Part shown: piece after piece, positions 1 through 64,000 of the stretch
Numbering within the stretch: the first letter of the stretch is position 1
How the letters are laid out: every line of letters starts with the position of its first letter
NCBI RefSeq assembly: GCF_030811655.1
Contig: NZ_JAUSRE010000017.1
Location: 1-64,000 of the forward strand
Origin: Pseudarthrobacter enclensis
Lineage (GTDB): Bacteria; Actinomycetota; Actinomycetes; Actinomycetales; Micrococcaceae
Direction: 5' to 3'
DNA length: 64,000 bases
Translations under genes and position numbers: made by a program
Notes under the pieces: model-generated
What the model saw: the letters and a program-made list of their open reading frames with translations, nothing else
Databases searched by the model: none
Told to the model about the DNA's origin: nothing

Positions 1-102
1 GTCCTCTCCGGCGAACTGCCCTTCGACGAGCAGACCATGATCGCCGGACACGGCGAAATGACACCAAAGGAAGAAGGCGCCCGCCAGGTTGCCACAGCCT
101 AG
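1..102 (+). CDS. C-terminal end of an unidentified protein (partial)
   Basis: The window opens inside an open frame; 33 codons are visible before TAG at 100-102. The tail is hydrophilic and acidic and carries no motif I recognise. A strong hairpin with a T run starts 33 bp after the stop, which supports a real gene end. The rest of the gene lies outside the window, so no function is proposed. Confidence 0.6.
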   Translation, partial: VLSGELPFDEQTMIAGHGEMTPKEEGARQVATA

Positions 103-134
103 CCTGCAAAACAAATTGGCCTGGAGCCCTGAAG

Positions 135-170
135 ACCGCCCGAACAGGTTCGCCTGTACGGGCGGTTTTC
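135..170 (+). terminator. Intrinsic terminator of the upstream partial gene
   Basis: An outer 8-bp stem (ACCGCCCG with CGGGCGGT) encloses, after one A-A mismatch, an inner 5-bp stem (ACAGG with CCTGT) capped by a TTCG tetraloop. Four T residues follow at 166-169. This is a textbook rho-independent terminator. Confidence 0.88.
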
Positions 171-492
171 ATTTGCCCATAACTTGAGGACTCACAAAGT
201 GAGCTAATGGACCACACGACGGCCCGCTCGCTATGGCCGAGCAGGTATGCAACTCCTGACAGCGGTCCTTGAAGCTTCCTCGTTGAACTTCCCTTCGCCG
301 CACTCTCCACTGTCCTGGCCGTTAAACTCCTTGTCGCGGCTCCGGTCGATACAGGCCGCCGATGTGCCGATTCCCCAAATGGGTTGGATCGTCGCCGCCT
401 TGAAAGTCACAGTGGCTGGAACCCTAGGATTTCTCTATTTCCCGTGGATAGTCTGGGAAAGAACGACACCCTACGTGAGGGTCAGTGAGAAT

Positions 493-1317
493 GTGGTCAA
501 AGCAGCTGCTGCGGTAAGCGCCCGAAACAACGTCACCTTATTGGGCCGGGAGGACGGGCCTGTGTTGATGTTTGCCCACGGCTTCGGCTGCGATCAGAGC
601 ATGTGGCGGAAGCTGCTCCCCTACTTCGTTAATGACTACCGGCTGGTGCTTTTTGACCATGTTGGTGCAGGACATTCCGACATCAGCGCCTATGACTGGG
701 AGAAGTACGGGTCCCTGAATGGGTACGCGATGGATCTGCTGGAAATTTGCGCCGCCCTTGAACTTGAGGACGTCATCCTGGTGGGACACAGTGTCAGCAC
801 CATGATCGCCGTGGTCGCCGCAGCGCACGAACCCACTCGTTTTTCCCACCTGATCCTGCTTGCTCCTTCACCCCGCCATACGAACGACCCGTACGATGGC
901 TACATCGGCGGCTTCTCGAGGGAAGACATCGAAGGCCTGCTGGCATCTCTGGACAGCAACTATTTCGCCTGGGCCGCGGCGCTGGCGCCCATAGTCATGG
1001 GCAACCCGCAAGAGCCGGAATTAGCTGAGGACCTGCGTGTCAGCTTCTGCCGGACAAATCCGGCCATCGCACGACACTTCGCCGAAGTAACTTTCTTCTC
1101 CGACACCCGTCCTGAACTGAGAAAGCTGCACACCAGCTGCCTCATTCTGCAATGCTCCAACGATCGCCTTGCCCCGACCGAAGTGGGCGCCTACCTGCAC
1201 AAGAACCTGGAACACAGCACCCTGGTGCAGCTTCAAGCCACCGGGCACTGCCCCCACGTAAGTGCACCGGAAGAAACGGCGCGCGCGATTGTGCACTACC
1301 TCGACACCCAATCGTGA
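493..1317 (+). CDS. RsbQ-like alpha/beta hydrolase
   Basis: An alpha/beta hydrolase of the RsbQ/KAI2/D14 group. From the GTG at 493 it has 274 residues, the usual RsbQ length. The nucleophile elbow GHSVS gives Ser about 100, with Asp about 224 in CSNDRLAP and His about 252 in GHCPH; HGFGCDQSMW near the N terminus is typical of RsbQ. In Bacillus, RsbQ works with the PAS phosphatase RsbP to activate sigma-B; the natural ligand is not known here. No RsbP gene is adjacent; the nearest PAS protein is the convergent cyclic-di-GMP gene at 3-5.5 kb. The frame is open back to an ATG at 247, which would add 82 residues including a possible membrane segment; I prefer GTG 493 because family homology begins there. 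Function as hydrolase is secure, the signalling role is inference. Confidence 0.85.
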   Translation: MVKAAAAVSARNNVTLLGREDGPVLMFAHGFGCDQSMWRKLLPYFVNDYRLVLFDHVGAGHSDISAYDWEKYGSLNGYAMDLLEICAALELEDVILVGHSVSTMIAVVAAAHEPTRFSHLILLAPSPRHTNDPYDGYIGGFSREDIEGLLASLDSNYFAWAAALAPIVMGNPQEPELAEDLRVSFCRTNPAIARHFAEVTFFSDTRPELRKLHTSCLILQCSNDRLAPTEVGAYLHKNLEHSTLVQLQATGHCPHVSAPEETARAIVHYLDTQS

Positions 1318-1729
1318 CAGGCCCCCGCCGGCGTCCTCTCGCTAGACCTTGAGAACTTTTGTCATGACACCCTTCGGTTGCCCGGCACCAGATGGTTTGA
1401 TCCCACATCACCGTGGTATCGACGCGATCCAGCCCTCGCGTCAGCCCGACCTTCTCGCATTAGTAACCGATTTACGTTCAACGGCCGAATTCTGTTTGAA
1501 CTTGAACGAATATGGCTGAACGGTATTGGGTGTTTTTATGTGAGTGTCCGTTGGCCATTAGATGTGGTTGCCCAACGACCTGACCTTTCTGGCCCTTTGT
1601 CTCGGAGGAAGCGGATTCGAACCAATAGAGGAAGGCCAAGCCACGATCTACATTCCGCCGACCGTCCGAACAACACCAACGGCGGCGGACAAGGCGGCAC
1701 CGGCACAGAGTTCGCTGGCCTGGAGCTGC

Positions 1730-2078
1730 AGAGCAGGCAGCCTGCGCCTGGCGGCCAGCGCCAATTTGAACCCGGACCGGCGCTTCCCGTCCATGTTCGG
1801 GCAGGTCCACGGGTCCGCGCCGGGCAATGCCCGCCAAGGCATCAGCAACCCGATCGTCGCATCGCCAGTGCGGCCCTGATGCTGGATCACTTCGGGCTGC
1901 ATGAGGAGGCCCACCAGGTGGAAGCCGCAATCGAAGCGGCCACCGGCGCGGTCACCTGACCCGCGACGTCGGCGGCAACGCCACCACGGAGGACGTCACC
2001 GACGCCATCATTAAGTCCCTGAAGCTCGCCCCGGGCAGCCGCCTAGCACTTGCCCGAAGCAGCTCAACCAAAGGGTGA
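1730..2078 (+). pseudogene. Remnant of an isopropylmalate/tartrate dehydrogenase-type enzyme (C-terminal part)
   Basis: Three successive frames together read as the C-terminal third of the LeuB / tartrate dehydrogenase / isocitrate dehydrogenase family. Frame 2 (about 1730-1869) carries GSLRLAASANLNPDRRFPSM and then VHGSAPGNARQGISNPI. Frame 1 (about 1870-1956) carries ALMLDHFGLHEEAHQVEAAI. Frame 3 (1956-2078) carries LTRDVGGNATTEDVTDAI. Two frameshifts and a missing N-terminal two thirds make it non-functional. The last frame shift sits exactly where the short stop TGA 1957-1959 occurs. Assignment to the family is secure; which member is not. Confidence 0.8.
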
Positions 2079-3007
2079 GGTACTACGGCGGGGCGCCAGT
2101 CGCCGTCGTACCGCGGAGGTCCCTACCCACGCTCGCAAGCTCGCGTCGGGGCCCTTGAGACGCCGCTTACCCCGTTTTATCCCCACGCCAGCGACATTCC
2201 AACAATGAGGTTGGAATTAAGGATCACATCAGCACTCACGCCGCTGCACCGGCGGCCACGAAAACCCGGTGGTACCGCCAGCTCTACTTCAGGGTTCTCT
2301 AACGTGGAGTCTCGATATTTCGATTGCGGGTGCTCCGGCCCAGCCATGTCGGCGTTAAATAGGGGAAGCCCCACCAGCAATGCTGAAGGGGCTTCGACTA
2401 TTTTGATTGCGTTATGACGAACATCATCTCCCGAACTTGCGGGAGTCCTGGTGCTTCCTGCCTCGTCACCGGCAGACCACTGCGGATCAGATCCACCGTG
2501 CCTTCCAGACTTCCCCTGTTGTCCGTTCCCGTCCTTCTTTCGAAGAACGTATACACAGTGTTACGCCTGATCTTGTGGTGGTGCAAGAGCCAAAGATCCC
2601 AGCGGAGGGCGCCTTTTCTGAGCGACTACCTGATCGACTCGCCCGGTGTTGGGATGGGGCTGCCCTCCAGCCTGTATGCGCAGAACCTGCAGGTACCTTC
2701 GCGATCTCGCTAAGAGAAGGCTCGGACATTCTCATGTCCTGAACAACCCGGCGTCATCTGATGGTTACCTGCAGTCGCTCTCAGTCTACGACCGGACCGG
2801 CCGCTCCAACAGGGGCGCGGGTCCCATTCCGTCAAAAATATCGTGAACCTCATTGGACACATGCCAGAGCACCTGTCAGCCCCATGCATGGTTGTTCCAG
2901 TCCGCCATCGAGGTTGCGAAAACGCCCCCGGCTTGCTGTGAGCAGGTCGGGCCGATGAGGTGGCTGCCGGTGACCGGCGTATATCCGTACACCACCATCC
3001 GGGCGTC
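2079..3007. other. Stretch without a recognisable gene
   Basis: Open frames here (longest about 110 codons) overlap on both strands, have no clear ribosome site and no motif I recognise. The only structured element is the hairpin at 2365-2395. The composition is slightly less GC-rich than flanking genes. It may be decayed DNA continuing from the dehydrogenase remnant. Confidence 0.5.
2365..2395 (+). terminator. Hairpin, possible terminator
   Basis: GAAGCCCC (2365-2372) pairs with GGGGCTTC (2388-2395), with a small inner AGCA/TGCT stem. The following sequence is T-rich (CTATTTTGATT). No confident gene lies just upstream, so it may belong to lost DNA. Confidence 0.4.
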
Positions 3008-5464
3008 TTACTGAAGCTGTTGTGCCGTTTTCCGCACCCGGCTGCGCAGCCAGGCCGGGACGTGATCGGAAGGAATCGATTTGCTCCACAGGAAACCTTG
3101 AGCGCGCGTCACACCCAGACGCCGAAGTTCACCGAGTTGATCGAGGGTTTCGACGCCTTCGGCGATGACGTCAAGTCTGAGGCTTTTCGCCATGCCCAGC
3201 ACAAGCTCGATGACTGTTCCGGCGCGGGGGTCTTCTCCAAGTTCCCTTATGAAGGTGCGGTCAATCTTCAACGTCTTCGCCGTGAGCCACTTCAGATAGC
3301 TGAGGGAAGAATAGCCTGTGCCGAAGTCATCGATGGAGAGGCAAACACCCAAGCGGGAGAGGCGCTGCAAGGTTTCCCTGGGCAGATCGGGTTCGTCCAT
3401 GAGGACCGTTTCCGTTATTTCCAGATGCACGGCTGCAGCGTCGATGCCGGTATCCCGGATGGCGGCTTCGACGATGTCCGGGAAATTCTTCGCCACCAAC
3501 TGGCGTCCGGAAATGTTCACCGCGGTCGTCAGGCTTGCCGCGCCATCTATCTGCTGACGCCACTGGTTCCCTTGGCGGAGTGCTTCGTGCAGGACCCAGG
3601 TGCCTATCGGAATGATCAGGCCGGTCTCTTCGGCGATGGGAATGAATGCTTCAGGGGATATGAGGCCGTGGTCCGGGTGTTCCCACCGCAGGAGCGCCTC
3701 GAAGCCCAACGGGGCCTCCGAATCCAGGTCGATAATCGGCTGATAGTTCAGGCGAAGTTCTCCTCTGTCCAGGGCCAACCGCAGGTCTGATTCCAGGTCC
3801 AAGCGTCCGCTGGCCCGTCGGGTCATGCGGGAGTGATAGATCGCTGAGGCGTCCCCACCAGCAGATTTCGCCCGGTACATCGCAGTGTCCGCCCCGCCCA
3901 GCATGGACTGGGCCGTGTCATCGGGCCCGGCGAGCGCAATGCCGACACTGACGTTCAGGAAAATCTGCCGCTCTTCGACCTCGAATGGAGACCTGATGCA
4001 TTCACGGATCCGCCCGGCCAATACTTGGGCGGCACGCATTCCCATGTTCTCGCAAACGATAATGAATTCATCGCCCCCGAAGCGGCCCACGGTGTCACCG
4101 GCCCGAACTGCCTTCTTCAAGCGTTCACTGACGAGCATCAGTATCCTGTCTCCACCGCTGTGGCCAATGCCGTCGTTGACCAGCTTGAACCGGTCGATAT
4201 CGACGAACATGACGGCAGGGCAACAACCCTGGTCAAGGAAACCCTGCAGCACCTCGGTGATCCAGTATCTGTTCGGCAGACCTGTCAGGGCGTCGTGCCG
4301 GGCCTGCCATTCCAGGATCTGTTCCGCGTCCTTGCGCTCCGTGACGTCCAGCACCGTGTCAAGGAACTGAAGGGGTTTCCCGTCCGGGCCATCGACGCTG
4401 CGTATCCTCGAATGCAGCCACCGCTGCCCGCCATCGGGCCGGAGGAGCCGGTATTCAACATCAGCGAAACCTGCCCCTGCCCGCAGGCTCCGCCATACCC
4501 TCCGCACCAGGTCACGGTCCTCGGGATGGGTCCGCTCCAGCATCCGCTCCCACGACAACGACTCCCCCGGCCCGAGGCCCACGATCCGGGCGAGCTCCTG
4601 TGAGTGCCACGCCGTACCCAGATCGGCCGAGTACTCGAGGCTTCCCACGTGCGCCATCTCCTGGGCGGCCAATAACCGACGCCGCTCCGCATCAGCTTCG
4701 GTGCGCAACCGCTTGATTTCAGTGATGTCCCTTGCGATCCCGGAAGCACCGGCCAGCGTCCCGTCCTGCCCATAGACCGGGGACACCGTCAGTTCAACGT
4801 CAATGAGCGACCCGTCCTTACGCCGCCACCTAGCTTCCAAACCCGGAACGAATGCCCCGTTGCGGATCCGTTCGGCGACCCGCTCGCCCACGTCCTCCGG
4901 CCCTCGGGTCGTGAAAAGCGCAGGGTTCTGGCCCACGGCTTCCGCCGCGCTCCAGCCAAGCATCCTGGCGGCGCCCGCGTTCCAGCTGCTGATCTTCCCA
5001 TCCATGTCAGCGCTGATGATCGCATCACCGGAGGACTCCACCATCGCCGAGAGCCGGCGCAGGATCGCCTCTTGGTGCTTCCGGTCGGTGATGTCTTTTG
5101 AAATGGCCACAATATCCACCGGCACCGTGTGTCGGCCCCTGATTGGGCTGATCGTTCCATGGACCGGGAACTCCCTGCCGGACCGGTCCCGCACCCAGAA
5201 CTCCCCCGACCAGTCCCTGCCTCTCGCTATCCACTCAGCGATTTCCTCTCCCGTGGGCCCCGGAGCGAGGGTCTTGAAATTACCGACGATTCCCAGCTCA
5301 AGAGGCGTCCTTCCCAACACCTCTGAGGCTGCGTAACCATAGAGACGCTCCGAGGCACGATTCCAGTAGGTGACCCGCCAACGGTTGTCCATGCCGATCA
5401 CGGACTGCCCGATCTCATCGAGCAGCAGCGACTGTGTCAGCAGATCATCCTGTTGCCCGGCCAT
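3008..5464 (-). CDS. PAS-PAS-PAS-GGDEF-EAL cyclic-di-GMP turnover protein
   Basis: Soluble 818-residue sensor that could both make and degrade cyclic di-GMP. Three PAS/PAC units lie at about residues 10-130, 140-250 and 275-380. The cyclase domain has an intact GGDEF signature at about 463-467 with an RAGD inhibitory I-site exactly five residues before it. The EAL domain (about 570-810) keeps the metal and catalytic residues: FEALLRW, NISGRQL, LEITET, DDFGTGYSSL, KIDRTF and AEGVET. No membrane segment is seen, so it is probably cytoplasmic and senses an internal signal. The start at 5464 follows GGAGGATCA; the frame stays open 13 codons further, but without such a site. Both domains look competent; net activity cannot be told from sequence. 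Confidence 0.93.
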   Translation of the reverse strand: MAGQQDDLLTQSLLLDEIGQSVIGMDNRWRVTYWNRASERLYGYAASEVLGRTPLELGIVGNFKTLAPGPTGEEIAEWIARGRDWSGEFWVRDRSGREFPVHGTISPIRGRHTVPVDIVAISKDITDRKHQEAILRRLSAMVESSGDAIISADMDGKISSWNAGAARMLGWSAAEAVGQNPALFTTRGPEDVGERVAERIRNGAFVPGLEARWRRKDGSLIDVELTVSPVYGQDGTLAGASGIARDITEIKRLRTEADAERRRLLAAQEMAHVGSLEYSADLGTAWHSQELARIVGLGPGESLSWERMLERTHPEDRDLVRRVWRSLRAGAGFADVEYRLLRPDGGQRWLHSRIRSVDGPDGKPLQFLDTVLDVTERKDAEQILEWQARHDALTGLPNRYWITEVLQGFLDQGCCPAVMFVDIDRFKLVNDGIGHSGGDRILMLVSERLKKAVRAGDTVGRFGGDEFIIVCENMGMRAAQVLAGRIRECIRSPFEVEERQIFLNVSVGIALAGPDDTAQSMLGGADTAMYRAKSAGGDASAIYHSRMTRRASGRLDLESDLRLALDRGELRLNYQPIIDLDSEAPLGFEALLRWEHPDHGLISPEAFIPIAEETGLIIPIGTWVLHEALRQGNQWRQQIDGAASLTTAVNISGRQLVAKNFPDIVEAAIRDTGIDAAAVHLEITETVLMDEPDLPRETLQRLSRLGVCLSIDDFGTGYSSLSYLKWLTAKTLKIDRTFIRELGEDPRAGTVIELVLGMAKSLRLDVIAEGVETLDQLGELRRLGVTRAQGFLWSKSIPSDHVPAWLRSRVRKTAQQLQ

Positions 5465-6103
5465 TGATCCTCCGTGTTGTCCTCGCCCCGGTCCAGCACG
5501 CAACCTCCCAGTTGCTGAAGTCTAAAACAGTCCGGGCGCTTCTGCCGGGGATCGTACCCAGCTGCCGAGGATTGTATCCAGCTGCCGCGATTAAACCCCG
5601 CGCCGACCGGCCTTGGTTTTCCATTGGAAAAGCCGTGTGACCAAGCCCGTCACATCGCTATGCCCACAGACACCACGCGCAGGACCATGCCCATCTCCGG
5701 AACGTCGCGGCCTCCCACTGTGATGTGTGCACCCTGCCTGAGGCCAGGCAGGGCAGGGCTCAGGTCGACCACCGCCGCGGTCAGGATAGCCAGAATGGCC
5801 AACACGATGCGTGTCAGCTATTGCGGCGTTTGTCGGTGCGGATTGAGCTCGAGGTAAGGCACTGGGCTTCAGGTTTCCGATCCCAAGCTGCTGCATCTTT
5901 TTCGCTTCGCCCCCCAACAGGATCAGGTGGGCTGAAATAGCCAGGACCGCCGGGCTCCAAAGACAGCAGGCGGAAGGCGCACCAGCCAGGGACTTGAACC
6001 CGTCACCCCACACGCCTTAGCTGCAGTCAGGCGAAGAGCCGAACCTTGTGCCCAGGCATAGTTGCAGTACGGAATCTCGATTTACCTGACGGTTCGGCCT
6101 GTG
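5465..6103. other. Intergenic stretch, no confident gene
   Basis: A minus-strand frame at about 5660-5830 reads as a short hydrophobic N terminus (VLAILAILTAAVVDL) followed by about 35 residues, but it lacks a ribosome site and family. At 5983-6030 the minus strand resembles the 3' half of a tRNA (GGTTCAAGTCC box) but the stems do not close. The segment contains the upstream region of the GGDEF-EAL gene. Confidence 0.4.
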
Positions 6104-6964
6104 CTAGCTCATCCTGTAGCTGAGGATCCGTGTTCCACCGTTGTCGTCGCCGTCGTCGGGAGCCGCGTGAATGTGAAGTCCTGATTCAGCTGGAGTGACG
6201 GTAACAGGGTTCCGTGTGATGACGTGCCCGGCGGTACTGAATATGCTGATGGGTATATCCCGCAAGATTCTCTGCCGCTGCGGTTCCACCAGGGCCAGTC
6301 CCCCCAGTTCGAAAGCCGCGCCGTTTTCCTGCGGCAACACGGAAATTCCTGTGCACAACAGCAGGCCCGGGCCCAGCAGTTGGGCGTCCTGGTAGTCAAT
6401 GAAGTGGCCCGGGTTCGCCCAGCTGGCGACCATGCGGCCTTCACTATCCCAGGTATGGAGTTGCCGGGAACCCCAGCTTCCGCCGAAGACGAGATTCAGT
6501 CCTGGATCCCGGACGATCCAGCCAATGTGGTCATTCACTCGGAACCGCTCGCGCACCTCGAAGCTGGACGGATCAATCGTGTAAACGATACTCCGCCCTC
6601 CAGCCCGGTATTCGGCTACCGAGACCCACACGTGTTCGCCGTCGAAGTCAATGCCTCCGGGGTGATACATGGTGTCCTCGCCGAGGACCACGTCGCGGAT
6701 TAAGGCACCTTGTGAGTCGAGAACGAAGATGTGGCCCCTTCCCCGGCCCGGAGTGCGCAACGCTGGATCTGCGGCGGGGCGCGGGGCGTCGAGGATCTCG
6801 ACAGATGACAGGAACGTCAGACCCTGCGCGAACACCATGCCCTGCGGGTGGTGCGTCGGGAAGCCGAGGCGGACTTCACCGATTAATTCGAAGCGGCTCC
6901 GCCTGTCCAGCGTGAACACCGCATCGAGGAGCGGTCCCTGCACCTCAACCGCGGGCGCTGTCAT
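6104..6964 (-). CDS. Conserved protein, DUF6454-like, last gene of the phosphodiester operon
   Basis: 286 residues with repeated WD/NHL-like strands, for example MYHPGGIDFDGEHVWVSVAE and DHIGWIVRDPGLNLVFGGSW, that suggest a beta-propeller or six-strand lactonase-like fold. From memory this is the family named DUF6454; its role is unknown. There is no signal peptide, so it is probably cytoplasmic. The ATG at 6964 follows GGAGGAAAGCAC, a strong ribosome site that lies inside the end of the preceding gene; the two frames overlap by 20 bp, implying translational coupling. A longer frame to 7063 exists but its N terminus does not look conserved. Its place at the end of an ABC-importer/GDPD-IMPase operon suggests a role in using the imported compound, perhaps hydrolysis or sensing of an intermediate. 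That is inference. Confidence 0.8.
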   Translation of the reverse strand: MTAPAVEVQGPLLDAVFTLDRRSRFELIGEVRLGFPTHHPQGMVFAQGLTFLSSVEILDAPRPAADPALRTPGRGRGHIFVLDSQGALIRDVVLGEDTMYHPGGIDFDGEHVWVSVAEYRAGGRSIVYTIDPSSFEVRERFRVNDHIGWIVRDPGLNLVFGGSWGSRQLHTWDSEGRMVASWANPGHFIDYQDAQLLGPGLLLCTGISVLPQENGAAFELGGLALVEPQRQRILRDIPISIFSTAGHVITRNPVTVTPAESGLHIHAAPDDGDDNGGTRILSYRMS

Positions 6965-8486
6965 GTGCTTTCCTCCATAGTCCGTACAGCTCGGAGGAGT
7001 ATTCCGGACGCGCCGCCAACACCCCGCCATGCTCCGGGAAGGTATCCGTTTCGCCAACAGCATTCAGCACGACGCCACCGGCCTCTTGAACGATCAGCGT
7101 GGCCGCCAGATGATCGACCGGGCTGAAGCTGCCGATGATGGCTCCGGCACCCCGCCCTGCGGCGACGCCCACCACAGTCATCGTTGCCGACCCCATGATC
7201 CGCATGATGCTGTGCCGGTCGCCGAGCTGCGCGAGCAGGTCCAGCATTCCGGGCCACGGCAAGTGCCCGGCGAGTTCCGTCGCCACGACGGCTCCGGCAA
7301 GAGACGCGGGCGCCAGGGTGCCTTGGGAAGCGAGCGATAGGGGCTGACCATTCAGGTGGGCGCCCCAGCCGGCCACGGCTTCGAAAATCTCGCCGCGCCA
7401 TGGATCCGCGACGACAGCCACCTCAGGTTTGCGGTCGACAGCCAAGGCAAGCGAAAACGCCGTCCAGGGAAGGTGGTTGACGTAGTTCGTGGTTCCGTCG
7501 ACGGGATCAAGGTACCAACATGGTGCCCCGGGCACCGCGGTCCCACCCATTTCCTCTCCCACCACGGTGTGGCCGGGGAGGCGGGCCGCAATGACTTCGC
7601 GGACATGGCGCTCGACGGCGACATCGACTTCCGTGACCAGATCACCGGGGTTGGCCTTGGTCGAGACCTGGCCGCGATCGGCGTCGCGCATGTACCCGAC
7701 GGCCCATGCGGCGAGTTCCAAGGCTACTTTTCGGGATTCGAGAACCTCGTCCCCCGCCAGCCGCCGGGGAGCCTGGGCCGAGGACCATCCGTCGGGGTCT
7801 TCGGCGATCGCGCCTTGCAGCAGATCCAACCGGTTGCTCGTGATCGAATCCACGCCAAGTGCCAATGCCCAGCGCATGGATTCCACGTCGTCTACGGTCC
7901 AGCAAGCAACTTTGGCGCCCGTGGCGTGGATCTGTTCCACGATGTCCTTGTTGAGAACCACGTACTCGGAATTGACGTACTCGGGCTTCAGTTCCGTAAG
8001 CAGCTCTTTGGGTGGGGCGATCCTCTTGTTCCACGGGAGCCAGATCCTGGCTGCGGGGTCTATGGCGCGGACGGTCCGCATTCCCTCGAGGTTGCCGCAC
8101 CAGGCCACATTCACGCCGCCGTCGCGTACAACGGCGGCGGCGGCCTCTGCCAGGCCAGCTTCGTCCATGTCAATGAGCAGCGTTGACCGGCTGCCGCGGA
8201 ACAGTTCGATGGCTTCGGAAAGCAACGGGATCCGTTCCGTGCCCGCTCCCAGTTGCCTGATGCGCTCATAGTCGACAGCCGCAGCGTCGGCGTCCAGACC
8301 CCAAATCCTCAACAGCGAGGCGTCGTGGAGCAGGATCACCTGCCCATCCTTCGTTACCCGGACGTCCACCTCCACGAGGTCCGCACCAGCGTCGATGGCA
8401 GACGCGATGGCAGGCAGCGTGTTCTCCAGGTGTTTGCTGGAATCGCCCCGATGTGCCGTTGCGCGGGTCCTTTTGGTGTCAATCAT
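6945..8486 (-). CDS. Fused glycerophosphodiester phosphodiesterase and inositol monophosphatase-family phosphatase
   Basis: Two enzymes in one 513-residue chain. Residues about 5-235 form a GDPD TIM barrel: AHRGDSSKHLENT gives the HR and EN pair, and DLVEVDVRVTKDGQVILLHD gives the metal-binding E-D and the second His. Residues about 255-510 form an IMPase/FBPase-type phosphatase with GDLVTEVD, VGEEM and the metal motif DPVDGTTNYVNHLP; the last motif reads SPVDHLAA in place of the usual W-D-x-A-A-G. Together they could cleave a glycerophosphodiester and then remove phosphate from the product. No signal peptide: cytoplasmic, acting after import. The upstream ATPase gene ends at 8492; a TTG at 8495 overlapping that stop is an alternative start. 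The fusion strongly suggests a phosphodiester containing inositol, but the substrate is not proven. Confidence 0.9.
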   Translation of the reverse strand: MIDTKRTRATAHRGDSSKHLENTLPAIASAIDAGADLVEVDVRVTKDGQVILLHDASLLRIWGLDADAAAVDYERIRQLGAGTERIPLLSEAIELFRGSRSTLLIDMDEAGLAEAAAAVVRDGGVNVAWCGNLEGMRTVRAIDPAARIWLPWNKRIAPPKELLTELKPEYVNSEYVVLNKDIVEQIHATGAKVACWTVDDVESMRWALALGVDSITSNRLDLLQGAIAEDPDGWSSAQAPRRLAGDEVLESRKVALELAAWAVGYMRDADRGQVSTKANPGDLVTEVDVAVERHVREVIAARLPGHTVVGEEMGGTAVPGAPCWYLDPVDGTTNYVNHLPWTAFSLALAVDRKPEVAVVADPWRGEIFEAVAGWGAHLNGQPLSLASQGTLAPASLAGAVVATELAGHLPWPGMLDLLAQLGDRHSIMRIMGSATMTVVGVAAGRGAGAIIGSFSPVDHLAATLIVQEAGGVVLNAVGETDTFPEHGGVLAARPEYSSELYGLWRKAHDSARG

Positions 8487-8491
8487 GTTGG

Positions 8492-9571
8492 TCAAAGTGC
8501 CGCACCGGCCTCTGCCACCAGCCGTCCGTCCCGGAACGTCATGGCCTTGCGGACCCCCGCATATGTCTGCTGGCCGGCCTGAACGAGCTCACCGCTAACA
8601 AAACTCCGTAGCTGGGTATCTCCCCTGCGCACATACACTTCCTGGAAATGTCCCCGCGGAACGACCCTCTCGACAGTGGCCGGCACTGCACCGGCGAAGG
8701 GCGCATCTGCAAGGATGACGTCCTCGGGTCGAATCCCGAGAATGTCGGGACCCGAGGTGATGAGGCCGTCGACGAACGAGCCTTCCAGGCGGTTCATGCT
8801 GCCGATGAAGGTGGCTACAAACTCGGTTTCCGGGCGGGCATAGAGGGCCTCGGGGGTGCTGTATTGCTCGATCCTGCCAGCGTTCATCACGGCGATGCGG
8901 TCGGACATGGACATCGCCTCTTCCTGATCATGGGTGACGATGACCGTGGTGATGCCCAGCTCCTGCTGGATCCTGCGGATGTCTTCACGCACTTTGACAC
9001 GCAGTTTGGCGTCGAGGTTGCTCAGCGGCTCATCGAGCAGCAGGAGCTTCGGCTCCTGGACCAGGGCCCTGGCCAACGCCACGCGCTGCTGCTCGCCACC
9101 AGAGATTCGGGCGGGTTTGGAATCCTTGTGGTGCAAGAGGCTGACCAGCTCAAGGACTGCCTCCACCCTGTCCTTGATCTCGGTCTTGGACATTTTGCGG
9201 AGCTTCAGCGGGAAGCCGACGTTCTTGGCTACCGTCATGTGGGGCCATAGGGCGTAGTTCTGGAACACCATGGCGCTGGGGCGATTCTCCGCGCCAAGGT
9301 GTGACACCTCTTGGCCTTCCACCTCGATGGAGCCCTCGTCCGGTTGCAGGAAGCCGGCGATCATCCGGAGCGTCGTTGTCTTGCCGCACCCGGAAGGGCC
9401 CAGCAGGGATACCAGTTCGCCCTCTTTTACCGAGAGGTCGAGGTTGTCGATGATGGTGCGGCCACCGAGGATTTTGTGAAGGCCACGGATGGTCAGGCCA
9501 CCGCCCGAGGCGGCAGTTCCGGTGCTTGTTGTGCTGGCGGAGGGTTCAGTCACTGGTTCATGAAGTGTCAT
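8492..9571 (-). CDS. ABC transporter ATP-binding protein (PotA/FbpC/MalK type)
   Basis: 359 residues. ATPase core: Walker A GPSGCGKTT, Q-loop VFQNYALWPHMTV, signature ISGGEQQRVALARAL, Walker B LLLLDEPLSNLD and the switch His in VIVTHDQEEAMSMSD. A C-terminal TOBE-like regulatory domain follows (LGIRPEDV and after). It would energise the two permeases encoded just upstream. ATG 9571 is chosen because the conserved domain starts 25 residues later and the gene then lies 55 bp after the permease stop; an in-frame ATG at 9661 would overlap the permease. The stop is shared with the possible TTG start of the GDPD-IMPase gene, so the operon continues without a gap. Confidence 0.9.
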   Translation of the reverse strand: MTLHEPVTEPSASTTSTGTAASGGGLTIRGLHKILGGRTIIDNLDLSVKEGELVSLLGPSGCGKTTTLRMIAGFLQPDEGSIEVEGQEVSHLGAENRPSAMVFQNYALWPHMTVAKNVGFPLKLRKMSKTEIKDRVEAVLELVSLLHHKDSKPARISGGEQQRVALARALVQEPKLLLLDEPLSNLDAKLRVKVREDIRRIQQELGITTVIVTHDQEEAMSMSDRIAVMNAGRIEQYSTPEALYARPETEFVATFIGSMNRLEGSFVDGLITSGPDILGIRPEDVILADAPFAGAVPATVERVVPRGHFQEVYVRRGDTQLRSFVSGELVQAGQQTYAGVRKAMTFRDGRLVAEAGAAL

Positions 9572-9626
9572 GGGGTCTCTGTCTGACGTTGAGCGCGGGC
9601 GTGCTGCGTGGGTTGAGTACGGGCCG

Positions 9627-10496
9627 CTATTTAATCTGGAATCCTTCGGCGAGCTGGCCACCGAGGATGTGCTTGTGCGCCGCGAGCATGAGCGCGACGG
9701 ACGGGATGGCCAGCAGGATGGAAAAGACTGCCGCCACCTGGGTGGGATAGTTCAGCACCAGGCTGTACATCTGGGTGGGCATGGTCATGAAGTCCGGTGC
9801 ACCCACCAGGTATGTTCCCTGGGCTTCGTCGAAAGACGCCAGGAACGACATCACCGCCGCAACAATGATCCCGGGCAGCGCCATGGGGAGCGTCACGGAA
9901 GCGAACACGCGAAGTTTGGAAGCGCCGGCGTCGCGGGCAGCTTCCTCGAGGTTCCGCGGCACGGCAGCGAACGCTGCCGCCGGGATCCACGTCATGAACA
10001 CCACCGTGCCCAGCACATGTACCACCAGGATTCCCAACACGCTGTTCATGAGGTTCAACGCGTAGAAGAGCGCAGCAAGGGTGACGAACAACCCCATCTT
10101 CGGAAACGCATTTGTGGCGAACAGGCTGATCAGGAACAAGCGCCGTCCGGGGAAATCGAAACGGGCGAACGCATAGGCCGCCGGCAGGCAGATGACTGCC
10201 GAAACGAGCACCGTTAGCGGGGCAAAAAACAAAGAGTTCTGGACCGCGATACTGAGCGCGCCATCGTTGAAGACGACCTGCCACCAGCGCAGCGTCCAAT
10301 CATCAGGTAGGAGATTGGGGAACGTCCAACTACCGGCGAAGGCGCGCACGCCCAGCCATAGCAAGGGGCCCAGAATGAAAACGAGCATCAGGATCACGAA
10401 CAGGCCCACGAGGGCACTGCGGAGAATCGAGTCCAACGACGGCGGCCGGCGGGTGGAGGAGGCCGTGCGGGCCCGGGAAACAGGAGTGTTAGACAT
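9627..10496 (-). CDS. ABC transporter permease (PotC-like)
   Basis: 289 residues, about six membrane segments. The cytoplasmic coupling loop reads NLEEAARDAGASKLRVFASV, matching the EAA motif of binding-protein-dependent permeases; the order PotB-like then PotC-like is that of polyamine, iron or phosphonate importers. The ATG overlaps the TGA of the upstream permease (TGATG), indicating coupled translation. It pairs with the next gene to form the channel of the importer. Confidence 0.9.
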   Translation of the reverse strand: MSNTPVSRARTASSTRRPPSLDSILRSALVGLFVILMLVFILGPLLWLGVRAFAGSWTFPNLLPDDWTLRWWQVVFNDGALSIAVQNSLFFAPLTVLVSAVICLPAAYAFARFDFPGRRLFLISLFATNAFPKMGLFVTLAALFYALNLMNSVLGILVVHVLGTVVFMTWIPAAAFAAVPRNLEEAARDAGASKLRVFASVTLPMALPGIIVAAVMSFLASFDEAQGTYLVGAPDFMTMPTQMYSLVLNYPTQVAAVFSILLAIPSVALMLAAHKHILGGQLAEGFQIK

Positions 10497-11458
10497 CAGA
10501 CTTTCCCTTGCTCCTTGGCGGAACGGAAGTTAGCCCACACATACAGCGCGGCAATTCCGGAGGCAATCACGAAAACCGTGAAGGCCATGACGGCCGATTG
10601 CTGCGGCTGATTGAAGGAGGAGAAGTAGTTCGACATGTCCACACCGAGCATGTTGGGCGAGTTGGGCCCCGTGAAGTAAGGGACCGTGAACGATCCTACG
10701 ATGCCAATAGCGGTGAACGTCGTCGCGATGATGATCGGAACGGCAGCCATGGGAATGATGACGGAGACGATCGTCCGCAACGAGCCAGCGCCGGCGTCGC
10801 GGGCTGCTTCAATCATGGCGTTCGGTACCGACTGCAGCCCGGAGGAGACCATAAGCACCGCGAAAGGCAGCGACGTCCACACCGAGCCGATGATGACCGC
10901 CACCATCGTGAACGCCCACACGGGGAAGTCAAGCCCGACGATGGCGAAGACGCTCCGGAGGAAACCCGTCCCCGAGTAAAAGGTCAGGATGGCCCAGGAA
11001 GCGATCACCACCGGGATGAACAGCGGCACAATCGCGAGCCCGGAGAGCAGCCGGGCCATCCGGCCACCCTTGAGTTTGAGGTACAGCCCAATCCCCAGGG
11101 CAAGAAAGAGGACCGTGATCGTACTCACCAGCGTCACAATGACCGTGACCAGGAGGTCCCCGAGGAAACGCTGGTTCGAGAACATCTCCTGGTACGCCGC
11201 CAGCGTTCCCCACCAGCCCTCGGACTCGTGCACGTTCTGGCCAATGGTGGCAATTGTGTGGTTCAACCCGCCGTTCAAGCCGATGCTGAACCCGAAAGCA
11301 AGCACGATCGGGAAGCCGACAAAAAGAGCGATCAGCAGGATCGGCGGCAACGCCATGAAGAACCCGACGCCTCGCTGGCCCAGACGCTTGGGGCGCCTGG
11401 CACGGGCCGGCGGAACCGTTTGTTGCCGTTCCGCCGGCTTGGGAAGCGTGCTGGTCAC
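10496..11458 (-). CDS. ABC transporter permease (PotB-like)
   Basis: 320 residues with a charged N-terminal tail and about six membrane segments. The EAA loop is MIEAARDAGAGSLRTIVSVI. Start GTG 11458 overlaps the binding-protein stop as GTGA, so the operon is tightly coupled. Partner of the PotC-like permease and the ATPase. The permease class (spermidine/iron/phosphonate type rather than sugar MalFG type) fits a charged, phosphate-bearing substrate. Confidence 0.9.
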   Translation of the reverse strand: MTSTLPKPAERQQTVPPARARRPKRLGQRGVGFFMALPPILLIALFVGFPIVLAFGFSIGLNGGLNHTIATIGQNVHESEGWWGTLAAYQEMFSNQRFLGDLLVTVIVTLVSTITVLFLALGIGLYLKLKGGRMARLLSGLAIVPLFIPVVIASWAILTFYSGTGFLRSVFAIVGLDFPVWAFTMVAVIIGSVWTSLPFAVLMVSSGLQSVPNAMIEAARDAGAGSLRTIVSVIIPMAAVPIIIATTFTAIGIVGSFTVPYFTGPNSPNMLGVDMSNYFSSFNQPQQSAVMAFTVFVIASGIAALYVWANFRSAKEQGKV

Positions 11459-12615
11459 TGGCCGGGAACCTTCTGGTCCCAGAGGTTGTTCAGGTCTTTG
11501 CCCATTTGGTCAAAGTAGCCCTTGCGCAGGTTGTTCGTGTCTGCGTCTTTGAACTTTTCCTTCACGTCAGCAGGCAGTTTGTCCAGGCTGATGGCCGGGA
11601 AGCCGGACATTTCCTTGATGATCATGGTTTGCGCGTCCGGCGACAGGACGAAGTTGGCGAGCTTCAGCGCAGCCTCCTGGCGGGGCGAAGACTTGGGGAT
11701 GCCGAGGTAGGCGGCACCGCCGGTAAAGGACGGGTCGCTGATCTGAGTGGCCTTCACTGTGGAAGGGATCTGGCCGTTGGTCAAGCCGGTGATGAACTGG
11801 TCTGACCAGACCGGAGCCATCGAGATCTGCCCACTGGCGAGCAGGTCAAGGGTCTGCTTGTTGCCGTTGGGGTAGACGCCTTTCTGGAAGACGGACGAGT
11901 TGAGGTCCTTCAACGTCGCGAAGCCCTGGTCCCAGTACGACTCCAGATCCTTCTCATAACCCACGGCCATCTTCGCGCGGGCGTCGGCCGGGACGAACTT
12001 GTCCAACACAGTGGCAACGAAGGCCCCCCCGGAGCCGCCCGACTTCGGCGAGTTGTACGTGAACTTGCCCGGGTTTGCCTTAATCCACGCGAGCAAATCA
12101 TCCAGGGTCTTAGGCGGCCTAGCTACTGTCTTGGTGTCATAGGCCAGAAGCACTGCAGAGCCGCGGTACGGAATGCCACCTGTGCCTCCGGCTTTGATGA
12201 CATCCTGAGGGACATCATTCAGGGCCGGAATCGTCTGGGAGCCCACGGGGGTCAGCAGATTGGCCGCTGAGGCCTTGGGAACAAACCCGCCGTCCACCAG
12301 GTCAAAGTCAGGTTCCTTGTTCTGCTCCGTCGCGCTGGTCAATTTCGCCAAGGTCTGCGAATCGTGCTCACCGTGCAGATCCAGCGTCACCTTCACGTCG
12401 TAGCCAGGATTGGCTTTCTCGAACGCCGGAACAAGGCTCTTCTCCCACAAGTTCTGAACATTGGTATCCCCGCTGATGAAGACGGTGACCGTCTTGTCCG
12501 GAGTAGCGCCGGTCCCATTGTTTTGGGTCGAGGAGGTACTGCTTTGGGCGCAGCCGGTCACAGCGGTAGCTGCAACAACGGCGACGGCGGCCGCTGCTAA
12601 GAAGCGGTTGGTCAT
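11455..12615 (-). CDS. ABC transporter substrate-binding lipoprotein
   Basis: 386 residues. The N terminus is a lipoprotein signal: MTNRF, hydrophobic core, then the lipobox VTGC with Cys about residue 22, followed by a Ser/Thr/Asn-rich linker. The body is a periplasmic-type binding fold of the extracellular solute-binding class (DAQTMIIKEMSGFPA near the end). It would sit on the outer face of the membrane and deliver solute to the two permeases. ATG 12615 follows AAGGA with six bases between; an earlier ATG at 12663 would put 16 polar residues before the signal. First gene of the six-gene operon, preceded by a promoter-like sequence at 12727-12754. Substrate inferred from the downstream GDPD-IMPase. 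Confidence 0.9.
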   Translation of the reverse strand: MTNRFLAAAAVAVVAATAVTGCAQSSTSSTQNNGTGATPDKTVTVFISGDTNVQNLWEKSLVPAFEKANPGYDVKVTLDLHGEHDSQTLAKLTSATEQNKEPDFDLVDGGFVPKASAANLLTPVGSQTIPALNDVPQDVIKAGGTGGIPYRGSAVLLAYDTKTVARPPKTLDDLLAWIKANPGKFTYNSPKSGGSGGAFVATVLDKFVPADARAKMAVGYEKDLESYWDQGFATLKDLNSSVFQKGVYPNGNKQTLDLLASGQISMAPVWSDQFITGLTNGQIPSTVKATQISDPSFTGGAAYLGIPKSSPRQEAALKLANFVLSPDAQTMIIKEMSGFPAISLDKLPADVKEKFKDADTNNLRKGYFDQMGKDLNNLWDQKVPGQ

Positions 12616-12726
12616 GGGTATTCCTTCATCTTGTCTCGAAAAGTCCCCCGAATGCACGGACAATCTTCCAGGGACTACGTGACAGGACAGCGCATGGCAT
12701 ATGAACCGACGGTGAACCCAACCAAA

Positions 12727-12754
12727 ATGTTAGGACATAAGAACATTGGTTCAA
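12727..12754 (-). promoter_or_regulatory. Probable promoter and operator of the phosphodiester operon
   Basis: On the minus strand TTGAAC (12754-12749) and TAACAT (12732-12727) are separated by 16 bp. An inverted repeat AATGTT (12726-12731) / AACATT (12742-12747) overlaps this promoter, as expected for an operator. No regulator gene is adjacent. Position about 110 bp upstream of the binding-protein start supports the call. Confidence 0.4.
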
Positions 12755-12960
12755 TGACCGAGCGATCCTGACGGGATCCCGACGAGCTGAGCCCCCGCGC
12801 GACGGTACGTGCCATCGACGGGGGCCGACTGCCGCAGCCACGACGAGCATCCCAGTCGAGGGACTTCGACGGAACGAATAAGCCCCACCACTGCGAACTC
12901 ATGGCGACGGCAGTCTTGTTGGCTGGGCGCCCGACCGTTTGGACGCGTTAGTGGACGGTC

Positions 12961-12993
12961 GCGAGGGCTGGACGATGTGTATCCAGCCCTCGC
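12961..12993. terminator. Perfect 12-bp hairpin downstream of the phosphoesterase gene
   Basis: GCGAGGGCTGGA (12961-12972) is exactly complementary to TCCAGCCCTCGC (12982-12993) with a 9-base loop. No T run follows on either strand. It lies 50 bp past the stop of the minus-strand phosphoesterase gene, so it may act as terminator or as an mRNA 3' stabiliser. Confidence 0.6.
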
Positions 12994-13042
12994 AGGCTTT
13001 ACGCAGTGATACTCGCTTAGACGGGGCGCGGGCCGGGCGTGC

Positions 13043-15946
13043 TTAGTCGTCTTCGTGGTTGGTTGATCCGGCGGGAATGCCGGGCACCTCGTCAGGGCCG
13101 TAGATCTTCTCATCACCTGGGTAGGGGGTTGACCAGTTGTGGGCCTGGTACCAGGTCCAGCGGTTGAACAGGTTGGGGTCCGCGTAGTCTTCCTTCGCAC
13201 CGTTGCCTGTGAGGTGCTGCTTCTCTGACCAGTCGTCCCACTTTTCGGCGGTTTCCTTCATGGGGGCCGGGACGGCGGTGGCTTTGGCTGCGGCGTCGTT
13301 TACCGCGGCAGCCGCCGCTCCGGTCTGGCCCAGGGTGTCGGGGCCGCAGGCGGGTGCGGTCTTGACGCCCTCGGTGAGGGGAATCTGGTTCGGGACCGCA
13401 GCGAATGGTGTCAGGTCGGGCTTGTTGGTGAAGGCGTCGAACATTGGGGTGGCTGCGGCCACCTTCTGGTTCAGCGGCTGGGCGCCGAGGATCTGTTCAA
13501 TGGTCCGGACCATGTTGATCTGGGAGTAGAACGTGCTGACAGTTCTTCCGTGCACGGCGTAGGGGCTGATGACCTGGACCGGGGCGCGGTGGCCGTCGAC
13601 GTGGTCGGTACCGTTCTGGCTGTCGTCCTCGGCGATGAAGATCGCGGAGTCTTTCCAGTACTCGGAGTGCGAGATCTCGTCGACAATCTTGCCCACGGCG
13701 AGGTCATTGTCGGCGACCTGGGCTTCCGGGTCGGCGGTGCCGCCGGTGTGGTCGCTTGAAAGCCAGGTCATCTGGAAGTTCTTCGGGCCGTTCTTCTCAA
13801 AGTCCTGCTTCCAGGCCTCATAGCGGTAGATGTCCGGCACCGAGGTGTCGAACGGTGCTGCGTTCGGGTCCGTGATTTCGTTGAGTGACGGGATGGCCGA
13901 GGCGGCGTGCATCTGCAGTGCCGGGGTGAAGAGCTGGGCGGGGTCGCCGCCGGCCATGGTGCTGGTCGCGGCGCAGTAATACTGCTGCCACGTCGCCCCG
14001 GCGGGCTTGCCTTCCTCGGAGTCGAATTCGCCGTAGTTCCTCGCGGTCTTGCCTGCGTCCTTGATCGCGGTCCAGAGAAAACCCGAGCGTTGGTGGCCGA
14101 GGACGTCGTCCTCGGTGTCGTAGGACCGCTTGTACTCGCCGGCGCTGGTCTCGGTGTAGGCCGGGTCATCGCCCTGCATCATCCAGTTGTGGCCCTCGGC
14201 CGAGTTGGTGCCGATGTCGTAGGTGTTGTCATACAGGCCGAACTGGCCGGCGAAGGCGTGCTGGTTTGGGGTGACTTTCGCACCGAACTGGGCCAAGGCG
14301 GCATCCCCGTTGCCCTGCTTCATGTCGCCGTAGACCTGGTCGTAGGTCCGGTTTTCCTTCACGATCAGGAAGACGTGCTTGATGGTCGACGGCTCCCCAA
14401 TCCGCTTCGGGACGGCGACCGCGGGGATCTTGGCGGCCTCCGCAGCCGTCGCGTCCTTCACGGAGCTGCCGTCCCAGCCGTTCTGCTCGAACACCGTCTC
14501 GGTGTTCTTCTGGATCTCTTCATCGCTAGGCAGGGTGAACCTGGTCAGCGACGCCGTGGTGGAGTGCGTCCCGTGACCGGTCGCTGCGGTCGTGTTCGGC
14601 CCCTCGTTGATGGTCACTTCCGGTCCGCGCGCGTCGATCCCGCGGATGTTGGTGACCACGATCTGGCCGTTCACCACGGTGACATTTCCGGGGTAGTAAT
14701 CGGTCGGCAGGAGGCCGACGTAGCTGGCGGGGTCTTTCGGGTCCTGCTTGTTGACCTTGTAGACCGCAACGGCGTTTGCGCGGCCGAGCGAGATCAGCAG
14801 GTGGTCGCCCTGCATGGTGATGGCGGTGGGCTCGTAACCGACCTGGGAGGAGGCCCAGGGCTGGGTGGCGATGGTCTGAAGAACCTTGTTGCTGGCCGTG
14901 TCCACCACCGAGACAGTGTCACTGTTGGTGTTCGCCACGTACAGGGTGGTGCCGTCCAGGAACAGCCCGGTCGGGTGCAGTTGAACGTCGATCGAGGAGA
15001 CCGGTGCCGCCGCGTTGGCCGTGTCGATGACGCTGAGCGTTCCAGTCGTGGAGGTGCCGAGGTTGGGGTCCGCCGGGACGTCAGTGCCGTAGGAGTTCAT
15101 CGTGGGTTCCCCGGGCAGTGCCGGGCGGCCACCCTCGTTGGAGACGTACAGCCTGGTGCCGACGAACTTCAGTTGCCGCGGCGCGATCCCCGTGGCGAAG
15201 GTCTGCTTGATCGTGCCGGCGGCGGGGTCGATCGCGACGACCGAGTTCTGGCCGTTCACGGCGGCGTAGAGGGTCGAGCCGTCCGGGGAGAAAGCCATGC
15301 CGGCGGTCAGGGCCTGCTTGTCACCGGCGGCCGGAATATTGATCTTGGTACCGGCTCCGAGCGAGCCGTCCGGGTTGAAGGGGTAGCGGACAATGCCGGT
15401 CGCGACGGGCTCATAAAGGAACTTGCCGTCAGGTGAAAAGACCGGGCCGTCCTGGCCCACCGAGCCATCGGTGATCTGCTGGTACGCCATGTTGGCATAG
15501 CCTGCGTTGGCAGCCGCGGTGGCAAACGCGGTAGCAGCTTGTGTGCCCGCGGCCGCGACCGGCTTGTACGTGGTGAGGTCGAAGACCTGCAGGTCCACGG
15601 ACCGGTCGGCGCTGGTCCCGACGAGGTAACGGCCGTCCGGGCTGACGGTCGAGCCCATGATTTTGCCAAAGGGTGTCATTAGGCGGTCGCCGATGGGCTT
15701 GATCGCCTGGTTCGAGGAAATCTGCTCCCCCTTCTCATCCTCGGAGCCGACCTGCTGTTGGCCGAAGGGAAGGGTGGAAGCAGTCGCGATGCCGGCGCCA
15801 CCCAGAATGGCGAGGGTGCAGCTGGCGGCCACGATCACAAGCGGCCTTTGGCTGCGAACGGATCGTGAGAGCCTGCGCAGCACGCTCGTGCTGGGCTGTT
15901 CTTCGGTAGTGGATTGTTCAGGGACTGCCGGCGAGGGTCTTGTCAT
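13043..15946 (-). CDS. Exported beta-propeller / alkaline-phosphatase-superfamily phosphoesterase
   Basis: 967 residues. After a basic N terminus there is one membrane or signal segment (PLVIVAASCTLAILGGAGIA). Residues about 90-470 are YVTN-type propeller blades (VSPDGRYLVGTSAD, FSPDGSTLYAAVNG, VANTNSDTVSVVDTASNKVL). Residues about 510-880 form a phosphoesterase domain of the PF04185 / alkaline phosphatase superfamily, with the nucleophile region HVFLIVKENRTYDQVYGD, AEGHNW, and the metal-binding FIAEDDSQNGTDHVDGHRAP. The combination is the known YncE-plus-phosphoesterase architecture of actinobacteria, probably hydrolysing phosphate esters at the cell surface. ATG 15946 is preferred over the open frame to 16039 because the latter has no conserved residues. 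A stand-alone gene on the minus strand, next to other exported enzymes on the plus strand. Confidence 0.9.
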   Translation of the reverse strand: MTRPSPAVPEQSTTEEQPSTSVLRRLSRSVRSQRPLVIVAASCTLAILGGAGIATASTLPFGQQQVGSEDEKGEQISSNQAIKPIGDRLMTPFGKIMGSTVSPDGRYLVGTSADRSVDLQVFDLTTYKPVAAAGTQAATAFATAAANAGYANMAYQQITDGSVGQDGPVFSPDGKFLYEPVATGIVRYPFNPDGSLGAGTKINIPAAGDKQALTAGMAFSPDGSTLYAAVNGQNSVVAIDPAAGTIKQTFATGIAPRQLKFVGTRLYVSNEGGRPALPGEPTMNSYGTDVPADPNLGTSTTGTLSVIDTANAAAPVSSIDVQLHPTGLFLDGTTLYVANTNSDTVSVVDTASNKVLQTIATQPWASSQVGYEPTAITMQGDHLLISLGRANAVAVYKVNKQDPKDPASYVGLLPTDYYPGNVTVVNGQIVVTNIRGIDARGPEVTINEGPNTTAATGHGTHSTTASLTRFTLPSDEEIQKNTETVFEQNGWDGSSVKDATAAEAAKIPAVAVPKRIGEPSTIKHVFLIVKENRTYDQVYGDMKQGNGDAALAQFGAKVTPNQHAFAGQFGLYDNTYDIGTNSAEGHNWMMQGDDPAYTETSAGEYKRSYDTEDDVLGHQRSGFLWTAIKDAGKTARNYGEFDSEEGKPAGATWQQYYCAATSTMAGGDPAQLFTPALQMHAASAIPSLNEITDPNAAPFDTSVPDIYRYEAWKQDFEKNGPKNFQMTWLSSDHTGGTADPEAQVADNDLAVGKIVDEISHSEYWKDSAIFIAEDDSQNGTDHVDGHRAPVQVISPYAVHGRTVSTFYSQINMVRTIEQILGAQPLNQKVAAATPMFDAFTNKPDLTPFAAVPNQIPLTEGVKTAPACGPDTLGQTGAAAAAVNDAAAKATAVPAPMKETAEKWDDWSEKQHLTGNGAKEDYADPNLFNRWTWYQAHNWSTPYPGDEKIYGPDEVPGIPAGSTNHEDD

Positions 15947-16098
15947 GCCTGTGAACGTACGGGCCCTGGATGACATCGAGGTGACGGGTTTGGTTACTTC
16001 AGGCAACGGTTTGACGCCAAGCCGACCAAGGATCCGCACTGCCAGGGTGGAAGGGGGCGCGGCAACTTCAAGCCCGACCAGGCAGAGGAGGAAACACC

Positions 16099-16302
16099 AT
16101 AGGGTCGGGTGACCAGATTGAGAACGACGCCGAGAAAGCTGGCGGTAAGGGCAAGGAAGCGGCCGGGAGTGCCGCGGGCCGGACTGACCAGGGCAACGGC
16201 GACGTGAAGGACGCCGGTGAAAAGGTCAAGGACGCTTTCGAACGCCGTGAACGTCCCGTGCTGTGCGAACCCACCGACGACGAGAGCGGTTGCGAGGATT
16301 AG
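16099..16302 (+). pseudogene. Decayed CsbD-like stress protein gene (start codon lost)
   Basis: The ribosome site and leader AGAGGAGGAAACACC are the same as in front of the intact CsbD gene at 40093, but the start triplet is ATA (16099-16101) instead of ATG. The following frame reads QIENDAEKAGGKGKEAAGSA and DVKDAGEKVKDAFE, clearly CsbD-like, with about ten residues missing in the middle (the GDESLKAEGQ block) and an altered tail running on to TAG 16300-16302. No other start in frame fits. Likely an inactive paralogue. Confidence 0.82.
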
Positions 16303-16542
16303 GATCTGGAGTGCTTTGCGGGTTCTCATGCCATCCAGGTGTGCGGCGCTTCACAGCCGTCACCGGCGCGGCAATGGCCAGTGACCTACGTTCGGCGGTA
16401 AGATATCCGGCCGCTCCTGCCCTAGACTGTGGGTGGTCTCTTCTTTCGTATTTCCCAGCCCTTCAGCCGAACACTGCCGGGCTTTCAGGCGTGCGTGGCG
16501 GCGGCCAAAACTTTGGTCTCTTCTACCCACCCCGGGGGTCCC

Positions 16543-17670
16543 ATGTCCTGGCTTCACCGTGCCGCAACTGCTGTCGCAGCAGCCGGCCTTCTCCTCACTG
16601 CCGCCGTGCCCGCCTCTGCCGCCCCGGGCCCCACCAACCCGGGCCAGGGGACGGAGCACGAACACTTCGCCAACCACCCGCTGCGGGTCCTACCGCAGGT
16701 GACGAACACGACGCCGACCGGCCTCTCGCCCGCCACAATCAAGCAGGCTTACAGCTTCCCGACTTCGGCCCTCGCCGGTGCCGGCAAGACCATTGCCATC
16801 GTCGACGCCTACAACGACCCAACCATCGCCAGCGACCTGTCGGCATTCAGCACCCAGTTCGGGCTGCCTGCCTGCACGAGCGCCAACGGCTGCTTCACGA
16901 AGGTCAACCAGAAGGGCGGGACCAAGTACCCGCAGTCCGACTCCGGCTGGGCGCTGGAGATCGCGCTGGACGTCGAATGGGCACACGCGATCGCACCGGG
17001 TGCCAAGATCCTGCTCGTTGAAGCCAACAGCAGCAGCTTCACCGACCTGATGACCGCCGAGGACTACGCTTCCGCGCACGCCCAGTACGTCTCCAACAGC
17101 TGGGGAGGTGCCGAGTTCAGCGGAGAAGCATCCTACGACACCCACTTCAACCGTTCGGGCGTGAGCTTCTTCGCCTCCGCCGGGGACCAGGGCGCACCGG
17201 CAACTTACCCGTCGGCATCGCCGAACGTGATTTCAGTCGGCGGAACCAGGCTGAACTTCGACAGCACAGGCGCACTGTCCAGCGAAACCGGCTGGAGCAG
17301 CTCCGGCGGCGGATGTAGCGCCTTCGAAGTCGCTACAGCGGTCCAGGCCGCTTTCAGCCAGTACGCCCAACTGAACTGCGCGGGCAAGCGGGCCACTCCT
17401 GACGTGTCCCTGGACGCTGACCCGGCCTCCGGGGTCTCCGTCTATGACTCGACCTCGTACAACGGACAGACCGGCTGGTTCACGGTCGGCGGCACCAGCG
17501 CATCCTCTCCGATGTGGGCAGCCCGCGCTGCGGACACCGGCGCACTCGTCAACGCCTCCTACGTGTACGGCTCCTCGGTGGCGTTCCGGGACATCATCAC
17601 CGGCAACAACGGCAACCCCTGCCTTACCGGCGAAGACATGGTCACCGGACGCGGCAGCTGGGTCGGCTAA
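16543..17670 (+). CDS. Secreted S53 (sedolisin-type) serine-carboxyl peptidase
   Basis: 375 residues. A Sec signal peptide (MSWLHRAATAVAAAGLLLTA, cleavage near ASA-AP) leads straight into the catalytic domain with no long pro-region. Family landmarks: WALEIALDVEWAHAIAP supplies the Glu-x-x-x-Asp pair, SNSWGG follows the oxyanion region, GGTSASSPMWAA carries the catalytic Ser, and FRDIITG near the end matches the calcium site. Sedolisins usually need a pro-domain of about 150 residues; its absence is unusual but seen in related actinobacterial S8/S53 proteins. The frame opens at 16429, but ATG 16543 begins the signal peptide. Likely secreted to degrade protein. Its stop is followed in the same frame after nine bases by the next small gene. 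Confidence 0.88.
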   Translation: MSWLHRAATAVAAAGLLLTAAVPASAAPGPTNPGQGTEHEHFANHPLRVLPQVTNTTPTGLSPATIKQAYSFPTSALAGAGKTIAIVDAYNDPTIASDLSAFSTQFGLPACTSANGCFTKVNQKGGTKYPQSDSGWALEIALDVEWAHAIAPGAKILLVEANSSSFTDLMTAEDYASAHAQYVSNSWGGAEFSGEASYDTHFNRSGVSFFASAGDQGAPATYPSASPNVISVGGTRLNFDSTGALSSETGWSSSGGGCSAFEVATAVQAAFSQYAQLNCAGKRATPDVSLDADPASGVSVYDSTSYNGQTGWFTVGGTSASSPMWAARAADTGALVNASYVYGSSVAFRDIITGNNGNPCLTGEDMVTGRGSWVG

Positions 17671-17679
17671 CAAGATGAG

Positions 17680-17895
17680 ATGACCGCAACGACCGTCAAA
17701 GGAAGCGCACTATGGCGGGGCCAGGGAGTCCGCGTGCAGGCCGGGGGCCACGACCTGGGAACAGGCGTCGTGGATGACCTGACCGAGGACGGCTCCATCG
17801 TCTGGATTGTCTTTGGCGGGGCTGAACCGCGGCGGATGTTTCTCGAAGAGGACGCTGCCCGGTACACGGTGCTGCCGCCGACCTCGATCCGCTAG
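17680..17895 (+). CDS. Small conserved protein, twin of the gene at 49081
   Basis: 71 residues, no signal or membrane segment. It aligns along most of its length with the product at 49081: SALWRGQGVRVQAGGHDLG, VVDDLTEDGSIVWIVFGG and AEPRRMFLEEDAARYTV match position by position. The repeated Gly/Val/Asp strands suggest a small beta-barrel (KOW/Tudor-like or PilZ-like), with an acidic EEDAARY end. No function is known to me. It lies nine bases after the S53 peptidase stop and in the same frame, so expression by read-through of that transcript is likely. Confidence 0.7.
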   Translation: MTATTVKGSALWRGQGVRVQAGGHDLGTGVVDDLTEDGSIVWIVFGGAEPRRMFLEEDAARYTVLPPTSIR

Positions 17896-18101
17896 GCCGC
17901 CGATTGGCGATCCGGTGCGCGAGCTCCTGGTCCGCGGCGCCGATCCGCCGGCACCCGACCGCCGGTTCGTTGGGGTCACGCATCGGGCGCGAATATCTGG
18001 AAACAGTCTTCCGAACAGATGGTGAACAGTTGCTGGCAGCATGTCCAACCGCGGCGTGTGGGAGCCCACTCTGACTTCATCGCGCCTTAGTGTCGATAAC
18101 C

Positions 18102-19766
18102 ATGACCTCCCCCAACCATCGTCACCGCCGCTCGGTCATCACCGCGCTGGCCGTGTCCCTCCCCTTCGCCTTCCTCACCCCAGCAGGCGCTTCCACCGCG
18201 GCGCCCACGGCTCCGGCCCAGGATCAGCAGACTGCCGCGTCACAGCCCTCCCACCTGGATCTCGGAGCGCAGGACCTGCCCGAGACGCGGAACGTGACCA
18301 CCCTGGCCCCGGGCCTGACCCGGACCACAATCACCCGCGGCGCCCCGAACCAGGACTTCTTCTGGACCGCCGAAGTCGCGGTCCCGTCCATCTCGCCGGA
18401 CCCTGACGCCCCGGCCTCCGCATTGTCCACCCAGGCGCAGGCCCAGAAGGTCGCCGACAAGCTCACCGCGGCCAACCTCACCGCCCGGGTCGAACACGTC
18501 CAGTCACCCCAACTGGCCGACGCTGGCGGGGACCTCGGATACCGGGTGCGGGTGGGCCAGTTCGGCTCCAAGGCTGACGGCTCTGCCACGATCGATCAGA
18601 TCAAGGCCGCCGGCTACAAAGCATCGGTGATCTACACCGGTTGGGACGGCGACGCCGGTTCCAGTGAGAATGACCGCGGCCCCTGGAACCTCCAGGTCCT
18701 CACCATTGACCCGAAGGAATTCCACGGGGACCTCACCTCTTCCTTCGGGCCCAACCTCGAAGACCGCGAAACCACAAGCCAGCTCTCCGCTGCCGCCGGG
18801 GCCCTGGCAGCCGTGAACGGCGGGTTCTTCACCATGGACCCCGCCGCAGGCGCCCCCGGGGACCCCGCCGGGACCGCAGTACACGATGGGAAGGTCCTCA
18901 GCGAACCCGTCGGCGACCGCCCCTCCCTGGTCCTGGACAAGAACGGCACCTCCATCCAGCGCCTGCACTGGCACGGCACCGTCAGTGCGCCGGGCTCAGC
19001 AGAACTCCCCCTGGACGGGATTGACCGCGTGCCGGGGCTCATCCGCAACTGCGGCGGCACCAATGACACCCCGACGAACCTGCCGCTGCACGACTTCACC
19101 TGCACTGACGCCAACGAAATCGTGGACTTTACCCCCGATTTTGGCCCCACCACCCCGGCTGGCCCCGGACTCGAAGTCCTCCTGGACGCCCAAGGCACCG
19201 TTACCGCCGTCAACCATACCCGCGGCACCGCGGTACCCGCCGGCGGCCAGAGCCTGCAGGCCATCGGAACGGACGTCGACAAGCTCGCCGCCCTGGCCGT
19301 CCCGGGCAAGAAGCTGAAGGTCGACACAGATCTGCTCACCGAAGATGGCAAGACCCTCACGACGAGCACCACCAGTGACGTCGTCAACGGCGGCCCCACC
19401 CTGGTCCAGAACGGGCAGCTGGACGTCACGGCCAAACGGGACGGCATGGTCCGCACCAACGACAGCAACAGCTTCTTCTACGGCTGGGTCCACAAGCGCA
19501 ACCCCCGCACCTTCGCCGGGGTCGACACACAGGGCCGCACCCTGCTGGTCACCGCAGATGGACGACAAACCACGTCCCTGGGGCTGAGCCTGAATGAGGA
19601 GGCGCACGTGGCCAAGTCGCTCGGCATGGTCAACGCGATGAACCTGGACGGCGGCGGATCCACCACCATGGTCCAGAGCGGCCAGGTCATGAACTCCCCC
19701 TCGGACCCCACCGGCGAACGCCCCATCGGCGACGCCATCCTGCTCCTGCCCGGCCGCAAGCCGTAG
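18102..19766 (+). CDS. Exported phosphodiester glycosidase (NAGPA-type) with SPOR-like domain
   Basis: 554 residues. A signal peptide (SVITALAVSLPFAFLTPAGA) is followed by a SPOR-like region at about 115-190 (AQKVADKLTAANLTARVEHV, GYRVRVGQFGSKADG). The C-terminal two thirds form the phosphodiester glycosidase fold first seen in mammalian N-acetylglucosamine-1-phosphodiester glycosidase: AAVNGGFFTMDP, DVVNGGPTLVQNGQ, DSNSFFYGWVHKRNPRTFAG and the diagnostic AMNLDGGGSTTMV. Such enzymes remove sugar from phospho-sugar diesters; a SPOR domain would hold it to denuded peptidoglycan, so teichoic-acid or glycan-phosphate trimming is plausible. A GTG 12 bases earlier is an alternative start. A 33-nt terminator repeated elsewhere follows the gene. 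Confidence 0.9.
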   Translation: MTSPNHRHRRSVITALAVSLPFAFLTPAGASTAAPTAPAQDQQTAASQPSHLDLGAQDLPETRNVTTLAPGLTRTTITRGAPNQDFFWTAEVAVPSISPDPDAPASALSTQAQAQKVADKLTAANLTARVEHVQSPQLADAGGDLGYRVRVGQFGSKADGSATIDQIKAAGYKASVIYTGWDGDAGSSENDRGPWNLQVLTIDPKEFHGDLTSSFGPNLEDRETTSQLSAAAGALAAVNGGFFTMDPAAGAPGDPAGTAVHDGKVLSEPVGDRPSLVLDKNGTSIQRLHWHGTVSAPGSAELPLDGIDRVPGLIRNCGGTNDTPTNLPLHDFTCTDANEIVDFTPDFGPTTPAGPGLEVLLDAQGTVTAVNHTRGTAVPAGGQSLQAIGTDVDKLAALAVPGKKLKVDTDLLTEDGKTLTTSTTSDVVNGGPTLVQNGQLDVTAKRDGMVRTNDSNSFFYGWVHKRNPRTFAGVDTQGRTLLVTADGRQTTSLGLSLNEEAHVAKSLGMVNAMNLDGGGSTTMVQSGQVMNSPSDPTGERPIGDAILLLPGRKP

Positions 19767-19790
19767 CAACAACGGGTCCAAGGCCCGGCA

Positions 19791-19826
19791 AAAAGGGCGC
19801 GCTCAGCGAACGGGGCGCGCCTTTTC
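19791..19826 (+). terminator. Terminator, copy 1 of a 33-nt repeat
   Basis: AAAAGG-G-CGCGC pairs with GCGCG-CCTTTT around a ten-base loop and ends in TTTTC. The 33 bases 19794-19826 recur without a change at 40281-40313 after the CsbD gene. Confidence 0.85.
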
Positions 19827-19922
19827 TGTGCTCTCATGGCTTTACGGCGGATGGCACGAGCCCCTCTGCAGTCAGCGATGCGGGACCTTGCCCGTGAGCC
19901 CAGGTGCGCGTAGCTTGTCGGC

Positions 19923-20321
19923 ATGAGCCAAAGGGACGAGTTCATTCGTTGGGTTGAAACGACTTTGCACGACGCAGAAGTAGCACTTCATAACGGTGAC
20001 GCCGACCCTCGTCGGGCCATCTGGTCCCGCAATGAACCGGTCTGCATTCTTGGCGCTTGGCGCAATGCCTACGGCCAGCAGGAACTGGAAGAGCTCTTCT
20101 CTTTACTTGAGAGAAGCTTCTCCGACTGCAGATCCTGGAGGTTCGAGATGCAGGCATGCGACGTGATTGGCGACATGGCGTACACGGCGGGCCTGGAACA
20201 TTCCGCCGTTTCGACGAACGGGGTGCCAAACTCCTACACGCTTCGGGCAACGCAGGTCTACCGGCGCGAGGATGGCGAATGGAAGGTCGCCCACCGTCAC
20301 GCTGACACCGTTCCCGAATGA
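19923..20321 (+). CDS. SnoaL/NTF2-like protein
   Basis: 132 residues with the alpha+beta cone arrangement of NTF2-like proteins: N-terminal helix (DEFIRWVETTLHDAEVALHN), then DPRRAIWSRNEPVCILGAW and the C-terminal strands YTLRATQVYRREDGEWKVAH RHAD. The final motif is typical of the SnoaL_3 / DUF4440 group. Ligand or activity unknown. It stands alone between a terminator and a convergent small membrane gene. Confidence 0.82.
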   Translation: MSQRDEFIRWVETTLHDAEVALHNGDADPRRAIWSRNEPVCILGAWRNAYGQQELEELFSLLERSFSDCRSWRFEMQACDVIGDMAYTAGLEHSAVSTNGVPNSYTLRATQVYRREDGEWKVAHRHADTVPE

Positions 20322-20487
20322 TCTGCGGAACAGTACCTGGCTCCGGTCCCATAGCCCTGGCTTCTTGCCCGATTCCTGAACCACCCTTTACCGCATCCCC
20401 CACCCGTCGTTGCGGCGACCACTTCCGTCAGATTGCAATGCCGCATTATTCACTGCCACGCTGGAAATGTCTCAGCGACTGATGTTT

Positions 20488-20793
20488 CTATTCTTGTGGC
20501 CGGTCGTTGGGGAACCGCTCCGGGTGCTTTGGGTCCCTGCCCCGCTTCCGCCAGTACTCGTCGCGCTGCCAGAGCGATATGCGGACCACCCCGGTCCCAT
20601 AAACGATCACGAAGACAACCTCAGCGGCCAGCATCCCGAGGCGCCATGGCAAGGGGATGTTCGGGATGAGGTTCAGCACCGCGAAGACGGGGAGAAATGG
20701 CAGTGACCAGTACGTGAGCCGGGTGATCCTGCGTCGGGCTTCCTCTTTGGACGCTGGGGGTCGGCCGCCCTGAGGTTGTTTCGCCGGTGGCAT
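20488..20793 (-). CDS. Small two-segment membrane protein
   Basis: 101 residues: a basic N terminus (KEEARRRITRL), two hydrophobic segments (YWSLPFLPVFAVLNLI and MLAAEVVFVIVYGTGVV) and a polar Trp/Arg-rich tail. Codon use fits a real gene. No family recognised. Convergent with the NTF2-like gene. Confidence 0.62.
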   Translation of the reverse strand: MPPAKQPQGGRPPASKEEARRRITRLTYWSLPFLPVFAVLNLIPNIPLPWRLGMLAAEVVFVIVYGTGVVRISLWQRDEYWRKRGRDPKHPERFPNDRPQE

Positions 20794-20962
20794 GGATGAA
20801 CTGAATCATCAGCCTGGATCCCGGGCAACGCGCTTGAGCCGATCTTTCGGTGCCGGCTATGGAGAGGCTGGCTCGTCGGTTCCCTGGATCTTCTGGAGCG
20901 TGTCCGCGCTGGCGGCGGTTTCCATAGGACACCGTCCGGGTCCAGGGTGTCATCTGCCGGCT

Positions 20963-21415
20963 TTACGCCGTTTCGTTGGGCAATGAGGATTCGAGAACGG
21001 ATTTGAGGTTGGCCAGCTGGGCCGCTTCGGTCTGCATCGTGCGGTTGATCATCGGTCCCATGAGTTTCATGAGCCCTTTAGGCTGAAGGTCAAGGATGAA
21101 CCGGAGGGTGGTCCCGTTGGGGGCGACGCTGAGCAGGTATACGCCCGTGGGGCGGGCGGGGCCGGCCACGACCTGGAAGGCCAGGCGCTTTCCCGGCTCC
21201 GCCGTTGTGATTTCGTAGTCGCCGGCGATGGGCCGGCCGCCTGGGCCGGTGAGTGTCTGGGTGTAGATGGCCCCCACGGCTCCGGGGTTGCCGCTTTGCA
21301 GGGCAATGTGCTGGATCCCGGAGCGCCACTTGGGGTTGTTCAGTCCGTCCGCAAGGAACGCGTAAATGTCCTCCGGTGAGCGGCTGATGGTCGTCTCGTT
21401 CTCGGCGTGAGCCAT
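20963..21415 (-). CDS. SRPBCC (polyketide cyclase-like) protein
   Basis: 150 residues of the START/Bet v1 fold: ISRSPEDIYAFLADGLNNPKW at the N terminus, central GDYEITTAEPGKRLAFQVV and a C-terminal helix ending with QTEAAQLANLKSVLES. Family members bind hydrophobic ligands; no catalytic call is possible. ATG 21415 follows AAGGGG with five bases between. Single gene. Confidence 0.88.
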   Translation of the reverse strand: MAHAENETTISRSPEDIYAFLADGLNNPKWRSGIQHIALQSGNPGAVGAIYTQTLTGPGGRPIAGDYEITTAEPGKRLAFQVVAGPARPTGVYLLSVAPNGTTLRFILDLQPKGLMKLMGPMINRTMQTEAAQLANLKSVLESSLPNETA

Positions 21416-21529
21416 GGCTACCCCTTAGATGTCCGTGGTCCCGTCCTGCTTCTTTTGGACCGGCTCGCTGATGTATTGGTGATCCCCATACTGTACGTCC
21501 CCCGCCCCAGGCCGGACAGGCGCCTCCCA

Positions 21530-21800
21530 CTCCTCAATAGCACCGGGACCAAGGCCGGAAGCTTCACAGGAACGTTCACTCCCACTTCCTTCTCCGCGGC
21601 CAACGGCGCTCCGCAGGTCAGTGGCCAGCTCGTGGGGACGGCAACGGCCGCCATGGGCGGGGCCACCCAGACCGCTTATCAGGCCATCACGACAACCGTT
21701 CAGTCCGCCAGGCCGACGGCACATGTAACATCCTCAACCTTGCCCTTGGGCCGCTACATCTGAAGTTTTGGGCCTCGTCGTAGACCTGAACCGTTGGTAG
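21530..21800 (+). pseudogene. Remnant of a secreted protein of unknown function
   Basis: Reading across frames gives SFTGTFTPTSFSAANGAPQV SGQLVGT, then after a shift near 21720 CNILNLALGPLHL, then after a shift near 21763 VLGLVVDLN. This order matches a family of exported actinobacterial proteins whose C terminus reads C-N-I-L-x-L-x-L-G-P-L-x-L-x-x-L-G-L. The N terminus and signal peptide are gone. Family name not known to me; the identification rests on remembered family pattern. Confidence 0.6.
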
Positions 21801-21890
21801 CGGTGTGAAGGGCGTGGCGGCCCTGGTGAACGGGCTGCCTGGACTATCAGCAAGGACTCCAGCGCTGCCCGCCATGAGGGCGGCCACTGA

Positions 21891-21927
21891 TTGAGGCGGG
21901 TGGCCCCGTGGAGGCCACCCGCCTCAA
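21891..21927. repeat. Perfect 15-bp hairpin
   Basis: Positions 21891-21905 are the exact reverse complement of 21913-21927, leaving a 7-base loop CCGTGGA. There is no T run. It lies just after the secreted-protein remnant and probably was its transcript end. Confidence 0.6.
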
Positions 21928-22104
21928 CGCCTGATAAGAGCAGTCCCTGGGTGCGGGCCGGCCTTGTCCCGTGGACCTCTGTCAACGGCCCCACGTTAGG
22001 ACCGCGGATCGACAGCTCAATTCTCGGTATTGGGCCCTTCTTCATCCACAGTGAACGAGGCGAGGAAAAAAGCCACCCCTTCCTGGCTTGGGTCAACGAG
22101 TTCC

Positions 22105-22134
22105 TTGACTCCTACAAAACGTTTTGCATATAGT
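22105..22134 (+). promoter_or_regulatory. Promoter of the LacI-family gene and fructan operon
   Basis: TTGACT (22105-22110) and TATAGT (22129-22134) are separated by 18 bp, close to the sigma-70 consensus. The first operator fills positions 22113-22128 of the spacer, so a bound repressor would block RNA polymerase. Confidence 0.78.
22113..22128. promoter_or_regulatory. LacI-family operator 1
   Basis: TACAAAACGTTTTGCA, a near-perfect palindrome centred on the CG typical of LacI-family sites (core CAAAACGTTTTG). Sits between the -35 and -10 boxes. Identical to operator 2, 35 bp downstream. Confidence 0.85.
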
Positions 22135-22147
22135 GATGCACGCAACA

Positions 22148-22163
22148 TACAAAACGTTTTGCA
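22148..22163. promoter_or_regulatory. LacI-family operator 2
   Basis: Exact second copy of TACAAAACGTTTTGCA, just downstream of the expected transcript start and 15 bp before the regulator ATG. Two sites 35 bp apart allow cooperative binding or a block to elongation. Confidence 0.85.
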
Positions 22164-22177
22164 AAGGAACAGCGTCG

Positions 22178-23200
22178 ATGGCGACCAAGGTAAACATCCG
22201 GGACGTGGCAAAAGCCGCGGGCGTCTCAGTAACTACTGTGTCGCATGCCCTCAGTGAGGCGCACAGCTCGCGGGTCAATGCACGGACCGTGGAGCACATC
22301 AAAGCCGTAGCCGGTGACCTCGGCTACGCACCCAACCGGCTGGCCAGCGGCCTCCGCAACCAGCGCTCCCAAATCCTTGGCCTGGTCAGCGATGAGATCA
22401 CCACCACCCCTTTTGCGGGCGCCATGATCCAAGGCGCCCAGGACGCCGCCTCTGAACACGGGCACCTGCTGATGGTGGTCAACTCGGGCCTCGACAACGA
22501 ACTTGAGAGGCAGGAGATCCGCGCACTGCAGCAGCACCAGGTGGACGGTGTCATCTACGCCCGGATGTTCAACCAAGTGGTGTCCGTTCCAGAAGAGCTC
22601 AGGGCAACGCCCACTATCATCCTGGATGCGACGTCGGACAATGCAGGCTTGTCCTCCGTGGTGCCGGATGAGTCCGGCGCCGGCGGGTCCGCCGCCGAAC
22701 TGCTGGTCGCGGCAGGCCACCGCCGAATCGCCATGATCAACAACGAGGACGATATCCCCGCCGCACACGGACGTCTTGGAGGCTTCCGCGCGGCGCTGGC
22801 CCGACACGGACTGGAGCTGCCGGCGGACCGCCTCGCGGTGGAACATCCGAGCACGGCCGGGGGACGCGAAGCTGCGCTGAGGCTCCTGACGGCACCCGAA
22901 CGTCCCACGGCGCTGTTCTGCTTCAACGACCAAATGGCCATGGGCGCATACCAGGCGGCCGGCCACCTTGGGCTGGAAATCCCCGGTGATGTCTCGATTG
23001 TGGGGGTGGACAACCTGGAACTCATTGCCGACGCGCTCTGGCCAGGACTGTCCACCATCGCGCTCCCCCACTACGAGATGGGCCGCTGGGCTGTCCTGAA
23101 ACTCCTCAACGAGCTTGAGGACCCCGCGGCCGCGCGGGTGCACGAAAAGATAGCCTGCCCGCCCGTGGAGCGGTACTCCGTCGCTCCACCCAAGAGCTGA
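22178..23200 (+). CDS. LacI-family transcriptional regulator of the fructan operon
   Basis: 340 residues. The N-terminal helix-turn-helix reads NIRDVAKAAGVSVTTVSHAL, followed by the hinge helix region APNRLASGLRNQRSQ, then a periplasmic-binding-type sensor domain (DGVIYARMF, VGVDNLELIADALWPGLSTI). ATG 22178 follows AAAGGAAC; an ATG at 22124 lies inside the operators and is unlikely. Two identical operators precede it, so it very probably represses itself and the downstream importer and GH32 genes. Effector presumably sucrose, a fructo-oligosaccharide or a product; inferred from neighbours. Confidence 0.92.
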   Translation: MATKVNIRDVAKAAGVSVTTVSHALSEAHSSRVNARTVEHIKAVAGDLGYAPNRLASGLRNQRSQILGLVSDEITTTPFAGAMIQGAQDAASEHGHLLMVVNSGLDNELERQEIRALQQHQVDGVIYARMFNQVVSVPEELRATPTIILDATSDNAGLSSVVPDESGAGGSAAELLVAAGHRRIAMINNEDDIPAAHGRLGGFRAALARHGLELPADRLAVEHPSTAGGREAALRLLTAPERPTALFCFNDQMAMGAYQAAGHLGLEIPGDVSIVGVDNLELIADALWPGLSTIALPHYEMGRWAVLKLLNELEDPAAARVHEKIACPPVERYSVAPPKS

Positions 23201-23248
23201 AGGCAGAAGCGGCCCGATCAGCCGTCAAGCTACCCAGACCCAAAAAGA

Positions 23249-23280
23249 GGGAACGCAGCCGTTGCAGCGGCCGCGTTCCC
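23249..23280 (+). repeat. Intercistronic hairpin before the binding-protein gene
   Basis: GGGAACGC (23249-23256) pairs with GCGTTCCC (23273-23280), with further GC pairing inside. It lies between the LacI gene and the binding-protein start. It could end part of the regulator transcript or protect the 5' end of the binding-protein mRNA. Confidence 0.55.
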
Positions 23281-23328
23281 GGCAGGACCCGAATCAATCC
23301 CCTCTGTCCAAAAAAGAAAGACCGACCC

Positions 23329-24621
23329 ATGAACAAGATGCTCACCAAGGTCCTGGCGACCAGCATAGCTGCCGTCACCCTCACTGCCGCCCTCGCCGGC
23401 TGCGGCAAGGGCAGCGCTTCCTCCCCCGCAGAAGGATCCAACGAAATTGCACTGTGGACCCACAACGCGGGCAACCCGGACGAACTCGCCGCGGTCCAGA
23501 AAATCGTCGACTCCTACAACGCCAGCCAGGACAAGGTGAAGATCAAGGTCCAGGCTTTCCCCCAGGACTCCTACAACGATTCCGTGGTCTCCGCGGCCGC
23601 GGCCGGGAAGCTGCCGTGCATCGTTGACATTGACGGCCCCAACGTCCCCAACTGGGCCTGGGCGGGATATCTGAAGCCCCTCGAACTGGACACAGACCTT
23701 TCCAAGCAGCTCCCCAGCACCGTCGCCAAATGGGATGGAAAGGCCTATGCGGTTGGCTATTACGACGTCGCCCTGGCCATGATGGCCCGGGCCTCGGACT
23801 TGAAGGCTGCCGGGGTCCGTGTTGCCACCATCGAACAGCCCTGGACCAAAGAAGAGTTCCAGGATGCCCTCACCAAACTCAAGGCGCTGGGCAAGTGGGA
23901 TTACCCTCTGGACCTGGGAACTGCCGGGACAGGCGAATGGCTTCCATACGCCTACTCGCCCTTCCTGCAGTCCTTCGGCGGCGACCTGGTGAACAGGGAC
24001 GGCTTCCAGAGCGCCGAGGGCAAGCTGAACGGCGACAAGGCGGTGGAGTGGGCCAACTGGTTCCATGGCCTGGCCGACCAGGGCTTCATGGCAAAGAAGA
24101 GCGGGAAGGACTCCACCCAGGATTTCCTGAACAACAAGAGCGCGATCATCTACACCGGATCATGGGCTGCGGACAAGGCCAAGGCCGCCATCGGGGAGGA
24201 TCTGGTGGTCATGCCACCTGTGGATCTCGGCACGGGCCCCAAGATCGGCGGCGCATCGTGGCAATGGGGCGTTACCAGCGCCTGCGGCAACTCGGAGGCG
24301 GCCATGGACTACCTGTCGTATTCACTGAAACCGGAGAACGTCGCTGCCGTGGCCAAGGCCACCGGCGCCATTCCGGCGACTGAGGAGGCAGCTGCCCAGA
24401 TCCCGGCGTTCGCCCAGGGCGGCGCCGACCGGATCTTCATGGACTTTTCCCGGAAGTATGCGGTCATGCGTCCCGAAACGCCGGCGTATCCCTTCATCGC
24501 CACTGAATTCGGCAAGGCCACCCAGGACATCCTGAACGGCGCCGAGCCCAAGTCCACCCTGGACAAGGCGGTGAAGGCCATCGACGCCAACATCAAGTCC
24601 AACGGCGGCTACAAGAAATAG
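23329..24621 (+). CDS. Carbohydrate ABC transporter substrate-binding lipoprotein
   Basis: 430 residues. Lipoprotein signal MNKMLTKVLATS, hydrophobic stretch, lipobox LAGC with Cys about 25, then a Ser-rich linker. The mature part is a family 1 sugar-binding protein (SuBp/MalE-like): IALWTHNAGNPDELAAVQKI, KLPCIVDIDGPNVPNWAWAG and GASWQWGVTSACGN. Anchored outside the membrane, it would capture fructan-derived oligosaccharides for the two permeases that follow. Hairpins lie on both sides of the gene, an arrangement that often raises binding-protein dose relative to the permeases. Confidence 0.92.
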   Translation: MNKMLTKVLATSIAAVTLTAALAGCGKGSASSPAEGSNEIALWTHNAGNPDELAAVQKIVDSYNASQDKVKIKVQAFPQDSYNDSVVSAAAAGKLPCIVDIDGPNVPNWAWAGYLKPLELDTDLSKQLPSTVAKWDGKAYAVGYYDVALAMMARASDLKAAGVRVATIEQPWTKEEFQDALTKLKALGKWDYPLDLGTAGTGEWLPYAYSPFLQSFGGDLVNRDGFQSAEGKLNGDKAVEWANWFHGLADQGFMAKKSGKDSTQDFLNNKSAIIYTGSWAADKAKAAIGEDLVVMPPVDLGTGPKIGGASWQWGVTSACGNSEAAMDYLSYSLKPENVAAVAKATGAIPATEEAAAQIPAFAQGGADRIFMDFSRKYAVMRPETPAYPFIATEFGKATQDILNGAEPKSTLDKAVKAIDANIKSNGGYKK

Positions 24622-24632
24622 CCGGAGCCGCA

Positions 24633-24663
24633 GAGGCCTGCTGCGTCGCACGCGGCAGGCCTC
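24633..24663 (+). repeat. Intercistronic hairpin after the binding-protein gene
   Basis: GAGGCCTGC (24633-24641) pairs with GCAGGCCTC (24655-24663), with extra GC pairing inside the loop and no T run. Placed 11 bp after the binding-protein stop and 27 bp before the permease start, like the stabilising stem-loop after malE in enteric bacteria. Confidence 0.7.
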
Positions 24664-24689
24664 CCGCGCCCGATCAACGGAAGATTCCC

Positions 24690-25661
24690 ATGGCAACTGT
24701 TCCCCTCCCCACCCGTCCCCGTGTCCCCGACACCTCGAAAGCCGCCCCGCCGCCGTCGTACGCCAAAGGCAACGCACGGCGCCGCCCCGGCTTCCGCCGC
24801 GAGCAATTCAGCGGCTGGGGCATGATCGCCCCGGCAGCAGTGCTGCTGCTGGCTTTCGTCTTCATCCCAGCCATCCTCGGCTTCGGCCTCGCCTTCACGA
24901 ATGCCCGGCTCATCTCACCGCGTCCCATTGAATTTGTGGGAACGGACAACTTCTCCCGGCTCTTTACTGACCCCACCTTCTACCGGGCACTGCTCAACGT
25001 CGCCTATTTCACCGTGGTCATCGTTCCGGTGCAGTCGGGCCTGGCCCTGGTGATGGCACTGCTGATCAACAAGAAATTCCGTGGCGTGAACTTCTTCCGT
25101 ACGGTGTACTTCCTGCCGGTGGTCACCTCCATGGTGGTGGTCTCACTGCTCTGGCTGTTCATGTATCGCAAGGATGGCCTGATCAATGAAATCCTCTCCA
25201 ATGTCAGCTTCGGCCTGATCCACGGCCCGGACTGGCTGGGTGAGCCCAATACCGCGATGCCCGCCATCATCATTCTGTCCATCTGGCAGGCGGCGGGCTT
25301 CCACATGATCATCTGGCTGGCGGGTCTGCAGGGCATTTCGGGCGAGCTGTACGAGGCGTCGCAGCTGGACGGCACCAGCCGCTGGCAGCAGTTCCGGTAC
25401 GTCACCTGGCCCGGGCTCTTCCACACCCGCAGCCTGGTTCTCGTCACCATCACCATCCAGGCCCTGGGCCTGTTCGACCAGATCAGCGTCATGACACAGG
25501 GCGGGCCGATGGATTCCACCACCACCATCGTTTATGAGGCCGTCCGGTCCGGCTACCGGCAGCAGGAGACTTCCTACGCCTCCGCCATCTCGCTGGTGTT
25601 CTTTGTCCTTGTACTGATCGTCTCCGCGGTGCAGCGCCACCTCACCCGGGAGAAAGACTGA
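24690..25661 (+). CDS. Sugar ABC transporter permease (MalF/UgpA type)
   Basis: 323 residues: basic Pro/Arg-rich N-terminal tail, about six membrane segments and the coupling loop LYEASQLDGTSRWQQFRYVT with the EAA-type motif. One of two channel subunits; its partner begins two bases after its stop. No ATPase gene is in the operon, so a shared MsiK-like ATPase elsewhere is expected. Confidence 0.92.
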   Translation: MATVPLPTRPRVPDTSKAAPPPSYAKGNARRRPGFRREQFSGWGMIAPAAVLLLAFVFIPAILGFGLAFTNARLISPRPIEFVGTDNFSRLFTDPTFYRALLNVAYFTVVIVPVQSGLALVMALLINKKFRGVNFFRTVYFLPVVTSMVVVSLLWLFMYRKDGLINEILSNVSFGLIHGPDWLGEPNTAMPAIIILSIWQAAGFHMIIWLAGLQGISGELYEASQLDGTSRWQQFRYVTWPGLFHTRSLVLVTITIQALGLFDQISVMTQGGPMDSTTTIVYEAVRSGYRQQETSYASAISLVFFVLVLIVSAVQRHLTREKD

Positions 25662-25662
25662 C

Positions 25663-26541
25663 ATGAAAAACCAACTGCTCCTCAAGAACGCCGGCACCAT
25701 GCTGGTGCGCGTCCTCTTCGCCGTCGTCGCGGCGTTTCCCATCGTCTTCATGCTGGTGTCCTCGCTGAAGCCGGACCAGCAGATCTTCGGCGACATGTCC
25801 TCGTTTGCGGCGTTCCTGCCGGTAGGGAACATCTCGTTCGATAACTATGCCGCCGTCTTCGACCGCGTCCCGGCCGCCCGCTTCCTGCTCAACTCCGTGG
25901 GTGTCTCCACCGTCACCGTCATCCTGGGGATCTTCGTCAACAGCCTCTGCGCCTTCGCCCTGTCCCGCATGCAGGTCCGCGGCAAAAAAATTGTATTCAC
26001 GGCGATCCTGGCCACCCTGATTGTGCCGTTCCAGACCCTGGCCCTGCCACTGGTGTGGTGGGTCAACCAGCTCCCCTACTTCGAGCTGAACGGCTTCAGC
26101 CTCGAAATCTCAAAGGGCTGGCTGGACACCTACCAGGTGCAGATTGTCCCCTTCATCGCCAATGCCTTCTCCATTTACCTTTACCACCAGTACTTCGAAT
26201 CCATCCCCAAGGAACTGGACGAGGCCGCACGCATCGACGGTGCCGGCTGGTTCAAGATCTACCGCCGGGTGGTTATGCCGCTGGCTGGCCCGGCAACGGC
26301 CACCGTGGCCATCCTGACCTTCCTGCCGGCCTGGAACTCATACCTGTGGCCGCTCATGGTGATCCAGTCCGAGGAGCTGCGGCCCGTGATGATCGGCATC
26401 CAGTACTTCTTCCAGCTGAACGTTTCCTGGGGCGAGGTGATGGCCTACGCTTCGCTCATCACTGTTCCGGTGGTGGTGCTGTTCATCGCCTTCCAGCGTT
26501 CCTTCGTCAACAGCATCGCCTCCAGCGGCGTGAAGGGCTGA
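25663..26541 (+). CDS. Sugar ABC transporter permease (MalG/UgpE type)
   Basis: 292 residues with about six membrane segments. The coupling loop reads ELDEAARIDGAGWFKIYRRV, the canonical EAA motif for contact with the ATPase. Starts two bases after the first permease and ends two bases before the GTG of the GH32 gene, so the operon is continuous. Confidence 0.92.
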   Translation: MKNQLLLKNAGTMLVRVLFAVVAAFPIVFMLVSSLKPDQQIFGDMSSFAAFLPVGNISFDNYAAVFDRVPAARFLLNSVGVSTVTVILGIFVNSLCAFALSRMQVRGKKIVFTAILATLIVPFQTLALPLVWWVNQLPYFELNGFSLEISKGWLDTYQVQIVPFIANAFSIYLYHQYFESIPKELDEAARIDGAGWFKIYRRVVMPLAGPATATVAILTFLPAWNSYLWPLMVIQSEELRPVMIGIQYFFQLNVSWGEVMAYASLITVPVVVLFIAFQRSFVNSIASSGVKG

Positions 26542-26543
26542 GC

Positions 26544-28064
26544 GTGAATTCACTGACGACGGCGGCCGGTGACGCCGCAGTTTCCTGCGCGGAGCAGTTC
26601 CGGCCTGCGTACCACTACACCGCCGAACGGAACTGGCTCAACGATCCCAACGGTCTCGTGTACCTGAACGGCACCTACCACCTCTTCTACCAGCACAACC
26701 CTTTAAGCGCGGACTGGGGCAACATGTCGTGGGGCCACGCAACCTCACCGGACCTGATCCACTGGGAAGAGCAGCCGGTGGCCATACCGTACGACGACGA
26801 CGAAGCCATCTTCTCCGGCTCAGCCGTGTTCGATCAGCACAACTCCAGCGGGCTCGGGACGGCGGCGGATCCGCCGCTGGTGGCGATCTATACCAGCGCG
26901 TACCAAGGAGCATCGCCGCTGGCGGGCCGCCAGGCGCAGTCCCTCGCCTACAGCCTGGACGAAGGCAGGACCTGGACGAAATACCACGGCAATCCCGTCC
27001 TGGACCGCGCGTCCGCGGACTTCCGCGACCCGAAAGTCTTTTGGTACGACGGCGAAGCCGGCAGTTACTGGGTCATGGTCGCCGTCGAGGCGGTGCACCG
27101 CCAAGTCGTGCTCTACAAGTCAGCAGATCTCAAGGCCTGGGAGTTCCTGAGCACTTTTGGCCCCGCCAACGCCACGGGCGGTGTCTGGGAGTGCCCGGAC
27201 CTGTTCGAGCTGCCCGTGGACGGCAATCGGCGGGACAGCCGCTGGGTCCTCATCGTCAACATCAACCCCGGCGGGGTCGCCGGCGGCTCGGCAGGTCAGT
27301 ACTTCCTGGGAACGTTCGACGGCGTGGCGTTCCGGTCCGAAACGACGGTCACCGAGGGCCTCCAGCAGGACGACGGTCGGATGCGTGAGTACAACTGGCT
27401 GGACTGGGGACGGGACTACTACGCCGCAGTGTCCTTCAACAACGTACCTGACGGCCGGCGGATCATGATCGGCTGGATGAACAACTGGGACTACGCCCAC
27501 CAAACGCCCACCGGGAGCTGGCGGAGTGGCATGTCGTTGCCGCGGGAAGTTTCGCTGACCCGTGTGGAGGGGAAGGTGGTGCTCCGGCAGGAGGCCATCG
27601 ACCCTTTTGGCAGCCCGGAAGTGCCGGGCCTTCGGCTCGGCGCACAGGCACTGGAACCAGGGACGATGGAGCTTCCGACATCGGCCTCCGTGGCGCGGAT
27701 CGACGCCGAGTTCGAGCCGGGTGGCGCCAAGAGTGTTGGGCTGATACTTCGCGCCGGGGCCGCTGGGCGCACTATTCTGCGCTACGACGTAACGGAAGGT
27801 ATTCTGCGGCTGGACCGGCGGAACTCGGGGGACGTACGTTTCCATGACGCCTTCCCTTCCGCGGAATCCGTCGCCGTGCCACAGAAGGAAGGCCGCCTGC
27901 GACTGCGGATCTACCTTGACCGCTGTTCCGTAGAGGTGTTCGCCCAGGACGGGCTCGCCACCATGACGGACCTGGTGTTCCCCCCAGCGGCGGCCACGGC
28001 GCTGGCGGTCTTCGTTGAAGGTGACGGTGCGCAGCTCGTGGCGCTCGACGTCGTCGTCCGCTAG
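26544..28064 (+). CDS. Glycoside hydrolase family 32 (intracellular fructosidase/invertase)
   Basis: 506 residues. The three acidic residues of GH32 are present: nucleophile Asp 34 in WLNDPNG, Asp 162 in FRDP and acid/base Glu 216 in WECP. A five-blade propeller (to about 340) is followed by the C-terminal beta-sandwich (LRIYLDRCSVEVFAQDG). There is no signal peptide, so it should act in the cytoplasm on imported sucrose, fructo-oligosaccharides or levan fragments, releasing fructose. GTG 26544 has GAAGGG seven bases upstream and lies two bases after the permease stop; the frame is open much further upstream only as a shadow of the permease. Last gene of the LacI-controlled operon. Confidence 0.92.
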   Translation: MNSLTTAAGDAAVSCAEQFRPAYHYTAERNWLNDPNGLVYLNGTYHLFYQHNPLSADWGNMSWGHATSPDLIHWEEQPVAIPYDDDEAIFSGSAVFDQHNSSGLGTAADPPLVAIYTSAYQGASPLAGRQAQSLAYSLDEGRTWTKYHGNPVLDRASADFRDPKVFWYDGEAGSYWVMVAVEAVHRQVVLYKSADLKAWEFLSTFGPANATGGVWECPDLFELPVDGNRRDSRWVLIVNINPGGVAGGSAGQYFLGTFDGVAFRSETTVTEGLQQDDGRMREYNWLDWGRDYYAAVSFNNVPDGRRIMIGWMNNWDYAHQTPTGSWRSGMSLPREVSLTRVEGKVVLRQEAIDPFGSPEVPGLRLGAQALEPGTMELPTSASVARIDAEFEPGGAKSVGLILRAGAAGRTILRYDVTEGILRLDRRNSGDVRFHDAFPSAESVAVPQKEGRLRLRIYLDRCSVEVFAQDGLATMTDLVFPPAAATALAVFVEGDGAQLVALDVVVR

Positions 28065-28133
28065 AGGACCCCGTCTCGGACGTTCCTGGCTAACGCGGAT
28101 CGGCCGAGATCTCGAAAGTTCTGTGCCACGTTC

Positions 28134-28385
28134 TTAATTGCCGGTTGATGTAGCCAGTCCTGCAGGCGTCTGTCCTGTCATGCTTGAATGCACCGGATCC
28201 GCAGCACGTGAATCTAGCAGAACGATCATCTCAGGCCACCCGGGCGGGTTGGAGACGGCAATGAAGAGCGGTGTGTTGCCGAAGGCGTTGGTTTGGTCGA
28301 TCGTGGCGCCATGGTTGAGCAGCGTGGCTCCCGCCGTCAACGGCGCGGCGCAGTCATGGAGAACCCGGAAGGGCGAAACAGTCAC
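28134..28385 (-). pseudogene. Ankyrin-repeat protein fragment
   Basis: 83 codons whose middle reads LLNHGATIDQTNAFGNTPLF and GQTPAGLATSTGN, the pattern of the last two ankyrin repeats. The N-terminal repeats are missing and the preceding residues do not fit a repeat, so this looks like a truncated 3' end. It could still be a short expressed protein; no ribosome site is clear. Confidence 0.5.
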
Positions 28386-28428
28386 CGTTCGCCAGGCTGC
28401 TCCATCGCCGACCAGAAGAGCAAACGCA

Positions 28429-28467
28429 AAAAAGAGGGGAAGGCTGGAATGGCCTTCCCCTCTTTTT
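28429..28467 (-). terminator. Strong terminator of the small membrane protein gene
   Basis: Sixteen bases at 28429-28444 are exactly complementary to 28452-28467, with A/T runs at the foot on both strands and a 7-base loop. On the minus strand it directly follows the 48-residue membrane protein gene; it would also work on the plus strand. Confidence 0.88.
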
Positions 28468-28497
28468 GTCCCGCAGGTTTCGCGTCGGACGTTGCGG

Positions 28498-28644
28498 TCA
28501 GACGCGTGACCTGCCGCGGACGAAGTGGATGATCAGGACGATCACGGCCACTACCAGGAGGATGTGAATGAGTCCGCCCCCGATGTTGGCCAACAGGCCG
28601 AGCAGCCAGAGAACGGCGATAATGATGGCTATCCAAAGCAACAT
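28498..28644 (-). CDS. Small membrane protein of the lmo0937/DUF5670 type
   Basis: 48 residues almost entirely hydrophobic: MLLWIAIIIAVLWLLGLL, then the typical GGGLIHILLVVAVIVLIIHF and a short basic tail. This two-helix pattern with a central Gly-x-x-x-H is the lmo0937 family of tiny membrane proteins, often stress-induced. ATG 28644 is preceded by AAGGAG at a spacing of six. A strong terminator follows 30 bp after the stop. Confidence 0.85.
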   Translation of the reverse strand: MLLWIAIIIAVLWLLGLLANIGGGLIHILLVVAVIVLIIHFVRGRSRV

Positions 28645-28714
28645 GAATATCTCCTTCGTTCACTCTGCGGATGGAATACTGCTCCCCGTCCGCTGTCCAT
28701 ATGGTGCGCTCAGC

Positions 28715-29026
28715 CTACGACACGTCACGGCTGTACCGCCGGACCCTGACGGTTTCTCCTGTCGGCCAAGCCGTGGGTTGGTCGTACTGCTGGCCTCGAG
28801 GGTCCGGTCCCAGGAGGCTGAACACCAGCAGGATGATCACCGCCAGGATTCCACCGATCATCGTGCCCGGACCGGCAGTGGATCCGTAGGCGGTGTAGCG
28901 GACGCCGGACCGGACAATGATGTTCAGGACGATGCCCACCAGGGTGGACACCAGGAACCACCACCAGTATTCGCTGCGGCTGGCGCGGCCGGAGAACGTC
29001 GCGTACTTCGTGAAGAACCGCTTCAC
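28715..29026 (-). CDS. DUF805-like membrane protein with an internal deletion
   Basis: 103 residues. The N terminus VKRFFTKYATFSGRASRSEYWWW is diagnostic of DUF805, and the end LLVFSLLGPDPRGQQYD matches the DUF805 tail. The central part with the conserved R-R-L-H-D motif and one membrane segment is absent, so the protein is about 40-50 residues short. GTG 29026 follows AGAGGAGACCC. Either a degenerate copy or a shortened variant; two membrane segments remain. Confidence 0.7.
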   Translation of the reverse strand: MKRFFTKYATFSGRASRSEYWWWFLVSTLVGIVLNIIVRSGVRYTAYGSTAGPGTMIGGILAVIILLVFSLLGPDPRGQQYDQPTAWPTGETVRVRRYSRDVS

Positions 29027-29085
29027 GGGTCTCCTCTTGCCCGGTGTGGCCCGCGGGGCCACACTAATTGACGGGAGGCTACCCC

Positions 29086-30561
29086 ATGGAACCAGTAACC
29101 ATCAGCGATCTGCCAATGACGCAGGAGGATCTCGTCTCGGTAGCCCACGGCAGGCCGCTGGTGCTTAGCGAGCCGGCCAAGTCACGGATTGCCGCGAGCC
29201 GGGCATTGTTAGATGAGGCTCTAACCAGCGGAGACGCGATCTACGGGCTCAGCACCCGAGTCGGCCACGGCAAGGACACCAGGGTTCCACAAGAAGAGCT
29301 TGAACAGCTGCAGCAGTTCCTGGTTGCGAGCCACGGCGGCGCGGTCGGGCCGCTGCTGGACCGGACAGTGGTCCGGGCCGCGATGGCCGTCCGCGTCTGC
29401 GGCATGGCCCGGGGCGGTTCCGGTGCAAGCCCGGCCGCAGCGGACACGCTGCTGGCCATGTTGAATGCCGGGGTACACCCGGTCTTGCACAGCACAGGGT
29501 CGGTCGGGGCTGCCGACATCAGCCAAATGGCTGGCATTGCGCAGGTGGCTGTGGGGACGGGCACGGCTGAATTCCGAGGCGAGGTTCTCCCAGGCGCGGA
29601 GGCTTTGCAGCGGGCTGGGATCGAGCCTCTCCGGCTTCAAGGCCGGGATGGGCTGGCCTTGATTTCGGCCAACGGCGTCTCGATCGGCCATGGCGCCCTG
29701 GTCTTGGCCAGGGCGGCGAGGACAGCCCTCGCAGCGGACCAGGCCGTCGTCCTGTCCATTGAAGCCACCCATGGGAACCCCTCGGGATTCTCGGCGCCCG
29801 CGGCGGCGGCCAAGCCGTATCCGGGGCAGGTCGCGGCAGCGGGCCATCTGCATGAACTGATGAAAGGCTCCCAACTCCTGGCCCGGGACGGCCCGCGGTC
29901 CGTTCAGGATGCTCTCTCCTTCCGGGTGGTTCCGCAGGTCCACGGGGCCTTCCGGGAGTTTATCGCCGTAGCCCGGCGCGCGGTGGATACCGAACTGAAC
30001 TCCGCAAGCGACAATCCTCTGGTCGACGTCGAATCCGGCTCGGTGCTGAGCAACGGCAACTTCCATCCGATGGTGCTGGCCGTTGCATTCGACGCTCTGC
30101 GCGTCGCCATGGTCCATGTGGGGCAGTTGAGCGAACGCCGCATGAGCCATTTGTGGAATGCTGTGATGGCGGCGGGAGAGCCAGGGCCTCCGCCCGGGAA
30201 CCGTAGGCCGGAGGCGGCCCCGGGGATACAGCTTCGCTACGCCGGGTCAGCCTGTTACACCGAACTCCGGCTCCTGGCAGCACCCGCCACCTTGGACTCG
30301 ACCGTCTTGGATGTCGGTGTCGAGGACCATGCAACAGGTGCCATGCTCAGCGTCCGGACCACCGAGCATGCATTAGGCCTCCTCGAGGATCTACTGGCCA
30401 TCGAGATTCTGCTCGCCGCCGATTTGTCAGCCCTCTCGCCCCCGGGAACGCTCGGTGCAGGGGCCTCAGCACTGCTCAGGCTCACCGCGGAGGCAGCGAC
30501 CGACGCAGGATCGGCCGCGGACGTCCACCGGAATCTTCGCGAACGCTTTCCCGGAAACTAG
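29086..30561 (+). CDS. Aromatic amino acid ammonia-lyase homologue lacking the MIO tripeptide
   Basis: 491 residues of the histidine/phenylalanine ammonia-lyase superfamily. Active-site landmarks are kept: Tyr 53 in AIYGLST, GSVGA at 138-142, the Asn in LISANGVS, QDALSFRVVPQVHG and ELNSASDNPLV. However the cofactor-forming Ala-Ser-Gly is not there: the sequence is Ala142-Ala143-Asp144, one residue shorter than HutH (Ala142-Ser143-Gly144-Asp145). Without the Ser the MIO group cannot form by the known route, so it may lack lyase activity or use another chemistry. ATG 29086 follows GGGAGG with seven bases between; six extra codons are open upstream. No hut genes are nearby. Superfamily call certain, activity open. 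Confidence 0.88.
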   Translation: MEPVTISDLPMTQEDLVSVAHGRPLVLSEPAKSRIAASRALLDEALTSGDAIYGLSTRVGHGKDTRVPQEELEQLQQFLVASHGGAVGPLLDRTVVRAAMAVRVCGMARGGSGASPAAADTLLAMLNAGVHPVLHSTGSVGAADISQMAGIAQVAVGTGTAEFRGEVLPGAEALQRAGIEPLRLQGRDGLALISANGVSIGHGALVLARAARTALAADQAVVLSIEATHGNPSGFSAPAAAAKPYPGQVAAAGHLHELMKGSQLLARDGPRSVQDALSFRVVPQVHGAFREFIAVARRAVDTELNSASDNPLVDVESGSVLSNGNFHPMVLAVAFDALRVAMVHVGQLSERRMSHLWNAVMAAGEPGPPPGNRRPEAAPGIQLRYAGSACYTELRLLAAPATLDSTVLDVGVEDHATGAMLSVRTTEHALGLLEDLLAIEILLAADLSALSPPGTLGAGASALLRLTAEAATDAGSAADVHRNLRERFPGN

Positions 30562-30598
30562 GAGAACCGCCCCGCGGTGTCCCTCTACTTTCGGCCAG

Positions 30599-30784
30599 AC
30601 GAGCTTACAGGCCGATGTGCTCAACATTCGTTCACGGGCAGCCATAGAGCAGATAGGTGGCCAGCCCGAAGGTGTGCTCAGACATGTCCAACGACGGGCT
30701 GACGACAGATGGCGTGACACGGCCATCTACTCCATACTGCGAGAGGAATGGCCCCATGCGCGCAGTCGCTTTGATCAGCGCTTA
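30599..30784 (+). pseudogene. GNAT acetyltransferase remnant (C-terminal third)
   Basis: In frame 2 the translation includes DVLNIRSRAAIEQIGGQPEG VLRHVQRR and RDTAIYSILREEWPHARSRF, which matches the C-terminal end of RimJ/RimL-type N-acetyltransferases (N-x-R-S-R-x-A-I-E, E-G-x-L-R, R-D-T-x-x-Y-S, E-W-P). The acetyl-CoA site and N terminus are missing. A plain deletion remnant right after the ammonia-lyase gene. Confidence 0.75.
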
Positions 30785-31172
30785 TCTGTTTATTTTTGGG
30801 GACCGAATTCGGCCATGCGAGGCTGGGCGCGATCCTTTGGCAGGGAACTTGGAGCACGGCACCGTCCGAGAGGGTCGTATCTTCCAGCGAACGGCACTTG
30901 GAGCATCGATCAGAAGCAAGTAATTGCCCGGTAGGGGATCCCCGTTACATCTATTCCGTCCCAAAGGCCGGGGATTGGTCGCTGAACCCGGTATGACTTT
31001 CTTGCCCTGTCATTGGATGATCCGAGGGTGTTGTCGCCGGGTTCGGAGGCACGCGGTGACTGCTAGTAGGGACACGGCCGGCTTCTTCCGATGCGGCCAG
31101 GTCTCTTTGTAACGTGGGTGCCAGCACCGGGTGTCGTGACTGCGGCCAGACAGTGGTGCAAAGGAGCGCCGG
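30785..31172. other. Intergenic stretch, nothing recognisable
   Basis: Short frames on both strands only. A few AT-richer bases at 30780-30830 may mark a breakpoint next to the acetyltransferase remnant. No repeat, promoter or RNA that I can support. Confidence 0.4.
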
Positions 31173-31304
31173 CTGGACGAACGATACGAGGTCTACTGCG
31201 GGCTCGATGTCGGCAAATCCGAGCATCACGCCGCGGCATTGAGCGCAGTCGGGGAACAGCTCTTCGATAAGCCATTGCCGCAGGACGAGGCGCGGCTGCG
31301 CGAG
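31173..31304 (+). mobile_element. IS110-family transposase, N-terminal remnant
   Basis: 44 codons reading LDERYEVYCGLDVGKSEHHA and FDKPLPQDEARLRE, the N terminus of IS110-type DEDD transposases (the Asp in GLDVGKSEHH is the first catalytic Asp). Homology stops abruptly 19 bp before the end of the glycosyltransferase gene on the other strand. The rest of the element is absent, so it is inactive. Confidence 0.85.
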
Positions 31305-31322
31305 CCGGCCCCACTGAGGTCG

Positions 31323-32807
31323 TTAGGGGTCGTGTACCGCCGGTCCCGCAGGGAGGATGCGAGGGGGTGGCGACGGACGCTCGACACGGACGGGCAGAGC
31401 GTCGTCCCCCCGAAGAATGGCGCGGAGCAGCCGCCGCTCCTCCCCCCTGAGCGACATAAGCGCGCCGCCGCCCCGCAGCACCAGATCCCCGTTCGGGGTG
31501 GCGTACCGTTTCTGCAGATCTCCCAGCTCCTCGGCTCGCAGCAGCGCGACCGTGCTGGACCCAGCCAAGTCGACCACGCGGACCAGCGATGAGGGTCCCG
31601 TCAGATCACTCGCAACGACGCGCCGCTCGCTCTCGGTGAGGATTGTCTTCTGCGCTGCGCGTGTCACGACCAGGGGACGGGACGGCCCGTCCAGCAGTCC
31701 GGTCAGCACGTCCGCCGCAGCGTTAGGGCGGCCCGTTCCGCGCGCGGCCGCCTGCATCCGCTGCAGGCGGCCCGGCTCCCGCAGCAGCTCGTCGATCTTC
31801 CAGCCGATCGTCGCGGGAGTGTTGCAGCGGACCGCCGCCCCCTGCTCTATCAGGTAGTCGCCATTGCGAACCTCCTGCCCCGGGATGGGGTTCACCAGCA
31901 CCATGGGCAACCCTGCAGCCATGCACTCCGACGCCGACAGCCCGCCCGGCTTGCCCACAAACAGATCGGCGCGGCTGAGCAGCTGCGGCATCTCCGCCGT
32001 CAAGCCGAGCACCCGGTAGCGGTCGCCAGCGGGCGCGACAAGCTGCTCGATACGCTGCCGCAGCGCACTGTTGCGTCCGCACAAGACGGTGGCCGTGAAG
32101 GACGAGCGCATGTGCAGCGTCTGCCGCACGACCGAGACGGCATAGTCGTCGCCAGTCGCGCCCGCCGAGATCAGCAGCATCGGGGGCTCATTCGTATAGC
32201 GCGCAGGCGATACGTTCAGCTGCGCAGCGATAGGAATGCCCGTGACCGCGACGCGGTCCGGTGGCAAACCCAGCGCCATCAGTTCCACCCTCCCCTCCTC
32301 CCTGGCCAGGAAGAGAGCGTGGAACGCGCCCGTAAGCCATAGCCCCTGGAAGTCGTAGTCCGTCGTAACGACGGCGGTCCTCGCGTCAATCACGCCGCGA
32401 AGGAGCAGTGACGCCAGCAGTTGGGCTGGCAGGAAGTGCGTGCACACTATCGCGGTCGGTCGGAATCGCTTGATCGCATCGATCACCGGAAGTGCGTTCA
32501 CCCGTGTCCAGGGGTCTATCGGGCCCCGGCGCCGGAACGGACGGTCGTTGACGTCGTAGCCCCACTCGACCAGCCAGGGCAAGTCCTCGACCAGGACGAA
32601 GTAACCCTTGCCCAGCAGTGTGCGGTAGAGCACACTGCTCACCTGCAGCACGTCCAGCACCTGCACCTCATCGATGTCGGCGCGCGCGGAACAGGCCTGT
32701 TGCAACGCCGCCGCGGCGCTGTTATGCCCCGCTCCTACCCCTGCTGAAAGGATAAGTACGCGCTCCCTCCCGGCGGCGTCGGGGCCTCGTGCCGACGTTC
32801 TGCGCAT
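31323..32807 (-). CDS. MGDG-synthase-like glycosyltransferase (GT28/UgtP type)
   Basis: 494 residues. N-terminal acceptor domain of the PF06925 type: VLILSAGVGAGHNSAAAAL, DVLQVSSVLYRTLLGKGYF, AIVCTHFLPAQLL and VVTTDYDFQGLWL. C-terminal nucleotide-sugar domain: VAVTGIPIA, MLLISAGATGDDY, LFVGKPGGLSASECMAAGLP and NPIPGQEVRNGDYLIEQGAA. The group transfers a sugar from UDP-sugar to diacylglycerol or a related lipid at the membrane face. A C-terminal extension of about 130 residues after 360 is not typical. The gene is flanked by IS110 and IS3 remnants, suggesting arrival by transfer. Start ATG 32807 has only a weak ribosome site. Confidence 0.88.
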   Translation of the reverse strand: MRRTSARGPDAAGRERVLILSAGVGAGHNSAAAALQQACSARADIDEVQVLDVLQVSSVLYRTLLGKGYFVLVEDLPWLVEWGYDVNDRPFRRRGPIDPWTRVNALPVIDAIKRFRPTAIVCTHFLPAQLLASLLLRGVIDARTAVVTTDYDFQGLWLTGAFHALFLAREEGRVELMALGLPPDRVAVTGIPIAAQLNVSPARYTNEPPMLLISAGATGDDYAVSVVRQTLHMRSSFTATVLCGRNSALRQRIEQLVAPAGDRYRVLGLTAEMPQLLSRADLFVGKPGGLSASECMAAGLPMVLVNPIPGQEVRNGDYLIEQGAAVRCNTPATIGWKIDELLREPGRLQRMQAAARGTGRPNAAADVLTGLLDGPSRPLVVTRAAQKTILTESERRVVASDLTGPSSLVRVVDLAGSSTVALLRAEELGDLQKRYATPNGDLVLRGGGALMSLRGEERRLLRAILRGDDALPVRVERPSPPPRILPAGPAVHDP

Positions 32808-32923
32808 GAAGAGAGTCTAGCGGCCGTGTCACCACAGCCTGACCGTTAACTTGTTTCAATAAGCATGCGAATGGATTAATCGTCCCGCGTTTTTGCCACT
32901 ATCTTCCGTGAGAAAGATAGCAA

Positions 32924-33175
32924 TTATGCACAAGCAGTTCCCGCCCGAAGTCCCTGACCCTGCAGTCGCATGATGATGGACCGGTTGTCCGAATACCCAT
33001 CGGTTTACGCTGCTTGAAGGGCGCTGGCGCCGAAGCTCGGAGTCGGCCCTGCATCGCTGTGCGCCTGGGCCGGACAAGCAGTGAGGAGCTGAAGGAAGCC
33101 AAGCAGCTGCGGGCTGAGGTGGGGGACTTGGAAGGTCCAACGAGATTCTCAAACAGGCCTCGATTTTCTTCAGAT
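32924..33175 (+). mobile_element. IS3-family OrfA remnant
   Basis: Starts with HKQFPPEV, a typical OrfA N terminus, then after stops and shifts continues SSEELKEAKQLRAEVGDLE and, in another frame, SNEILKQASIFFR, the OrfA leucine-zipper end. At least two frame changes and internal losses; no OrfB follows. Inactive fragment on the upstream flank of the glycosyltransferase gene. Confidence 0.65.
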
Positions 33176-33714
33176 GATCTTAGGTTCGGCCCTTCCCCGG
33201 AAGCAGCTCCCGACTGTGACGACGCGACTTGCCGGCCGGGACTGCCGGCTGGGTAGGAATTTCCTTTCCGGGTCCGCGGGCGAGACCCACACGGGCATTG
33301 AACTGGTCCCCAAAAGTCGGACTCGTAGATGTGCGAGGTCCACTTTAGCGGTTAGCGGTTGGCTCCTTAAGAAGGCTCCATCCCAAGTTGGGACGGAGCC
33401 TTCTTTGCGTAGGAGCATGGCCGTCATCTACAGCCGCGGCCGGTAGCCATGATGGTTGGCATTACGGCGTGATCTTCAGTCTGCCTTTGATCGGGCGGTC
33501 CGTTTCTTGTCGCCGTTCCGATCACCGACGCTGACGGGACCTGGCCGGACGAAGCGGTAAGGGGCCCCTTCCATCGCCGACGTCACAGACGAGTGCCCCG
33601 ATTCGGCCTCACCATGGCCGGCGAATGTGAGGATAAACGACGCCGCTGACGGCGTCGTCAGGATCACGATGCGGCCGGGAACGCCCTTCACCACTAATGA
33701 CGGGATCTCAGTCG
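33176..33714. other. Intergenic stretch with one strong hairpin
   Basis: Apart from the hairpin at 33369-33405 there is no supported element. A 72-codon minus-strand frame at 33476-33694 has no motif and no clear ribosome site; I do not call it. Confidence 0.4.
33369..33405. terminator. Orphan bidirectional terminator
   Basis: Positions 33369-33385 pair with 33389-33405 (17 bp, one mismatch) around a 3-base loop; T-rich sequence follows on the plus strand. No gene now ends here, so it probably marks the end of a deleted gene. Confidence 0.7.
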
Positions 33715-33986
33715 GGCCCGGTTCCTGGCGCTGACAGGTGGTAACGGGGCGGGCATCCTCCTGCAGATCGTCGGTGTTAAGTCAGTGGGCCGGTACGCCG
33801 TCCGATTTTTCAGTGAGGCGGTCACCGTCACCGCTTTTGCCATCCTGGGCAGCAGTGAAGTCGACCGTGTCATCGCCCACAGGTCGCCGAGGCTTACCCG
33901 CACCTGGCTGTCCCACCCGGTACTTCTCCGATGAACAAGAAGCCATCGTCTGGCTCTCCATGAGGGTGGCCCGGAACGATCGGTGA
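33715..33986 (+). pseudogene. STAS/SEC14-like protein remnant, copy 1
   Basis: One frame reads GILLQIVGVKSVGRYAVRFF and AFAILGSSEVDRVIAHR; after a shift near 33885 another frame reads CPTRYFSDEQEAIVWLSMRV. Together they match the C-terminal two thirds of the STAS/SEC14-like (DUF7793-type, name from memory) proteins common in Arthrobacter. N terminus missing, at least one frameshift. Related remnants occur at 39282 and 43221 on the other strand. Confidence 0.65.
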
Positions 33987-34033
33987 TTTGGCTCGGGATG
34001 CCCCTTGTTCGCCCTGCGGTCGACGGCCGCCGC

Positions 34034-34573
34034 TTATGGCTTGGCAGGGTCCTCCGGGGTCGCCTGGTCGGCGGACACGCTCTCGCTGGACGATGCCATC
34101 CCGTCTTTCAGGATCCGCGCGTGAATCTGGCGTGTGAGTTCATGGACCGCACGCGTGAGATCGGTGTTTTCTACGAGCAGCTGTTCCTGGGCGGTGTAGT
34201 CGTGATCGGCTTTCGCCTGTTGGAAGGCCGCTTGGCGGTTTTGCCCGATCATCACGAATGTTGAGAGGAAGATTGCTTCAAGCGAGACGATCAGGGTCAA
34301 TGTCGGCCATGGACTCTGTTCGAAAACGAGCATCCACACAGCGAACAGCGCAACGTGCAAATAGACGAAATTCATCGACCCGGCGAACGAGGTGATGGCG
34401 TCGGCGACCCGCAGCTGAAGGCTTGCCGCCCTGTGCTCCGCCTCCGCCAGGACCGATGGGTGACGATTCGACCGTTCTCCTTGAGCGAGCAACCGCACCG
34501 GCCTCAGATACGAGTGGGCACGTGTCTGCGGTGTTGCCGTGCTGGACGGCCGGTCTCCGGTCTTTTCTGTCAT
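34034..34573 (-). CDS. DUF1003 membrane protein
   Basis: 179 residues. Two membrane segments (MNFVYLHVALFAVWMLVFEQ and LIVSLEAIFLSTFVMIGQN) followed by NRQAAFQQAKADHDY, the DUF1003 signature, and a helical tail. ATG 34573 follows GGGGAG with seven bases between; the open frame to 34690 is not conserved. Function unknown; family members are integral to the cytoplasmic membrane. Confidence 0.9.
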   Translation of the reverse strand: MTEKTGDRPSSTATPQTRAHSYLRPVRLLAQGERSNRHPSVLAEAEHRAASLQLRVADAITSFAGSMNFVYLHVALFAVWMLVFEQSPWPTLTLIVSLEAIFLSTFVMIGQNRQAAFQQAKADHDYTAQEQLLVENTDLTRAVHELTRQIHARILKDGMASSSESVSADQATPEDPAKP

Positions 34574-34643
34574 GTGCGCACTCCCCTGACTCACAGCGAG
34601 CACCCCTCGCCTTTGAGAGCGAGCATAACGCCCCCCGTCCCCG

Positions 34644-35134
34644 TCAGGCGGCGGCGACCTCCATGGCGAGCCGGGCTGCAGCGCGGGCACCCAGCAGGTT
34701 GGAGGGACGGGTGATGAAGTCTTCGGGGCCGAAGGTGTTCGGTGACGTTAATACGAGCTCCAGCTGGATCGCGTCCCCAGAGAGGGAGGCCACGAGGATG
34801 ATTGGTGAGCGACCGGCTGCCGTTGTGAAGCCCACGCGGACCGTAGGTCGACGAGGGAGCCGCCAGTACCTGGACAGCCGGTTCACCGGAGCGTGCGCCA
34901 GGATCTTCTTCTGGCCGGTCAGCAATGGCAACCCGTCCTTGAACGTGGCCACGTCCGTGGCCTCACAGCCGCTCAAGGTGTCGAGATTGGTGTTCCAGAC
35001 GTAGGCGCGTGCCAGGTCGGAGCCGAACCGGTGCTTGTCCTGGGCGTAGGCGAGCCCGTCAAAGGAGCGACGAAGCGGGCCCTCGCCTCGTCAATGATGT
35101 CTGCTTCCAGGGATTGGAGCTGGCCGGCCGTCAT
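34644..35134 (-). pseudogene. Conserved hypothetical gene with one frameshift
   Basis: ATG 35134 starts MTAGQLQSLEADIIDEARAR, and after a shift near 35068-35075 the frame continues RRSFDGLAYAQDKHRFGSDL and on to VNRLSRYWRLPRRPTVRVGF and TRPSNLLGARAAARLAMEVA before the stop at 34644. Joined, it gives about 163 residues of one soluble protein. The second frame alone has a stop just upstream and no ATG. Family not recognised. It could be a sequencing slip rather than decay. Confidence 0.6.
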
Positions 35135-35488
35135 GGCTTGTCCTGGAACGGCGTCACGGTCGCAATGAGCGATTTCGGGACAAGGAGGGGACAGCGGCTT
35201 TAATGCGCCGGTTCACCCGCCTACCGCGGCGCCCAGGTGAACGGTGTCAGCTGAGAAGCTGTCGCGATCCTGGCACCAAGACCGCGTCGAAGGTGCTGAC
35301 CACGGTCGCGGAGCTGGACTCGAGAGGCGTCCAGGGCTCTGTGCCTTGTCCGGGACAACGGCCCGCCTTCTACGGCCGTACCTAGGACGGTCAGAACGAG
35401 TGGGCAGCGACAACTTCTACAAGTCAGCCGAGCTGCTCACCCACATCGCCAATCCCGGCACCGGGCCGGCGTTCACGCTGACCACCGG
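35135..35488. other. Stretch without a supported gene
   Basis: A plus-strand frame ending at 35490 reads NFYKSAELLTHIANPGTGPA, which looks protein-like, but it is short, has no start signal and overlaps competing frames. No other element seen. Confidence 0.35.
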
Positions 35489-35920
35489 CTAGGCCTGGGC
35501 ACGTCCGGATAGACCGCGGGCCCTGGACTTTCGGAGTGACAGCGCCAGGGTGACGACCAGCAAAGGCAGCACCGTGGCGTGATAGGCCACGTCAGCAGGC
35601 TGCCCGCCGCTGACCGTAAAGCCGAGCCCGACGAGGAAGCCCACGATAGCGAAACCGGTTGCCCCTACCGCTGCTGTCCGCCCGCGCGCCGGACTGCGCA
35701 TAACCAGCACGGCGCCGGCAAGGAGGACCACACCAATGACTGCTTCGGCGATCCCCGCAGCCCCCGGGTTATAGGGCCTGGCCCCGCCGGCGATGACACC
35801 GGAGAGGTGCAGTCCCGAGATCACCGCCAAAGACAGGGCCTCGAGGAGCATCAGGGACGCGACGGCGCGGCGCATACGATCCGAGGAAAATCCCCGCCCC
35901 GAGTTCTTGATGGTTGCCAT
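35489..35920 (-). CDS. Four-segment membrane protein of unknown function
   Basis: 143 residues with four hydrophobic segments (SLMLLEALSLAVISGLHL, AEAVIGVVLLAGAVLVM, VGATGFAIVGFLVGLGF, VLPLLVVTLALSL) and a basic tail. ATG 35920 begins MATIKNSGRG; ATG 35956 is an alternative. The layout recalls DoxX/DUF4345-like small membrane proteins, but no family motif is firm. Confidence 0.72.
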   Translation of the reverse strand: MATIKNSGRGFSSDRMRRAVASLMLLEALSLAVISGLHLSGVIAGGARPYNPGAAGIAEAVIGVVLLAGAVLVMRSPARGRTAAVGATGFAIVGFLVGLGFTVSGGQPADVAYHATVLPLLVVTLALSLRKSRARGLSGRAQA

Positions 35921-37085
35921 ACCAACCACGCTAATCAACAGCGGCACGTCCCGCATCATCCCGGGGTGGTATCCGGGGTTACTCCCCGAGCAGTACTGCT
36001 CCACCCCAAAGAGACCGCACAGTCTCACCGCACACATGGGTGCAGGACCGAAATCGCAACGACAGCAAACACCAAGCCTCCCAGATCGAACTGGCGAACC
36101 TGTCAACGAACAGCGTCCACAAGACCATCGACTCCGCCCCCCACGAAGCACTCATCATCAGCCCTGACGCCGCAGCAAACACAATCCAGGCCGTCCAAGA
36201 CGTCGTCACCGCCGCGCGGACCGGCGCGCCCTTGTCCCGCTGAATCCAAATAGAGAATGCTGCTGATCTCCGCGCCACCGGATGACTACGGCGCAAGGGG
36301 TGATGTGACCGGCGCAGCAACGCCATCTACTAAGGCTGGACCATGTACATAGGTGCATGCCCCCGTCGGCATAGCCAGCTCTACTAAGAGTTCACTGTCG
36401 CCGAATGACTTTCCGGCCCCTAGCCGAAGTTCGCGTGACCGGCGTCGTCTGTCGGGCACTGTCGAGACATCCACGGCCCTGCCCCCAGTCGGCGCTGGTT
36501 ACTTGCCCTGCGCCGTGAGAGCAGCTCAGTAATTCCGGGCGCACTCCTCTGCCTGTAGTAGTTCACGGAAGATCATGGACGCCTACCACCTTGAGGCGAC
36601 CCCCAAGCAGACCTACGCATCCTGACTAACGCGACAAATAGCGTCGCAAAAAGACCGCCATTTATCGCCGTGAGTCACACGTGCGGAACAGGGATCAGGG
36701 CAGCCGTCCCACTACCTTCAGTTCGTGAGACGCCGCCGAAGGAGAGCGGCCTGTACTGTTGTCATTTTCAGAAGTCGTCTGGACGAGTGCCAAAGCCGTC
36801 TTCACAGGTCGGCCCGTTCATCCACAGGCTGTCCTGTATCTAGCGTCCCAAGGCACCGAGGTTTCGAGACCAGGACCTTGAATAAGTCGGCCTGCCGCCG
36901 GGGGATCCCTTACAAGGCACTCCGCGAATCATTGCGTTGGTGCGCGTCGGGCCGTGCCGAGACAGTCCACGCGCGCGGCCGGCACTCAGTGCTGACCTTT
37001 CTCCTCTCCGAACACGGATCTCCTTCCCTCGATGAGGGGACTTCCGACCCAAGGTCGACGGCCGCCTTGCCCCTAGCATCGAGGT
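35921..37085. other. Long stretch without a confident gene
   Basis: Competing short frames on both strands. A plus-strand 67-codon frame (36040-36243, NRNDSKHQASQIELANLSTN) and an antisense hydrophobic frame exclude each other and neither has a ribosome site. At 36630-36648 GCGAC / GTCGC forms a small hairpin. Codon usage is flat, in line with decayed or non-coding DNA. Confidence 0.4.
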
Positions 37086-37844
37086 ATGTCAGAGCTGTCA
37101 TGGCCCAAGGGCCCAGCGTGGTCCTCCCTCTACCGGATCGGCGGTATCGCCGGGCTCATGGTCGTCATCTTCGGTGTGGCGGCCCTCGCCCTCTATGCAG
37201 TGAATCCACCGCCGGTGTCCGGCGGTGAGGCGACGCTGCGGTTCATCGCGGACCACAAGGGGTCCTACATCGCTCAGCAGCTCCTCTGGCTCGTGCCGTC
37301 CCTTTTCGCGCTCATCGTGTTCGTCGCCCTGCTCATCGCGCTCCTCCCGGCCAGCCCCAGCCTCGCGGTCCTCGGGTTCGCAGTCGGCGGAGCTTCCTGG
37401 ACCGCGCTCCTGGCCGTGCCGGTGACGAGCGAGGGAACCCTGTCGCTCGTCTACCTCAGCGACCAGTACGTTGGCGCAGCGGACCCCTCGGCGAGGTCTG
37501 GCTTCGTCGCGGCCGCAGAGGCCTTCGTGGCGGAGAACAACACGGTTTCGCTCGCGGGGGTGCTCACCCCATTGGGGATCTTCCTGATCTCGCTGCCCAT
37601 GGTCCGCGGCGCACTCCCACACTGGACCGGCTGGCTCGGGATCGTAACGGGCTCCCTTGGACTCCTCAGCGAAGCCCTGCGCTTCACCGCCCCAGCCCTC
37701 TATGCCGTGTACGGGCCGCTGTTGTGGGCGTGGTTCGCAGTTGTCGGCGTCTCGCTCCTGCGGCTTCCCGCCCGCAGCGAGGTCCCGGCCCTCTCGATCC
37801 CCCGGCGCCCCCAGGGGAGCTCGAGAGCACGGAGAACGGCATGA
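37086..37844 (+). CDS. DUF4386-like integral membrane protein
   Basis: 252 residues with about six membrane segments (GIAGLMVVIFGVAALALYAV, LFALIVFVALLIALLPA, LAGVLTPLGIFLISLPMV, GWLGIVTGSLGLLSEALRF and others), a layout seen in DUF4386-like proteins. The stop overlaps the ATG of the next gene (ATGA), so the two are translationally coupled. Function unknown; operon partners are two SRPBCC-type proteins. Confidence 0.82.
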   Translation: MSELSWPKGPAWSSLYRIGGIAGLMVVIFGVAALALYAVNPPPVSGGEATLRFIADHKGSYIAQQLLWLVPSLFALIVFVALLIALLPASPSLAVLGFAVGGASWTALLAVPVTSEGTLSLVYLSDQYVGAADPSARSGFVAAAEAFVAENNTVSLAGVLTPLGIFLISLPMVRGALPHWTGWLGIVTGSLGLLSEALRFTAPALYAVYGPLLWAWFAVVGVSLLRLPARSEVPALSIPRRPQGSSRARRTA

Positions 37845-38284
37845 CAAGGATCAATGGCTCGATCCTCATCCGGCGCCCGGTCGAGCAGGTCTTCGACTTC
37901 GTCGCAGACGAGCGCAACGAGCCCGTGTACAACCCGCAGATGCGCAGCGTCGAAAAGACCACCCCGGGACCGATCGGGATCGGCACCCTGTGGCACGTCG
38001 TGATGGCATCCGGGAAGCGAATCACCCCGTTTGAGCTGGAGGTCACCGAGTACGTACGCCCGAGCCGCCTCGGATCCATCACCCGCATGAGCAGCGCAGA
38101 CATCGATGGAGCCCTCACTTTCGTCCCCGAGGCCAGCGGAACCTTGATGAGCTGGTCCTGGGACCTCCGGCCCAAGGGAATGCTGAAGCTCGCGGCCCCC
38201 ATTTTCGCCTCAATCGGACGCAGGCAGGAGCAACGGAACTGGTCCAGCCTCAAGACACACCTTGAAGACCGCAGGGAGCCATGA
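37841..38284 (+). CDS. SRPBCC family protein
   Basis: 147 residues: INGSILIRRPVEQVFDFVAD opens the START/Bet v1 fold, FELEVTEYVRPSRLGSITR lies in the centre and a long C-terminal helix closes it (KGMLKLAAPIFASIGRRQEQ). ATG 37841 overlaps the previous stop. Probably binds a hydrophobic ligand; the adjacent membrane protein may share the task. Confidence 0.88.
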   Translation: MTRINGSILIRRPVEQVFDFVADERNEPVYNPQMRSVEKTTPGPIGIGTLWHVVMASGKRITPFELEVTEYVRPSRLGSITRMSSADIDGALTFVPEASGTLMSWSWDLRPKGMLKLAAPIFASIGRRQEQRNWSSLKTHLEDRREP

Positions 38285-38351
38285 CCCCCTTGACGAGGGT
38301 TTCGAAGATGCGGGAGGAACGTCCAAGATGCCTGGACGAAGGGATCTCCCA

Positions 38352-39002
38352 ATGAGCGCGACGCCGGCGCAACCGCCCGCACCGGGCGCTGGAGGTGCGG
38401 CTGGGCCGGTGCTGCTCCTGGACCAGTTCCTGCCGGAATACGATCTCTCCATCGTGCACGCCGACGTCTTCCGGGCACCTCCTGCCGAGTGCTACGAGGC
38501 TGCCCTCGAGATGGACCTCTTCCAGGCCCCGCTGGCCCGGGTTCTGCTCGGCCTGCGAGCCTTGCCTCAGCGTGTGGCAGGGACCCTGAGGGGACGCGGG
38601 AAGGGGACCGTCCCCGCGGCATCCTGGGATACGTTCCGGCTCAAGGACATGGTCGGTCTGGGCTGGATCCTGCTCGGCGAATCCCCAGGGGCCGAGGTGG
38701 TCCTGGGCCAGGTAAGTCGGCCTTGGAAATCGGTCGCTGCCTCCGCCGATGCACCGACCACCCCCACGCAGTTCACCGGCTTCGGCCAGGCGGGTTACGC
38801 CAAGATCGCCGCCGGTCTGAGGGTCGATCCCTACGGGGCGGGCTCCTCGATTCTGACGGTTGAAACGCGGGTGGCCATCACGGACGAGACGAGCCTCCGT
38901 CGGTTCCGCCGTTACTGGGCACTCACCGGCCCGTTCAGCTCGGTCATCCGTCGAATGGCGCTGCGCCAACTCGCCGACGAACTCCGACGACCCGGCCGGT
39001 AA
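38352..39002 (+). CDS. Conserved hypothetical protein, third gene of the SRPBCC operon
   Basis: 216 residues. Core reads YDLSIVHADVFRAPPAECYE, FRLKDMVGLGWILLGESPG and, near the end, YGAGSSILTVETRVAITDE with FRRYWALTGPFSSVIRRMAL. The ending is typical of DUF2867/SRPBCC-like proteins. ATG 38352 follows AAGGGA with a proper spacing; ATG 38328 and an overlap start at 38262 are possible. It begins 67 bp after the SRPBCC stop. Function unknown. Confidence 0.8.
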   Translation: MSATPAQPPAPGAGGAAGPVLLLDQFLPEYDLSIVHADVFRAPPAECYEAALEMDLFQAPLARVLLGLRALPQRVAGTLRGRGKGTVPAASWDTFRLKDMVGLGWILLGESPGAEVVLGQVSRPWKSVAASADAPTTPTQFTGFGQAGYAKIAAGLRVDPYGAGSSILTVETRVAITDETSLRRFRRYWALTGPFSSVIRRMALRQLADELRRPGR

Positions 39003-39281
39003 GACCACCGCGGAGCACAATCGTGGGATAGGGTCATGACCCCATCTGGGAAGCCACAACAAGTCCGGGCCTGTGGGGCCTGTGGGCACTTCTGGTGCCG
39101 CTGATGGTGGCCCAGGCCCACCTTCCTTGTATGCCTGCCGGGACGGCTATTAGGCGAACGAGGTGTGCGAAGTGCAGAGCGAGCTTCCGACACCCGGGTC
39201 TCCTCGTGCGGACTTATCGACCAGGGACGTGCTGGGCAAACACCGGCTGCACTGATAAATGGACGCCGTTCTCCGTTAGCA
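39003..39281. other. Intergenic stretch, nothing supported
   Basis: Short overlapping frames only. No hairpin, repeat or start signal that I can support between the SRPBCC operon and the STAS-like remnant. Confidence 0.4.
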
Positions 39282-39461
39282 CTAGCCTTCCAACCATCAG
39301 AGGGCCTCTTCCTCATCCACGAAGTACCTGACGGGGCAATGAGGCCAGACGAGCCCGCGAAGGCCGTGGGCGATGACTTTGTCGACGGCCGTGCTGCCGT
39401 GGAGGGCGAAGGCCGTCACGTGGGTTGCCTCACTGTAGAACGTGACAGCTTCCCTGCTCAC
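39282..39461 (-). pseudogene. STAS/SEC14-like protein remnant, copy 2
   Basis: Reads SVSREAVTFYSEATHVTAFA, then STAVDKVIAHGLRGLVWPHC and PVRYFVDEEEAL before an in-frame TGA (39299-39297), after which WLEG and TAG follow in the same frame. It is the C-terminal two fifths of the family seen at 33715 and 43221. The nonsense codon sits four residues before the natural end. Confidence 0.7.
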
Positions 39462-39606
39462 TGAGGGCCTTCGACTGCCAATCCCCCATTGTGGTGACTG
39501 GGGTCATGGGGGGTGCAGGAAGGGGGCGCGTCCCCCTATACGCCGGCAGTACCCGGCCCTACTCTTTCCCCGCAAGAACCCAACAACACGGACGGAGGGG
39601 TTCGAC

Positions 39607-39999
39607 ATGGGAGCACAGGAAGACGTCGCACTGGTGAGGCGCGGGTATGAAGCGTTCAGCGCGGGCGACATGGACGCGCTCAGGGAGCTGTTCACCGAGG
39701 ATGCCGTCTGGCATACCGGCGGAACCGGTGGCCTTTCAGGACAGAAGAAGGGTGTCGGGGAGATCCTGGCGTATTTCGGTGAGCTGTTCTCACGGTCCCA
39801 GGGGACACTCAAGCTCACTCTGGACGATGTTGCCGCGGGCGACAGGTACACGATCGGGGTGCAGTCGGGCCATGCGGAGCGCCACGGGAAGTCGCTGGAC
39901 CAGCGGACTGTCATCGTATTCACCATCTCCGGCGGCAAGGTGTCGGAAGCCCTGGAGATGGCGGAGGACACGGCCCAGGCATCCGACTTCTGGTCCTGA
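39607..39999 (+). CDS. SnoaL/NTF2-like protein
   Basis: 130 residues with the SnoaL pattern: DVALVRRGYEAFSAGDMDAL, LFTEDAVWHTGGTGGLSGQK and the paired final strands DQRTVIVFTISGGKVSEALE. ATG 39607 follows GGAGGGG at a good spacing; the longer open frame has no support. Likely a small ligand-binding or isomerase-type protein; substrate unknown. It precedes the CsbD gene. Confidence 0.88.
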   Translation: MGAQEDVALVRRGYEAFSAGDMDALRELFTEDAVWHTGGTGGLSGQKKGVGEILAYFGELFSRSQGTLKLTLDDVAAGDRYTIGVQSGHAERHGKSLDQRTVIVFTISGGKVSEALEMAEDTAQASDFWS

Positions 40000-40030
40000 A
40001 AGGAAGGCCACCTACTTGCGCATCCAATCC

Positions 40031-40042
40031 TAAGCATGCTTA
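40031..40042. promoter_or_regulatory. 12-bp palindrome upstream of the CsbD gene
   Basis: TAAGCATGCTTA is a perfect palindrome, followed immediately by CTATGGGT, a plausible -10 region, 50 bp before the CsbD start. It could be a regulator site for a stress promoter. Chance occurrence cannot be excluded. Confidence 0.35.
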
Positions 40043-40092
40043 CTATGGGTGCAGCCGAATGCGAACGGCTACCAACCAGAGGAGGAAACACC

Positions 40093-40266
40093 ATGGGATT
40101 GGGCGACAAGATTCAGAACGCCGCCGAGAAAGCCGGCGGCAAGGGCAAGGAAGCGGCCGGCAGCGCCACTGGCGATGAAAGCCTGAAGGCCGAAGGCCAG
40201 GCTGACCAGGCCAAGGGCGACGTGAAGCAGGCCGGCGAAAAGGTCAAGGACGCCTTCAAGGACTGA
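40093..40266 (+). CDS. CsbD family stress protein
   Basis: 57 residues: MGLGDKIQNAAEKAGGKGKE and DVKQAGEKVKDAFKD give the repeated amphipathic helices of CsbD-like proteins, general stress proteins of unknown mechanism. ATG 40093 is preceded by AGAGGAGGAAACACC. A decayed copy with the same leader lies at 16099. Followed by a strong terminator 14 bp later. Confidence 0.93.
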   Translation: MGLGDKIQNAAEKAGGKGKEAAGSATGDESLKAEGQADQAKGDVKQAGEKVKDAFKD

Positions 40267-40280
40267 CAGGCATACCGGGC

Positions 40281-40313
40281 AGGGCGCGCTCAGCGAACGG
40301 GGCGCGCCTTTTC
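40281..40313 (+). terminator. Terminator, copy 2 of the 33-nt repeat
   Basis: Same 33 bases as 19794-19826, ending in TTTTC, directly after the CsbD gene. A related but shorter version lies at 43137-43166. Confidence 0.85.
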
Positions 40314-40395
40314 CGTGCCCGGGCCCGGGAAACTTCGCCCCTGATGGCTCGGAGTTTCCCCCGGGCCACCCGGGACACGGTCCCATGCTTTGGCC

Positions 40396-40614
40396 ATGCA
40401 CCCCTTTGTGGCATTCACCCTGGTGTTCCTTGCCGGGTTTGCATGGTTGGGCACCGTTCTGACTCTGCTGATTTCCCTGGCGAAGGCCCGACCGCGAGTG
40501 GGGGCGCAAACTGACCCGGGTGCTGGTGGCACCGCAGCGGATGCGCGCCTCCGGGATTTGACTTCCCCGGGTAGCTCTGTGTTTCCCGGAATCACGTCAG
40601 GCCAGCACGGCTGA
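40396..40614 (+). CDS. Small membrane protein with polar tail
   Basis: 72 residues: one membrane helix (FVAFTLVFLAGFAWLGTVLT LLI) then a polar Gly/Ala/Asp tail. The FAW-x-G pattern is shared with the 54-residue protein at 52841. A TTG two codons earlier is an alternative start. Function unknown. Confidence 0.6.
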   Translation: MHPFVAFTLVFLAGFAWLGTVLTLLISLAKARPRVGAQTDPGAGGTAADARLRDLTSPGSSVFPGITSGQHG

Positions 40615-40640
40615 TTCGTCCTTCTATGCAAGGAGAAACC

Positions 40641-41320
40641 ATGACCCCCGCCCGCTCAGTCATTGTCTTTGACGTGAACGAAACATTGTCCGATATGTCC
40701 CCTATGGGGGAGCGCTTCCGCGAAGTCGGGGCACCCACCGAGATGGCGAAGCTCTGGTTCGCGACTCTCCTGCGTGACGGCTTCGCGCTGGCCACCAGCG
40801 GAGACAACGGTTCGTTTGCCGCCATCGGTGCCGGTGTGCTCCGGGGGCTGTTGAGTGGGGTGGAGCTCGACCGGCCCCTTGACGCGGCTGTCGACCACGT
40901 TATGGGCGGCATGAAAGACCTGGGAGTGCATCCGGATGTGCCGGAGGGGATCCGAGCCCTCAGGACCGCAGGGTTCCGGCTGGTGACGCTCAGCAACGGC
41001 TCAGCCCAGATCGCCGGGAAGCTGTTCAGCGATGCCGGGATCAGGGATGAATTTGAGTCACTGCTGTCGGTCGAAGTCGCGCCCGCGTGGAAGCCTGCAC
41101 GCGGCTCCTACGAATACGCGGCCGCCAGTACCGGTACCGATCCGGGCAGCATGCTGCTCGTGGCCGTTCACCCGTGGGACATCCACGGCGCCGCCCGCGC
41201 CGGGCTCCGAACCGCCTGGCTGAACAGGACCGCAGGCAGCTACCCCCCTATTTTGAGGCTCCGGACGTCACCATTTCCACCCTGACCGAACTCGCACCGG
41301 CCCTGACAGCAGACGCCTAA
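40641..41320 (+). pseudogene. Haloacid dehalogenase type II-like gene with a frameshift near its end
   Basis: HAD phosphatase/dehalogenase fold: nucleophile Asp in VIVFDVNETLSDM, motif II RLVTLSNGSAQ, and motif III/IV region VAVHPWDIHGAARAGL. A missing base in the C run at 41243-41248 breaks the frame: as written it stops at 41285, whereas the alternative frame continues YFEAPDVTISTLTELAPALT to 41318-41320, the expected end. Only the last dozen residues are affected, so activity may survive. ATG 40641 follows AAGGAG. Cotranscribed with the Old Yellow Enzyme and peroxiredoxin genes. A homopolymer sequencing error is a real possibility. Confidence 0.82.
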
Positions 41321-41453
41321 ACACGGCCCACCACCAGCAGGAAGACCAGACGTGCCGGGAATTTAATGCCGCGCCGTGGTCTTGCCGCTAATACGGGCCT
41401 TTCTCCAAACGCCCTTGCCAGGAACAATCCCCGAGACTTTCAAGGACACTTTC

Positions 41454-42557
41454 ATGCCCCACCTCGATCCCCTCTGGACCCCCTTTTCTATCGGGTCCAC
41501 CGAGCTGCCCAACCGTGTCGCGCTGGCGCCGATGACCCGTGTCAGCGCCACCGAAGACGGCCATGCAACCGGCCGGATGGCTTCCTACTACTCCCGGTTC
41601 GCGGCCGGCGGCTTCGGACTGCTCATCACCGAAGGCATCTACACCGACACCACCCACAGCCAGGGCTACCTGTTCCAGCCGGGCCTGGCCACCACTGAAC
41701 AGGCCGAGTCCTGGGCCAAGGTCGTGGACGCCGTCCATGCCCGCGGCTCCCGCATTTTCGCCCAGCTGATGCACGCGGGCGCCCAGTCACAGGGCAACCG
41801 GTTCGTTGACTCCACGCTTGGCCCCTCCGCTGTCGCCCCCAAGGGAGAACAGCTAGGCTTCTACCGCGGCGAAGGACCCTACCGCCAACCGCAAGAGGCC
41901 ACGACAGCGCAGCTCGACGAGGTGCGCGAGGGCTTCGTGAACGCGGCGCTCAACGCGAAGGCCGCCGGCTTCGACGGGGTGGAGATCCACGGCGCGAATG
42001 GCTACCTGCTGGACCAGTTCCTCACGGACTACCTGAACCAGCGCACCGACCAGTACGGCGGCAAACCCGAAAACCGGGTGCGGCTTGCCGTTGAGGTGAG
42101 CCGGGCCGTCCGCGACGCGGTGGGGCCCGACATGAGCGTCGGCATCCGCGTTTCCCAGGGCAAGGTCAGCGATTACACGCACAAATGGGCCGGGGGGGCC
42201 GACGAAGCAAAGACGATCTTCACCGCCCTGGCCGCCACCGGAATCGACTACATCCACACCACCGAATACCGTGCTGACGCCCCTGCCTTTGGCGAGGAAG
42301 GCGACTCCCTCGCCGCCTTGGCCAAGCAGCACGCAGGCTTGAGGGTTATTGCCAACGGCAGCCTTGATGAACCGGAAGCAGCAGCCGCTCTAATCGCTGA
42401 CGGGCAGGCCGACGTCATCGCACTCGGCAAAGCAGCTCTCGCCACCCGCGACTGGCCCCGCCGGGCACGCAGCAACGACGGCCTGGACGAACTCGACGGC
42501 AGCCTCTTCTCGCCGGTCGCCGACGTCAAGGACTGGGAACTCGAGCAAACCGCCTAA
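41454..42557 (+). CDS. NADH:flavin oxidoreductase / Old Yellow Enzyme
   Basis: 367 residues, FMN-binding TIM barrel. Landmarks: IGSTELPNRVALAPMTRVSA at the N terminus, AQLMHAGAQSQGNRF, the substrate-binding VEIHGANGYLLDQFLTDYLN and RTDQYGG, and the phosphate site VIALGKAALATRDWP. The group reduces C=C bonds of electrophilic enones and nitro compounds using NAD(P)H. ATG 41454 follows AAGGAC; the frame is open 26 codons further without conserved residues. Between a HAD enzyme and a peroxiredoxin, which suggests detoxification of reactive compounds. Confidence 0.92.
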   Translation: MPHLDPLWTPFSIGSTELPNRVALAPMTRVSATEDGHATGRMASYYSRFAAGGFGLLITEGIYTDTTHSQGYLFQPGLATTEQAESWAKVVDAVHARGSRIFAQLMHAGAQSQGNRFVDSTLGPSAVAPKGEQLGFYRGEGPYRQPQEATTAQLDEVREGFVNAALNAKAAGFDGVEIHGANGYLLDQFLTDYLNQRTDQYGGKPENRVRLAVEVSRAVRDAVGPDMSVGIRVSQGKVSDYTHKWAGGADEAKTIFTALAATGIDYIHTTEYRADAPAFGEEGDSLAALAKQHAGLRVIANGSLDEPEAAAALIADGQADVIALGKAALATRDWPRRARSNDGLDELDGSLFSPVADVKDWELEQTA

Positions 42558-42594
42558 CCCCAACCGATCAATCTTTCACAGCAGGAAGGTAACC

Positions 42595-43118
42595 ATGACG
42601 CTCATTCCGACGCAGACAGCACCCGCCCTTGACCTTGCCCTGGTGGGCTGGGGAACCACCGATGATCTGAAGCTCGGCACCGGGGAGGGCGGCCGCTTCA
42701 GCCTCATCGTCTTCTTCCGGGGCCTGCACTGCCCGATCTGCCGCAAGCAGATGGCTGAAATCGACAAGCGGATCGAGGACCTGAAAGCCGCCGGTATCGG
42801 TCAGGTGGTCGCCGTCAGCATGGAAACGCTCGAACGGAGCACCCGGATCGTGGATGAATGGCACCTGGCCAGCCTCCGGGTCGCCTACGGTCTGGAAGAG
42901 GAAGCTGCACGGATGTGGGGCCTGAACCTCTCCCACGCGATCAAGGACGCGAGCCGGACCTGTTCAACGAACCAGGCATCTTCATCCTCGATGAGGACGG
43001 CACCCTGTTCTGGTCCAGCACGGCCACCATGCCCTTCGGCCGACCGTCCCTGGATGACGTGATCTCCGGGGTCCGCTACGCCCAGGAGCACGACTACCCG
43101 GCCCGCGGCGCCGCCTGA
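42595..43118 (+). pseudogene. Peroxiredoxin-like (AhpC/TSA) gene with a frameshift
   Basis: Frame 1 reads LIVFFRGLHCPICRKQMAEI with the CPIC redox centre and runs to LNLSHAIKD. Near 42946-42955 one base is missing; the other frame continues EPDLFNEPGIFILDEDGTLF, TATMPFGRPSLDDVISGVRY and ends at 43118. The joined product would be about 174 residues, the normal size. As written, the first frame stops at 43062 with an unrelated tail. Third gene of the HAD-OYE-peroxiredoxin group; ribosome site AGGAAGG. A 3' fragment of a second copy is at 47209. Confidence 0.85.
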
Positions 43119-43136
43119 GCCGAAAAGTAGCCGAAT

Positions 43137-43166
43137 GGCGCGTCCCCGGGAACGGGCGCGCCTTTT
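43137..43166 (+). terminator. Terminator of the oxidoreductase operon
   Basis: GGCGCG (43137-43142) pairs with CGCGCC (43157-43162) with further CC/GG pairing inside, followed by TTTTC. The right half is the same as in the 33-nt terminator repeat at 19.8 and 40.3 kb. Confidence 0.75.
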
Positions 43167-43220
43167 CCATGCCCGGCGGACCGAGCGCTGGAATTCAATA
43201 GGCTCCCTTTGCAGCCCTCG

Positions 43221-43325
43221 TTAGCAGTGCCCCTCCAGCCAGGCCACAGCCTCATCCTCATCCAAGAAGTACCTGACGGGGCAATGAGGCCAGTCGAGCC
43301 CGCGAAGGCCCTGGGCGATGACCTT
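43221..43325 (-). pseudogene. STAS/SEC14-like protein remnant, copy 3
   Basis: Reads KVIAQGLRGLDWPHCPVRYF then LDEDEAVAWLEGHC and TAA. It is nearly the same as the end of the 39282 copy, here with an intact C terminus but joined out of frame to the XRE-like fragment just upstream. About 35 codons remain. Confidence 0.65.
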
Positions 43326-43329
43326 GTCT

Positions 43330-43503
43330 TCAGCCTGCCGCCGAGGGGGCGAAGGCTGCCACGTGGGACGCCATACTGTGGAACACCTTCTCCACCTTGT
43401 TCAGCGTAGTATCCGATGGCAAGCGCCCACCCTTTTCAAGGCTTCGCAGTGTCTTGAGGTCGACTTCCGCGTGCTTGGCGAAGGGCAGCTGGGCAAAATC
43501 CAT
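43330..43503 (-). pseudogene. XRE-like helix-turn-helix regulator fragment
   Basis: 57 codons from ATG 43503: HAEVDLKTLRSLEKGGRLPS followed by DTTLNKVEKVF. This is the second helix-turn-helix half of an XRE regulator (A-x-V-D-x-K-T-L-R-x-L-E-x-G). The N-terminal helices are degraded, and the downstream part runs into the STAS-like remnant. Not expected to bind DNA. Confidence 0.55.
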
Positions 43504-43799
43504 GTCAACGCGTTCGTCCCTGTCGAGTCGCCCAATGGTCTTTAGTGCAGGGACACCGGTGACAGGTTCCAGAAGTTGGCCCAGTTACTGGCAAGCAAGG
43601 CTGAAGCAGCACCGGCCTCGTAAACTGAAGCATCCGCTTACGGCGCAGGCCGGGCGACCTCACCGGTGCCCGGCTTTTGTCGTCTCTGATGCAGTGGCCC
43701 CGGACTAGCGCGGCCAGTTAATCCATCGTTCAGCTACCATCGGTCCCCCGCTTCACCAAACTTAATCGGCTCGTCCCGCCTTACGGTGAAGCTGGCTGC
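43504..43799. other. Upstream region of the acid phosphatase gene
   Basis: No supported gene. The first 120 bp continue the degraded XRE-like DNA. The last 60 bp should contain the phosphatase promoter, but I cannot pick out convincing boxes. Confidence 0.35.
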
Positions 43800-45434
43800 A
43801 TGACTGACGACAAAGAGATTTTTAGGTCCGGGTTATCGCGCCGCGGCTTTTTCGGCACCGCGGCAGTAGCGGGCGTAACAGCCGCCTGGGCATCTGCCAC
43901 TCCGGCCTCGGCCGATGACAGGGCAAAGCTACCTTCCTCGGCGGGCGATCCACTGACCACCCCGGTAGTTAACGGGCTACACCTGCAGTTCGGGGCCGAT
44001 GCATCCAGCGAAGTCGTCGTCTCGTGGCACGCCCTGCAGCCGGTCAAGAACGCGCGGGCTATGCTGGGCGAAGCCGACGGAAGCTACGGCCGGACCGAGG
44101 AGGCCGTGGAAACCAGCTACGTTGACGCCAAGTCCGGACAAAAGGTCTACGCCTACCACGCGAAACTGACCGGGCTCGCCCCGTCCCACGATTACGTCTA
44201 TGCGGCGATCCACGAAGGCGCGCAGGCGGAATTCGGCTCTTTCAGGACTGGCCCGCACGGACGCGGAAAGATCACGTTCACCAGCTTCGGCGACCAGGGC
44301 ACCCCCACCCTGGGAAAGAAGGCGACCAGTGCCAATGGTGGACAGCAGTGGGTCAACGACAACCTGGGCTCCCCGGCGGCCGGCGACATGCCGGCCGGGG
44401 TTGAGCGCGTCCAGCCACTCTTCCACCTCTTCAACGGGGACCTCTGCTACGCCAACCTCTCCGAGAACCGCGTCCGGACCTGGACGGACTTCTGGGACAA
44501 CAACTCGCGCAGCGCCCGCCACCGGCCCTGGATGCCCGCAGCCGGGAACCACGAAAACGAACTCGGTAACGGGCCCATCGGATATGCCGCCTACCAGACG
44601 TACTTCTCCGTTCCCCTGCAGCCCGGCCAGACTGACACCACCCGGGGGCTCTGGTACTCATTCACGGCAGGTTCGGTCCGGATCATCAGCCTCGCCAACG
44701 ATGACGTTTGCTACCAGGACGGCGGCAACAGTTACGTCCGGGGCTACTCGCAGGGCGCCCAGAAGGCCTGGCTGGAGAAAGAGCTCAGTGCTGCCCGGTC
44801 GGACCAGAACATCGACTGGGTGGTTGTCTGCATGCACCAGGTTGTTATCAGCACCGCAGGGTCCTTCAACGGCGCTGACCTGGGCATCCGGCAGGAATGG
44901 GTGCCCCTCTTCGATAAGTACGGTGTCGACCTCGTCGTGTGCGGGCACGAGCACCACTACGAACGTTCCCACCCGATCCGCGGCCAGCAGAAGAACGCCA
45001 CCCTGACCCCCATCCCGGCGGACACCCGCAAGGACGTCATCGACACCACCAAGGGCACCGTCCACATGGTTCTGGGCGGCGGCGGAACATCCGTGACATC
45101 GAACCAGTTGTTCACAAACCCTCCTGCATGCCGGGTCATCACCGCCGTAGGCGAACCGGACCCCACCACGCACAAGCGTCCCCCGGTCTATGCCCAGGAA
45201 GACGCTCCCTGGTCAGCCCAGCGCGACGCAGCCAACTCCTACGGCTTCGCGTCCTTCAGCGTTGACCCCGGCACCGAGCCCGGAGGAACAACAAAGATCG
45301 AGGTGACCTACTACAACGTCACCGGCCCCCAGGGTCAGCTAGCATCCTTCGAAACCTTCACGCTCCAGCGGCCCCGTACGGATTCACCACAAAAAGCCGG
45401 AGCGCAGGACAAGAACAAGGGCGACGCGGGGTGA
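43800..45434 (+). CDS. Tat-exported purple acid phosphatase (metallophosphoesterase)
   Basis: 544 residues. The N terminus LSRRGFFGTAAVAGVTAAWA is a twin-arginine signal. A fibronectin-like purple acid phosphatase N domain (about 55-155) precedes the calcineurin-type catalytic domain. All five metal-ligand blocks are present in order: SFGDQG, NGDLCYAN, AAGNHENE, VVVCMHQ and VCGHEHHYER. Such enzymes release phosphate from monoesters outside the cell. Single gene; probably induced on phosphate limitation, but no PhoB/PhoP box is evident. Terminator follows at 45474. Confidence 0.93.
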   Translation: MTDDKEIFRSGLSRRGFFGTAAVAGVTAAWASATPASADDRAKLPSSAGDPLTTPVVNGLHLQFGADASSEVVVSWHALQPVKNARAMLGEADGSYGRTEEAVETSYVDAKSGQKVYAYHAKLTGLAPSHDYVYAAIHEGAQAEFGSFRTGPHGRGKITFTSFGDQGTPTLGKKATSANGGQQWVNDNLGSPAAGDMPAGVERVQPLFHLFNGDLCYANLSENRVRTWTDFWDNNSRSARHRPWMPAAGNHENELGNGPIGYAAYQTYFSVPLQPGQTDTTRGLWYSFTAGSVRIISLANDDVCYQDGGNSYVRGYSQGAQKAWLEKELSAARSDQNIDWVVVCMHQVVISTAGSFNGADLGIRQEWVPLFDKYGVDLVVCGHEHHYERSHPIRGQQKNATLTPIPADTRKDVIDTTKGTVHMVLGGGGTSVTSNQLFTNPPACRVITAVGEPDPTTHKRPPVYAQEDAPWSAQRDAANSYGFASFSVDPGTEPGGTTKIEVTYYNVTGPQGQLASFETFTLQRPRTDSPQKAGAQDKNKGDAG

Positions 45435-45473
45435 GTTCTCCGGCGCCGACAGAATAGGAACACTCGCCGACCC

Positions 45474-45507
45474 AGGCCGGGTAGCCCTCACGGGCGCCCG
45501 GCCTTTC
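45474..45507 (+). terminator. Terminator of the acid phosphatase gene
   Basis: Outer stem AGGCCGGG (45474-45481) with CCCGGCCT (45497-45504), inner stem GCCC/GGGC, then TTTC. Lies 40 bp after the stop. Confidence 0.8.
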
Positions 45508-45765
45508 TCGTTTCCGAGACGGGAGAGCCAGGCGACCGGGGCTCCGCGTCGGCGAACACCGTCTCCGGAGCCAAGATCTTAAGTGCAGGGCACCTCGTCG
45601 ACGGCCCACCACATTAGCACCACATTGATCCCCTGATATTTAACTTGATGCAGTAAGCCCTGGTCACGAGCACGATCCGATCCTTAGCTGCTGAGCACTG
45701 GCCGAGCCAGCGGCCGCTCACCACGGCGCCGCTGTTGCCCAAAGCCGCGGGGCGCCTCAGGTCGC
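45508..45765. other. Intergenic region, nothing supported
   Basis: No gene or repeat. Slightly AT-richer bases at 45600-45660 may hold a promoter but no boxes stand out. Confidence 0.35.
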
Positions 45766-46629
45766 TTAGTTCGTGGTTGGATTGGAGTGGCTGGTGCGCC
45801 AGGTGTGTTGTGGTTCGAAGCCCAGCAGTCGCCGGGCCTTGTCGATGGAGAGCATGGTCTCGTGTTCGCCCAAATCCTTGACCACTTTCACGTTCGGGTA
45901 GACCTCCGCCGCGAGGCTGGCACTGGACCGGTTCATGACCGTGTCCGCGTTGGCGATGATGAAGGCTTCAAACCCCGGTTTGCCGTTCTCCAGTGCCCGG
46001 AGTACGGCCTGCGCGCCGTCCCGGCCGTCGATGTAGGCCCACAGGTTCCATTTGCGCAGCATGGCGTCGTCATCGAACGAAGGGAAGGCGTCGTAGTCTT
46101 CCGGATCCATCACGTTGGAGAACCGCAGCCCAACAATGCTCAGTTCCGGGTCCCAGCGCGTCATCTCGATGGCCATCTGCTCCTCCAGACGTTTCACGAG
46201 GGAATACGTGGTTTCCGGCCGGGGCGGGTACTCCTCGTCCACCGGAATATAGGGCGGGTCGACCTCGAACGGTGTGCCCAGGACAGTCTCACTGGAGGCG
46301 TACACCACCTTCTTGATCCCAGCCCGGCGCGCCGCCTGAAACACGTTGTACGTGGAGAGCATGTTGTTTTCAAACGTCGCGGCGTCCGGCAAGAGTCCCG
46401 GGGCAGGGATCGCGCCCAAATGAACGATGGCGTCGAAGCCCGTGTGCCGGCGGTCCACGCCCAGGAGCGCATCTACGACCTGGCCGTAGTCCCGCAGGTC
46501 CACCACCACCAGACCGGGGTTTCGTTCACCGGTCCGGTCCAGGTTCAGCACCTGGTGGCCCTCTTCCGTAAGGTGCCGCACCACGTGCCGGCCCAGCTTG
46601 CCACTTCCACCCGTCACCGCAATTTTCAT
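45766..46629 (-). CDS. NAD(P)-dependent epimerase/dehydratase family protein
   Basis: 287 residues of the extended SDR family. Rossmann motif VTGGSGKLGRHV at residues 5-16, VVDLRDYGQVVDAL, then FDAIVHLGAIPAP, catalytic region VVYASSETVLGTPF with TTYSLVKRLEEQMA giving Tyr-x-x-x-Lys (Y-S-L-V-K). Related to UDP-glucose 4-epimerases and uronate dehydrogenases; the substrate is probably a sugar or sugar nucleotide. ATG 46629 follows GAGGAGAG. The frame remains open upstream to 47010 but that part has no SDR homology. Confidence 0.9.
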   Translation of the reverse strand: MKIAVTGGSGKLGRHVVRHLTEEGHQVLNLDRTGERNPGLVVVDLRDYGQVVDALLGVDRRHTGFDAIVHLGAIPAPGLLPDAATFENNMLSTYNVFQAARRAGIKKVVYASSETVLGTPFEVDPPYIPVDEEYPPRPETTYSLVKRLEEQMAIEMTRWDPELSIVGLRFSNVMDPEDYDAFPSFDDDAMLRKWNLWAYIDGRDGAQAVLRALENGKPGFEAFIIANADTVMNRSSASLAAEVYPNVKVVKDLGEHETMLSIDKARRLLGFEPQHTWRTSHSNPTTN

Positions 46630-47208
46630 CAGTACTCTCCTCGACATTGTTCGACTGTTCCGAGCCGCACCGGGCTGAGAACCACCGCCGTGGATCCTGG
46701 CCACGCTGATCGGGCCAGGCATCACCAGCCCAAACCTAGACCGCAGGCGGTCGCTGGCGCGTGGCCCTGTCAGTCCTAGGACAACCGGACCTACCACCGC
46801 CAACAGCAACGTGTCGCCCGTGAGGGCATCCTGGACTCCCAGCTTGTTCACAGCCTCCGTGGACACAGCCCCGGCGGACGTCCGCTTGGCCGTCAGGTCG
46901 CCAAAGGAGGATGCGTCGACGCGATCAACAGTCTCTGGCGTCGCGCCCTGGACCGGACAAAAGGAGAGCGACAGATGCCCCCAGATATGTTCCTCTGCCG
47001 CACAGAACACCCAGTCCGATCACATGTTCCTGCCGCTCATGCCGACGAGGAAGCCGCAGAGCAGAAGACCCCGAGGCATGGGGGACGCCTCGGGGTCTTC
47101 CTGGCTTCTCCGACCGGGGGGTGCGGTAGTTGCCCCGAAAAGGCTACTGTTCGTTACTCCCGGGTACAACTTGCATTTATGCAGGGAATACCTGCTTTTG
47201 TACAGATC
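46630..47208. other. Stretch with a hairpin and no confident gene
   Basis: The minus-strand frame continues upstream of the SDR gene for about 120 codons without recognisable homology. The terminator-like hairpin at 47065-47099 is the only structured element. Confidence 0.35.
47065..47099. terminator. Orphan terminator-like hairpin
   Basis: AAGACCCCGAGGC (47065-47077) pairs exactly with GCCTCGGGGTCTT (47087-47099), loop 9 bases, followed by a pyrimidine-rich stretch. It sits between decayed sequences. Confidence 0.65.
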
Positions 47209-47373
47209 TGTACCGCCACCACGCCCTTCGGGCAGCCCTCCCTGAGTGACGTGGTCGCAGGCGTCCGCTACGCCCGGGACCACGATTACCGGCCCGCGGC
47301 CGCGCCTCAGGCGCGCGTCCAGGAGGCGATTGGCAGGCGATTCGATTTCTGGCGGCGCGGACCTGGCACGTAA
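47209..47373 (+). pseudogene. 3' fragment of a second peroxiredoxin-like gene
   Basis: The frame reads CTATTPFGQPSLSDVVAGVR and YARDHDYRPAAAP, matching the end of the peroxiredoxin-like gene at 42595 (TATMPFGRPSLDDVISGVRY). The redox-active part is missing. The tail continues about 25 codons past the family end. Confidence 0.7.
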
Positions 47374-47714
47374 CTGAGCGCTGTGCAGTCTTGAGCCAAT
47401 CTTGTGCTGATCCTGGAGGGCCGTCGGGGGAACAGCTCCTACTGTGGAGATCAAGATCCTGCCGCTGAGGCAGGGCCTTACAAATGGGGAAAGGGGCCGG
47501 TGGCCAGGGGATCCCGGAGATCCGGACGCCGCATCGGACAGCCGCCGGCCCACCCCCCCGGTCCTCGTCCGCCCGTAACGGCCGGATCCTGCCGGAGTGC
47601 CGGCCGATGATAATCCCCGCCTGCGGGCGAATACTTCGCCGTGGTTGCTGCTTCAGGTCCGTGTGCGCGGATTAGAGTGACAAAGACCTGCTACCTACTA
47701 TCAAAGGACCTTAC
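47374..47714. other. Intergenic region upstream of the VOC protein gene
   Basis: No gene supported. The last 50 bp hold a ribosome site (AAAGGACC) for the GTG start at 47715. A short AT-rich piece near 47680-47700 may be a -10 region. Confidence 0.4.
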
Positions 47715-48494
47715 GTGCCTAAGCCAACCATCGCTCCTGGTGATCCCTGCTGGGTAGACCTGACCAGCTCCGACATCGAGACGTCGCGCGCGTTCTATTC
47801 CAGTCTGTTCGGCTGGGCCTACGAAACTGGTGACGAGGAAACCTACGGCGGATACGTGATGGCCTTTGCCAAGGGCGCCCCGGTGGCAGGGATGATGCAG
47901 AATGAGCCCGGCTCCGGCCAGCCCGACGCGTGGACCACGTATCTGCGCGTGGACGATATCCACGCGACCCAGAACGCGGCCGTGGCGGCCGGCGGTCAGA
48001 TCCTGATGCCCGCTATGGAAGTACCGGAGCAGGGCCACATGGCTCTCTTCGCCGACGCCGGCGGTGCCGTTATCGGTGCCTGGCAGTTCGGCGGACACAC
48101 CGGGTTCCAACTGGCAGGTGAACACGGCGCCCCGTTCTGGCACGAACTGCACACCCGGGCGTACGAGCCATCCGTGAAGTTCTATCAGGACGCCTTCGGT
48201 TGGAATACCTCCGTCATGAGCGACACCGAAGAGTTCCGCTACACCACTCTCGGATCCGGAGTCGAATCCCGGGCCGGCATCATGGACGCGTCCTCCTACC
48301 TACCCGAATCGGTGCCTTCAAACTGGCAGATCTACTTCGGGGTGGATGATGCCGACGCCGCGGTCGCCACCGCTGAATCCCTCGGAGGCACCGTCATCCA
48401 CGCCCCGGAAGACACGCCCTTCGGCCGGATGGCAACCCTGACGGACTCCACCGGCGCTGCCTTCAAAATCGCCCAACGACCCACCCAGCCTTAA
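47715..48494 (+). CDS. Tandem VOC (glyoxalase/bleomycin-resistance fold) protein
   Basis: 259 residues made of two VOC modules: about 10-120 (CWVDLTSSDIETSRAFYSSL, then VIGAWQFGG) and 135-255 (FWHELHTRAYEPSVKFYQDA, then ATLTDSTGAAFKIAQ). The layout equals the mycobacterial CFP30B-type proteins. Metal or substrate not known; some members are hydroxylase-like or resistance proteins. GTG 47715 has AAAGGA upstream. Single gene. Confidence 0.9.
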   Translation: MPKPTIAPGDPCWVDLTSSDIETSRAFYSSLFGWAYETGDEETYGGYVMAFAKGAPVAGMMQNEPGSGQPDAWTTYLRVDDIHATQNAAVAAGGQILMPAMEVPEQGHMALFADAGGAVIGAWQFGGHTGFQLAGEHGAPFWHELHTRAYEPSVKFYQDAFGWNTSVMSDTEEFRYTTLGSGVESRAGIMDASSYLPESVPSNWQIYFGVDDADAAVATAESLGGTVIHAPEDTPFGRMATLTDSTGAAFKIAQRPTQP

Positions 48495-49080
48495 ACACAA
48501 CGAGCCCGCCCGGTAGCGTCCCTGCCGGCAGCCTTCCTTGCACCCGACAGGGAGACTGCCGGCCCAGGCCGACCGGATCCCTCCGGCCGGACAGGGTGGT
48601 CGCAGCCTGTGGTGAATCCAGTTCCGCCGCGCCGTTTCCCGCATGGCACCAGCAGCCAGGCGGCCACAGCCCCGGTCAGGGTTGGTGCCTTACCATGACT
48701 TCCGCCCCAACACGCGAAGGCGCTGGCCGTGCTACGCGCCTCCCTCGTGGCGGAGGATGGCGCGGAGTTGGGCGCTGCGGGTGGCGACGCGGCTGGTCCG
48801 GCCGGCGTTGGGATGCCGGTTGTTCTGGTTGGCGTGGATGCCGGCGTCGCCGGCTCCGGCCATCTGATGCGCGGCCTGGCAGGTTCCGTGAGCTGCGTCT
48901 GGCCGTGGCGGTTGTTGAGGGCTGGCATCGGGTACGCGTTCAGGATGGCTTGGGCAGGCCGTCGCCTCCACGCCTGATGTGGGCGACACCCGTCGGCGAC
49001 ATTCCCAGCCAGCGTTCACCCGCGTTTCATGCGTGAATCCAACTGTCGAGTAACGACATTCCGACGAAAGGACGAGAGCC
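48495..49080. other. Stretch with no confident gene
   Basis: Very GC-rich frames are open on both strands (up to about 145 codons) but are low-complexity Arg/Gly/Ala/Pro products without motifs, as expected from composition alone. The end contains the AAAGGA ribosome site of the gene at 49081. Confidence 0.45.
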
Positions 49081-49437
49081 GTGAGTACTGACGAGATGAC
49101 CGAACTGACTGTTGATGGTAGCGCCCTGATGCGTGGCCAGAGCGTGCGCATCCATGCCGGTGGGCGTGACCTCGGAGAACGGGTGGTCGACGACCTGAGG
49201 CAGGACGGGGCCGTTGTATGGATCGCCTTCGGTGAGGCCGAGCCGCGGCGCATGTTTATCGAGGAGGACGCTGCCCGCTACACCGCACAGTACGGGCTGC
49301 AAAGGGAACAAGCCCGTAAGGCCGCGTTCTGTGGATTATCGCGAGTTCCAGCGGAACCAGCGGACGCCTATCGTGGCGCATACGGCGACATAACCGATGC
49401 AGGCCAGGAGTGCGGTGGTGTCCTGACCGCTCCATGA
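49081..49437 (+). CDS. Small conserved protein, twin of the gene at 17680, with an extended tail
   Basis: 118 residues from GTG 49081. Residues about 5-70 match the 71-residue product at 17680 (SALMRGQSVRIHAGGRDLG, VVDDLRQDGAVVWIAFGE, AEPRRMFIEEDAARYTA). The remaining 45 residues have no counterpart, and the final 34 codons are antisense to the end of the ABC-2 permease gene, a 102-bp convergent overlap. The natural stop may have been lost, giving a read-through tail. Ribosome site AAAGGA. Function unknown. Confidence 0.72.
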   Translation: MSTDEMTELTVDGSALMRGQSVRIHAGGRDLGERVVDDLRQDGAVVWIAFGEAEPRRMFIEEDAARYTAQYGLQREQARKAAFCGLSRVPAEPADAYRGAYGDITDAGQECGGVLTAP

Positions 49438-50118
49438 GGAGGCGTTCAGCGTGTCGGCGAAAAGTGTCATGAGCGCTCCGACGGGCGACCAGGCTGCGAT
49501 TGATTTCATCGTGTCACCGAGGATGCCGGTTCCGCCCAGGAGGCCGAGGAGGAGCAGGAGGATCATGAGTACGCGGGTGACCGCGTTGATGGCGCTGGTG
49601 GATTGAACCAGCCCGACGACGGCTTGGCCGATTGCAAGGAACGCAGCGGCACCGAGGACGGAGACCGCAATCACCAAGAGGTACTGGCCCGGGTTGAGTG
49701 ACAGCCCGTAGGCGAGGGCTCCCACGATGACAACAATGACGGAGGCGACCAGGTTTGTGGCCACCTGCACGAGGACCCGGCTGGTCATGATCATCCAGGT
49801 TGGCGCTGGGGTGACCCGGAGTCGTTGCAGCACCCCGACATCGCGGTCATGGGCCAGCGCGAGCGTGTACCCGAACAGGCCGGAGGTGAGCAGTCCCAAA
49901 GTCAGGGCCAGGCCAATGACCAGGCTGGATCCGCCAAGGCGGCTTTGACCCTTGCCGAACGTGTTGGCCACAAGGATCACAACCGGCAGGAGAATGCTCA
50001 GGAAGACCGACGTCTTTCCGTTGAGCAGCACAAGGAAATCAGCGCGAAGCAGCGACCTTAGGGCCAGGCCAAGCGGCGGGCGCGCGGTGTTGACGCCGGT
50101 GTTAGTCACGGATCTCAC
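49336..50118 (-). CDS. ABC-2 type exporter permease
   Basis: 260 residues with six membrane segments in the ABC-2 order (FLSILLPVVILVANTFG, LALTLGLLTSGLFGYTLALA, VASVIVVIVGALAYGLSL, LLVIAVSVLGAAAFLAIGQ and two more). Region LAHDRDVGVLQRLRVTPAP between the second and third segments is typical of drug or lipid exporters. The start overlaps the end of the ATPase gene by 17 bp. Together they form a two-component exporter of the DrrAB/CcmA-like class; substrate unknown. Confidence 0.9.
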   Translation of the reverse strand: MRSVTNTGVNTARPPLGLALRSLLRADFLVLLNGKTSVFLSILLPVVILVANTFGKGQSRLGGSSLVIGLALTLGLLTSGLFGYTLALAHDRDVGVLQRLRVTPAPTWMIMTSRVLVQVATNLVASVIVVIVGALAYGLSLNPGQYLLVIAVSVLGAAAFLAIGQAVVGLVQSTSAINAVTRVLMILLLLLGLLGGTGILGDTMKSIAAWSPVGALMTLFADTLNASSWSGQDTTALLACIGYVAVCATIGVRWFRWNSR

Positions 50119-50893
50119 TTCCTGTCAGTCCGATGAAGACGTCTTCCAGTGTCGGCGCTCCATGGGCGACCGAAAGCACCCTGGGGCCGTCCTTATGTTT
50201 GTTGATTAGCTCCGACGGTCTTCCCTCGGTGAGCAGTTTTCCGTGGTCGATGATCGCCACCCGGTCACAGACTGCCTGGGCCTCCTCCATCGAGTGGGTA
50301 GTGAGGAGGATGCTGTTGCCTTCCGCGCGGAGCTCCTCGATGTGGCGCCATAGTCCTCGGCGTGACTGGGGGTCCAGCCCGGCTGTCGGTTCGTCCAGCA
50401 GCAGCAGGAGCGGGTTGTGGATGGTGGCTATATACAACGCAAGGCGTTGCTGTTGGCCACCCGACAACTGCTTGAACTTCTTGCCCAGTTCGTCGCCAAG
50501 GCCGACAGGGCGCGTGTTCCCGCGAACCTGCTCACGGGAAAGTTTCACACCGTACAGACCGGCATAAAGCCTTGCGATCTCTTGAATGCTCAGTTCGTCC
50601 TGGAAACTGGAAGATTGCAGTTGCACTTTAAGGAGCGCTTTTACCGCCAGAGGCTGCTGTTCGACATCGAGACCGTCTACCAGCAGGGAGCCCGAGGCCG
50701 GCCTGACCAGCCCCTCGATGGCACTCAGAGTACTGGTCTTCCCTGCACCATTCGGACCCAGCAGACCGAATATCTCCCCGCGCTGAATCCGGAAGCTGAC
50801 ACCGTCAACCACCGTGCGGCCCTCATACGCCACTCTTAACTGACTGATTTCCAGAACCGAAGGTGATCCTGGCTCACTAACTTCACTCGTCAT
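50102..50893 (-). CDS. ABC transporter ATP-binding protein (DrrA/CcmA-like)
   Basis: 263 residues. Walker A GLLGPNGAGKTS, Q-loop VQLQSSSFQDELSIQEIARL, signature KQLSGGQQQRLALYIA, Walker B LLLLLDEPTAGLDP and switch His in LLTTHSMEEAQAV. ATG 50893 follows GAGGGG with seven bases between. First gene of the exporter pair with the ABC-2 permease. Such pairs export drugs or lipids, or confer resistance. Confidence 0.92.
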   Translation of the reverse strand: MTSEVSEPGSPSVLEISQLRVAYEGRTVVDGVSFRIQRGEIFGLLGPNGAGKTSTLSAIEGLVRPASGSLLVDGLDVEQQPLAVKALLKVQLQSSSFQDELSIQEIARLYAGLYGVKLSREQVRGNTRPVGLGDELGKKFKQLSGGQQQRLALYIATIHNPLLLLLDEPTAGLDPQSRRGLWRHIEELRAEGNSILLTTHSMEEAQAVCDRVAIIDHGKLLTEGRPSELINKHKDGPRVLSVAHGAPTLEDVFIGLTGSEIRD

Positions 50894-51293
50894 GCTGTGT
50901 CCCCTCAGAACCACGGGAGCAACCCGGACTAGGGGTAGTTCCTTGTGCGAGTCTAGTTCGAGGAGGCCACGAGAAAAGCCAGGCAGTTTCTCAAAAACGT
51001 CTCCACAAATCGGTTCTGAACTATCGGGTGCGGGACAGGTTCGAAGGCGAGTCCTACCTTTCGGTGCAAAACCGACGCAGTTGCCAGAAAGCTTCGTCCT
51101 CCCCTGCTCCGATATGACTCATAACCAGCGTCCCACGGCCGACTACCAGGGACTGCAGGGAAAGAGAGGGGGTAAATGGGGGTGCTTTTGGCGGTGGAAG
51201 TCTTTACTGTGAGGTAACTCCACCAGTGGGGATATCGGGCCACCCAAGTAGTCGCCGGACGAAGATTCCGACGGCAGTAAAGAGAATGCCCTT
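50894..51293. other. Intergenic region with a duplicated leader block
   Basis: Left part has nothing supported. Positions 51216-51293, directly before the small gene at 51294, align with 58569-58647 before its partial copy: both begin AACTCCA-C-CAGTGGGG and end in GGCGGCAGTA or CGGCAGTA followed by the gene. It probably contains a shared promoter. Confidence 0.5.
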
Positions 51294-51494
51294 ATGAACG
51301 ATCCGCGCCAAGCAGCGCTTGAAATGGTCCAGCAAGACAGGGCCAGCATCGAGAACCTGTGGTTGAGATATCTTGCCAACGGCGGCAATGCCGGTCCCCT
51401 AGACTTCGAGGCCTACATTTACGGTCTCCTAGATCCGGACGAGTACGACGCCCTAATCCTCTTTTGGGCGGTAGAGGAAGTATCAGCACGCTAG
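51294..51494 (+). CDS. Small conserved protein with duplicated leader
   Basis: 66 residues, acidic and soluble: MNDPRQAALEMVQQDRASIE, WLRYLANGGNAGPLDFEAYI and LLDPDEYDALILFWAVEE. The Gly/Asn-rich centre followed by helix is regular and looks like a real small protein. No family name known to me. A truncated copy with the same first 15 residues (MDDPRQVALEMVQQD) lies at 58648. Confidence 0.75.
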   Translation: MNDPRQAALEMVQQDRASIENLWLRYLANGGNAGPLDFEAYIYGLLDPDEYDALILFWAVEEVSAR

Positions 51495-51507
51495 CTCGTT
51501 TCTGGCT

Positions 51508-51681
51508 TCACGGAACCCTTGAGCCTTGCTCACGCACATACAGCTCAAGGAAAGCCCGGACTGCCCTATGGTCTGCTCGGGGCGTTGCCCCCCGCCGTGC
51601 GATCGCTTCGAGGATCTGCTGCTTCGTCAGACCCCCTTTACTGTTGGCCGAGATCAACAGTAAGGTGCTGGGGCGCCTCAA
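51508..51681 (-). CDS. Small hypothetical protein
   Basis: 57 codons from TTG 51681 (GGGGAAG seven bases upstream): TLLLISANSKGGLTKQQILE then AIARRGATPRADHRAVRAFL and ELYVREQGSRVP. Helical, basic, with a possible DNA-binding look (GGLTKQQILEAIARRGA). Ends 13 bp from the convergent gene at 51294. Start codon and status uncertain. Confidence 0.45.
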   Translation of the reverse strand: MRRPSTLLLISANSKGGLTKQQILEAIARRGATPRADHRAVRAFLELYVREQGSRVP

Positions 51682-51729
51682 CTGCGCTCTTCCCCGCAGA
51701 GCAGCAACCAGGTTGATTGAGCGGGAAAG

Positions 51730-51963
51730 CTACCGTGGCCTATCCTCACGGATCCTCCAGCCGTCAGCGGGCGTATAGCTTGCGAGGACAGAACGCTCGC
51801 CAAAAACGGGATCCGATCCCGGGGTATGACACAGAACAGCGGAGTTGCACTCCACCCCCCACAACGCATCCTGCGCTTTTCTTAGAGCTTCGCCAAAACT
51901 GGCAGAGTAAATAACCGACCGACCAACAGACCGCTCCGTCACGTATTCCACGAGATAGGGCAT
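51730..51963 (-). CDS. Small hypothetical protein
   Basis: 77 residues: MPYLVEYVTERSVGRSVIYS, ASFGEALRKAQDALWGVECN and SVLASYTPADGWRIREDRPR. The alternation of strand, helix, strand suggests a compact alpha/beta fold. No family recognised. It lies 48 bp upstream of the start of the gene at 51508 on the same strand, so they may be cotranscribed. Confidence 0.6.
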   Translation of the reverse strand: MPYLVEYVTERSVGRSVIYSASFGEALRKAQDALWGVECNSAVLCHTPGSDPVFGERSVLASYTPADGWRIREDRPR

Positions 51964-52227
51964 GCTCCGAATGATGACAGCCCCATCAGGGCGTCAACAG
52001 AGCCGGAAGGCACATGCTTCCCACGGGGAAAGCCGAGCGATGACGCTGCCAGTCGTCCCCACGAACGAGGCGGCGAATGACCTTCCCGCAACCAACGCGC
52101 AGGCCTGATGGAGGGACATCGCCGCAGACACATCTTCGACACGAATCGACAGCGCCGAACACTCGGCTTCGCCCGCTCTACAAGGCCAGGTCTACGGCCG
52201 GCTGTCGGTCTGTGTGTCCTCGTCATA
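51964..52227. other. Stretch without a supported gene
   Basis: Basic, low-complexity frames on both strands; none has a ribosome site or motif. Confidence 0.4.
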
Positions 52228-52401
52228 TTATTCCGGGATATGGTGGTCGCCTTTGTGACGGGCTTCGTCCAGATGGTGCTCCAACTTCTCCTCCGCTTCC
52301 CGGCGGCGCTGCCCCACGGTCCGGATCTGTTGCGTGCTCGGCGACGCTCCTGGCGTACGCTGTCGCGCACTATCCCTTTGTCCTTCGTCTTTATTGTTCA
52401 T
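52228..52401 (-). CDS. Small charged hypothetical protein
   Basis: 57 residues: MNNKDEGQRDSARQRTPGAS then IRTVGQRRREAEEKLEHHLD and EARHKGDHHIPE. Strongly charged, mostly helical C terminus, no hydrophobic segment. Reads as a natural small protein but has only a weak ribosome site and no known family. Confidence 0.5.
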   Translation of the reverse strand: MNNKDEGQRDSARQRTPGASPSTQQIRTVGQRRREAEEKLEHHLDEARHKGDHHIPE

Positions 52402-52840
52402 AAGGGCATCGTCTCACCGGACCCGTCACCCCGAAAGCTCCACCGGCGACTGGACATCGGGCAGAAGACGGACATCCCGCTGCCAGTTGTGACATCCAAT
52501 GGCACGTCCGCGTCTGGATCGCCTTAGCCATTCCCACCCCGGAAGGATCGTGGTCCTCGCCCTGGATCTACGCCGGTGGGGCCGCCACGAGGGTCTTATG
52601 ATCGCGGATGGTGCCCGCAACCTCCCCTGGAGTTCCCGAAGGCGGGGCTCAACGACGGGGCGGTTGTTTAAGACCGGCGCCCTTGCCGCTTCGTCTTCGC
52701 AAACGGAGACGTGAGCTACCGAGTTAAGCAGTCAGCCCAACGGTAGCCGCCAAGAGCCGGGGCGTCATGACCAACGCTGACCCTAACCCAGCATCCAAGC
52801 TTTCGCTCGTACTCCCCGCGTCTCTTCAGAACGTCCTGTC
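52402..52840. other. Stretch without a supported gene
   Basis: A 71-codon plus-strand frame (52499-52714) has no motif and no ribosome site. Nothing else structured is seen. Confidence 0.4.
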
Positions 52841-53005
52841 ATGAGCACGGCGCAGACCGTGGCGCTGATCTTCGTGGCTGCCTTCGCATGGATCGGCGTG
52901 ACCCTGCTTGTCCTCCTGGCGCTGCTCCGCCCAAGGAAAGGGTCCTCAGCGCTTGCTGCGGCTCCTCCACCCCCGGACCTGACCGCGTACCGGCCGCACC
53001 GGTGA
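52841..53005 (+). CDS. Small single-helix membrane protein
   Basis: 54 residues: MSTAQTVALIFVAAFAWIGV TLLVLLALLRP then a Pro-rich cytoplasmic tail (APPPPDLTAYRPHR). Similar in layout and in the FAW-x-G-x-x-L pattern to the 72-residue protein at 40396. Function unknown. Confidence 0.6.
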   Translation: MSTAQTVALIFVAAFAWIGVTLLVLLALLRPRKGSSALAAAPPPPDLTAYRPHR

Positions 53006-53099
53006 CGGCGAGTACGTTCTGTCACAGGTCGGAGTCTCGTGCCGAGGCGCAGGTTGAGACTCCGGGAAATCCGCCGCTAAACCACCAGCACCGGGAAGC

Positions 53100-53325
53100 A
53101 TCAGGGATACCGGGACAATCCTCAGCTACACCGTCGGCCACCTTGCCACGCTTGCCGGAGTCTTCCTGCTGTACCTTCCAGACATCATCCTGCTCGTACC
53201 CCCTGCTCATCGCCGATGGCTTGCTCCAGCTGGTACTGCTGCCGTTCGTCTTCCTGGTGAGGAGACTGCGGCGCCCCCTGGCGGCGGACATGGACCCATC
53301 CTGCCTCCTCGACCGCAGTCGGTAG
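53100..53325 (+). pseudogene. Short membrane protein gene with a frameshift
   Basis: One frame reads GTILSYTVGHLATLAGVFLL YLPDIILLVP; after the C run at 53199-53203 the other frame continues LLIADGLLQLVLLPFVFLVR RLRRPLAADM to TAG 53323-53325. Joined, it is a two-helix membrane protein with a basic loop. No start codon is clear at the 5' end. A one-base slip in the C run explains the break; could be a sequencing error. Confidence 0.45.
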
Positions 53326-53422
53326 CCAGAACAACTCAGCACACCTCCTCCCCCGGCTCGCAGCCGGAAATGGGGGGACAAAGCCGGTACCAAGACTCGG
53401 CGCGGTGTGTAATCATGCGGGC

Positions 53423-53836
53423 ATGGGACTTCCCGAGGACCCGGACAGGCCGACAGCGGATCGTTACCGCGCCATGGCGCACGAGCCGGGCGAGACGGAA
53501 CAGCAGCAGACGCTCAGGCGACGCCTGGTGGAATTTGTCCAGACTGCACAGGCACGCGGCATCCATCCACTGCCGCTGGAAACCTACCATGGCCCCCGAA
53601 GGTACCGGCCTTCACTCTCCGGCTGGCTCTTGTTCCCGGACACTGGCCTTGCCGTCGGCACCGACGCCGAACTGTACCGGCTGCCGCTGGAGGGCGGACT
53701 GACCGGCAACAGGACACCCATACGGGAGGAGTGGATCCGCAGTTCCTACTGGCGTGGCTGGTCCTCGAGATGGGTCACCTTGGACGAGATGCTGATTGAC
53801 GCCGTGGCAAGGGGCACAAGCCAGCGTATGCCTTAA
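53423..53836 (+). CDS. Conserved hypothetical protein
   Basis: 137 residues, soluble: PTADRYRAMAHEPGETEQQQ, LVEFVQTAQARGIHPLPLET, then SGWLLFPDTGLAVGTDAELY and REEWIRSSYWRGWSSRWVTL. The mixed strands with many Trp and Tyr suggest a folded domain. No family recognised. It stands alone; the ATG at 53405 is an alternative start. Confidence 0.7.
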   Translation: MGLPEDPDRPTADRYRAMAHEPGETEQQQTLRRRLVEFVQTAQARGIHPLPLETYHGPRRYRPSLSGWLLFPDTGLAVGTDAELYRLPLEGGLTGNRTPIREEWIRSSYWRGWSSRWVTLDEMLIDAVARGTSQRMP

Positions 53837-53905
53837 AAAGGACCAGTTGAGGGTCACCAATTGGAAGCGTCTTCCCTACGAATACGAAATCACGCTCTGA
53901 CGTAG

Positions 53906-55303
53906 TTATGAGGCGCCGGGAGTTCCGTCCCTCGTGTTGAAGAGGTCAAGGACGGCTGCGCCCTCTTCCAGGAGGGGGTCGCGATCGGCTGGCTGCGCCA
54001 CGAGCCGGGCTACGTCGTTCATAAGGGTCTGCACATACTGCCGCATGATGGCGCGGTGCGCGGTCTCTCCGAACCAGGCCAGATCACCGCACACGCGCAG
54101 CAAGGCCCGGACGACGCGGGGTTCGTTCGATCCGTAACGCCGAACCTGTCCGAGGGCCAGATCGACGAGATAGGCGAAGTCGCGGGCCGGGATGTGGAGC
54201 CGGACAGTGCCGTGGGCATCTGTCACTGCTCGCGGACCGTGCTCCCGGAGTGTAAGCGCCGCAAGGATCGTGCCCAGATGGTCGACTGCCTGGTTCGCCG
54301 TGTAGGGGTCGTTAATAGCAGGCGAGAGCGCCTTGGAGGCGACGTCCGCGAGCTGTCGGATCCCGAACGCGACGTCCTGCTCCAGTGTCCGTTCGTAGCC
54401 GATCCGTACACTCTGCGCGAGCGCACGCCGAAGCTCCGCGGAGGCGCCGGGCGCAAACGGTCTCCCTCCGGCGCCAGAGACGTTCCATACCCAGGCGATG
54501 GGTGCACCGGCAACCACATGCCGGCCCACCATGGGCACCATCAGTGCCTTGAGATCGTGCTTCGCGAGTGCGCCGACGAATGGCCCGACATGGAAGGCCT
54601 GGATGTAGCCCGATGCGGGTGACGGCAAGGCGGTGGCGCCTTGCGGCACGACCGGAATGGGGATGCCAAGGTCGCCGGGGACGAATGACCTCCCGATCAC
54701 TTTCAGCGTCGCCGTCTCGACGCCCTTCATAACCAGGTCCACCTGGATCGAATGCGATAGATGGTGGACGAAGAATACGAGCATCACCATGCTCACGAAC
54801 AGCAGCATCAGCGCGCCGCTCACGGCCAGGCGCGGGTACTCCTCGATGCGTTGGCCGGCTGCGATGCCGACCGTGTACAGCCCCGCCGTGCTGTACGCGA
54901 AGGTCGCGACGAAGGCGCTCAGGGTCAGCTGGTTGGGGATGTCGCGGAGGAAATTCCGCAGGAGCCGAGGGCTGAACTGCGTCGACGCGAGCTGCAGGGC
55001 CACCACGGTAAGTCCCAGGACGAGGGCGATGACCGTGACCATCGTGCTGGCGATGCTCACGAGCAGGTTCCGGGCGTCGTCGGATGTCCCCTGGAAGAGG
55101 AGGACGGCAACAGGCGACGCCTTGTCGATTTGCACAGCAGAAAGGCTCGCCCCCGCGATGAGCGCGAGCACGACGGCGCATGTCGGCATCGCCCACAGTG
55201 CACTCGCCAGATACTCCCGAAGAGCCTCACGCTTCACATGTGCCACTCTCTGCCGACGGTCCTCGGTCGTCAAGGGGCGCCATGCTGGGGTCCGAGCCAG
55301 CAC
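53906..55303 (-). CDS. DUF2254 membrane protein
   Basis: 465 residues. Four membrane segments in the first 200 residues (ALWAMPTCAVVLALIAGASL, LLVSIASTMVTVIALVLGLT, LSAFVATFAYSTAGLYTVGI, GALMLLFVSMVMLVFFVHHL) with the family motif QLASTQFSPRLLRNFL between them. The large C-terminal soluble part has YERTLEQDVAFGIRQLADVA and ALSPAINDPYTANQAVDHLG, both diagnostic of DUF2254. Function unknown, possibly ion-channel-like. Start GTG 55303; GTG 55246 is possible. Single gene. Confidence 0.9.
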   Translation of the reverse strand: MLARTPAWRPLTTEDRRQRVAHVKREALREYLASALWAMPTCAVVLALIAGASLSAVQIDKASPVAVLLFQGTSDDARNLLVSIASTMVTVIALVLGLTVVALQLASTQFSPRLLRNFLRDIPNQLTLSAFVATFAYSTAGLYTVGIAAGQRIEEYPRLAVSGALMLLFVSMVMLVFFVHHLSHSIQVDLVMKGVETATLKVIGRSFVPGDLGIPIPVVPQGATALPSPASGYIQAFHVGPFVGALAKHDLKALMVPMVGRHVVAGAPIAWVWNVSGAGGRPFAPGASAELRRALAQSVRIGYERTLEQDVAFGIRQLADVASKALSPAINDPYTANQAVDHLGTILAALTLREHGPRAVTDAHGTVRLHIPARDFAYLVDLALGQVRRYGSNEPRVVRALLRVCGDLAWFGETAHRAIMRQYVQTLMNDVARLVAQPADRDPLLEEGAAVLDLFNTRDGTPGAS

Positions 55304-55567
55304 AGGTTCTGGCGCTCAACGCCGGTGCCCCACCGGACCCCACCACAGATCGGTCGGCTCGCCACGTATTGCACGACCAACGCCAGCTTCACTGCCACCC
55401 CTTACAAAGCTCGTTATTCGCTGGGAGCCGCGCCTGCGCAACTGTGACCGCACACTCTGTTGCAAAACCGGAACTTGCTGGGCCCCCATCCGCAGCCCCA
55501 TGCTCTCTTATAAAGCAGACGTAAGTGTGGACATTATTGTCCACGCCTCGATTCGGACGCTGAAGGA
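55304..55567. other. Intergenic region, nothing supported
   Basis: Upstream region of the DUF2254 gene. A TGTGGACATTATTGTCCACG hairpin lies near 55530 (GTGGACA/TGTCCAC), which may be a regulatory palindrome or chance. No gene seen. Confidence 0.4.
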
Positions 55568-55731
55568 CTATCGGGGCACCGGATGTTCGGAAATCGGCGC
55601 GGCAGAGTCGAGCAAATCGATGGTCCCCGCGGCGGCTCCGACGACGAGGTCGAAGCCTTCATCCGTGGCGAAGCCATGCCGGTAACCGTTGATCCACAGC
55701 AGCAGCACCATGAGCGTCCACGCCGTCCGTC
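55568..55731 (-). pseudogene. Doc-type (Fic fold) toxin, C-terminal remnant
   Basis: The minus strand reads RTAWTLMVLLLWINGYRHGF, ATDEGFDLVVGAAAGTIDLL and SAAPISEHPVPR, the end of death-on-curing (Doc) toxins. The catalytic H-x-F-x-D/N-G-N-K-R motif lies just before R-T-A-W and is lost: a TGA precedes the R. No antitoxin gene (Phd) is nearby. Inactive fragment just past the end of the PEP-synthase-like gene. Confidence 0.75.
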
Positions 55732-55785
55732 AGCCTGTCAGCCGGGTCCGGCCGGCTTGTGCTCAGAGGAGAGTGGTCCGGTCGT

Positions 55786-58281
55786 TCATGCCGTGGCGTC
55801 CCCGGTGGCGAGAACTGTGCCGGTGGTGCCGTCCACGATGACGTTTTGTCCCTCGGCCAGGGTCCTGGTTCCCTTTCCTGTTCCCATGACGACTGGAATC
55901 CCGTACTCCCTCGCGACGATGGCGGCATGTGAGCCAAGGCCTCCCATGTCAACGACTACCGCGGCGGCGCGCTGGAACAGCGGTGTCCAGGAAGGATTCG
56001 TGTAAGGACATACGAGGATGTCACCGCTTTGTAACCGGCCGAACTCGTTAGGGCCACCGATGATCCTCACCGGGCCTTCGGCGCGGCCGCGGCTGGCTGG
56101 GGTACCGGAGAGCAGAACACCGGTCCTGGGCCGCTGATCCTTGAACAGCAGGGTGGTATCCAGCAGCGGGACCCCGTCCAGCTGCCGCCGCTTGGCCGCC
56201 CTGCCCAAAACAACTGGCCGATAGCGCAGCCGGACGGATGCCGGCAGCGCGCCGGCCTCATCATCAGTTATCGCCTCCAACTCCTCGAACCTAAGATGGT
56301 AGACGTCCTGGACATGGTCAAGGACGCCGGCGGCGACGAGTCGGTGGCCGAGCTCACGGTATGCGGCGCGCATGGGCGGGATGACCTTGGTGGCGTAGAA
56401 GTGGCTGTCCTCCCGGAACGCCATCCCTGCCCGCGCGGCCTCGACGGTGCTGAGCAACAGTCGCCGAAAAAAGCTAATGCGGAGGAACGGATGCCGTTTC
56501 AGCTCCTCCAGTGCGGCACCGGTCTGGTCTTCCCGGTCGGTTTCCTCGCTCTGGAGGGCCTTGACGAGCCCAAGCACCACCTCGGGCGCATCGGACCAGG
56601 TGGGTGAGCTGCTCAACACCACGCTGACGGTCTCGCGGTTCCCGTATTCGCGCAGGAAGCTGGAGAACGCGTCGCGGAAGGCAGCGTGGGGCGGGTCCTG
56701 CTCCACCCGCTGCAGCAAGGCGCCCCCGTCTAAAGCGGAGAAGTCGGCGGCCAGCTGCGGATCAGCACGGACCAGCCCGGCCAATTCTTCCAGGGCCCGG
56801 TTGGCCTTGCTCGTCATGGTCTCCGCACCCGCGATCAGGGCAGAGGCCAATCGAGTCCTCCCCAGCAGAACCAGCAACAGCCGTAACCTCAGCGCCGGCA
56901 GGAAGATCCCCGGGAGGTAGGAGCTTCGCAGCCCGGTGATACCGCGCATGGTGGCGAAGGAATCGCGCGCAATGTCCACCACCCCTGCCCACCGCAAAGT
57001 CTCAGGGTCCTGGTTCTCGAGCCGCTTCACCTGCTCCAGGAAAGCAGCGAACCTGGGATCCTGCTTCCAGTCGGCTATCGTGAACTGCCGCGCCCGGCAG
57101 GCCACGCTTAGTGGGGCTGCCAAGAGACGAAGAGTCGGGCGCGGGGTTGGGGGTACCAGCTGCACCACAACACCATCCTCCTCAGGCAGCAGCTCCTCAA
57201 CCGTGGGGAAACGCACCCCAAGGCTACCGGCCATCACATGCAGCATGGCCAGGATTCCCTGATTCATCCAGCCGGATACGTCCAACGGGTAAGGCCGCTC
57301 CTGGAACATCTCGATAAAGAAGGGCGCCACCCGCTTCTGGACAGCGTTCAGCCGCAGCGGCTGCGGGGGCAACGCGGTCATAGGTCTCGACTGCAGGATA
57401 TAAATGCGTCCTTCGACCAGGGCCCACTCGACATCCTGCGGCCGGCCAAAATGGTCCTGCAGCCGTCCAGCCAGCCTGGCAAGCGCGCGCAACCGGTCGG
57501 CGTTCAGCAAAGGAACCCCGCTGTGGACCCCGGACTGCTCGCGCGTGCCGCCACCCACGTCCGTGCTCATGACCACCTCACCGCCCCCAGGGACGAAACT
57601 TCGGACCGCGCCCGCATGGCCGAGCACATAGTGCTCAGGCGTCACCCTCCCCGAAACCACCGATTCACCCAACCCGGCACCCGCATCGACAACAATCTCC
57701 CCACGCTCTCCCGTGACCGGGTTCGCCGTGAATAAGACACCGGCCACGGCCGCTGGCACCATGCTGTGAACGATGACCGCGATCCCGATCTCCCGCGGGT
57801 CAATCCCCTGCCGCCGCCGATACGCAATAGCCCGGTCAGTCCACAGCGACGCCCAGCAATCCACGACCGCCCTGGTCACAGCTTCCTCGCCGACGACGTT
57901 GAGAAAGGTGTCCTGCTGGCCGGCGAAGGCTGCTCCCGGCAGGTCCTCGGCGGTTGCGCTGGAACGAACCGCCACCGCACCTCCGCCCAGCACCCTGTAA
58001 GCTTCGGCAACTTCCGCCCCTAAAGCCGGGGCCATGCCAAGGCGGGCAATCAGCGAACGGACGGCCCCGCCGTCGTCCACGTTGGGGTCCATATTCGAAA
58101 GGGCTTCACCCAGCTCCGTTTCGGCGAGCAGCGATCGGTACGCCTCCGTGGTGATAACGAACCCGGGAGGGACCGGAAACCCGTGCCGCAACATCTCCCC
58201 CAGCGCTGCACCCTTACCGCCCGCAGCCTCGATATCCCCGACTCCAAAATCAGCCAAGGGACGAACAGTCCTACCTGCCAT
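55786..58281 (-). CDS. PEP synthase / rifampin phosphotransferase-like protein
   Basis: 831 residues. N-terminal PPDK ATP-grasp domain (about 1-310): AAGGKGAALGEMLRHGFPVP, AVRSSATAEDLPGAAFAGQQ, GVLFTANPVTGERGEIVVDA and DVEWALVEGRIYILQSRP. A variable middle domain (about 320-690) replaces the PEP-binding barrel. C-terminal swivelling His domain: SRGRAEGPVRIIGG, NPSWTPLFQRAAAVVVDMGG and the phosphocarrier His about 785 in GGLGSHAAIVAREYGIP. This ATP-grasp, variable, His-domain order and length match rifampin phosphotransferases more than true PEP synthase, which has a C-terminal PEP barrel. Could inactivate an antibiotic or phosphorylate another compound. ATG 58281 follows GAGGAG. Confidence 0.9.
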   Translation of the reverse strand: MAGRTVRPLADFGVGDIEAAGGKGAALGEMLRHGFPVPPGFVITTEAYRSLLAETELGEALSNMDPNVDDGGAVRSLIARLGMAPALGAEVAEAYRVLGGGAVAVRSSATAEDLPGAAFAGQQDTFLNVVGEEAVTRAVVDCWASLWTDRAIAYRRRQGIDPREIGIAVIVHSMVPAAVAGVLFTANPVTGERGEIVVDAGAGLGESVVSGRVTPEHYVLGHAGAVRSFVPGGGEVVMSTDVGGGTREQSGVHSGVPLLNADRLRALARLAGRLQDHFGRPQDVEWALVEGRIYILQSRPMTALPPQPLRLNAVQKRVAPFFIEMFQERPYPLDVSGWMNQGILAMLHVMAGSLGVRFPTVEELLPEEDGVVVQLVPPTPRPTLRLLAAPLSVACRARQFTIADWKQDPRFAAFLEQVKRLENQDPETLRWAGVVDIARDSFATMRGITGLRSSYLPGIFLPALRLRLLLVLLGRTRLASALIAGAETMTSKANRALEELAGLVRADPQLAADFSALDGGALLQRVEQDPPHAAFRDAFSSFLREYGNRETVSVVLSSSPTWSDAPEVVLGLVKALQSEETDREDQTGAALEELKRHPFLRISFFRRLLLSTVEAARAGMAFREDSHFYATKVIPPMRAAYRELGHRLVAAGVLDHVQDVYHLRFEELEAITDDEAGALPASVRLRYRPVVLGRAAKRRQLDGVPLLDTTLLFKDQRPRTGVLLSGTPASRGRAEGPVRIIGGPNEFGRLQSGDILVCPYTNPSWTPLFQRAAAVVVDMGGLGSHAAIVAREYGIPVVMGTGKGTRTLAEGQNVIVDGTTGTVLATGDATA

Positions 58282-58647
58282 CCAGGACTCCTCAAATCAG
58301 GACCGCTTCACACGCCAATACGCCGGCTCCGCGCCGGCGAGTAAAACGTACTCCACGCCAGCCTCCCCTCGCCACACTGCTCTGGCTACCCGACGTATAC
58401 AGAAAAGAGAAACGCCTCGCCGTTTACCCGGCCCTACGACCCCTTGATTGGGTCACGACTCCGGCCCCTTAGCTGGCCGAACGTGTTGCCAGCCCGGCTC
58501 GCCCACATGGAGACCGGGAGGGTTAGGGGAGATGAATTCTCGCCCGAAGCTCCTTACATCCGGACGATAACTCCAACAGTGGGGACGTCGGACCATTTGA
58601 GATGCCGTCGGGTGACGATTACGGGCGGCAGTAGCGAGCATGCCGCT
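58282..58647. other. Intergenic region with the second leader block
   Basis: Contains the PEP-synthase-like gene's upstream region, then at 58569-58647 the copy of the leader block found at 51216-51293. No other feature. Confidence 0.5.
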
Positions 58648-58773
58648 ATGGACGATCCGCGGCAAGTAGCCCTGGAAATGGTGCAGCAAGATGCGGCTGC
58701 GGCCAGGGCGCGGCTGGAAGATGCCCACGACGGATGTCCGAGGCATTGCCCTACTGACCAGGACGAACGATAG
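58648..58773 (+). pseudogene. Truncated copy of the small protein at 51294
   Basis: 41 codons: MDDPRQVALEMVQQDAAAAR matches the first 15 residues of the intact gene, after which the sequence becomes unrelated (LEDAHDGCPRHCPTDQDER). The upstream block is shared too. Likely the 5' end of a duplicate whose remainder was replaced. Confidence 0.6.
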
Positions 58774-58958
58774 CTGTGCCTGCACCGGGTCCGAACTCTC
58801 CGAGAGTGACCCTGATCTGGCCGAAGCCATGAAGCGCACAGGGGTCCAGGTCAGCTACTTCATATCAGTCCACGCCGTACCCTGAGGCGCGAAGATAGCT
58901 GCCGCCCCGTCCGCACACATGAGGTTCACAAGACCCCGGCCCCTTCCCAGAGGACCTC

Positions 58959-59632
58959 TTGAGCACCAAAATCCCTAACGGTTTCCGCCTCGCCGAAGGC
59001 ACCGACCTCGACGCGTTCAAGCAGACCGTCCGAGACGCCGTCGACCCGCTCCGCGACCAGGAAGACCTGATGCTGCTTGCCGTCGAGACGGCCAAGTTCG
59101 TCGATTCCCACTGGCTCGCCGGCGAACCCATTCCTGCCGGTGCCGCGGCTACTGCCTAAGCCCAGTGGGCCGACGCGCAGTCCAGGATGAGCGTCAACGA
59201 CTACGACCACGACGTCAACCGCTTCAGACTCAGCATCGGCACCGACCGGATCGTAATCATTGTCCATACCGAAAACCCGGCACTCCTGAGCGCCTTCAAG
59301 GAACTGCCCGAGGTCGAGGAGTACGGCTACTGGGACCACACCGACTCCTACCCCGAGGGCGTCACCGGCACCGACAGGAAGATCCGTGAAGACGTGTTGG
59401 ACGGGACCATCCCCGGCATCCGCGTTTCGGACACGATGGACACGTGGGTACTCCGCGACACCGTCGAGATCCGCGAGGAGCTCCGCGACGTCCACGTCAT
59501 GCTCCCCCACATCCCCGAAGCCACCGACCGGGCTTGCGGCGCGTCATCGACCACGGCTACCAGGACGCCGTCACCGCCGCCTGCGCCGCCCTGCACGAAC
59601 AGGACAAGAACGAACTGGCGAGGAAAGGCTGA
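58959..59632 (+). pseudogene. Gene of a tandem family (MSTKI family) with a nonsense codon and a frameshift
   Basis: From TTG 58959 the frame reads MSTKIPNGFRLAEGTDLDAF, DLMLLAVETAKFVDSHWLA and meets TAA 59157-59159. Without changing frame it resumes WADAQSRMSVNDYDHDVNRF, then RIVIIVHTENPALLSAFKEL and GIRVSDTMDTWVLRDTVEIR. Near 59535 a shift leads to RRVIDHGYQDAVTAACAALH and the stop at 59630-59632. About 223 residues would be encoded. From memory, longer proteins starting M-x-T-x-I-Y-N-G-Y/F-R occur in actinobacteria and phages; function unknown. Translational restart at ATG 59187 would give the middle part. Confidence 0.6.
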
Positions 59633-59676
59633 TGTCCACCAAGATCTTCAATGGCTACCGAAAGGAGCCCCTTTAG
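59632..59676 (+). pseudogene. First 14 codons of a second tandem copy (MSTKI family)
   Basis: ATG 59632 overlaps the preceding stop as TGATG and reads MSTKIFNGYRKEPL before TAG. The start repeats that of the gene at 58959 (MSTKIPNGFR). The rest of this second copy is gone. Confidence 0.55.
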
Positions 59677-59920
59677 CCCCTTTTCCGAAATGAAATTCAA
59701 GGTTGGACCAGACTCCCATCAGGACCACCATCGGTGGATCTCGAACTGGATTCGGGCTGTCCCCACGTCACCACCGTGGCTGGCGAGACCGCCTCTCACA
59801 GGAGTGGATCAGGATCCCGGTGTAGCGTTCGACGGGATGGATGTACAACCGCAACCCACTGCTGCTACGGATGGAGTGCCCGGCCGGCGGTCGGCCACGA
59901 AACGGGCGAAAGCCGAGACA
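59677..59920. other. Short stretch before the VanZ-like gene
   Basis: No supported gene. The VanZ-like frame is open through this stretch, and ATG 59838 is an alternative start for it. Confidence 0.35.
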
Positions 59921-60415
59921 ATGGCAATCTTTGCCGTCTTCGCTCTCTACGTGGCCTTCCTCCTGAGGCTGCTTCTCCTCTCCCGCGCACCGGGTTCGGA
60001 GAGATCGATTAACCTCATCCCGTTCGCGAGCATCGTCAAGTACCTATCCAGCCAATCTTCGGGGACGGGGAGAGTGGCGTTCGCCAATCTCGTCGGGAAC
60101 ATCCTGATCTTCATCCCGTTTGGAGTCTACGTGGCGTGGCTCCGACGCCGGGCGACCCCATGGCTGACCATACTGGCGATCGTCTCGGTCAGCGTCACTG
60201 TTGAGATCATCCAGGGCCTGTTCGCTGTTGGAGCATCGGACATCGACGACGTGATCCTGAACTGCGCGGGAGGAGTCATCGGAATCTTCACGTTCAGACT
60301 GCTTTCCTCGGTCGTCCGCGATGCGTCCCGGGTGCGGACGGTGATGGCCGTGTTGTCACTGCTCTCGCTGCCTGTTTGGTGCTACTTCCTCTTCATCGTC
60401 CGACTGCGCATGTGA
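59921..60415 (+). CDS. VanZ-like membrane protein
   Basis: 164 residues with about four membrane segments. VanZ motifs: INLIPFASIVKYL, FANLVGNILIFIPFGVYVAW, VEIIQGLFAVGASDIDDVIL NCAGGVIG. VanZ-like proteins change sensitivity to glycopeptides such as teicoplanin and are also common in species without van clusters. ATG 59921 fits the family start; 59838 would add 28 polar residues. No vanHAX genes nearby, so resistance is not implied. Confidence 0.85.
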   Translation: MAIFAVFALYVAFLLRLLLLSRAPGSERSINLIPFASIVKYLSSQSSGTGRVAFANLVGNILIFIPFGVYVAWLRRRATPWLTILAIVSVSVTVEIIQGLFAVGASDIDDVILNCAGGVIGIFTFRLLSSVVRDASRVRTVMAVLSLLSLPVWCYFLFIVRLRM

Positions 60416-60569
60416 GCCCAAACGCGCCTCTTCTACCTCCCATCAGAGCGACCGGAGCTAAACCATCGGCAGCGGGATTGTGGTACGGCCGCCCAGTGAA
60501 ATCATCATCACATCCTGTCATCGAACCCACCGTTGCCTGTTACGTCGAGATCAACGCAGGATGAGTGTC

Positions 60570-60814
60570 ATGCCGCCCTCCGACCAGCACCGGTTCTACC
60601 TCACTGACTCCGACACCTTCGTCAAGCTGCACTGGCGCACGCCCTCCTCCAGCCTTTCCCGGAGCCTGCTCCCCCGCATCCTTTCCTTCCTATCCGGAGC
60701 CCGACCCGACCCCGGCCGGTCGTGGACCACAAGGCCTTCGACCGCGCGGCTGCTGCCTTGGCCACCGATGCGGACGCCGCCTTCGCCGCATTCACCCGGG
60801 GAAGAACGGACTGA
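60570..60814 (+). pseudogene. Hypothetical gene with a frameshift
   Basis: ATG 60570 (AGGA eight bases upstream) reads MPPSDQHRFYLTDSDTFVKL HWRTPSSSLSRSL, then after a shift near 60700-60725 the other frame reads VDHKAFDRAAAALATDADAA FAAFTRGRTD and stops at 60812-60814. Joined product about 81 residues. No family recognised. Confidence 0.4.
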
Positions 60815-61100
60815 TCTTCGGTCCGAGCGACGTGACGGGGCCCCGGACCACCCATTCACGGGACGCATTGTCGTTACAGTGAGCTCCTCGTCCACCGCCT
60901 GTCCGTGGACGACGTCCGGGCAAGCCGTGGATGTTTGCCAGGCCCTGTCCTGACACAGGAGTCCGGCAGGGTGTGAAGACCCTCATGCGTCGTGAAGCCC
61001 TGGCCAGAGCTGGCCGGGGCTTCCGTACCGTCTACGCATGCTCAGCGGCAACCGATGGAAAGGCATGATGTGATATCCCCTTGTGTGCAGCCCTTGGAAG
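60815..61100. other. Intergenic region, nothing supported
   Basis: Short frames only. A GGCCAGAGCTGGCC inverted repeat (61005 region) is present but has no T run. Confidence 0.35.
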
Positions 61101-61301
61101 ATGAAGGACATCCGCCGCCTCTACGTGAACACTTCGGAAGGCGACAAGCTCGGCTATATCGACCTGGCGACAATGGAGGTCGTCACGGAGTCGGAGGCAA
61201 GCGACGCCGAACTTCGGTCAGCACTTTCGGTCCTTGGCTCGCCATCGGACGTCGTCCGGACGGCCCGGTCATTCGTCAAGCGCCACCGGCGCCGGCTATG
61301 A
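61101..61301 (+). CDS. Small hypothetical protein upstream of the NERD gene
   Basis: 66 residues: MKDIRRLYVNTSEGDKLGYI, DLATMEVVTESEASDAELRS and VVRTARSFVKRHRRRL. Its stop overlaps the ATG of the NERD-domain gene (ATGA), so the two form an operon and may once have been parts of one system. Starts at ATG 61101; an ATG six codons earlier is less likely. Function unknown. Confidence 0.6.
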   Translation: MKDIRRLYVNTSEGDKLGYIDLATMEVVTESEASDAELRSALSVLGSPSDVVRTARSFVKRHRRRL

Positions 61302-61794
61302 ACCTGCCGTGGGAGGACCTCGCCGAAGTCAGTCCAACAGCCCGTCTCGCGGGTCTTGAGGATGGCTCGTACAGGTCTGGCGCTGCCGCCGAGCAGCGGA
61401 CTGCCGGCCTCCTCGCGCCCCTGGAGCGGGCGGGCTAGCCCGTACTCCATTCGCTGCCGCTCAGCCCCTGCAAGGACATCGACCACCTGATCATCGGCCC
61501 GTCAGGGGTCTACTGCATCAACACCAAGTCATCCACCTACGGGGTTGCCGCCAAGGCTGACGGCACGGTGTTGGCCGCCACCTACCTGAGCGCAGCTGCC
61601 CGCATAAACATCGCCTGCACGCCGGTCGTGGCCGTCTGGTCGTCCCTCAGTTTTGAATCCGAACGCCGTCGCGTCGTTGATGGGTTGGAGATTGCTGACC
61701 GCCTTCGCTCCCGGCCCAGCCGGTTCCCGGATGCCTGGGTCTACGTCGTATACGCGACGGCAAGACGGTCCACACCTGGACGGCCCACCACTAA
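61298..61794 (+). pseudogene. NERD (nuclease-related) domain protein gene with an internal stop
   Basis: ATG 61298 reads MNLPWEDLAEVSPTARLAGL to ERAG, then TAG 61436-61438 (one base from TGG, Trp), and continues in the same frame PVLHSLPLSPCKDIDHLIIG PSGVYCINTKSSTYGVAAK. D-I-D-H-L-x-I-G-P-x-G-V-x-x-I-N-T-K is the NERD signature. The middle part is shortened compared with the family, and the end (WVYVVYATARRST) shifts frame shortly before TAA 61792-61794. Probably inactive, unless the stop is read through. Confidence 0.75.
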
Positions 61795-61815
61795 GCCGGC
61801 CGCGAAGGCCGTCGG

Positions 61816-61843
61816 CGGCCGCCCCATCAAGGGGGCCGTTTTT
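61816..61843 (+). terminator. Probable terminator after the NERD gene
   Basis: CCCC (61822-61825) pairs with GGGG (61831-61834), and the stem extends through bulges with CGG/CCG; TTTTT follows at 61839-61843. Confidence 0.6.
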
Positions 61844-61883
61844 GGAGGTGTGAGTAAATCGAAGTTGCGCCATAAAAGTGATA

Positions 61884-61899
61884 CGCAATTTAACTTGCG
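61884..61899. promoter_or_regulatory. Inverted repeat upstream of the permease gene
   Basis: CGCAATTTAACTTGCG has 5-bp arms CGCAA/TTGCG around an AT-rich centre, 76 bp before the permease start. The form suits a GntR or FadR-like site. A single small palindrome, so only suggestive. Confidence 0.3.
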
Positions 61900-61974
61900 G
61901 ACTGTCCCGATTCGGGGTTGTATTGGCGAGGGCTAGTTACCTGGATCACATCTCTCGGATGAAAGTAGGACATT

Positions 61975-63408
61975 GTGCCAACCTCGGCTCTTTCCTCGAA
62001 TGCGCTGAAGCACTCGATCAACACCCGCCAATTGACCATGATCGGAATTGGGGGTGTGATCGGCGCCGGCCTTTTCGTCGGCAGCGGAAGCACCATCTCC
62101 GGGTCTGGACCGGGTATCGTTCTCGTCTATCTCTTCGTTGGCCTGGTAATCATCCTGGTCATGCGGATGCTGGCGGAACTCGCTACCGCCAGCCCGGAAA
62201 CCGGGTCCTTCTCAACGTACGCCTCCCGCGAGCTAGGGTCGTGGGCTGGTCTCGCGGTCGGCTGGCTGTACGCATTCCACTGGTGTGTGACGGTGGCCTT
62301 TGAAGCGATTGCCGGGGCTGCCGTGGCCGCCCAACTGGTGCCCGGCGTTCCGACATGGGCTTATGCGCTGATCTTTATGGTGATCCTCACGGCCGTGAAC
62401 CTGGCAGCCGTGACGTCGTTTGCCCGCTTCGAATTCTGGTTCGCCATGATCAAGGTTGCTGCCATCGTCCTCTTCATTGTGGTTGGCATCGCAGCATTCC
62501 TCGGGGTGTTCCCTGGTTTCCAGTCCCCGGGGGTGGACAACTTGCTGGGACACGGCGGCCTCTTCCCGAAGGGCATGACCCCGGTACTGCTCGCTACGCT
62601 GACGGTCTTCTTTTCGTACTTCGGCACGGAACTCGTCACGATAGCCGCCGGCGAAGCCAAGGATCCCGTGCTGGCTGTCCGAAGGAGCATGCGGAGCGTT
62701 TCCTGGCGGATCCTCATCTTCTACGTTGGCTCTATCCTCATTGTCGTAACCCTGCTGCCCTGGGACGCCACCGAAGTAACCAAGAGCCCCTACACAGCGG
62801 TCCTGAACGAACTGCACGTACCCGGCGCCCAACTCGTGATGAACCTGGTCGTCCTGACCGCCGTCCTGTCGTGCCTCAACTCCGGCATCTACTCCTCCTC
62901 CCGCATGCTGTTCTCCCTCGCCCGCCGCGGCGAAGGCCCGCGCGCACTGGGAACCACCGGGACGAATGGTGTCCCGATCAAGGCAGTCCTGGCCGCGTCC
63001 AGCGCCGGGTTCTTGGCCGTCATCGCCAACTACTTCCTTCCGACCGGAACCGTATTCACCTTCCTGCTCAGCTGCTCGGGATCGGTGGCCATCGTTGTCT
63101 ACCTCACGATATGTGCAACCCAGATCGTCGGGCGGCTCAAAAAGACGCCGGCCGAGCGGGATGAGCTTCCCGTGAAGATGTGGGGCTTCCCGTACCTGTC
63201 CTACCTCGTGGCCGCCATCCTGCTCGTCATCATCGGAGGAATGGCCCTAACCCCGGCCTCCCAAACGCCGCTGGAGCTCACCAGCCTCATCACCGCCATC
63301 GCGGTGGTCGCCGGTATGGTGCATCAGAAGAAGACGGCGCGGACCGTCACCGCCCGGGTCAGTACTGAGCGTCCCGTACTGGACGATGTTCTCACCAACG
63401 ACCACTAG
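61975..63408 (+). CDS. Amino acid permease (APC superfamily, GabP/AnsP-like)
   Basis: 477 residues with twelve membrane segments. The N terminus RQLTMIGIGGVIGAGLFVGS and MLAELATASPETGSFSTYA are hallmarks of the amino acid transporter family; the loop FFSYFGTELVTIAAGEAKDP is shared by GABA, Phe and Pro permeases. Proton-driven uptake of an amino acid is expected. GTG 61975 has TAGGA upstream. The aminotransferase gene follows after 104 bp, so uptake and transamination are probably coupled, for example of GABA or a similar amino acid. Confidence 0.9.
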   Translation: MPTSALSSNALKHSINTRQLTMIGIGGVIGAGLFVGSGSTISGSGPGIVLVYLFVGLVIILVMRMLAELATASPETGSFSTYASRELGSWAGLAVGWLYAFHWCVTVAFEAIAGAAVAAQLVPGVPTWAYALIFMVILTAVNLAAVTSFARFEFWFAMIKVAAIVLFIVVGIAAFLGVFPGFQSPGVDNLLGHGGLFPKGMTPVLLATLTVFFSYFGTELVTIAAGEAKDPVLAVRRSMRSVSWRILIFYVGSILIVVTLLPWDATEVTKSPYTAVLNELHVPGAQLVMNLVVLTAVLSCLNSGIYSSSRMLFSLARRGEGPRALGTTGTNGVPIKAVLAASSAGFLAVIANYFLPTGTVFTFLLSCSGSVAIVVYLTICATQIVGRLKKTPAERDELPVKMWGFPYLSYLVAAILLVIIGGMALTPASQTPLELTSLITAIAVVAGMVHQKKTARTVTARVSTERPVLDDVLTNDH

Positions 63409-63512
63409 CGGCCGGGCATCCCAGCACATCGCACCTCTCCCCTGCCCCGCCAGGACCGGAGAGACAAGCCGCTCCCAGCAATCCTCACCTTTGACTTCCA
63501 ACAGGAGGCATC

Positions 63513-64000
63513 ATGACCATGCACTCGGCCACCCTGGCCATCAACGAAGCGATTCAAAAACGTAAAGCCAACGGTGAAAAGCTTCTCCACCTCGGCTTTG
63601 GGGAGTCCGGCCTGCCGGTCCCCGAGTTCATCACCCAGGTCCTCCGGATCTCCGCTGACCAGAACAGCTACGGAGCCGTCGTCGGATCGGAACAAGCCAG
63701 AAGCGCCGCCGCAGGCTGGTTCAGCCGGCGGGGACTTCCCACGGGGGCAGAGCAGATTCTGCTCGCTCCGGGCAGCAAGGCGCTGCTTTTCGCAGCACTC
63801 GCCACCGTCCCCGGGGACCTCATTCTTCCGCGCCCTTCATGGGTGAGCTACGCCGCCCAGGCCGCGCTGCTGAACAAAGCCATTATTGACGTCCCGATTC
63901 CGGACGACGCCGGCGGCATCCCGGACCCGGACCTCCTGGAGGCCGCCATCATCCGGTCAATGTCGTCCGGTGGTAACCCGGGCGTCCTCCTCCTGACTGT
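63513..64000 (+). CDS. Class I/II aminotransferase (partial, cut by window end)
   Basis: 162 codons visible from ATG 63513, which has AGGAGG seven bases upstream. Fold type I, PLP-dependent: NEAIQKRKANGEKLLHLGFG is the usual N terminus, SYGAVVGSEQARSAAAGWFS and LLAPGSKALLFAALATVPGD are the cofactor-approach region. The Lys lies beyond the window. Downstream partner of the amino acid permease. Substrate not determined. Confidence 0.88.
   Translation, partial: MTMHSATLAINEAIQKRKANGEKLLHLGFGESGLPVPEFITQVLRISADQNSYGAVVGSEQARSAAAGWFSRRGLPTGAEQILLAPGSKALLFAALATVPGDLILPRPSWVSYAAQAALLNKAIIDVPIPDDAGGIPDPDLLEAAIIRSMSSGGNPGVLLLT

Follow-up and report, generated by a model that had tools for sequence, protein, structure and literature searches.

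The gene of the lyase homologue and its surroundings

The window analysed here, a stretch of 64,000 nucleotides of Pseudarthrobacter enclensis (contig NZ_JAUSRE010000017.1), carries at positions 29086 to 30561 of the forward strand an open reading frame encoding a lyase homologue of 491 aa (P0001), which matches PF00221 (aromatic amino acid lyase) over residues 12-450 with an E-value of 4.5e-123 and 411.8 bits. Its top NCBIfam matches are histidine ammonia-lyase (HAL) models, every one of them far under its cut-off, with 316.8 bits for the hutH equivalog TIGR01225 against a cut-off of 539.15. Histidine ammonia-lyases are likewise its best matches among the solved structures of the PDB, in which ergothionase (ergothioneine trimethylamine-lyase; 6s7j) ranks 15th of 39. 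An AlphaFold2 model built from three sequences had a mean pLDDT of 30.8 and was useless. The ATG at 29086 was preferred as start codon over a TTG located further upstream at 29068 because two relatives (L012 and L013) have a Met at the same place and because a GGGAGG motif ends 7 bases 5' of this ATG. By-eye reading of the upstream sequences of four loci (the window gene, L012, L013 and L014) revealed common leader elements, CTCTTG followed by CCACACT and then by GGAGG (GGGAGG in the window), which lie at 29034 to 29078 of the forward strand and suggest that the lyase gene may have its own transcript.

Upstream of the lyase, the region 22124-28064 encodes a LacI-type regulator, an ABC-transporter permease and a GH32 enzyme, and resembles an operon for the use of sucrose or fructan, with no apparent relation to the lyase. 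Downstream, the first gene of some size is found at 31326-32807 on the opposite strand and encodes an MGDG-synthase-like glycosyltransferase. Elsewhere in the same genome, a separate and ordinary HAL with a C-S-G tripeptide (L002) occurs beside the single HutU that was found. Finally, egtA, egtB, egtC and egtD occur in one cluster (contig C23, L104 2614-7089) with scores above the NCBIfam cut-offs, so that this strain can probably make both hercynine and ergothioneine.

Active-site loop and catalytic residues

Using the numbering of Pseudomonas putida HAL (1gkj), the alignment of P0001 to this enzyme contains exactly one gap, which is located in the active-site loop. Residues 138-144 (29497 to 29517, forward strand as for all features below) read G-S-V-G-A-A-D in place of G-S-V-G-A-S-G-D and are one residue short, with no Ser at HAL position 143. 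No MIO-forming tripeptide (A/C/T/S-S-G) is found, the corresponding place being occupied by A-A-D with position 143 missing. The loop Ala142-Ala143-Asp144, described as one residue short in an earlier sequence-only reading of this DNA, is therefore borne out by the open frame and the single gap, and MIO can almost certainly not form in this protein.

Several other residues of the HAL active site are kept. In the lyase fold, the Arg283 equivalent holds the carboxylate while Tyr53 acts on the beta-carbon. Tyr53 (29242 to 29244), which the sequence-only reading had rightly listed as kept, is present in 27/27 MIO-free and 26/26 MIO rows of the alignment, and His83 (29332 to 29334), which in HAL lies on the side of the substrate ring, is found in 26 of the 27 MIO-free rows. 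Phe326 (30061 to 30063) and Glu413 (30322 to 30324, within E-D-H) correspond to HAL Phe329 and Glu414, respectively. Within Q274-D-A-L-S-F-R280 (29905 to 29925) the equivalents of Gln277 and Arg283 are kept and that of Tyr280 is replaced by Leu277. The Q-D-x-x-S-x-R-x-x-P-Q segment previously reported as intact is indeed kept as a motif, but with this exchange inside it. The "NG loop", also reported as kept, could not be upheld, since Ser194-Ala195-Asn196 (29665 to 29673) stands at the place of HAL Asn195-Gly196, the ungapped alignment putting Ser194 at Asn195, with Asn196-Gly197 lying further on. Met382 of HAL is not conserved and has no equivalent in P0001, in which positions 142 and 330 are Ala and His, His330 being also the state of the MIO rows.

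This pattern is shared by the 27 MIO-free rows, all of which have the equivalents of Tyr53, Gln277, Arg283 and Phe329, together with Leu/Ile at 280 and Ser/Ala at 195; Glu414 is found in 26 of them, with one gap. The loss of Asn195 and Tyr280 had been overlooked in the sequence-only reading, as had the ergothionase precedent discussed below. According to PMC11432326, the equivalents of Tyr53, His83 (H82), Asn195 and Glu414 are essential in the Geobacillus enzyme GkHAL, so that the loss of Asn195 in P0001 matters, and His83 is linked to the histidine ring of the substrate in HAL.

The short loop in relatives and the MIO-free branch

The idea that the GSVGA-AD loop may mark a conserved clade proved correct, and the contrary outcome, a variant unique to the window sequence, did not hold: the shortened loop is also found in relatives with 51-88% identity that belong to several actinobacterial families. 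Members of this clade (clade A) were found at 88% identity in 1/59 relatives' genomes, at 59-85% in 5/295 genomes of the family sample besides the genome of the window, at 65% and 49% in 2/394 genomes of the class sample, and at 52-57% in 7/396 genomes of the phylum sample, plus one locus (L058) at 44%, these four samples overlapping each other. Searching the class of genome G565 gave matches in 3 of 24, all already seen, and no new members. The loops read in clade A are A-A-D, A-G-D, T-G-D or S-G-D, and His83 is kept throughout the clade except in L090, where it is Asn. Two more distant clades of the same phylum also have a loop that is one residue short, namely clade B (S-S-D or S-A-D; 19 distinct rows) and clade C (Q-A-D; 5 rows).

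To summarise these states, an alignment was assembled in which sequences with identical cores of 380 residues or more were represented once, giving 71 rows and 70 after removal of the duplicate of the query. Loops were read only from fetched loci; two pairs that apparently represent the same strains (L012 and a G032 copy, L013 and a G243 copy) were each entered once, and the counts leave out two broken copies (L014 and L015) and one at a contig edge (L100/L102). A residue at HAL position 143 is lacking in 40/40 MIO-free rows and in 0/30 rows with the MIO motif. The same 40 rows, which include ergothionase and the window protein, carry Leu or Ile at 280 throughout and never Asn at 195. Ser143 and Asn195 are both found in all 30 MIO rows and Tyr280 in 29 of them; the remaining row, 1gkj, has a Phe that presumably reflects an engineered form.

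When a clade-C protein was searched against the PDB, ergothionase ranked first (E-value of 4.2e-74). Its S-S-I-G-E-G-D loop aligns without a gap to the G-S-V-G-Q-A-D of clade C, and with Q-D-P-L-S-F-R and S-C-N it displays the whole signature. In trees of 53 rows, from which near-duplicates had been removed, all MIO-free rows including ergothionase are set apart from the MIO enzymes by a branch with support of 100/99, and still are (96/97) once the signature columns are taken out. Adding three plasmid rows and one clade-A row, again without the signature columns and after further removals (44 rows, the MIO label being defined by Asn195 plus Tyr/Phe280), gave 100/100 for the MIO-free side. Clade B is the sister of clade A (100/98, and 100/99 in the 44-row tree) and clade C is apart from both. 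Owing to its long branch, 6s7j moved from tree to tree and is not placed with certainty. These trees, which are unrooted and so do not give the direction of the MIO change (loss or gain), were built from five PDB chains, one of them that of ergothionase, from sequences of a single phylum and from three plasmid records, with no plant or fungal PAL among them. Overall, the window protein very probably belongs to the same MIO-free branch as ergothionase, an enzyme which lacks MIO according to PMC13405746.

Gene contexts differ between the clades. In clade A, clustering of neighbourhoods revealed no neighbour gene that recurs beyond near relatives, and contexts therefore provide no pathway evidence for its substrate. 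Examples that are not repeated elsewhere in the clade are L079, where the lyase is convergent to homoprotocatechuate-type genes, L085/L089, where genes for a glutamate decarboxylase and a ribulose-phosphate epimerase precede it, and L013, where the genes ahead of it encode a regulator, a protein resembling amino-acid permeases and a TPP enzyme. In clade C, hutU occurs within about 4 kb of the lyase in 5/5 loci (running off the contig in L091) and hutI/hutF in two; besides hutF and hutI, the better-covered loci have an RpiR-like regulator (weak matches), an amidase of the hydantoinase/carbamoylase family and an ABC transporter of the betaine/proline type nearby. This transporter is of the same type as the histidine transporter HutXWV of Sinorhizobium; as it may carry histidine, it was not relied on as proof of a betaine substrate. 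Two clade-C loci (L092 and L094) also hold a normal MIO HAL, so that the MIO-free lyase would there represent a second entrance to urocanate or to a related product.

The surroundings of clade B (L016-L023 and L095-L097) are of another kind, with an NtaA/DmoA-type FMN monooxygenase, as delimited by the gene caller, flanking the lyase in 9/11 loci, a CBS/CysK-type PLP enzyme flanking it in 10/11 and an O-succinylhomoserine sulfhydrylase nearby in 8/11, an arrangement that looks like a sulfur-recovery route. A small protein, rhodanese-like by eye, is also encoded in clade B loci.

Plasmids contain further MIO-free lyases. That of Deinococcus sp. KNUC1210 (NZ_CP092189.1; L106 3465-10515) has the loop T-S-L-G-E-S-D and is located in what is a probable ergothioneine-degradation cluster. 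The best NCBIfam matches in this cluster are to thiourocanate hydratase (767 bits, under the cut-off of 930), thiohydantoin desulfurase (395, under 440) and ErtE, which with 563 bits is the sole member above its cut-off (520), while an ErtD-like amidohydrolase, under its cut-off, is split over two overlapping ORFs. Two Rhizobium genes annotated as hutH (L107 6992-8497 and L108 5971-7473) are also MIO-free, with A-A-D and A-G-D, respectively, and are probably not histidine ammonia-lyases. In L107 the lyase gene adjoins that of a glycine-betaine-type binding protein; a protein of this type is also listed under the match in three further plasmid records, whose lyase homologues may be of either loop type.

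Proposed chemistry, alternatives and comparison with known lyases

The electrophile of MIO enzymes is required because NH2 leaves poorly, whereas in ergothionase trimethylamine leaves by itself. Ergothionase as solved in 6s7j/6s7q, which we take to be the Treponema denticola protein, is said in the study of its structure to act by 1,2-elimination with acid/base catalysis. P0001 has the same structural change and retains both the Arg and the Tyr; it is therefore read as a lyase for a pre-activated amine, an activity that we consider fairly probable. With no electrophile to activate NH2, its substrate would carry a trimethylammonium as alpha-nitrogen; the Arg283 equivalent would hold the carboxylate, Tyr53 would take the beta-proton and a 1,2-elimination would release trimethylamine in the manner of ergothionase. 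Less certainly, an imidazole substrate is suggested by the retention of His83; AdmH, presumably a phenylalanine enzyme, has Val at this position. Also less certainly, an ordinary HutU combined with no match over the thiourocanate hydratase cut-off would favour hercynine (N-alpha-trimethyl-histidine) rather than ergothioneine, in which case hercynine would be split into urocanate and trimethylamine, with urocanate joining the Hut pathway. Taken as a whole, the reading of the window gene as encoding an active carbon-nitrogen lyase that works without MIO, belongs to the ergothionase-like PF00221 branch and acts on a substrate with a good alpha-nitrogen leaving group, likeliest a histidine betaine such as hercynine, is moderately probable, and hercynine in particular is proposed tentatively. 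The proximity of clade C to hutU and the cluster around the Deinococcus lyase speak for this reading, the latter being tempered by ErtE alone passing its cut-off.

None of the 32 carriers of clades A, B and C searched has a thiourocanate hydratase match over the cut-off; 31 of them do match that model, at a weaker, HutU-like level. Since HutU is common, the argument that leads from there to urocanate, and hence to hercynine, is weak. A strong EgtD match occurs in only 1/17 clade-A carriers, the genome of the window, with one more weak, so that an external substrate is likelier in the others; among 32 related genomes searched, the EgtD family matched strongly in four and weakly in a fifth. The low identity to ergothionase, together with Ala142 and His330, counts against the ergothionase-like reading, as do the lack of recurrent neighbours in clade A and the loss of His83 in the two Rhizobium relatives, and the sequence does not settle the substrate. 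The case is strong for the loss of MIO and good for membership of the branch, the substrate being only inferred. Among the open PMC matches listed, titles and beginnings of abstracts pointed to no paper on the actinobacterial clade or on a hercynine lyase, and the term "ergothion" is absent from the main text of a review on MIO enzyme evolution (PMC9002059).

Two alternatives share the proposed mechanism and differ in substrate, so that their odds overlap with those of the reading given above. P0001 might be ergothionase proper, eliminating trimethylamine from ergothioneine (or from an S-methyl or sulfonate form of it) that the strain can probably make itself; it has the same signature as ergothionase and its genome has the egtA to egtD cluster, but the hydratase is lacking over cut-off in all 32 carriers searched, a strong EgtD match is confined among the clade-A carriers to the genome of the window, and the acidic residues found at 142 and 330 in both 6s7j and the Deinococcus lyase, which may define ergothionase, are not found in P0001. 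This makes such an assignment unlikely. The substrate might instead be another activated amine, such as an aromatic betaine or an N-hydroxy or otherwise N-substituted amino acid. The two Rhizobium relatives that lack His83 imply that the branch has substrates beyond the imidazole type, and the differing contexts, including the monooxygenase and the CBS/CysK-type enzyme beside clade B, also suggest several substrates. Nevertheless, the near-invariance of His83 in clade A (L090 apart) and the tie of this residue to the histidine ring in HAL (PMC11432326) make this alternative rather unlikely for the window protein.

That P0001 is a binding or regulatory protein with the lyase fold, maintained by selection while devoid of catalysis, would agree with the loss of two HAL catalytic residues and with a stand-alone gene that has no recurrent neighbours. 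Both losses are, however, common to the active enzyme ergothionase, and the equivalents of Tyr53, Gln277, Arg283, Phe329 and, but for one gap, Glu414 are kept in the MIO-free rows; such a role is very unlikely, and the "binding protein" proposed in the sequence-only reading gained no positive support. A decaying or mis-sequenced HAL copy would account for the patchy distribution and for the two degraded copies of Arthrobacter sp. ISL-85, one with an internal deletion and a frameshift (L014 8001-9258) and the other spanning only the first 115 residues (L015 8001-8339), which indicate that the gene is dispensable in places. In the window the frame is open, and dN/dS values of 0.18, 0.14 and 0.14 for the three pairs among three intact orthologues reveal no relaxed selection and indicate a gene kept by selection. 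These values, the kept Tyr53, Arg283 and other equivalents, the same loop state across a conserved clade and the separate normal HAL with C-S-G beside hutU make decay barely credible, and the "dead enzyme" of the earlier reading is disfavoured for the window gene. Its remaining suggestion, a lyase-fold protein with new chemistry, stands as regards a chemistry other than that of HAL, given the conserved clade and the ergothionase signature. The word "new" was too strong, as the chemistry probably has a published precedent in ergothionase, the new part being the clade and its substrate.

On a broader scale, the MIO-free side of PF00221 could be a large overlooked family, at least partly hidden under the name hutH and acting on several amino-acid derivatives, from which it would remove amines that are already activated (quaternary ammonium, perhaps also other N-substituted groups), with the window's clade as a hercynine trimethylamine-lyase and clade B coupling the elimination to sulfur recovery through its monooxygenase and CBS/CysK-type enzyme; we regard this view as doubtful. 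Such a hercynine trimethylamine-lyase would channel histidine betaine directly into the Hut pathway. If the reading proposed for the window protein is correct, it would offer a direct assay target for the breakdown of histidine betaines in soil bacteria, including the release of trimethylamine. The signature (one residue missing at A-S-G and Leu at 280) would separate MIO-free lyases from true histidine ammonia-lyases, and genes now called hutH could be re-read accordingly. Loss of a self-made cofactor would then go with a change of leaving group and not with decay.

When compared to HutH (P. putida 1gkj and the paralogue L002), the window protein has the same fold, His83, His330 and most of the substrate-side residues, but it lacks A/C-S-G, Asn195, Tyr280 and an equivalent of Met382 and falls under the TIGR01225 cut-off. 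With ergothionase 6s7j it shares, by sequence, the PF00221 fold, a loop that lacks one residue (S-I-G-E-G-D in ergothionase), Leu at 280, Ser at 195, the kept Tyr53, His83, Gln277, Arg283, Phe329 and Glu414, and the absence of MIO. It differs from it by an identity of only 26.5%, several MIO HALs being closer (up to 38.3%), by Ala and His where ergothionase has Glu at both 142 and 330, and by a genome that has no match over the thiourocanate hydratase cut-off. The clade-C and Deinococcus lyases (L091-L094 and L106), 33-42% identical to the window protein, resemble it in loop length, Leu at 280 and Ser at 195, but they occur in clusters for histidine or ergothioneine breakdown whereas the window gene lies outside any such cluster; the Deinococcus enzyme also has Glu and Asp at 142 and 330 in place of Ala and His. 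The Rhizobium proteins (L107 and L108) have the one-residue-short loop and Leu at 280 in common with it, but differ by Arg at His83, by other neighbours and, at 195, by Val in L107 and Asn in L108. P0001 is neither a HAL nor, on the features tested, ergothionase proper, but a member of an uncharacterised clade that probably works in an ergothionase-like manner.
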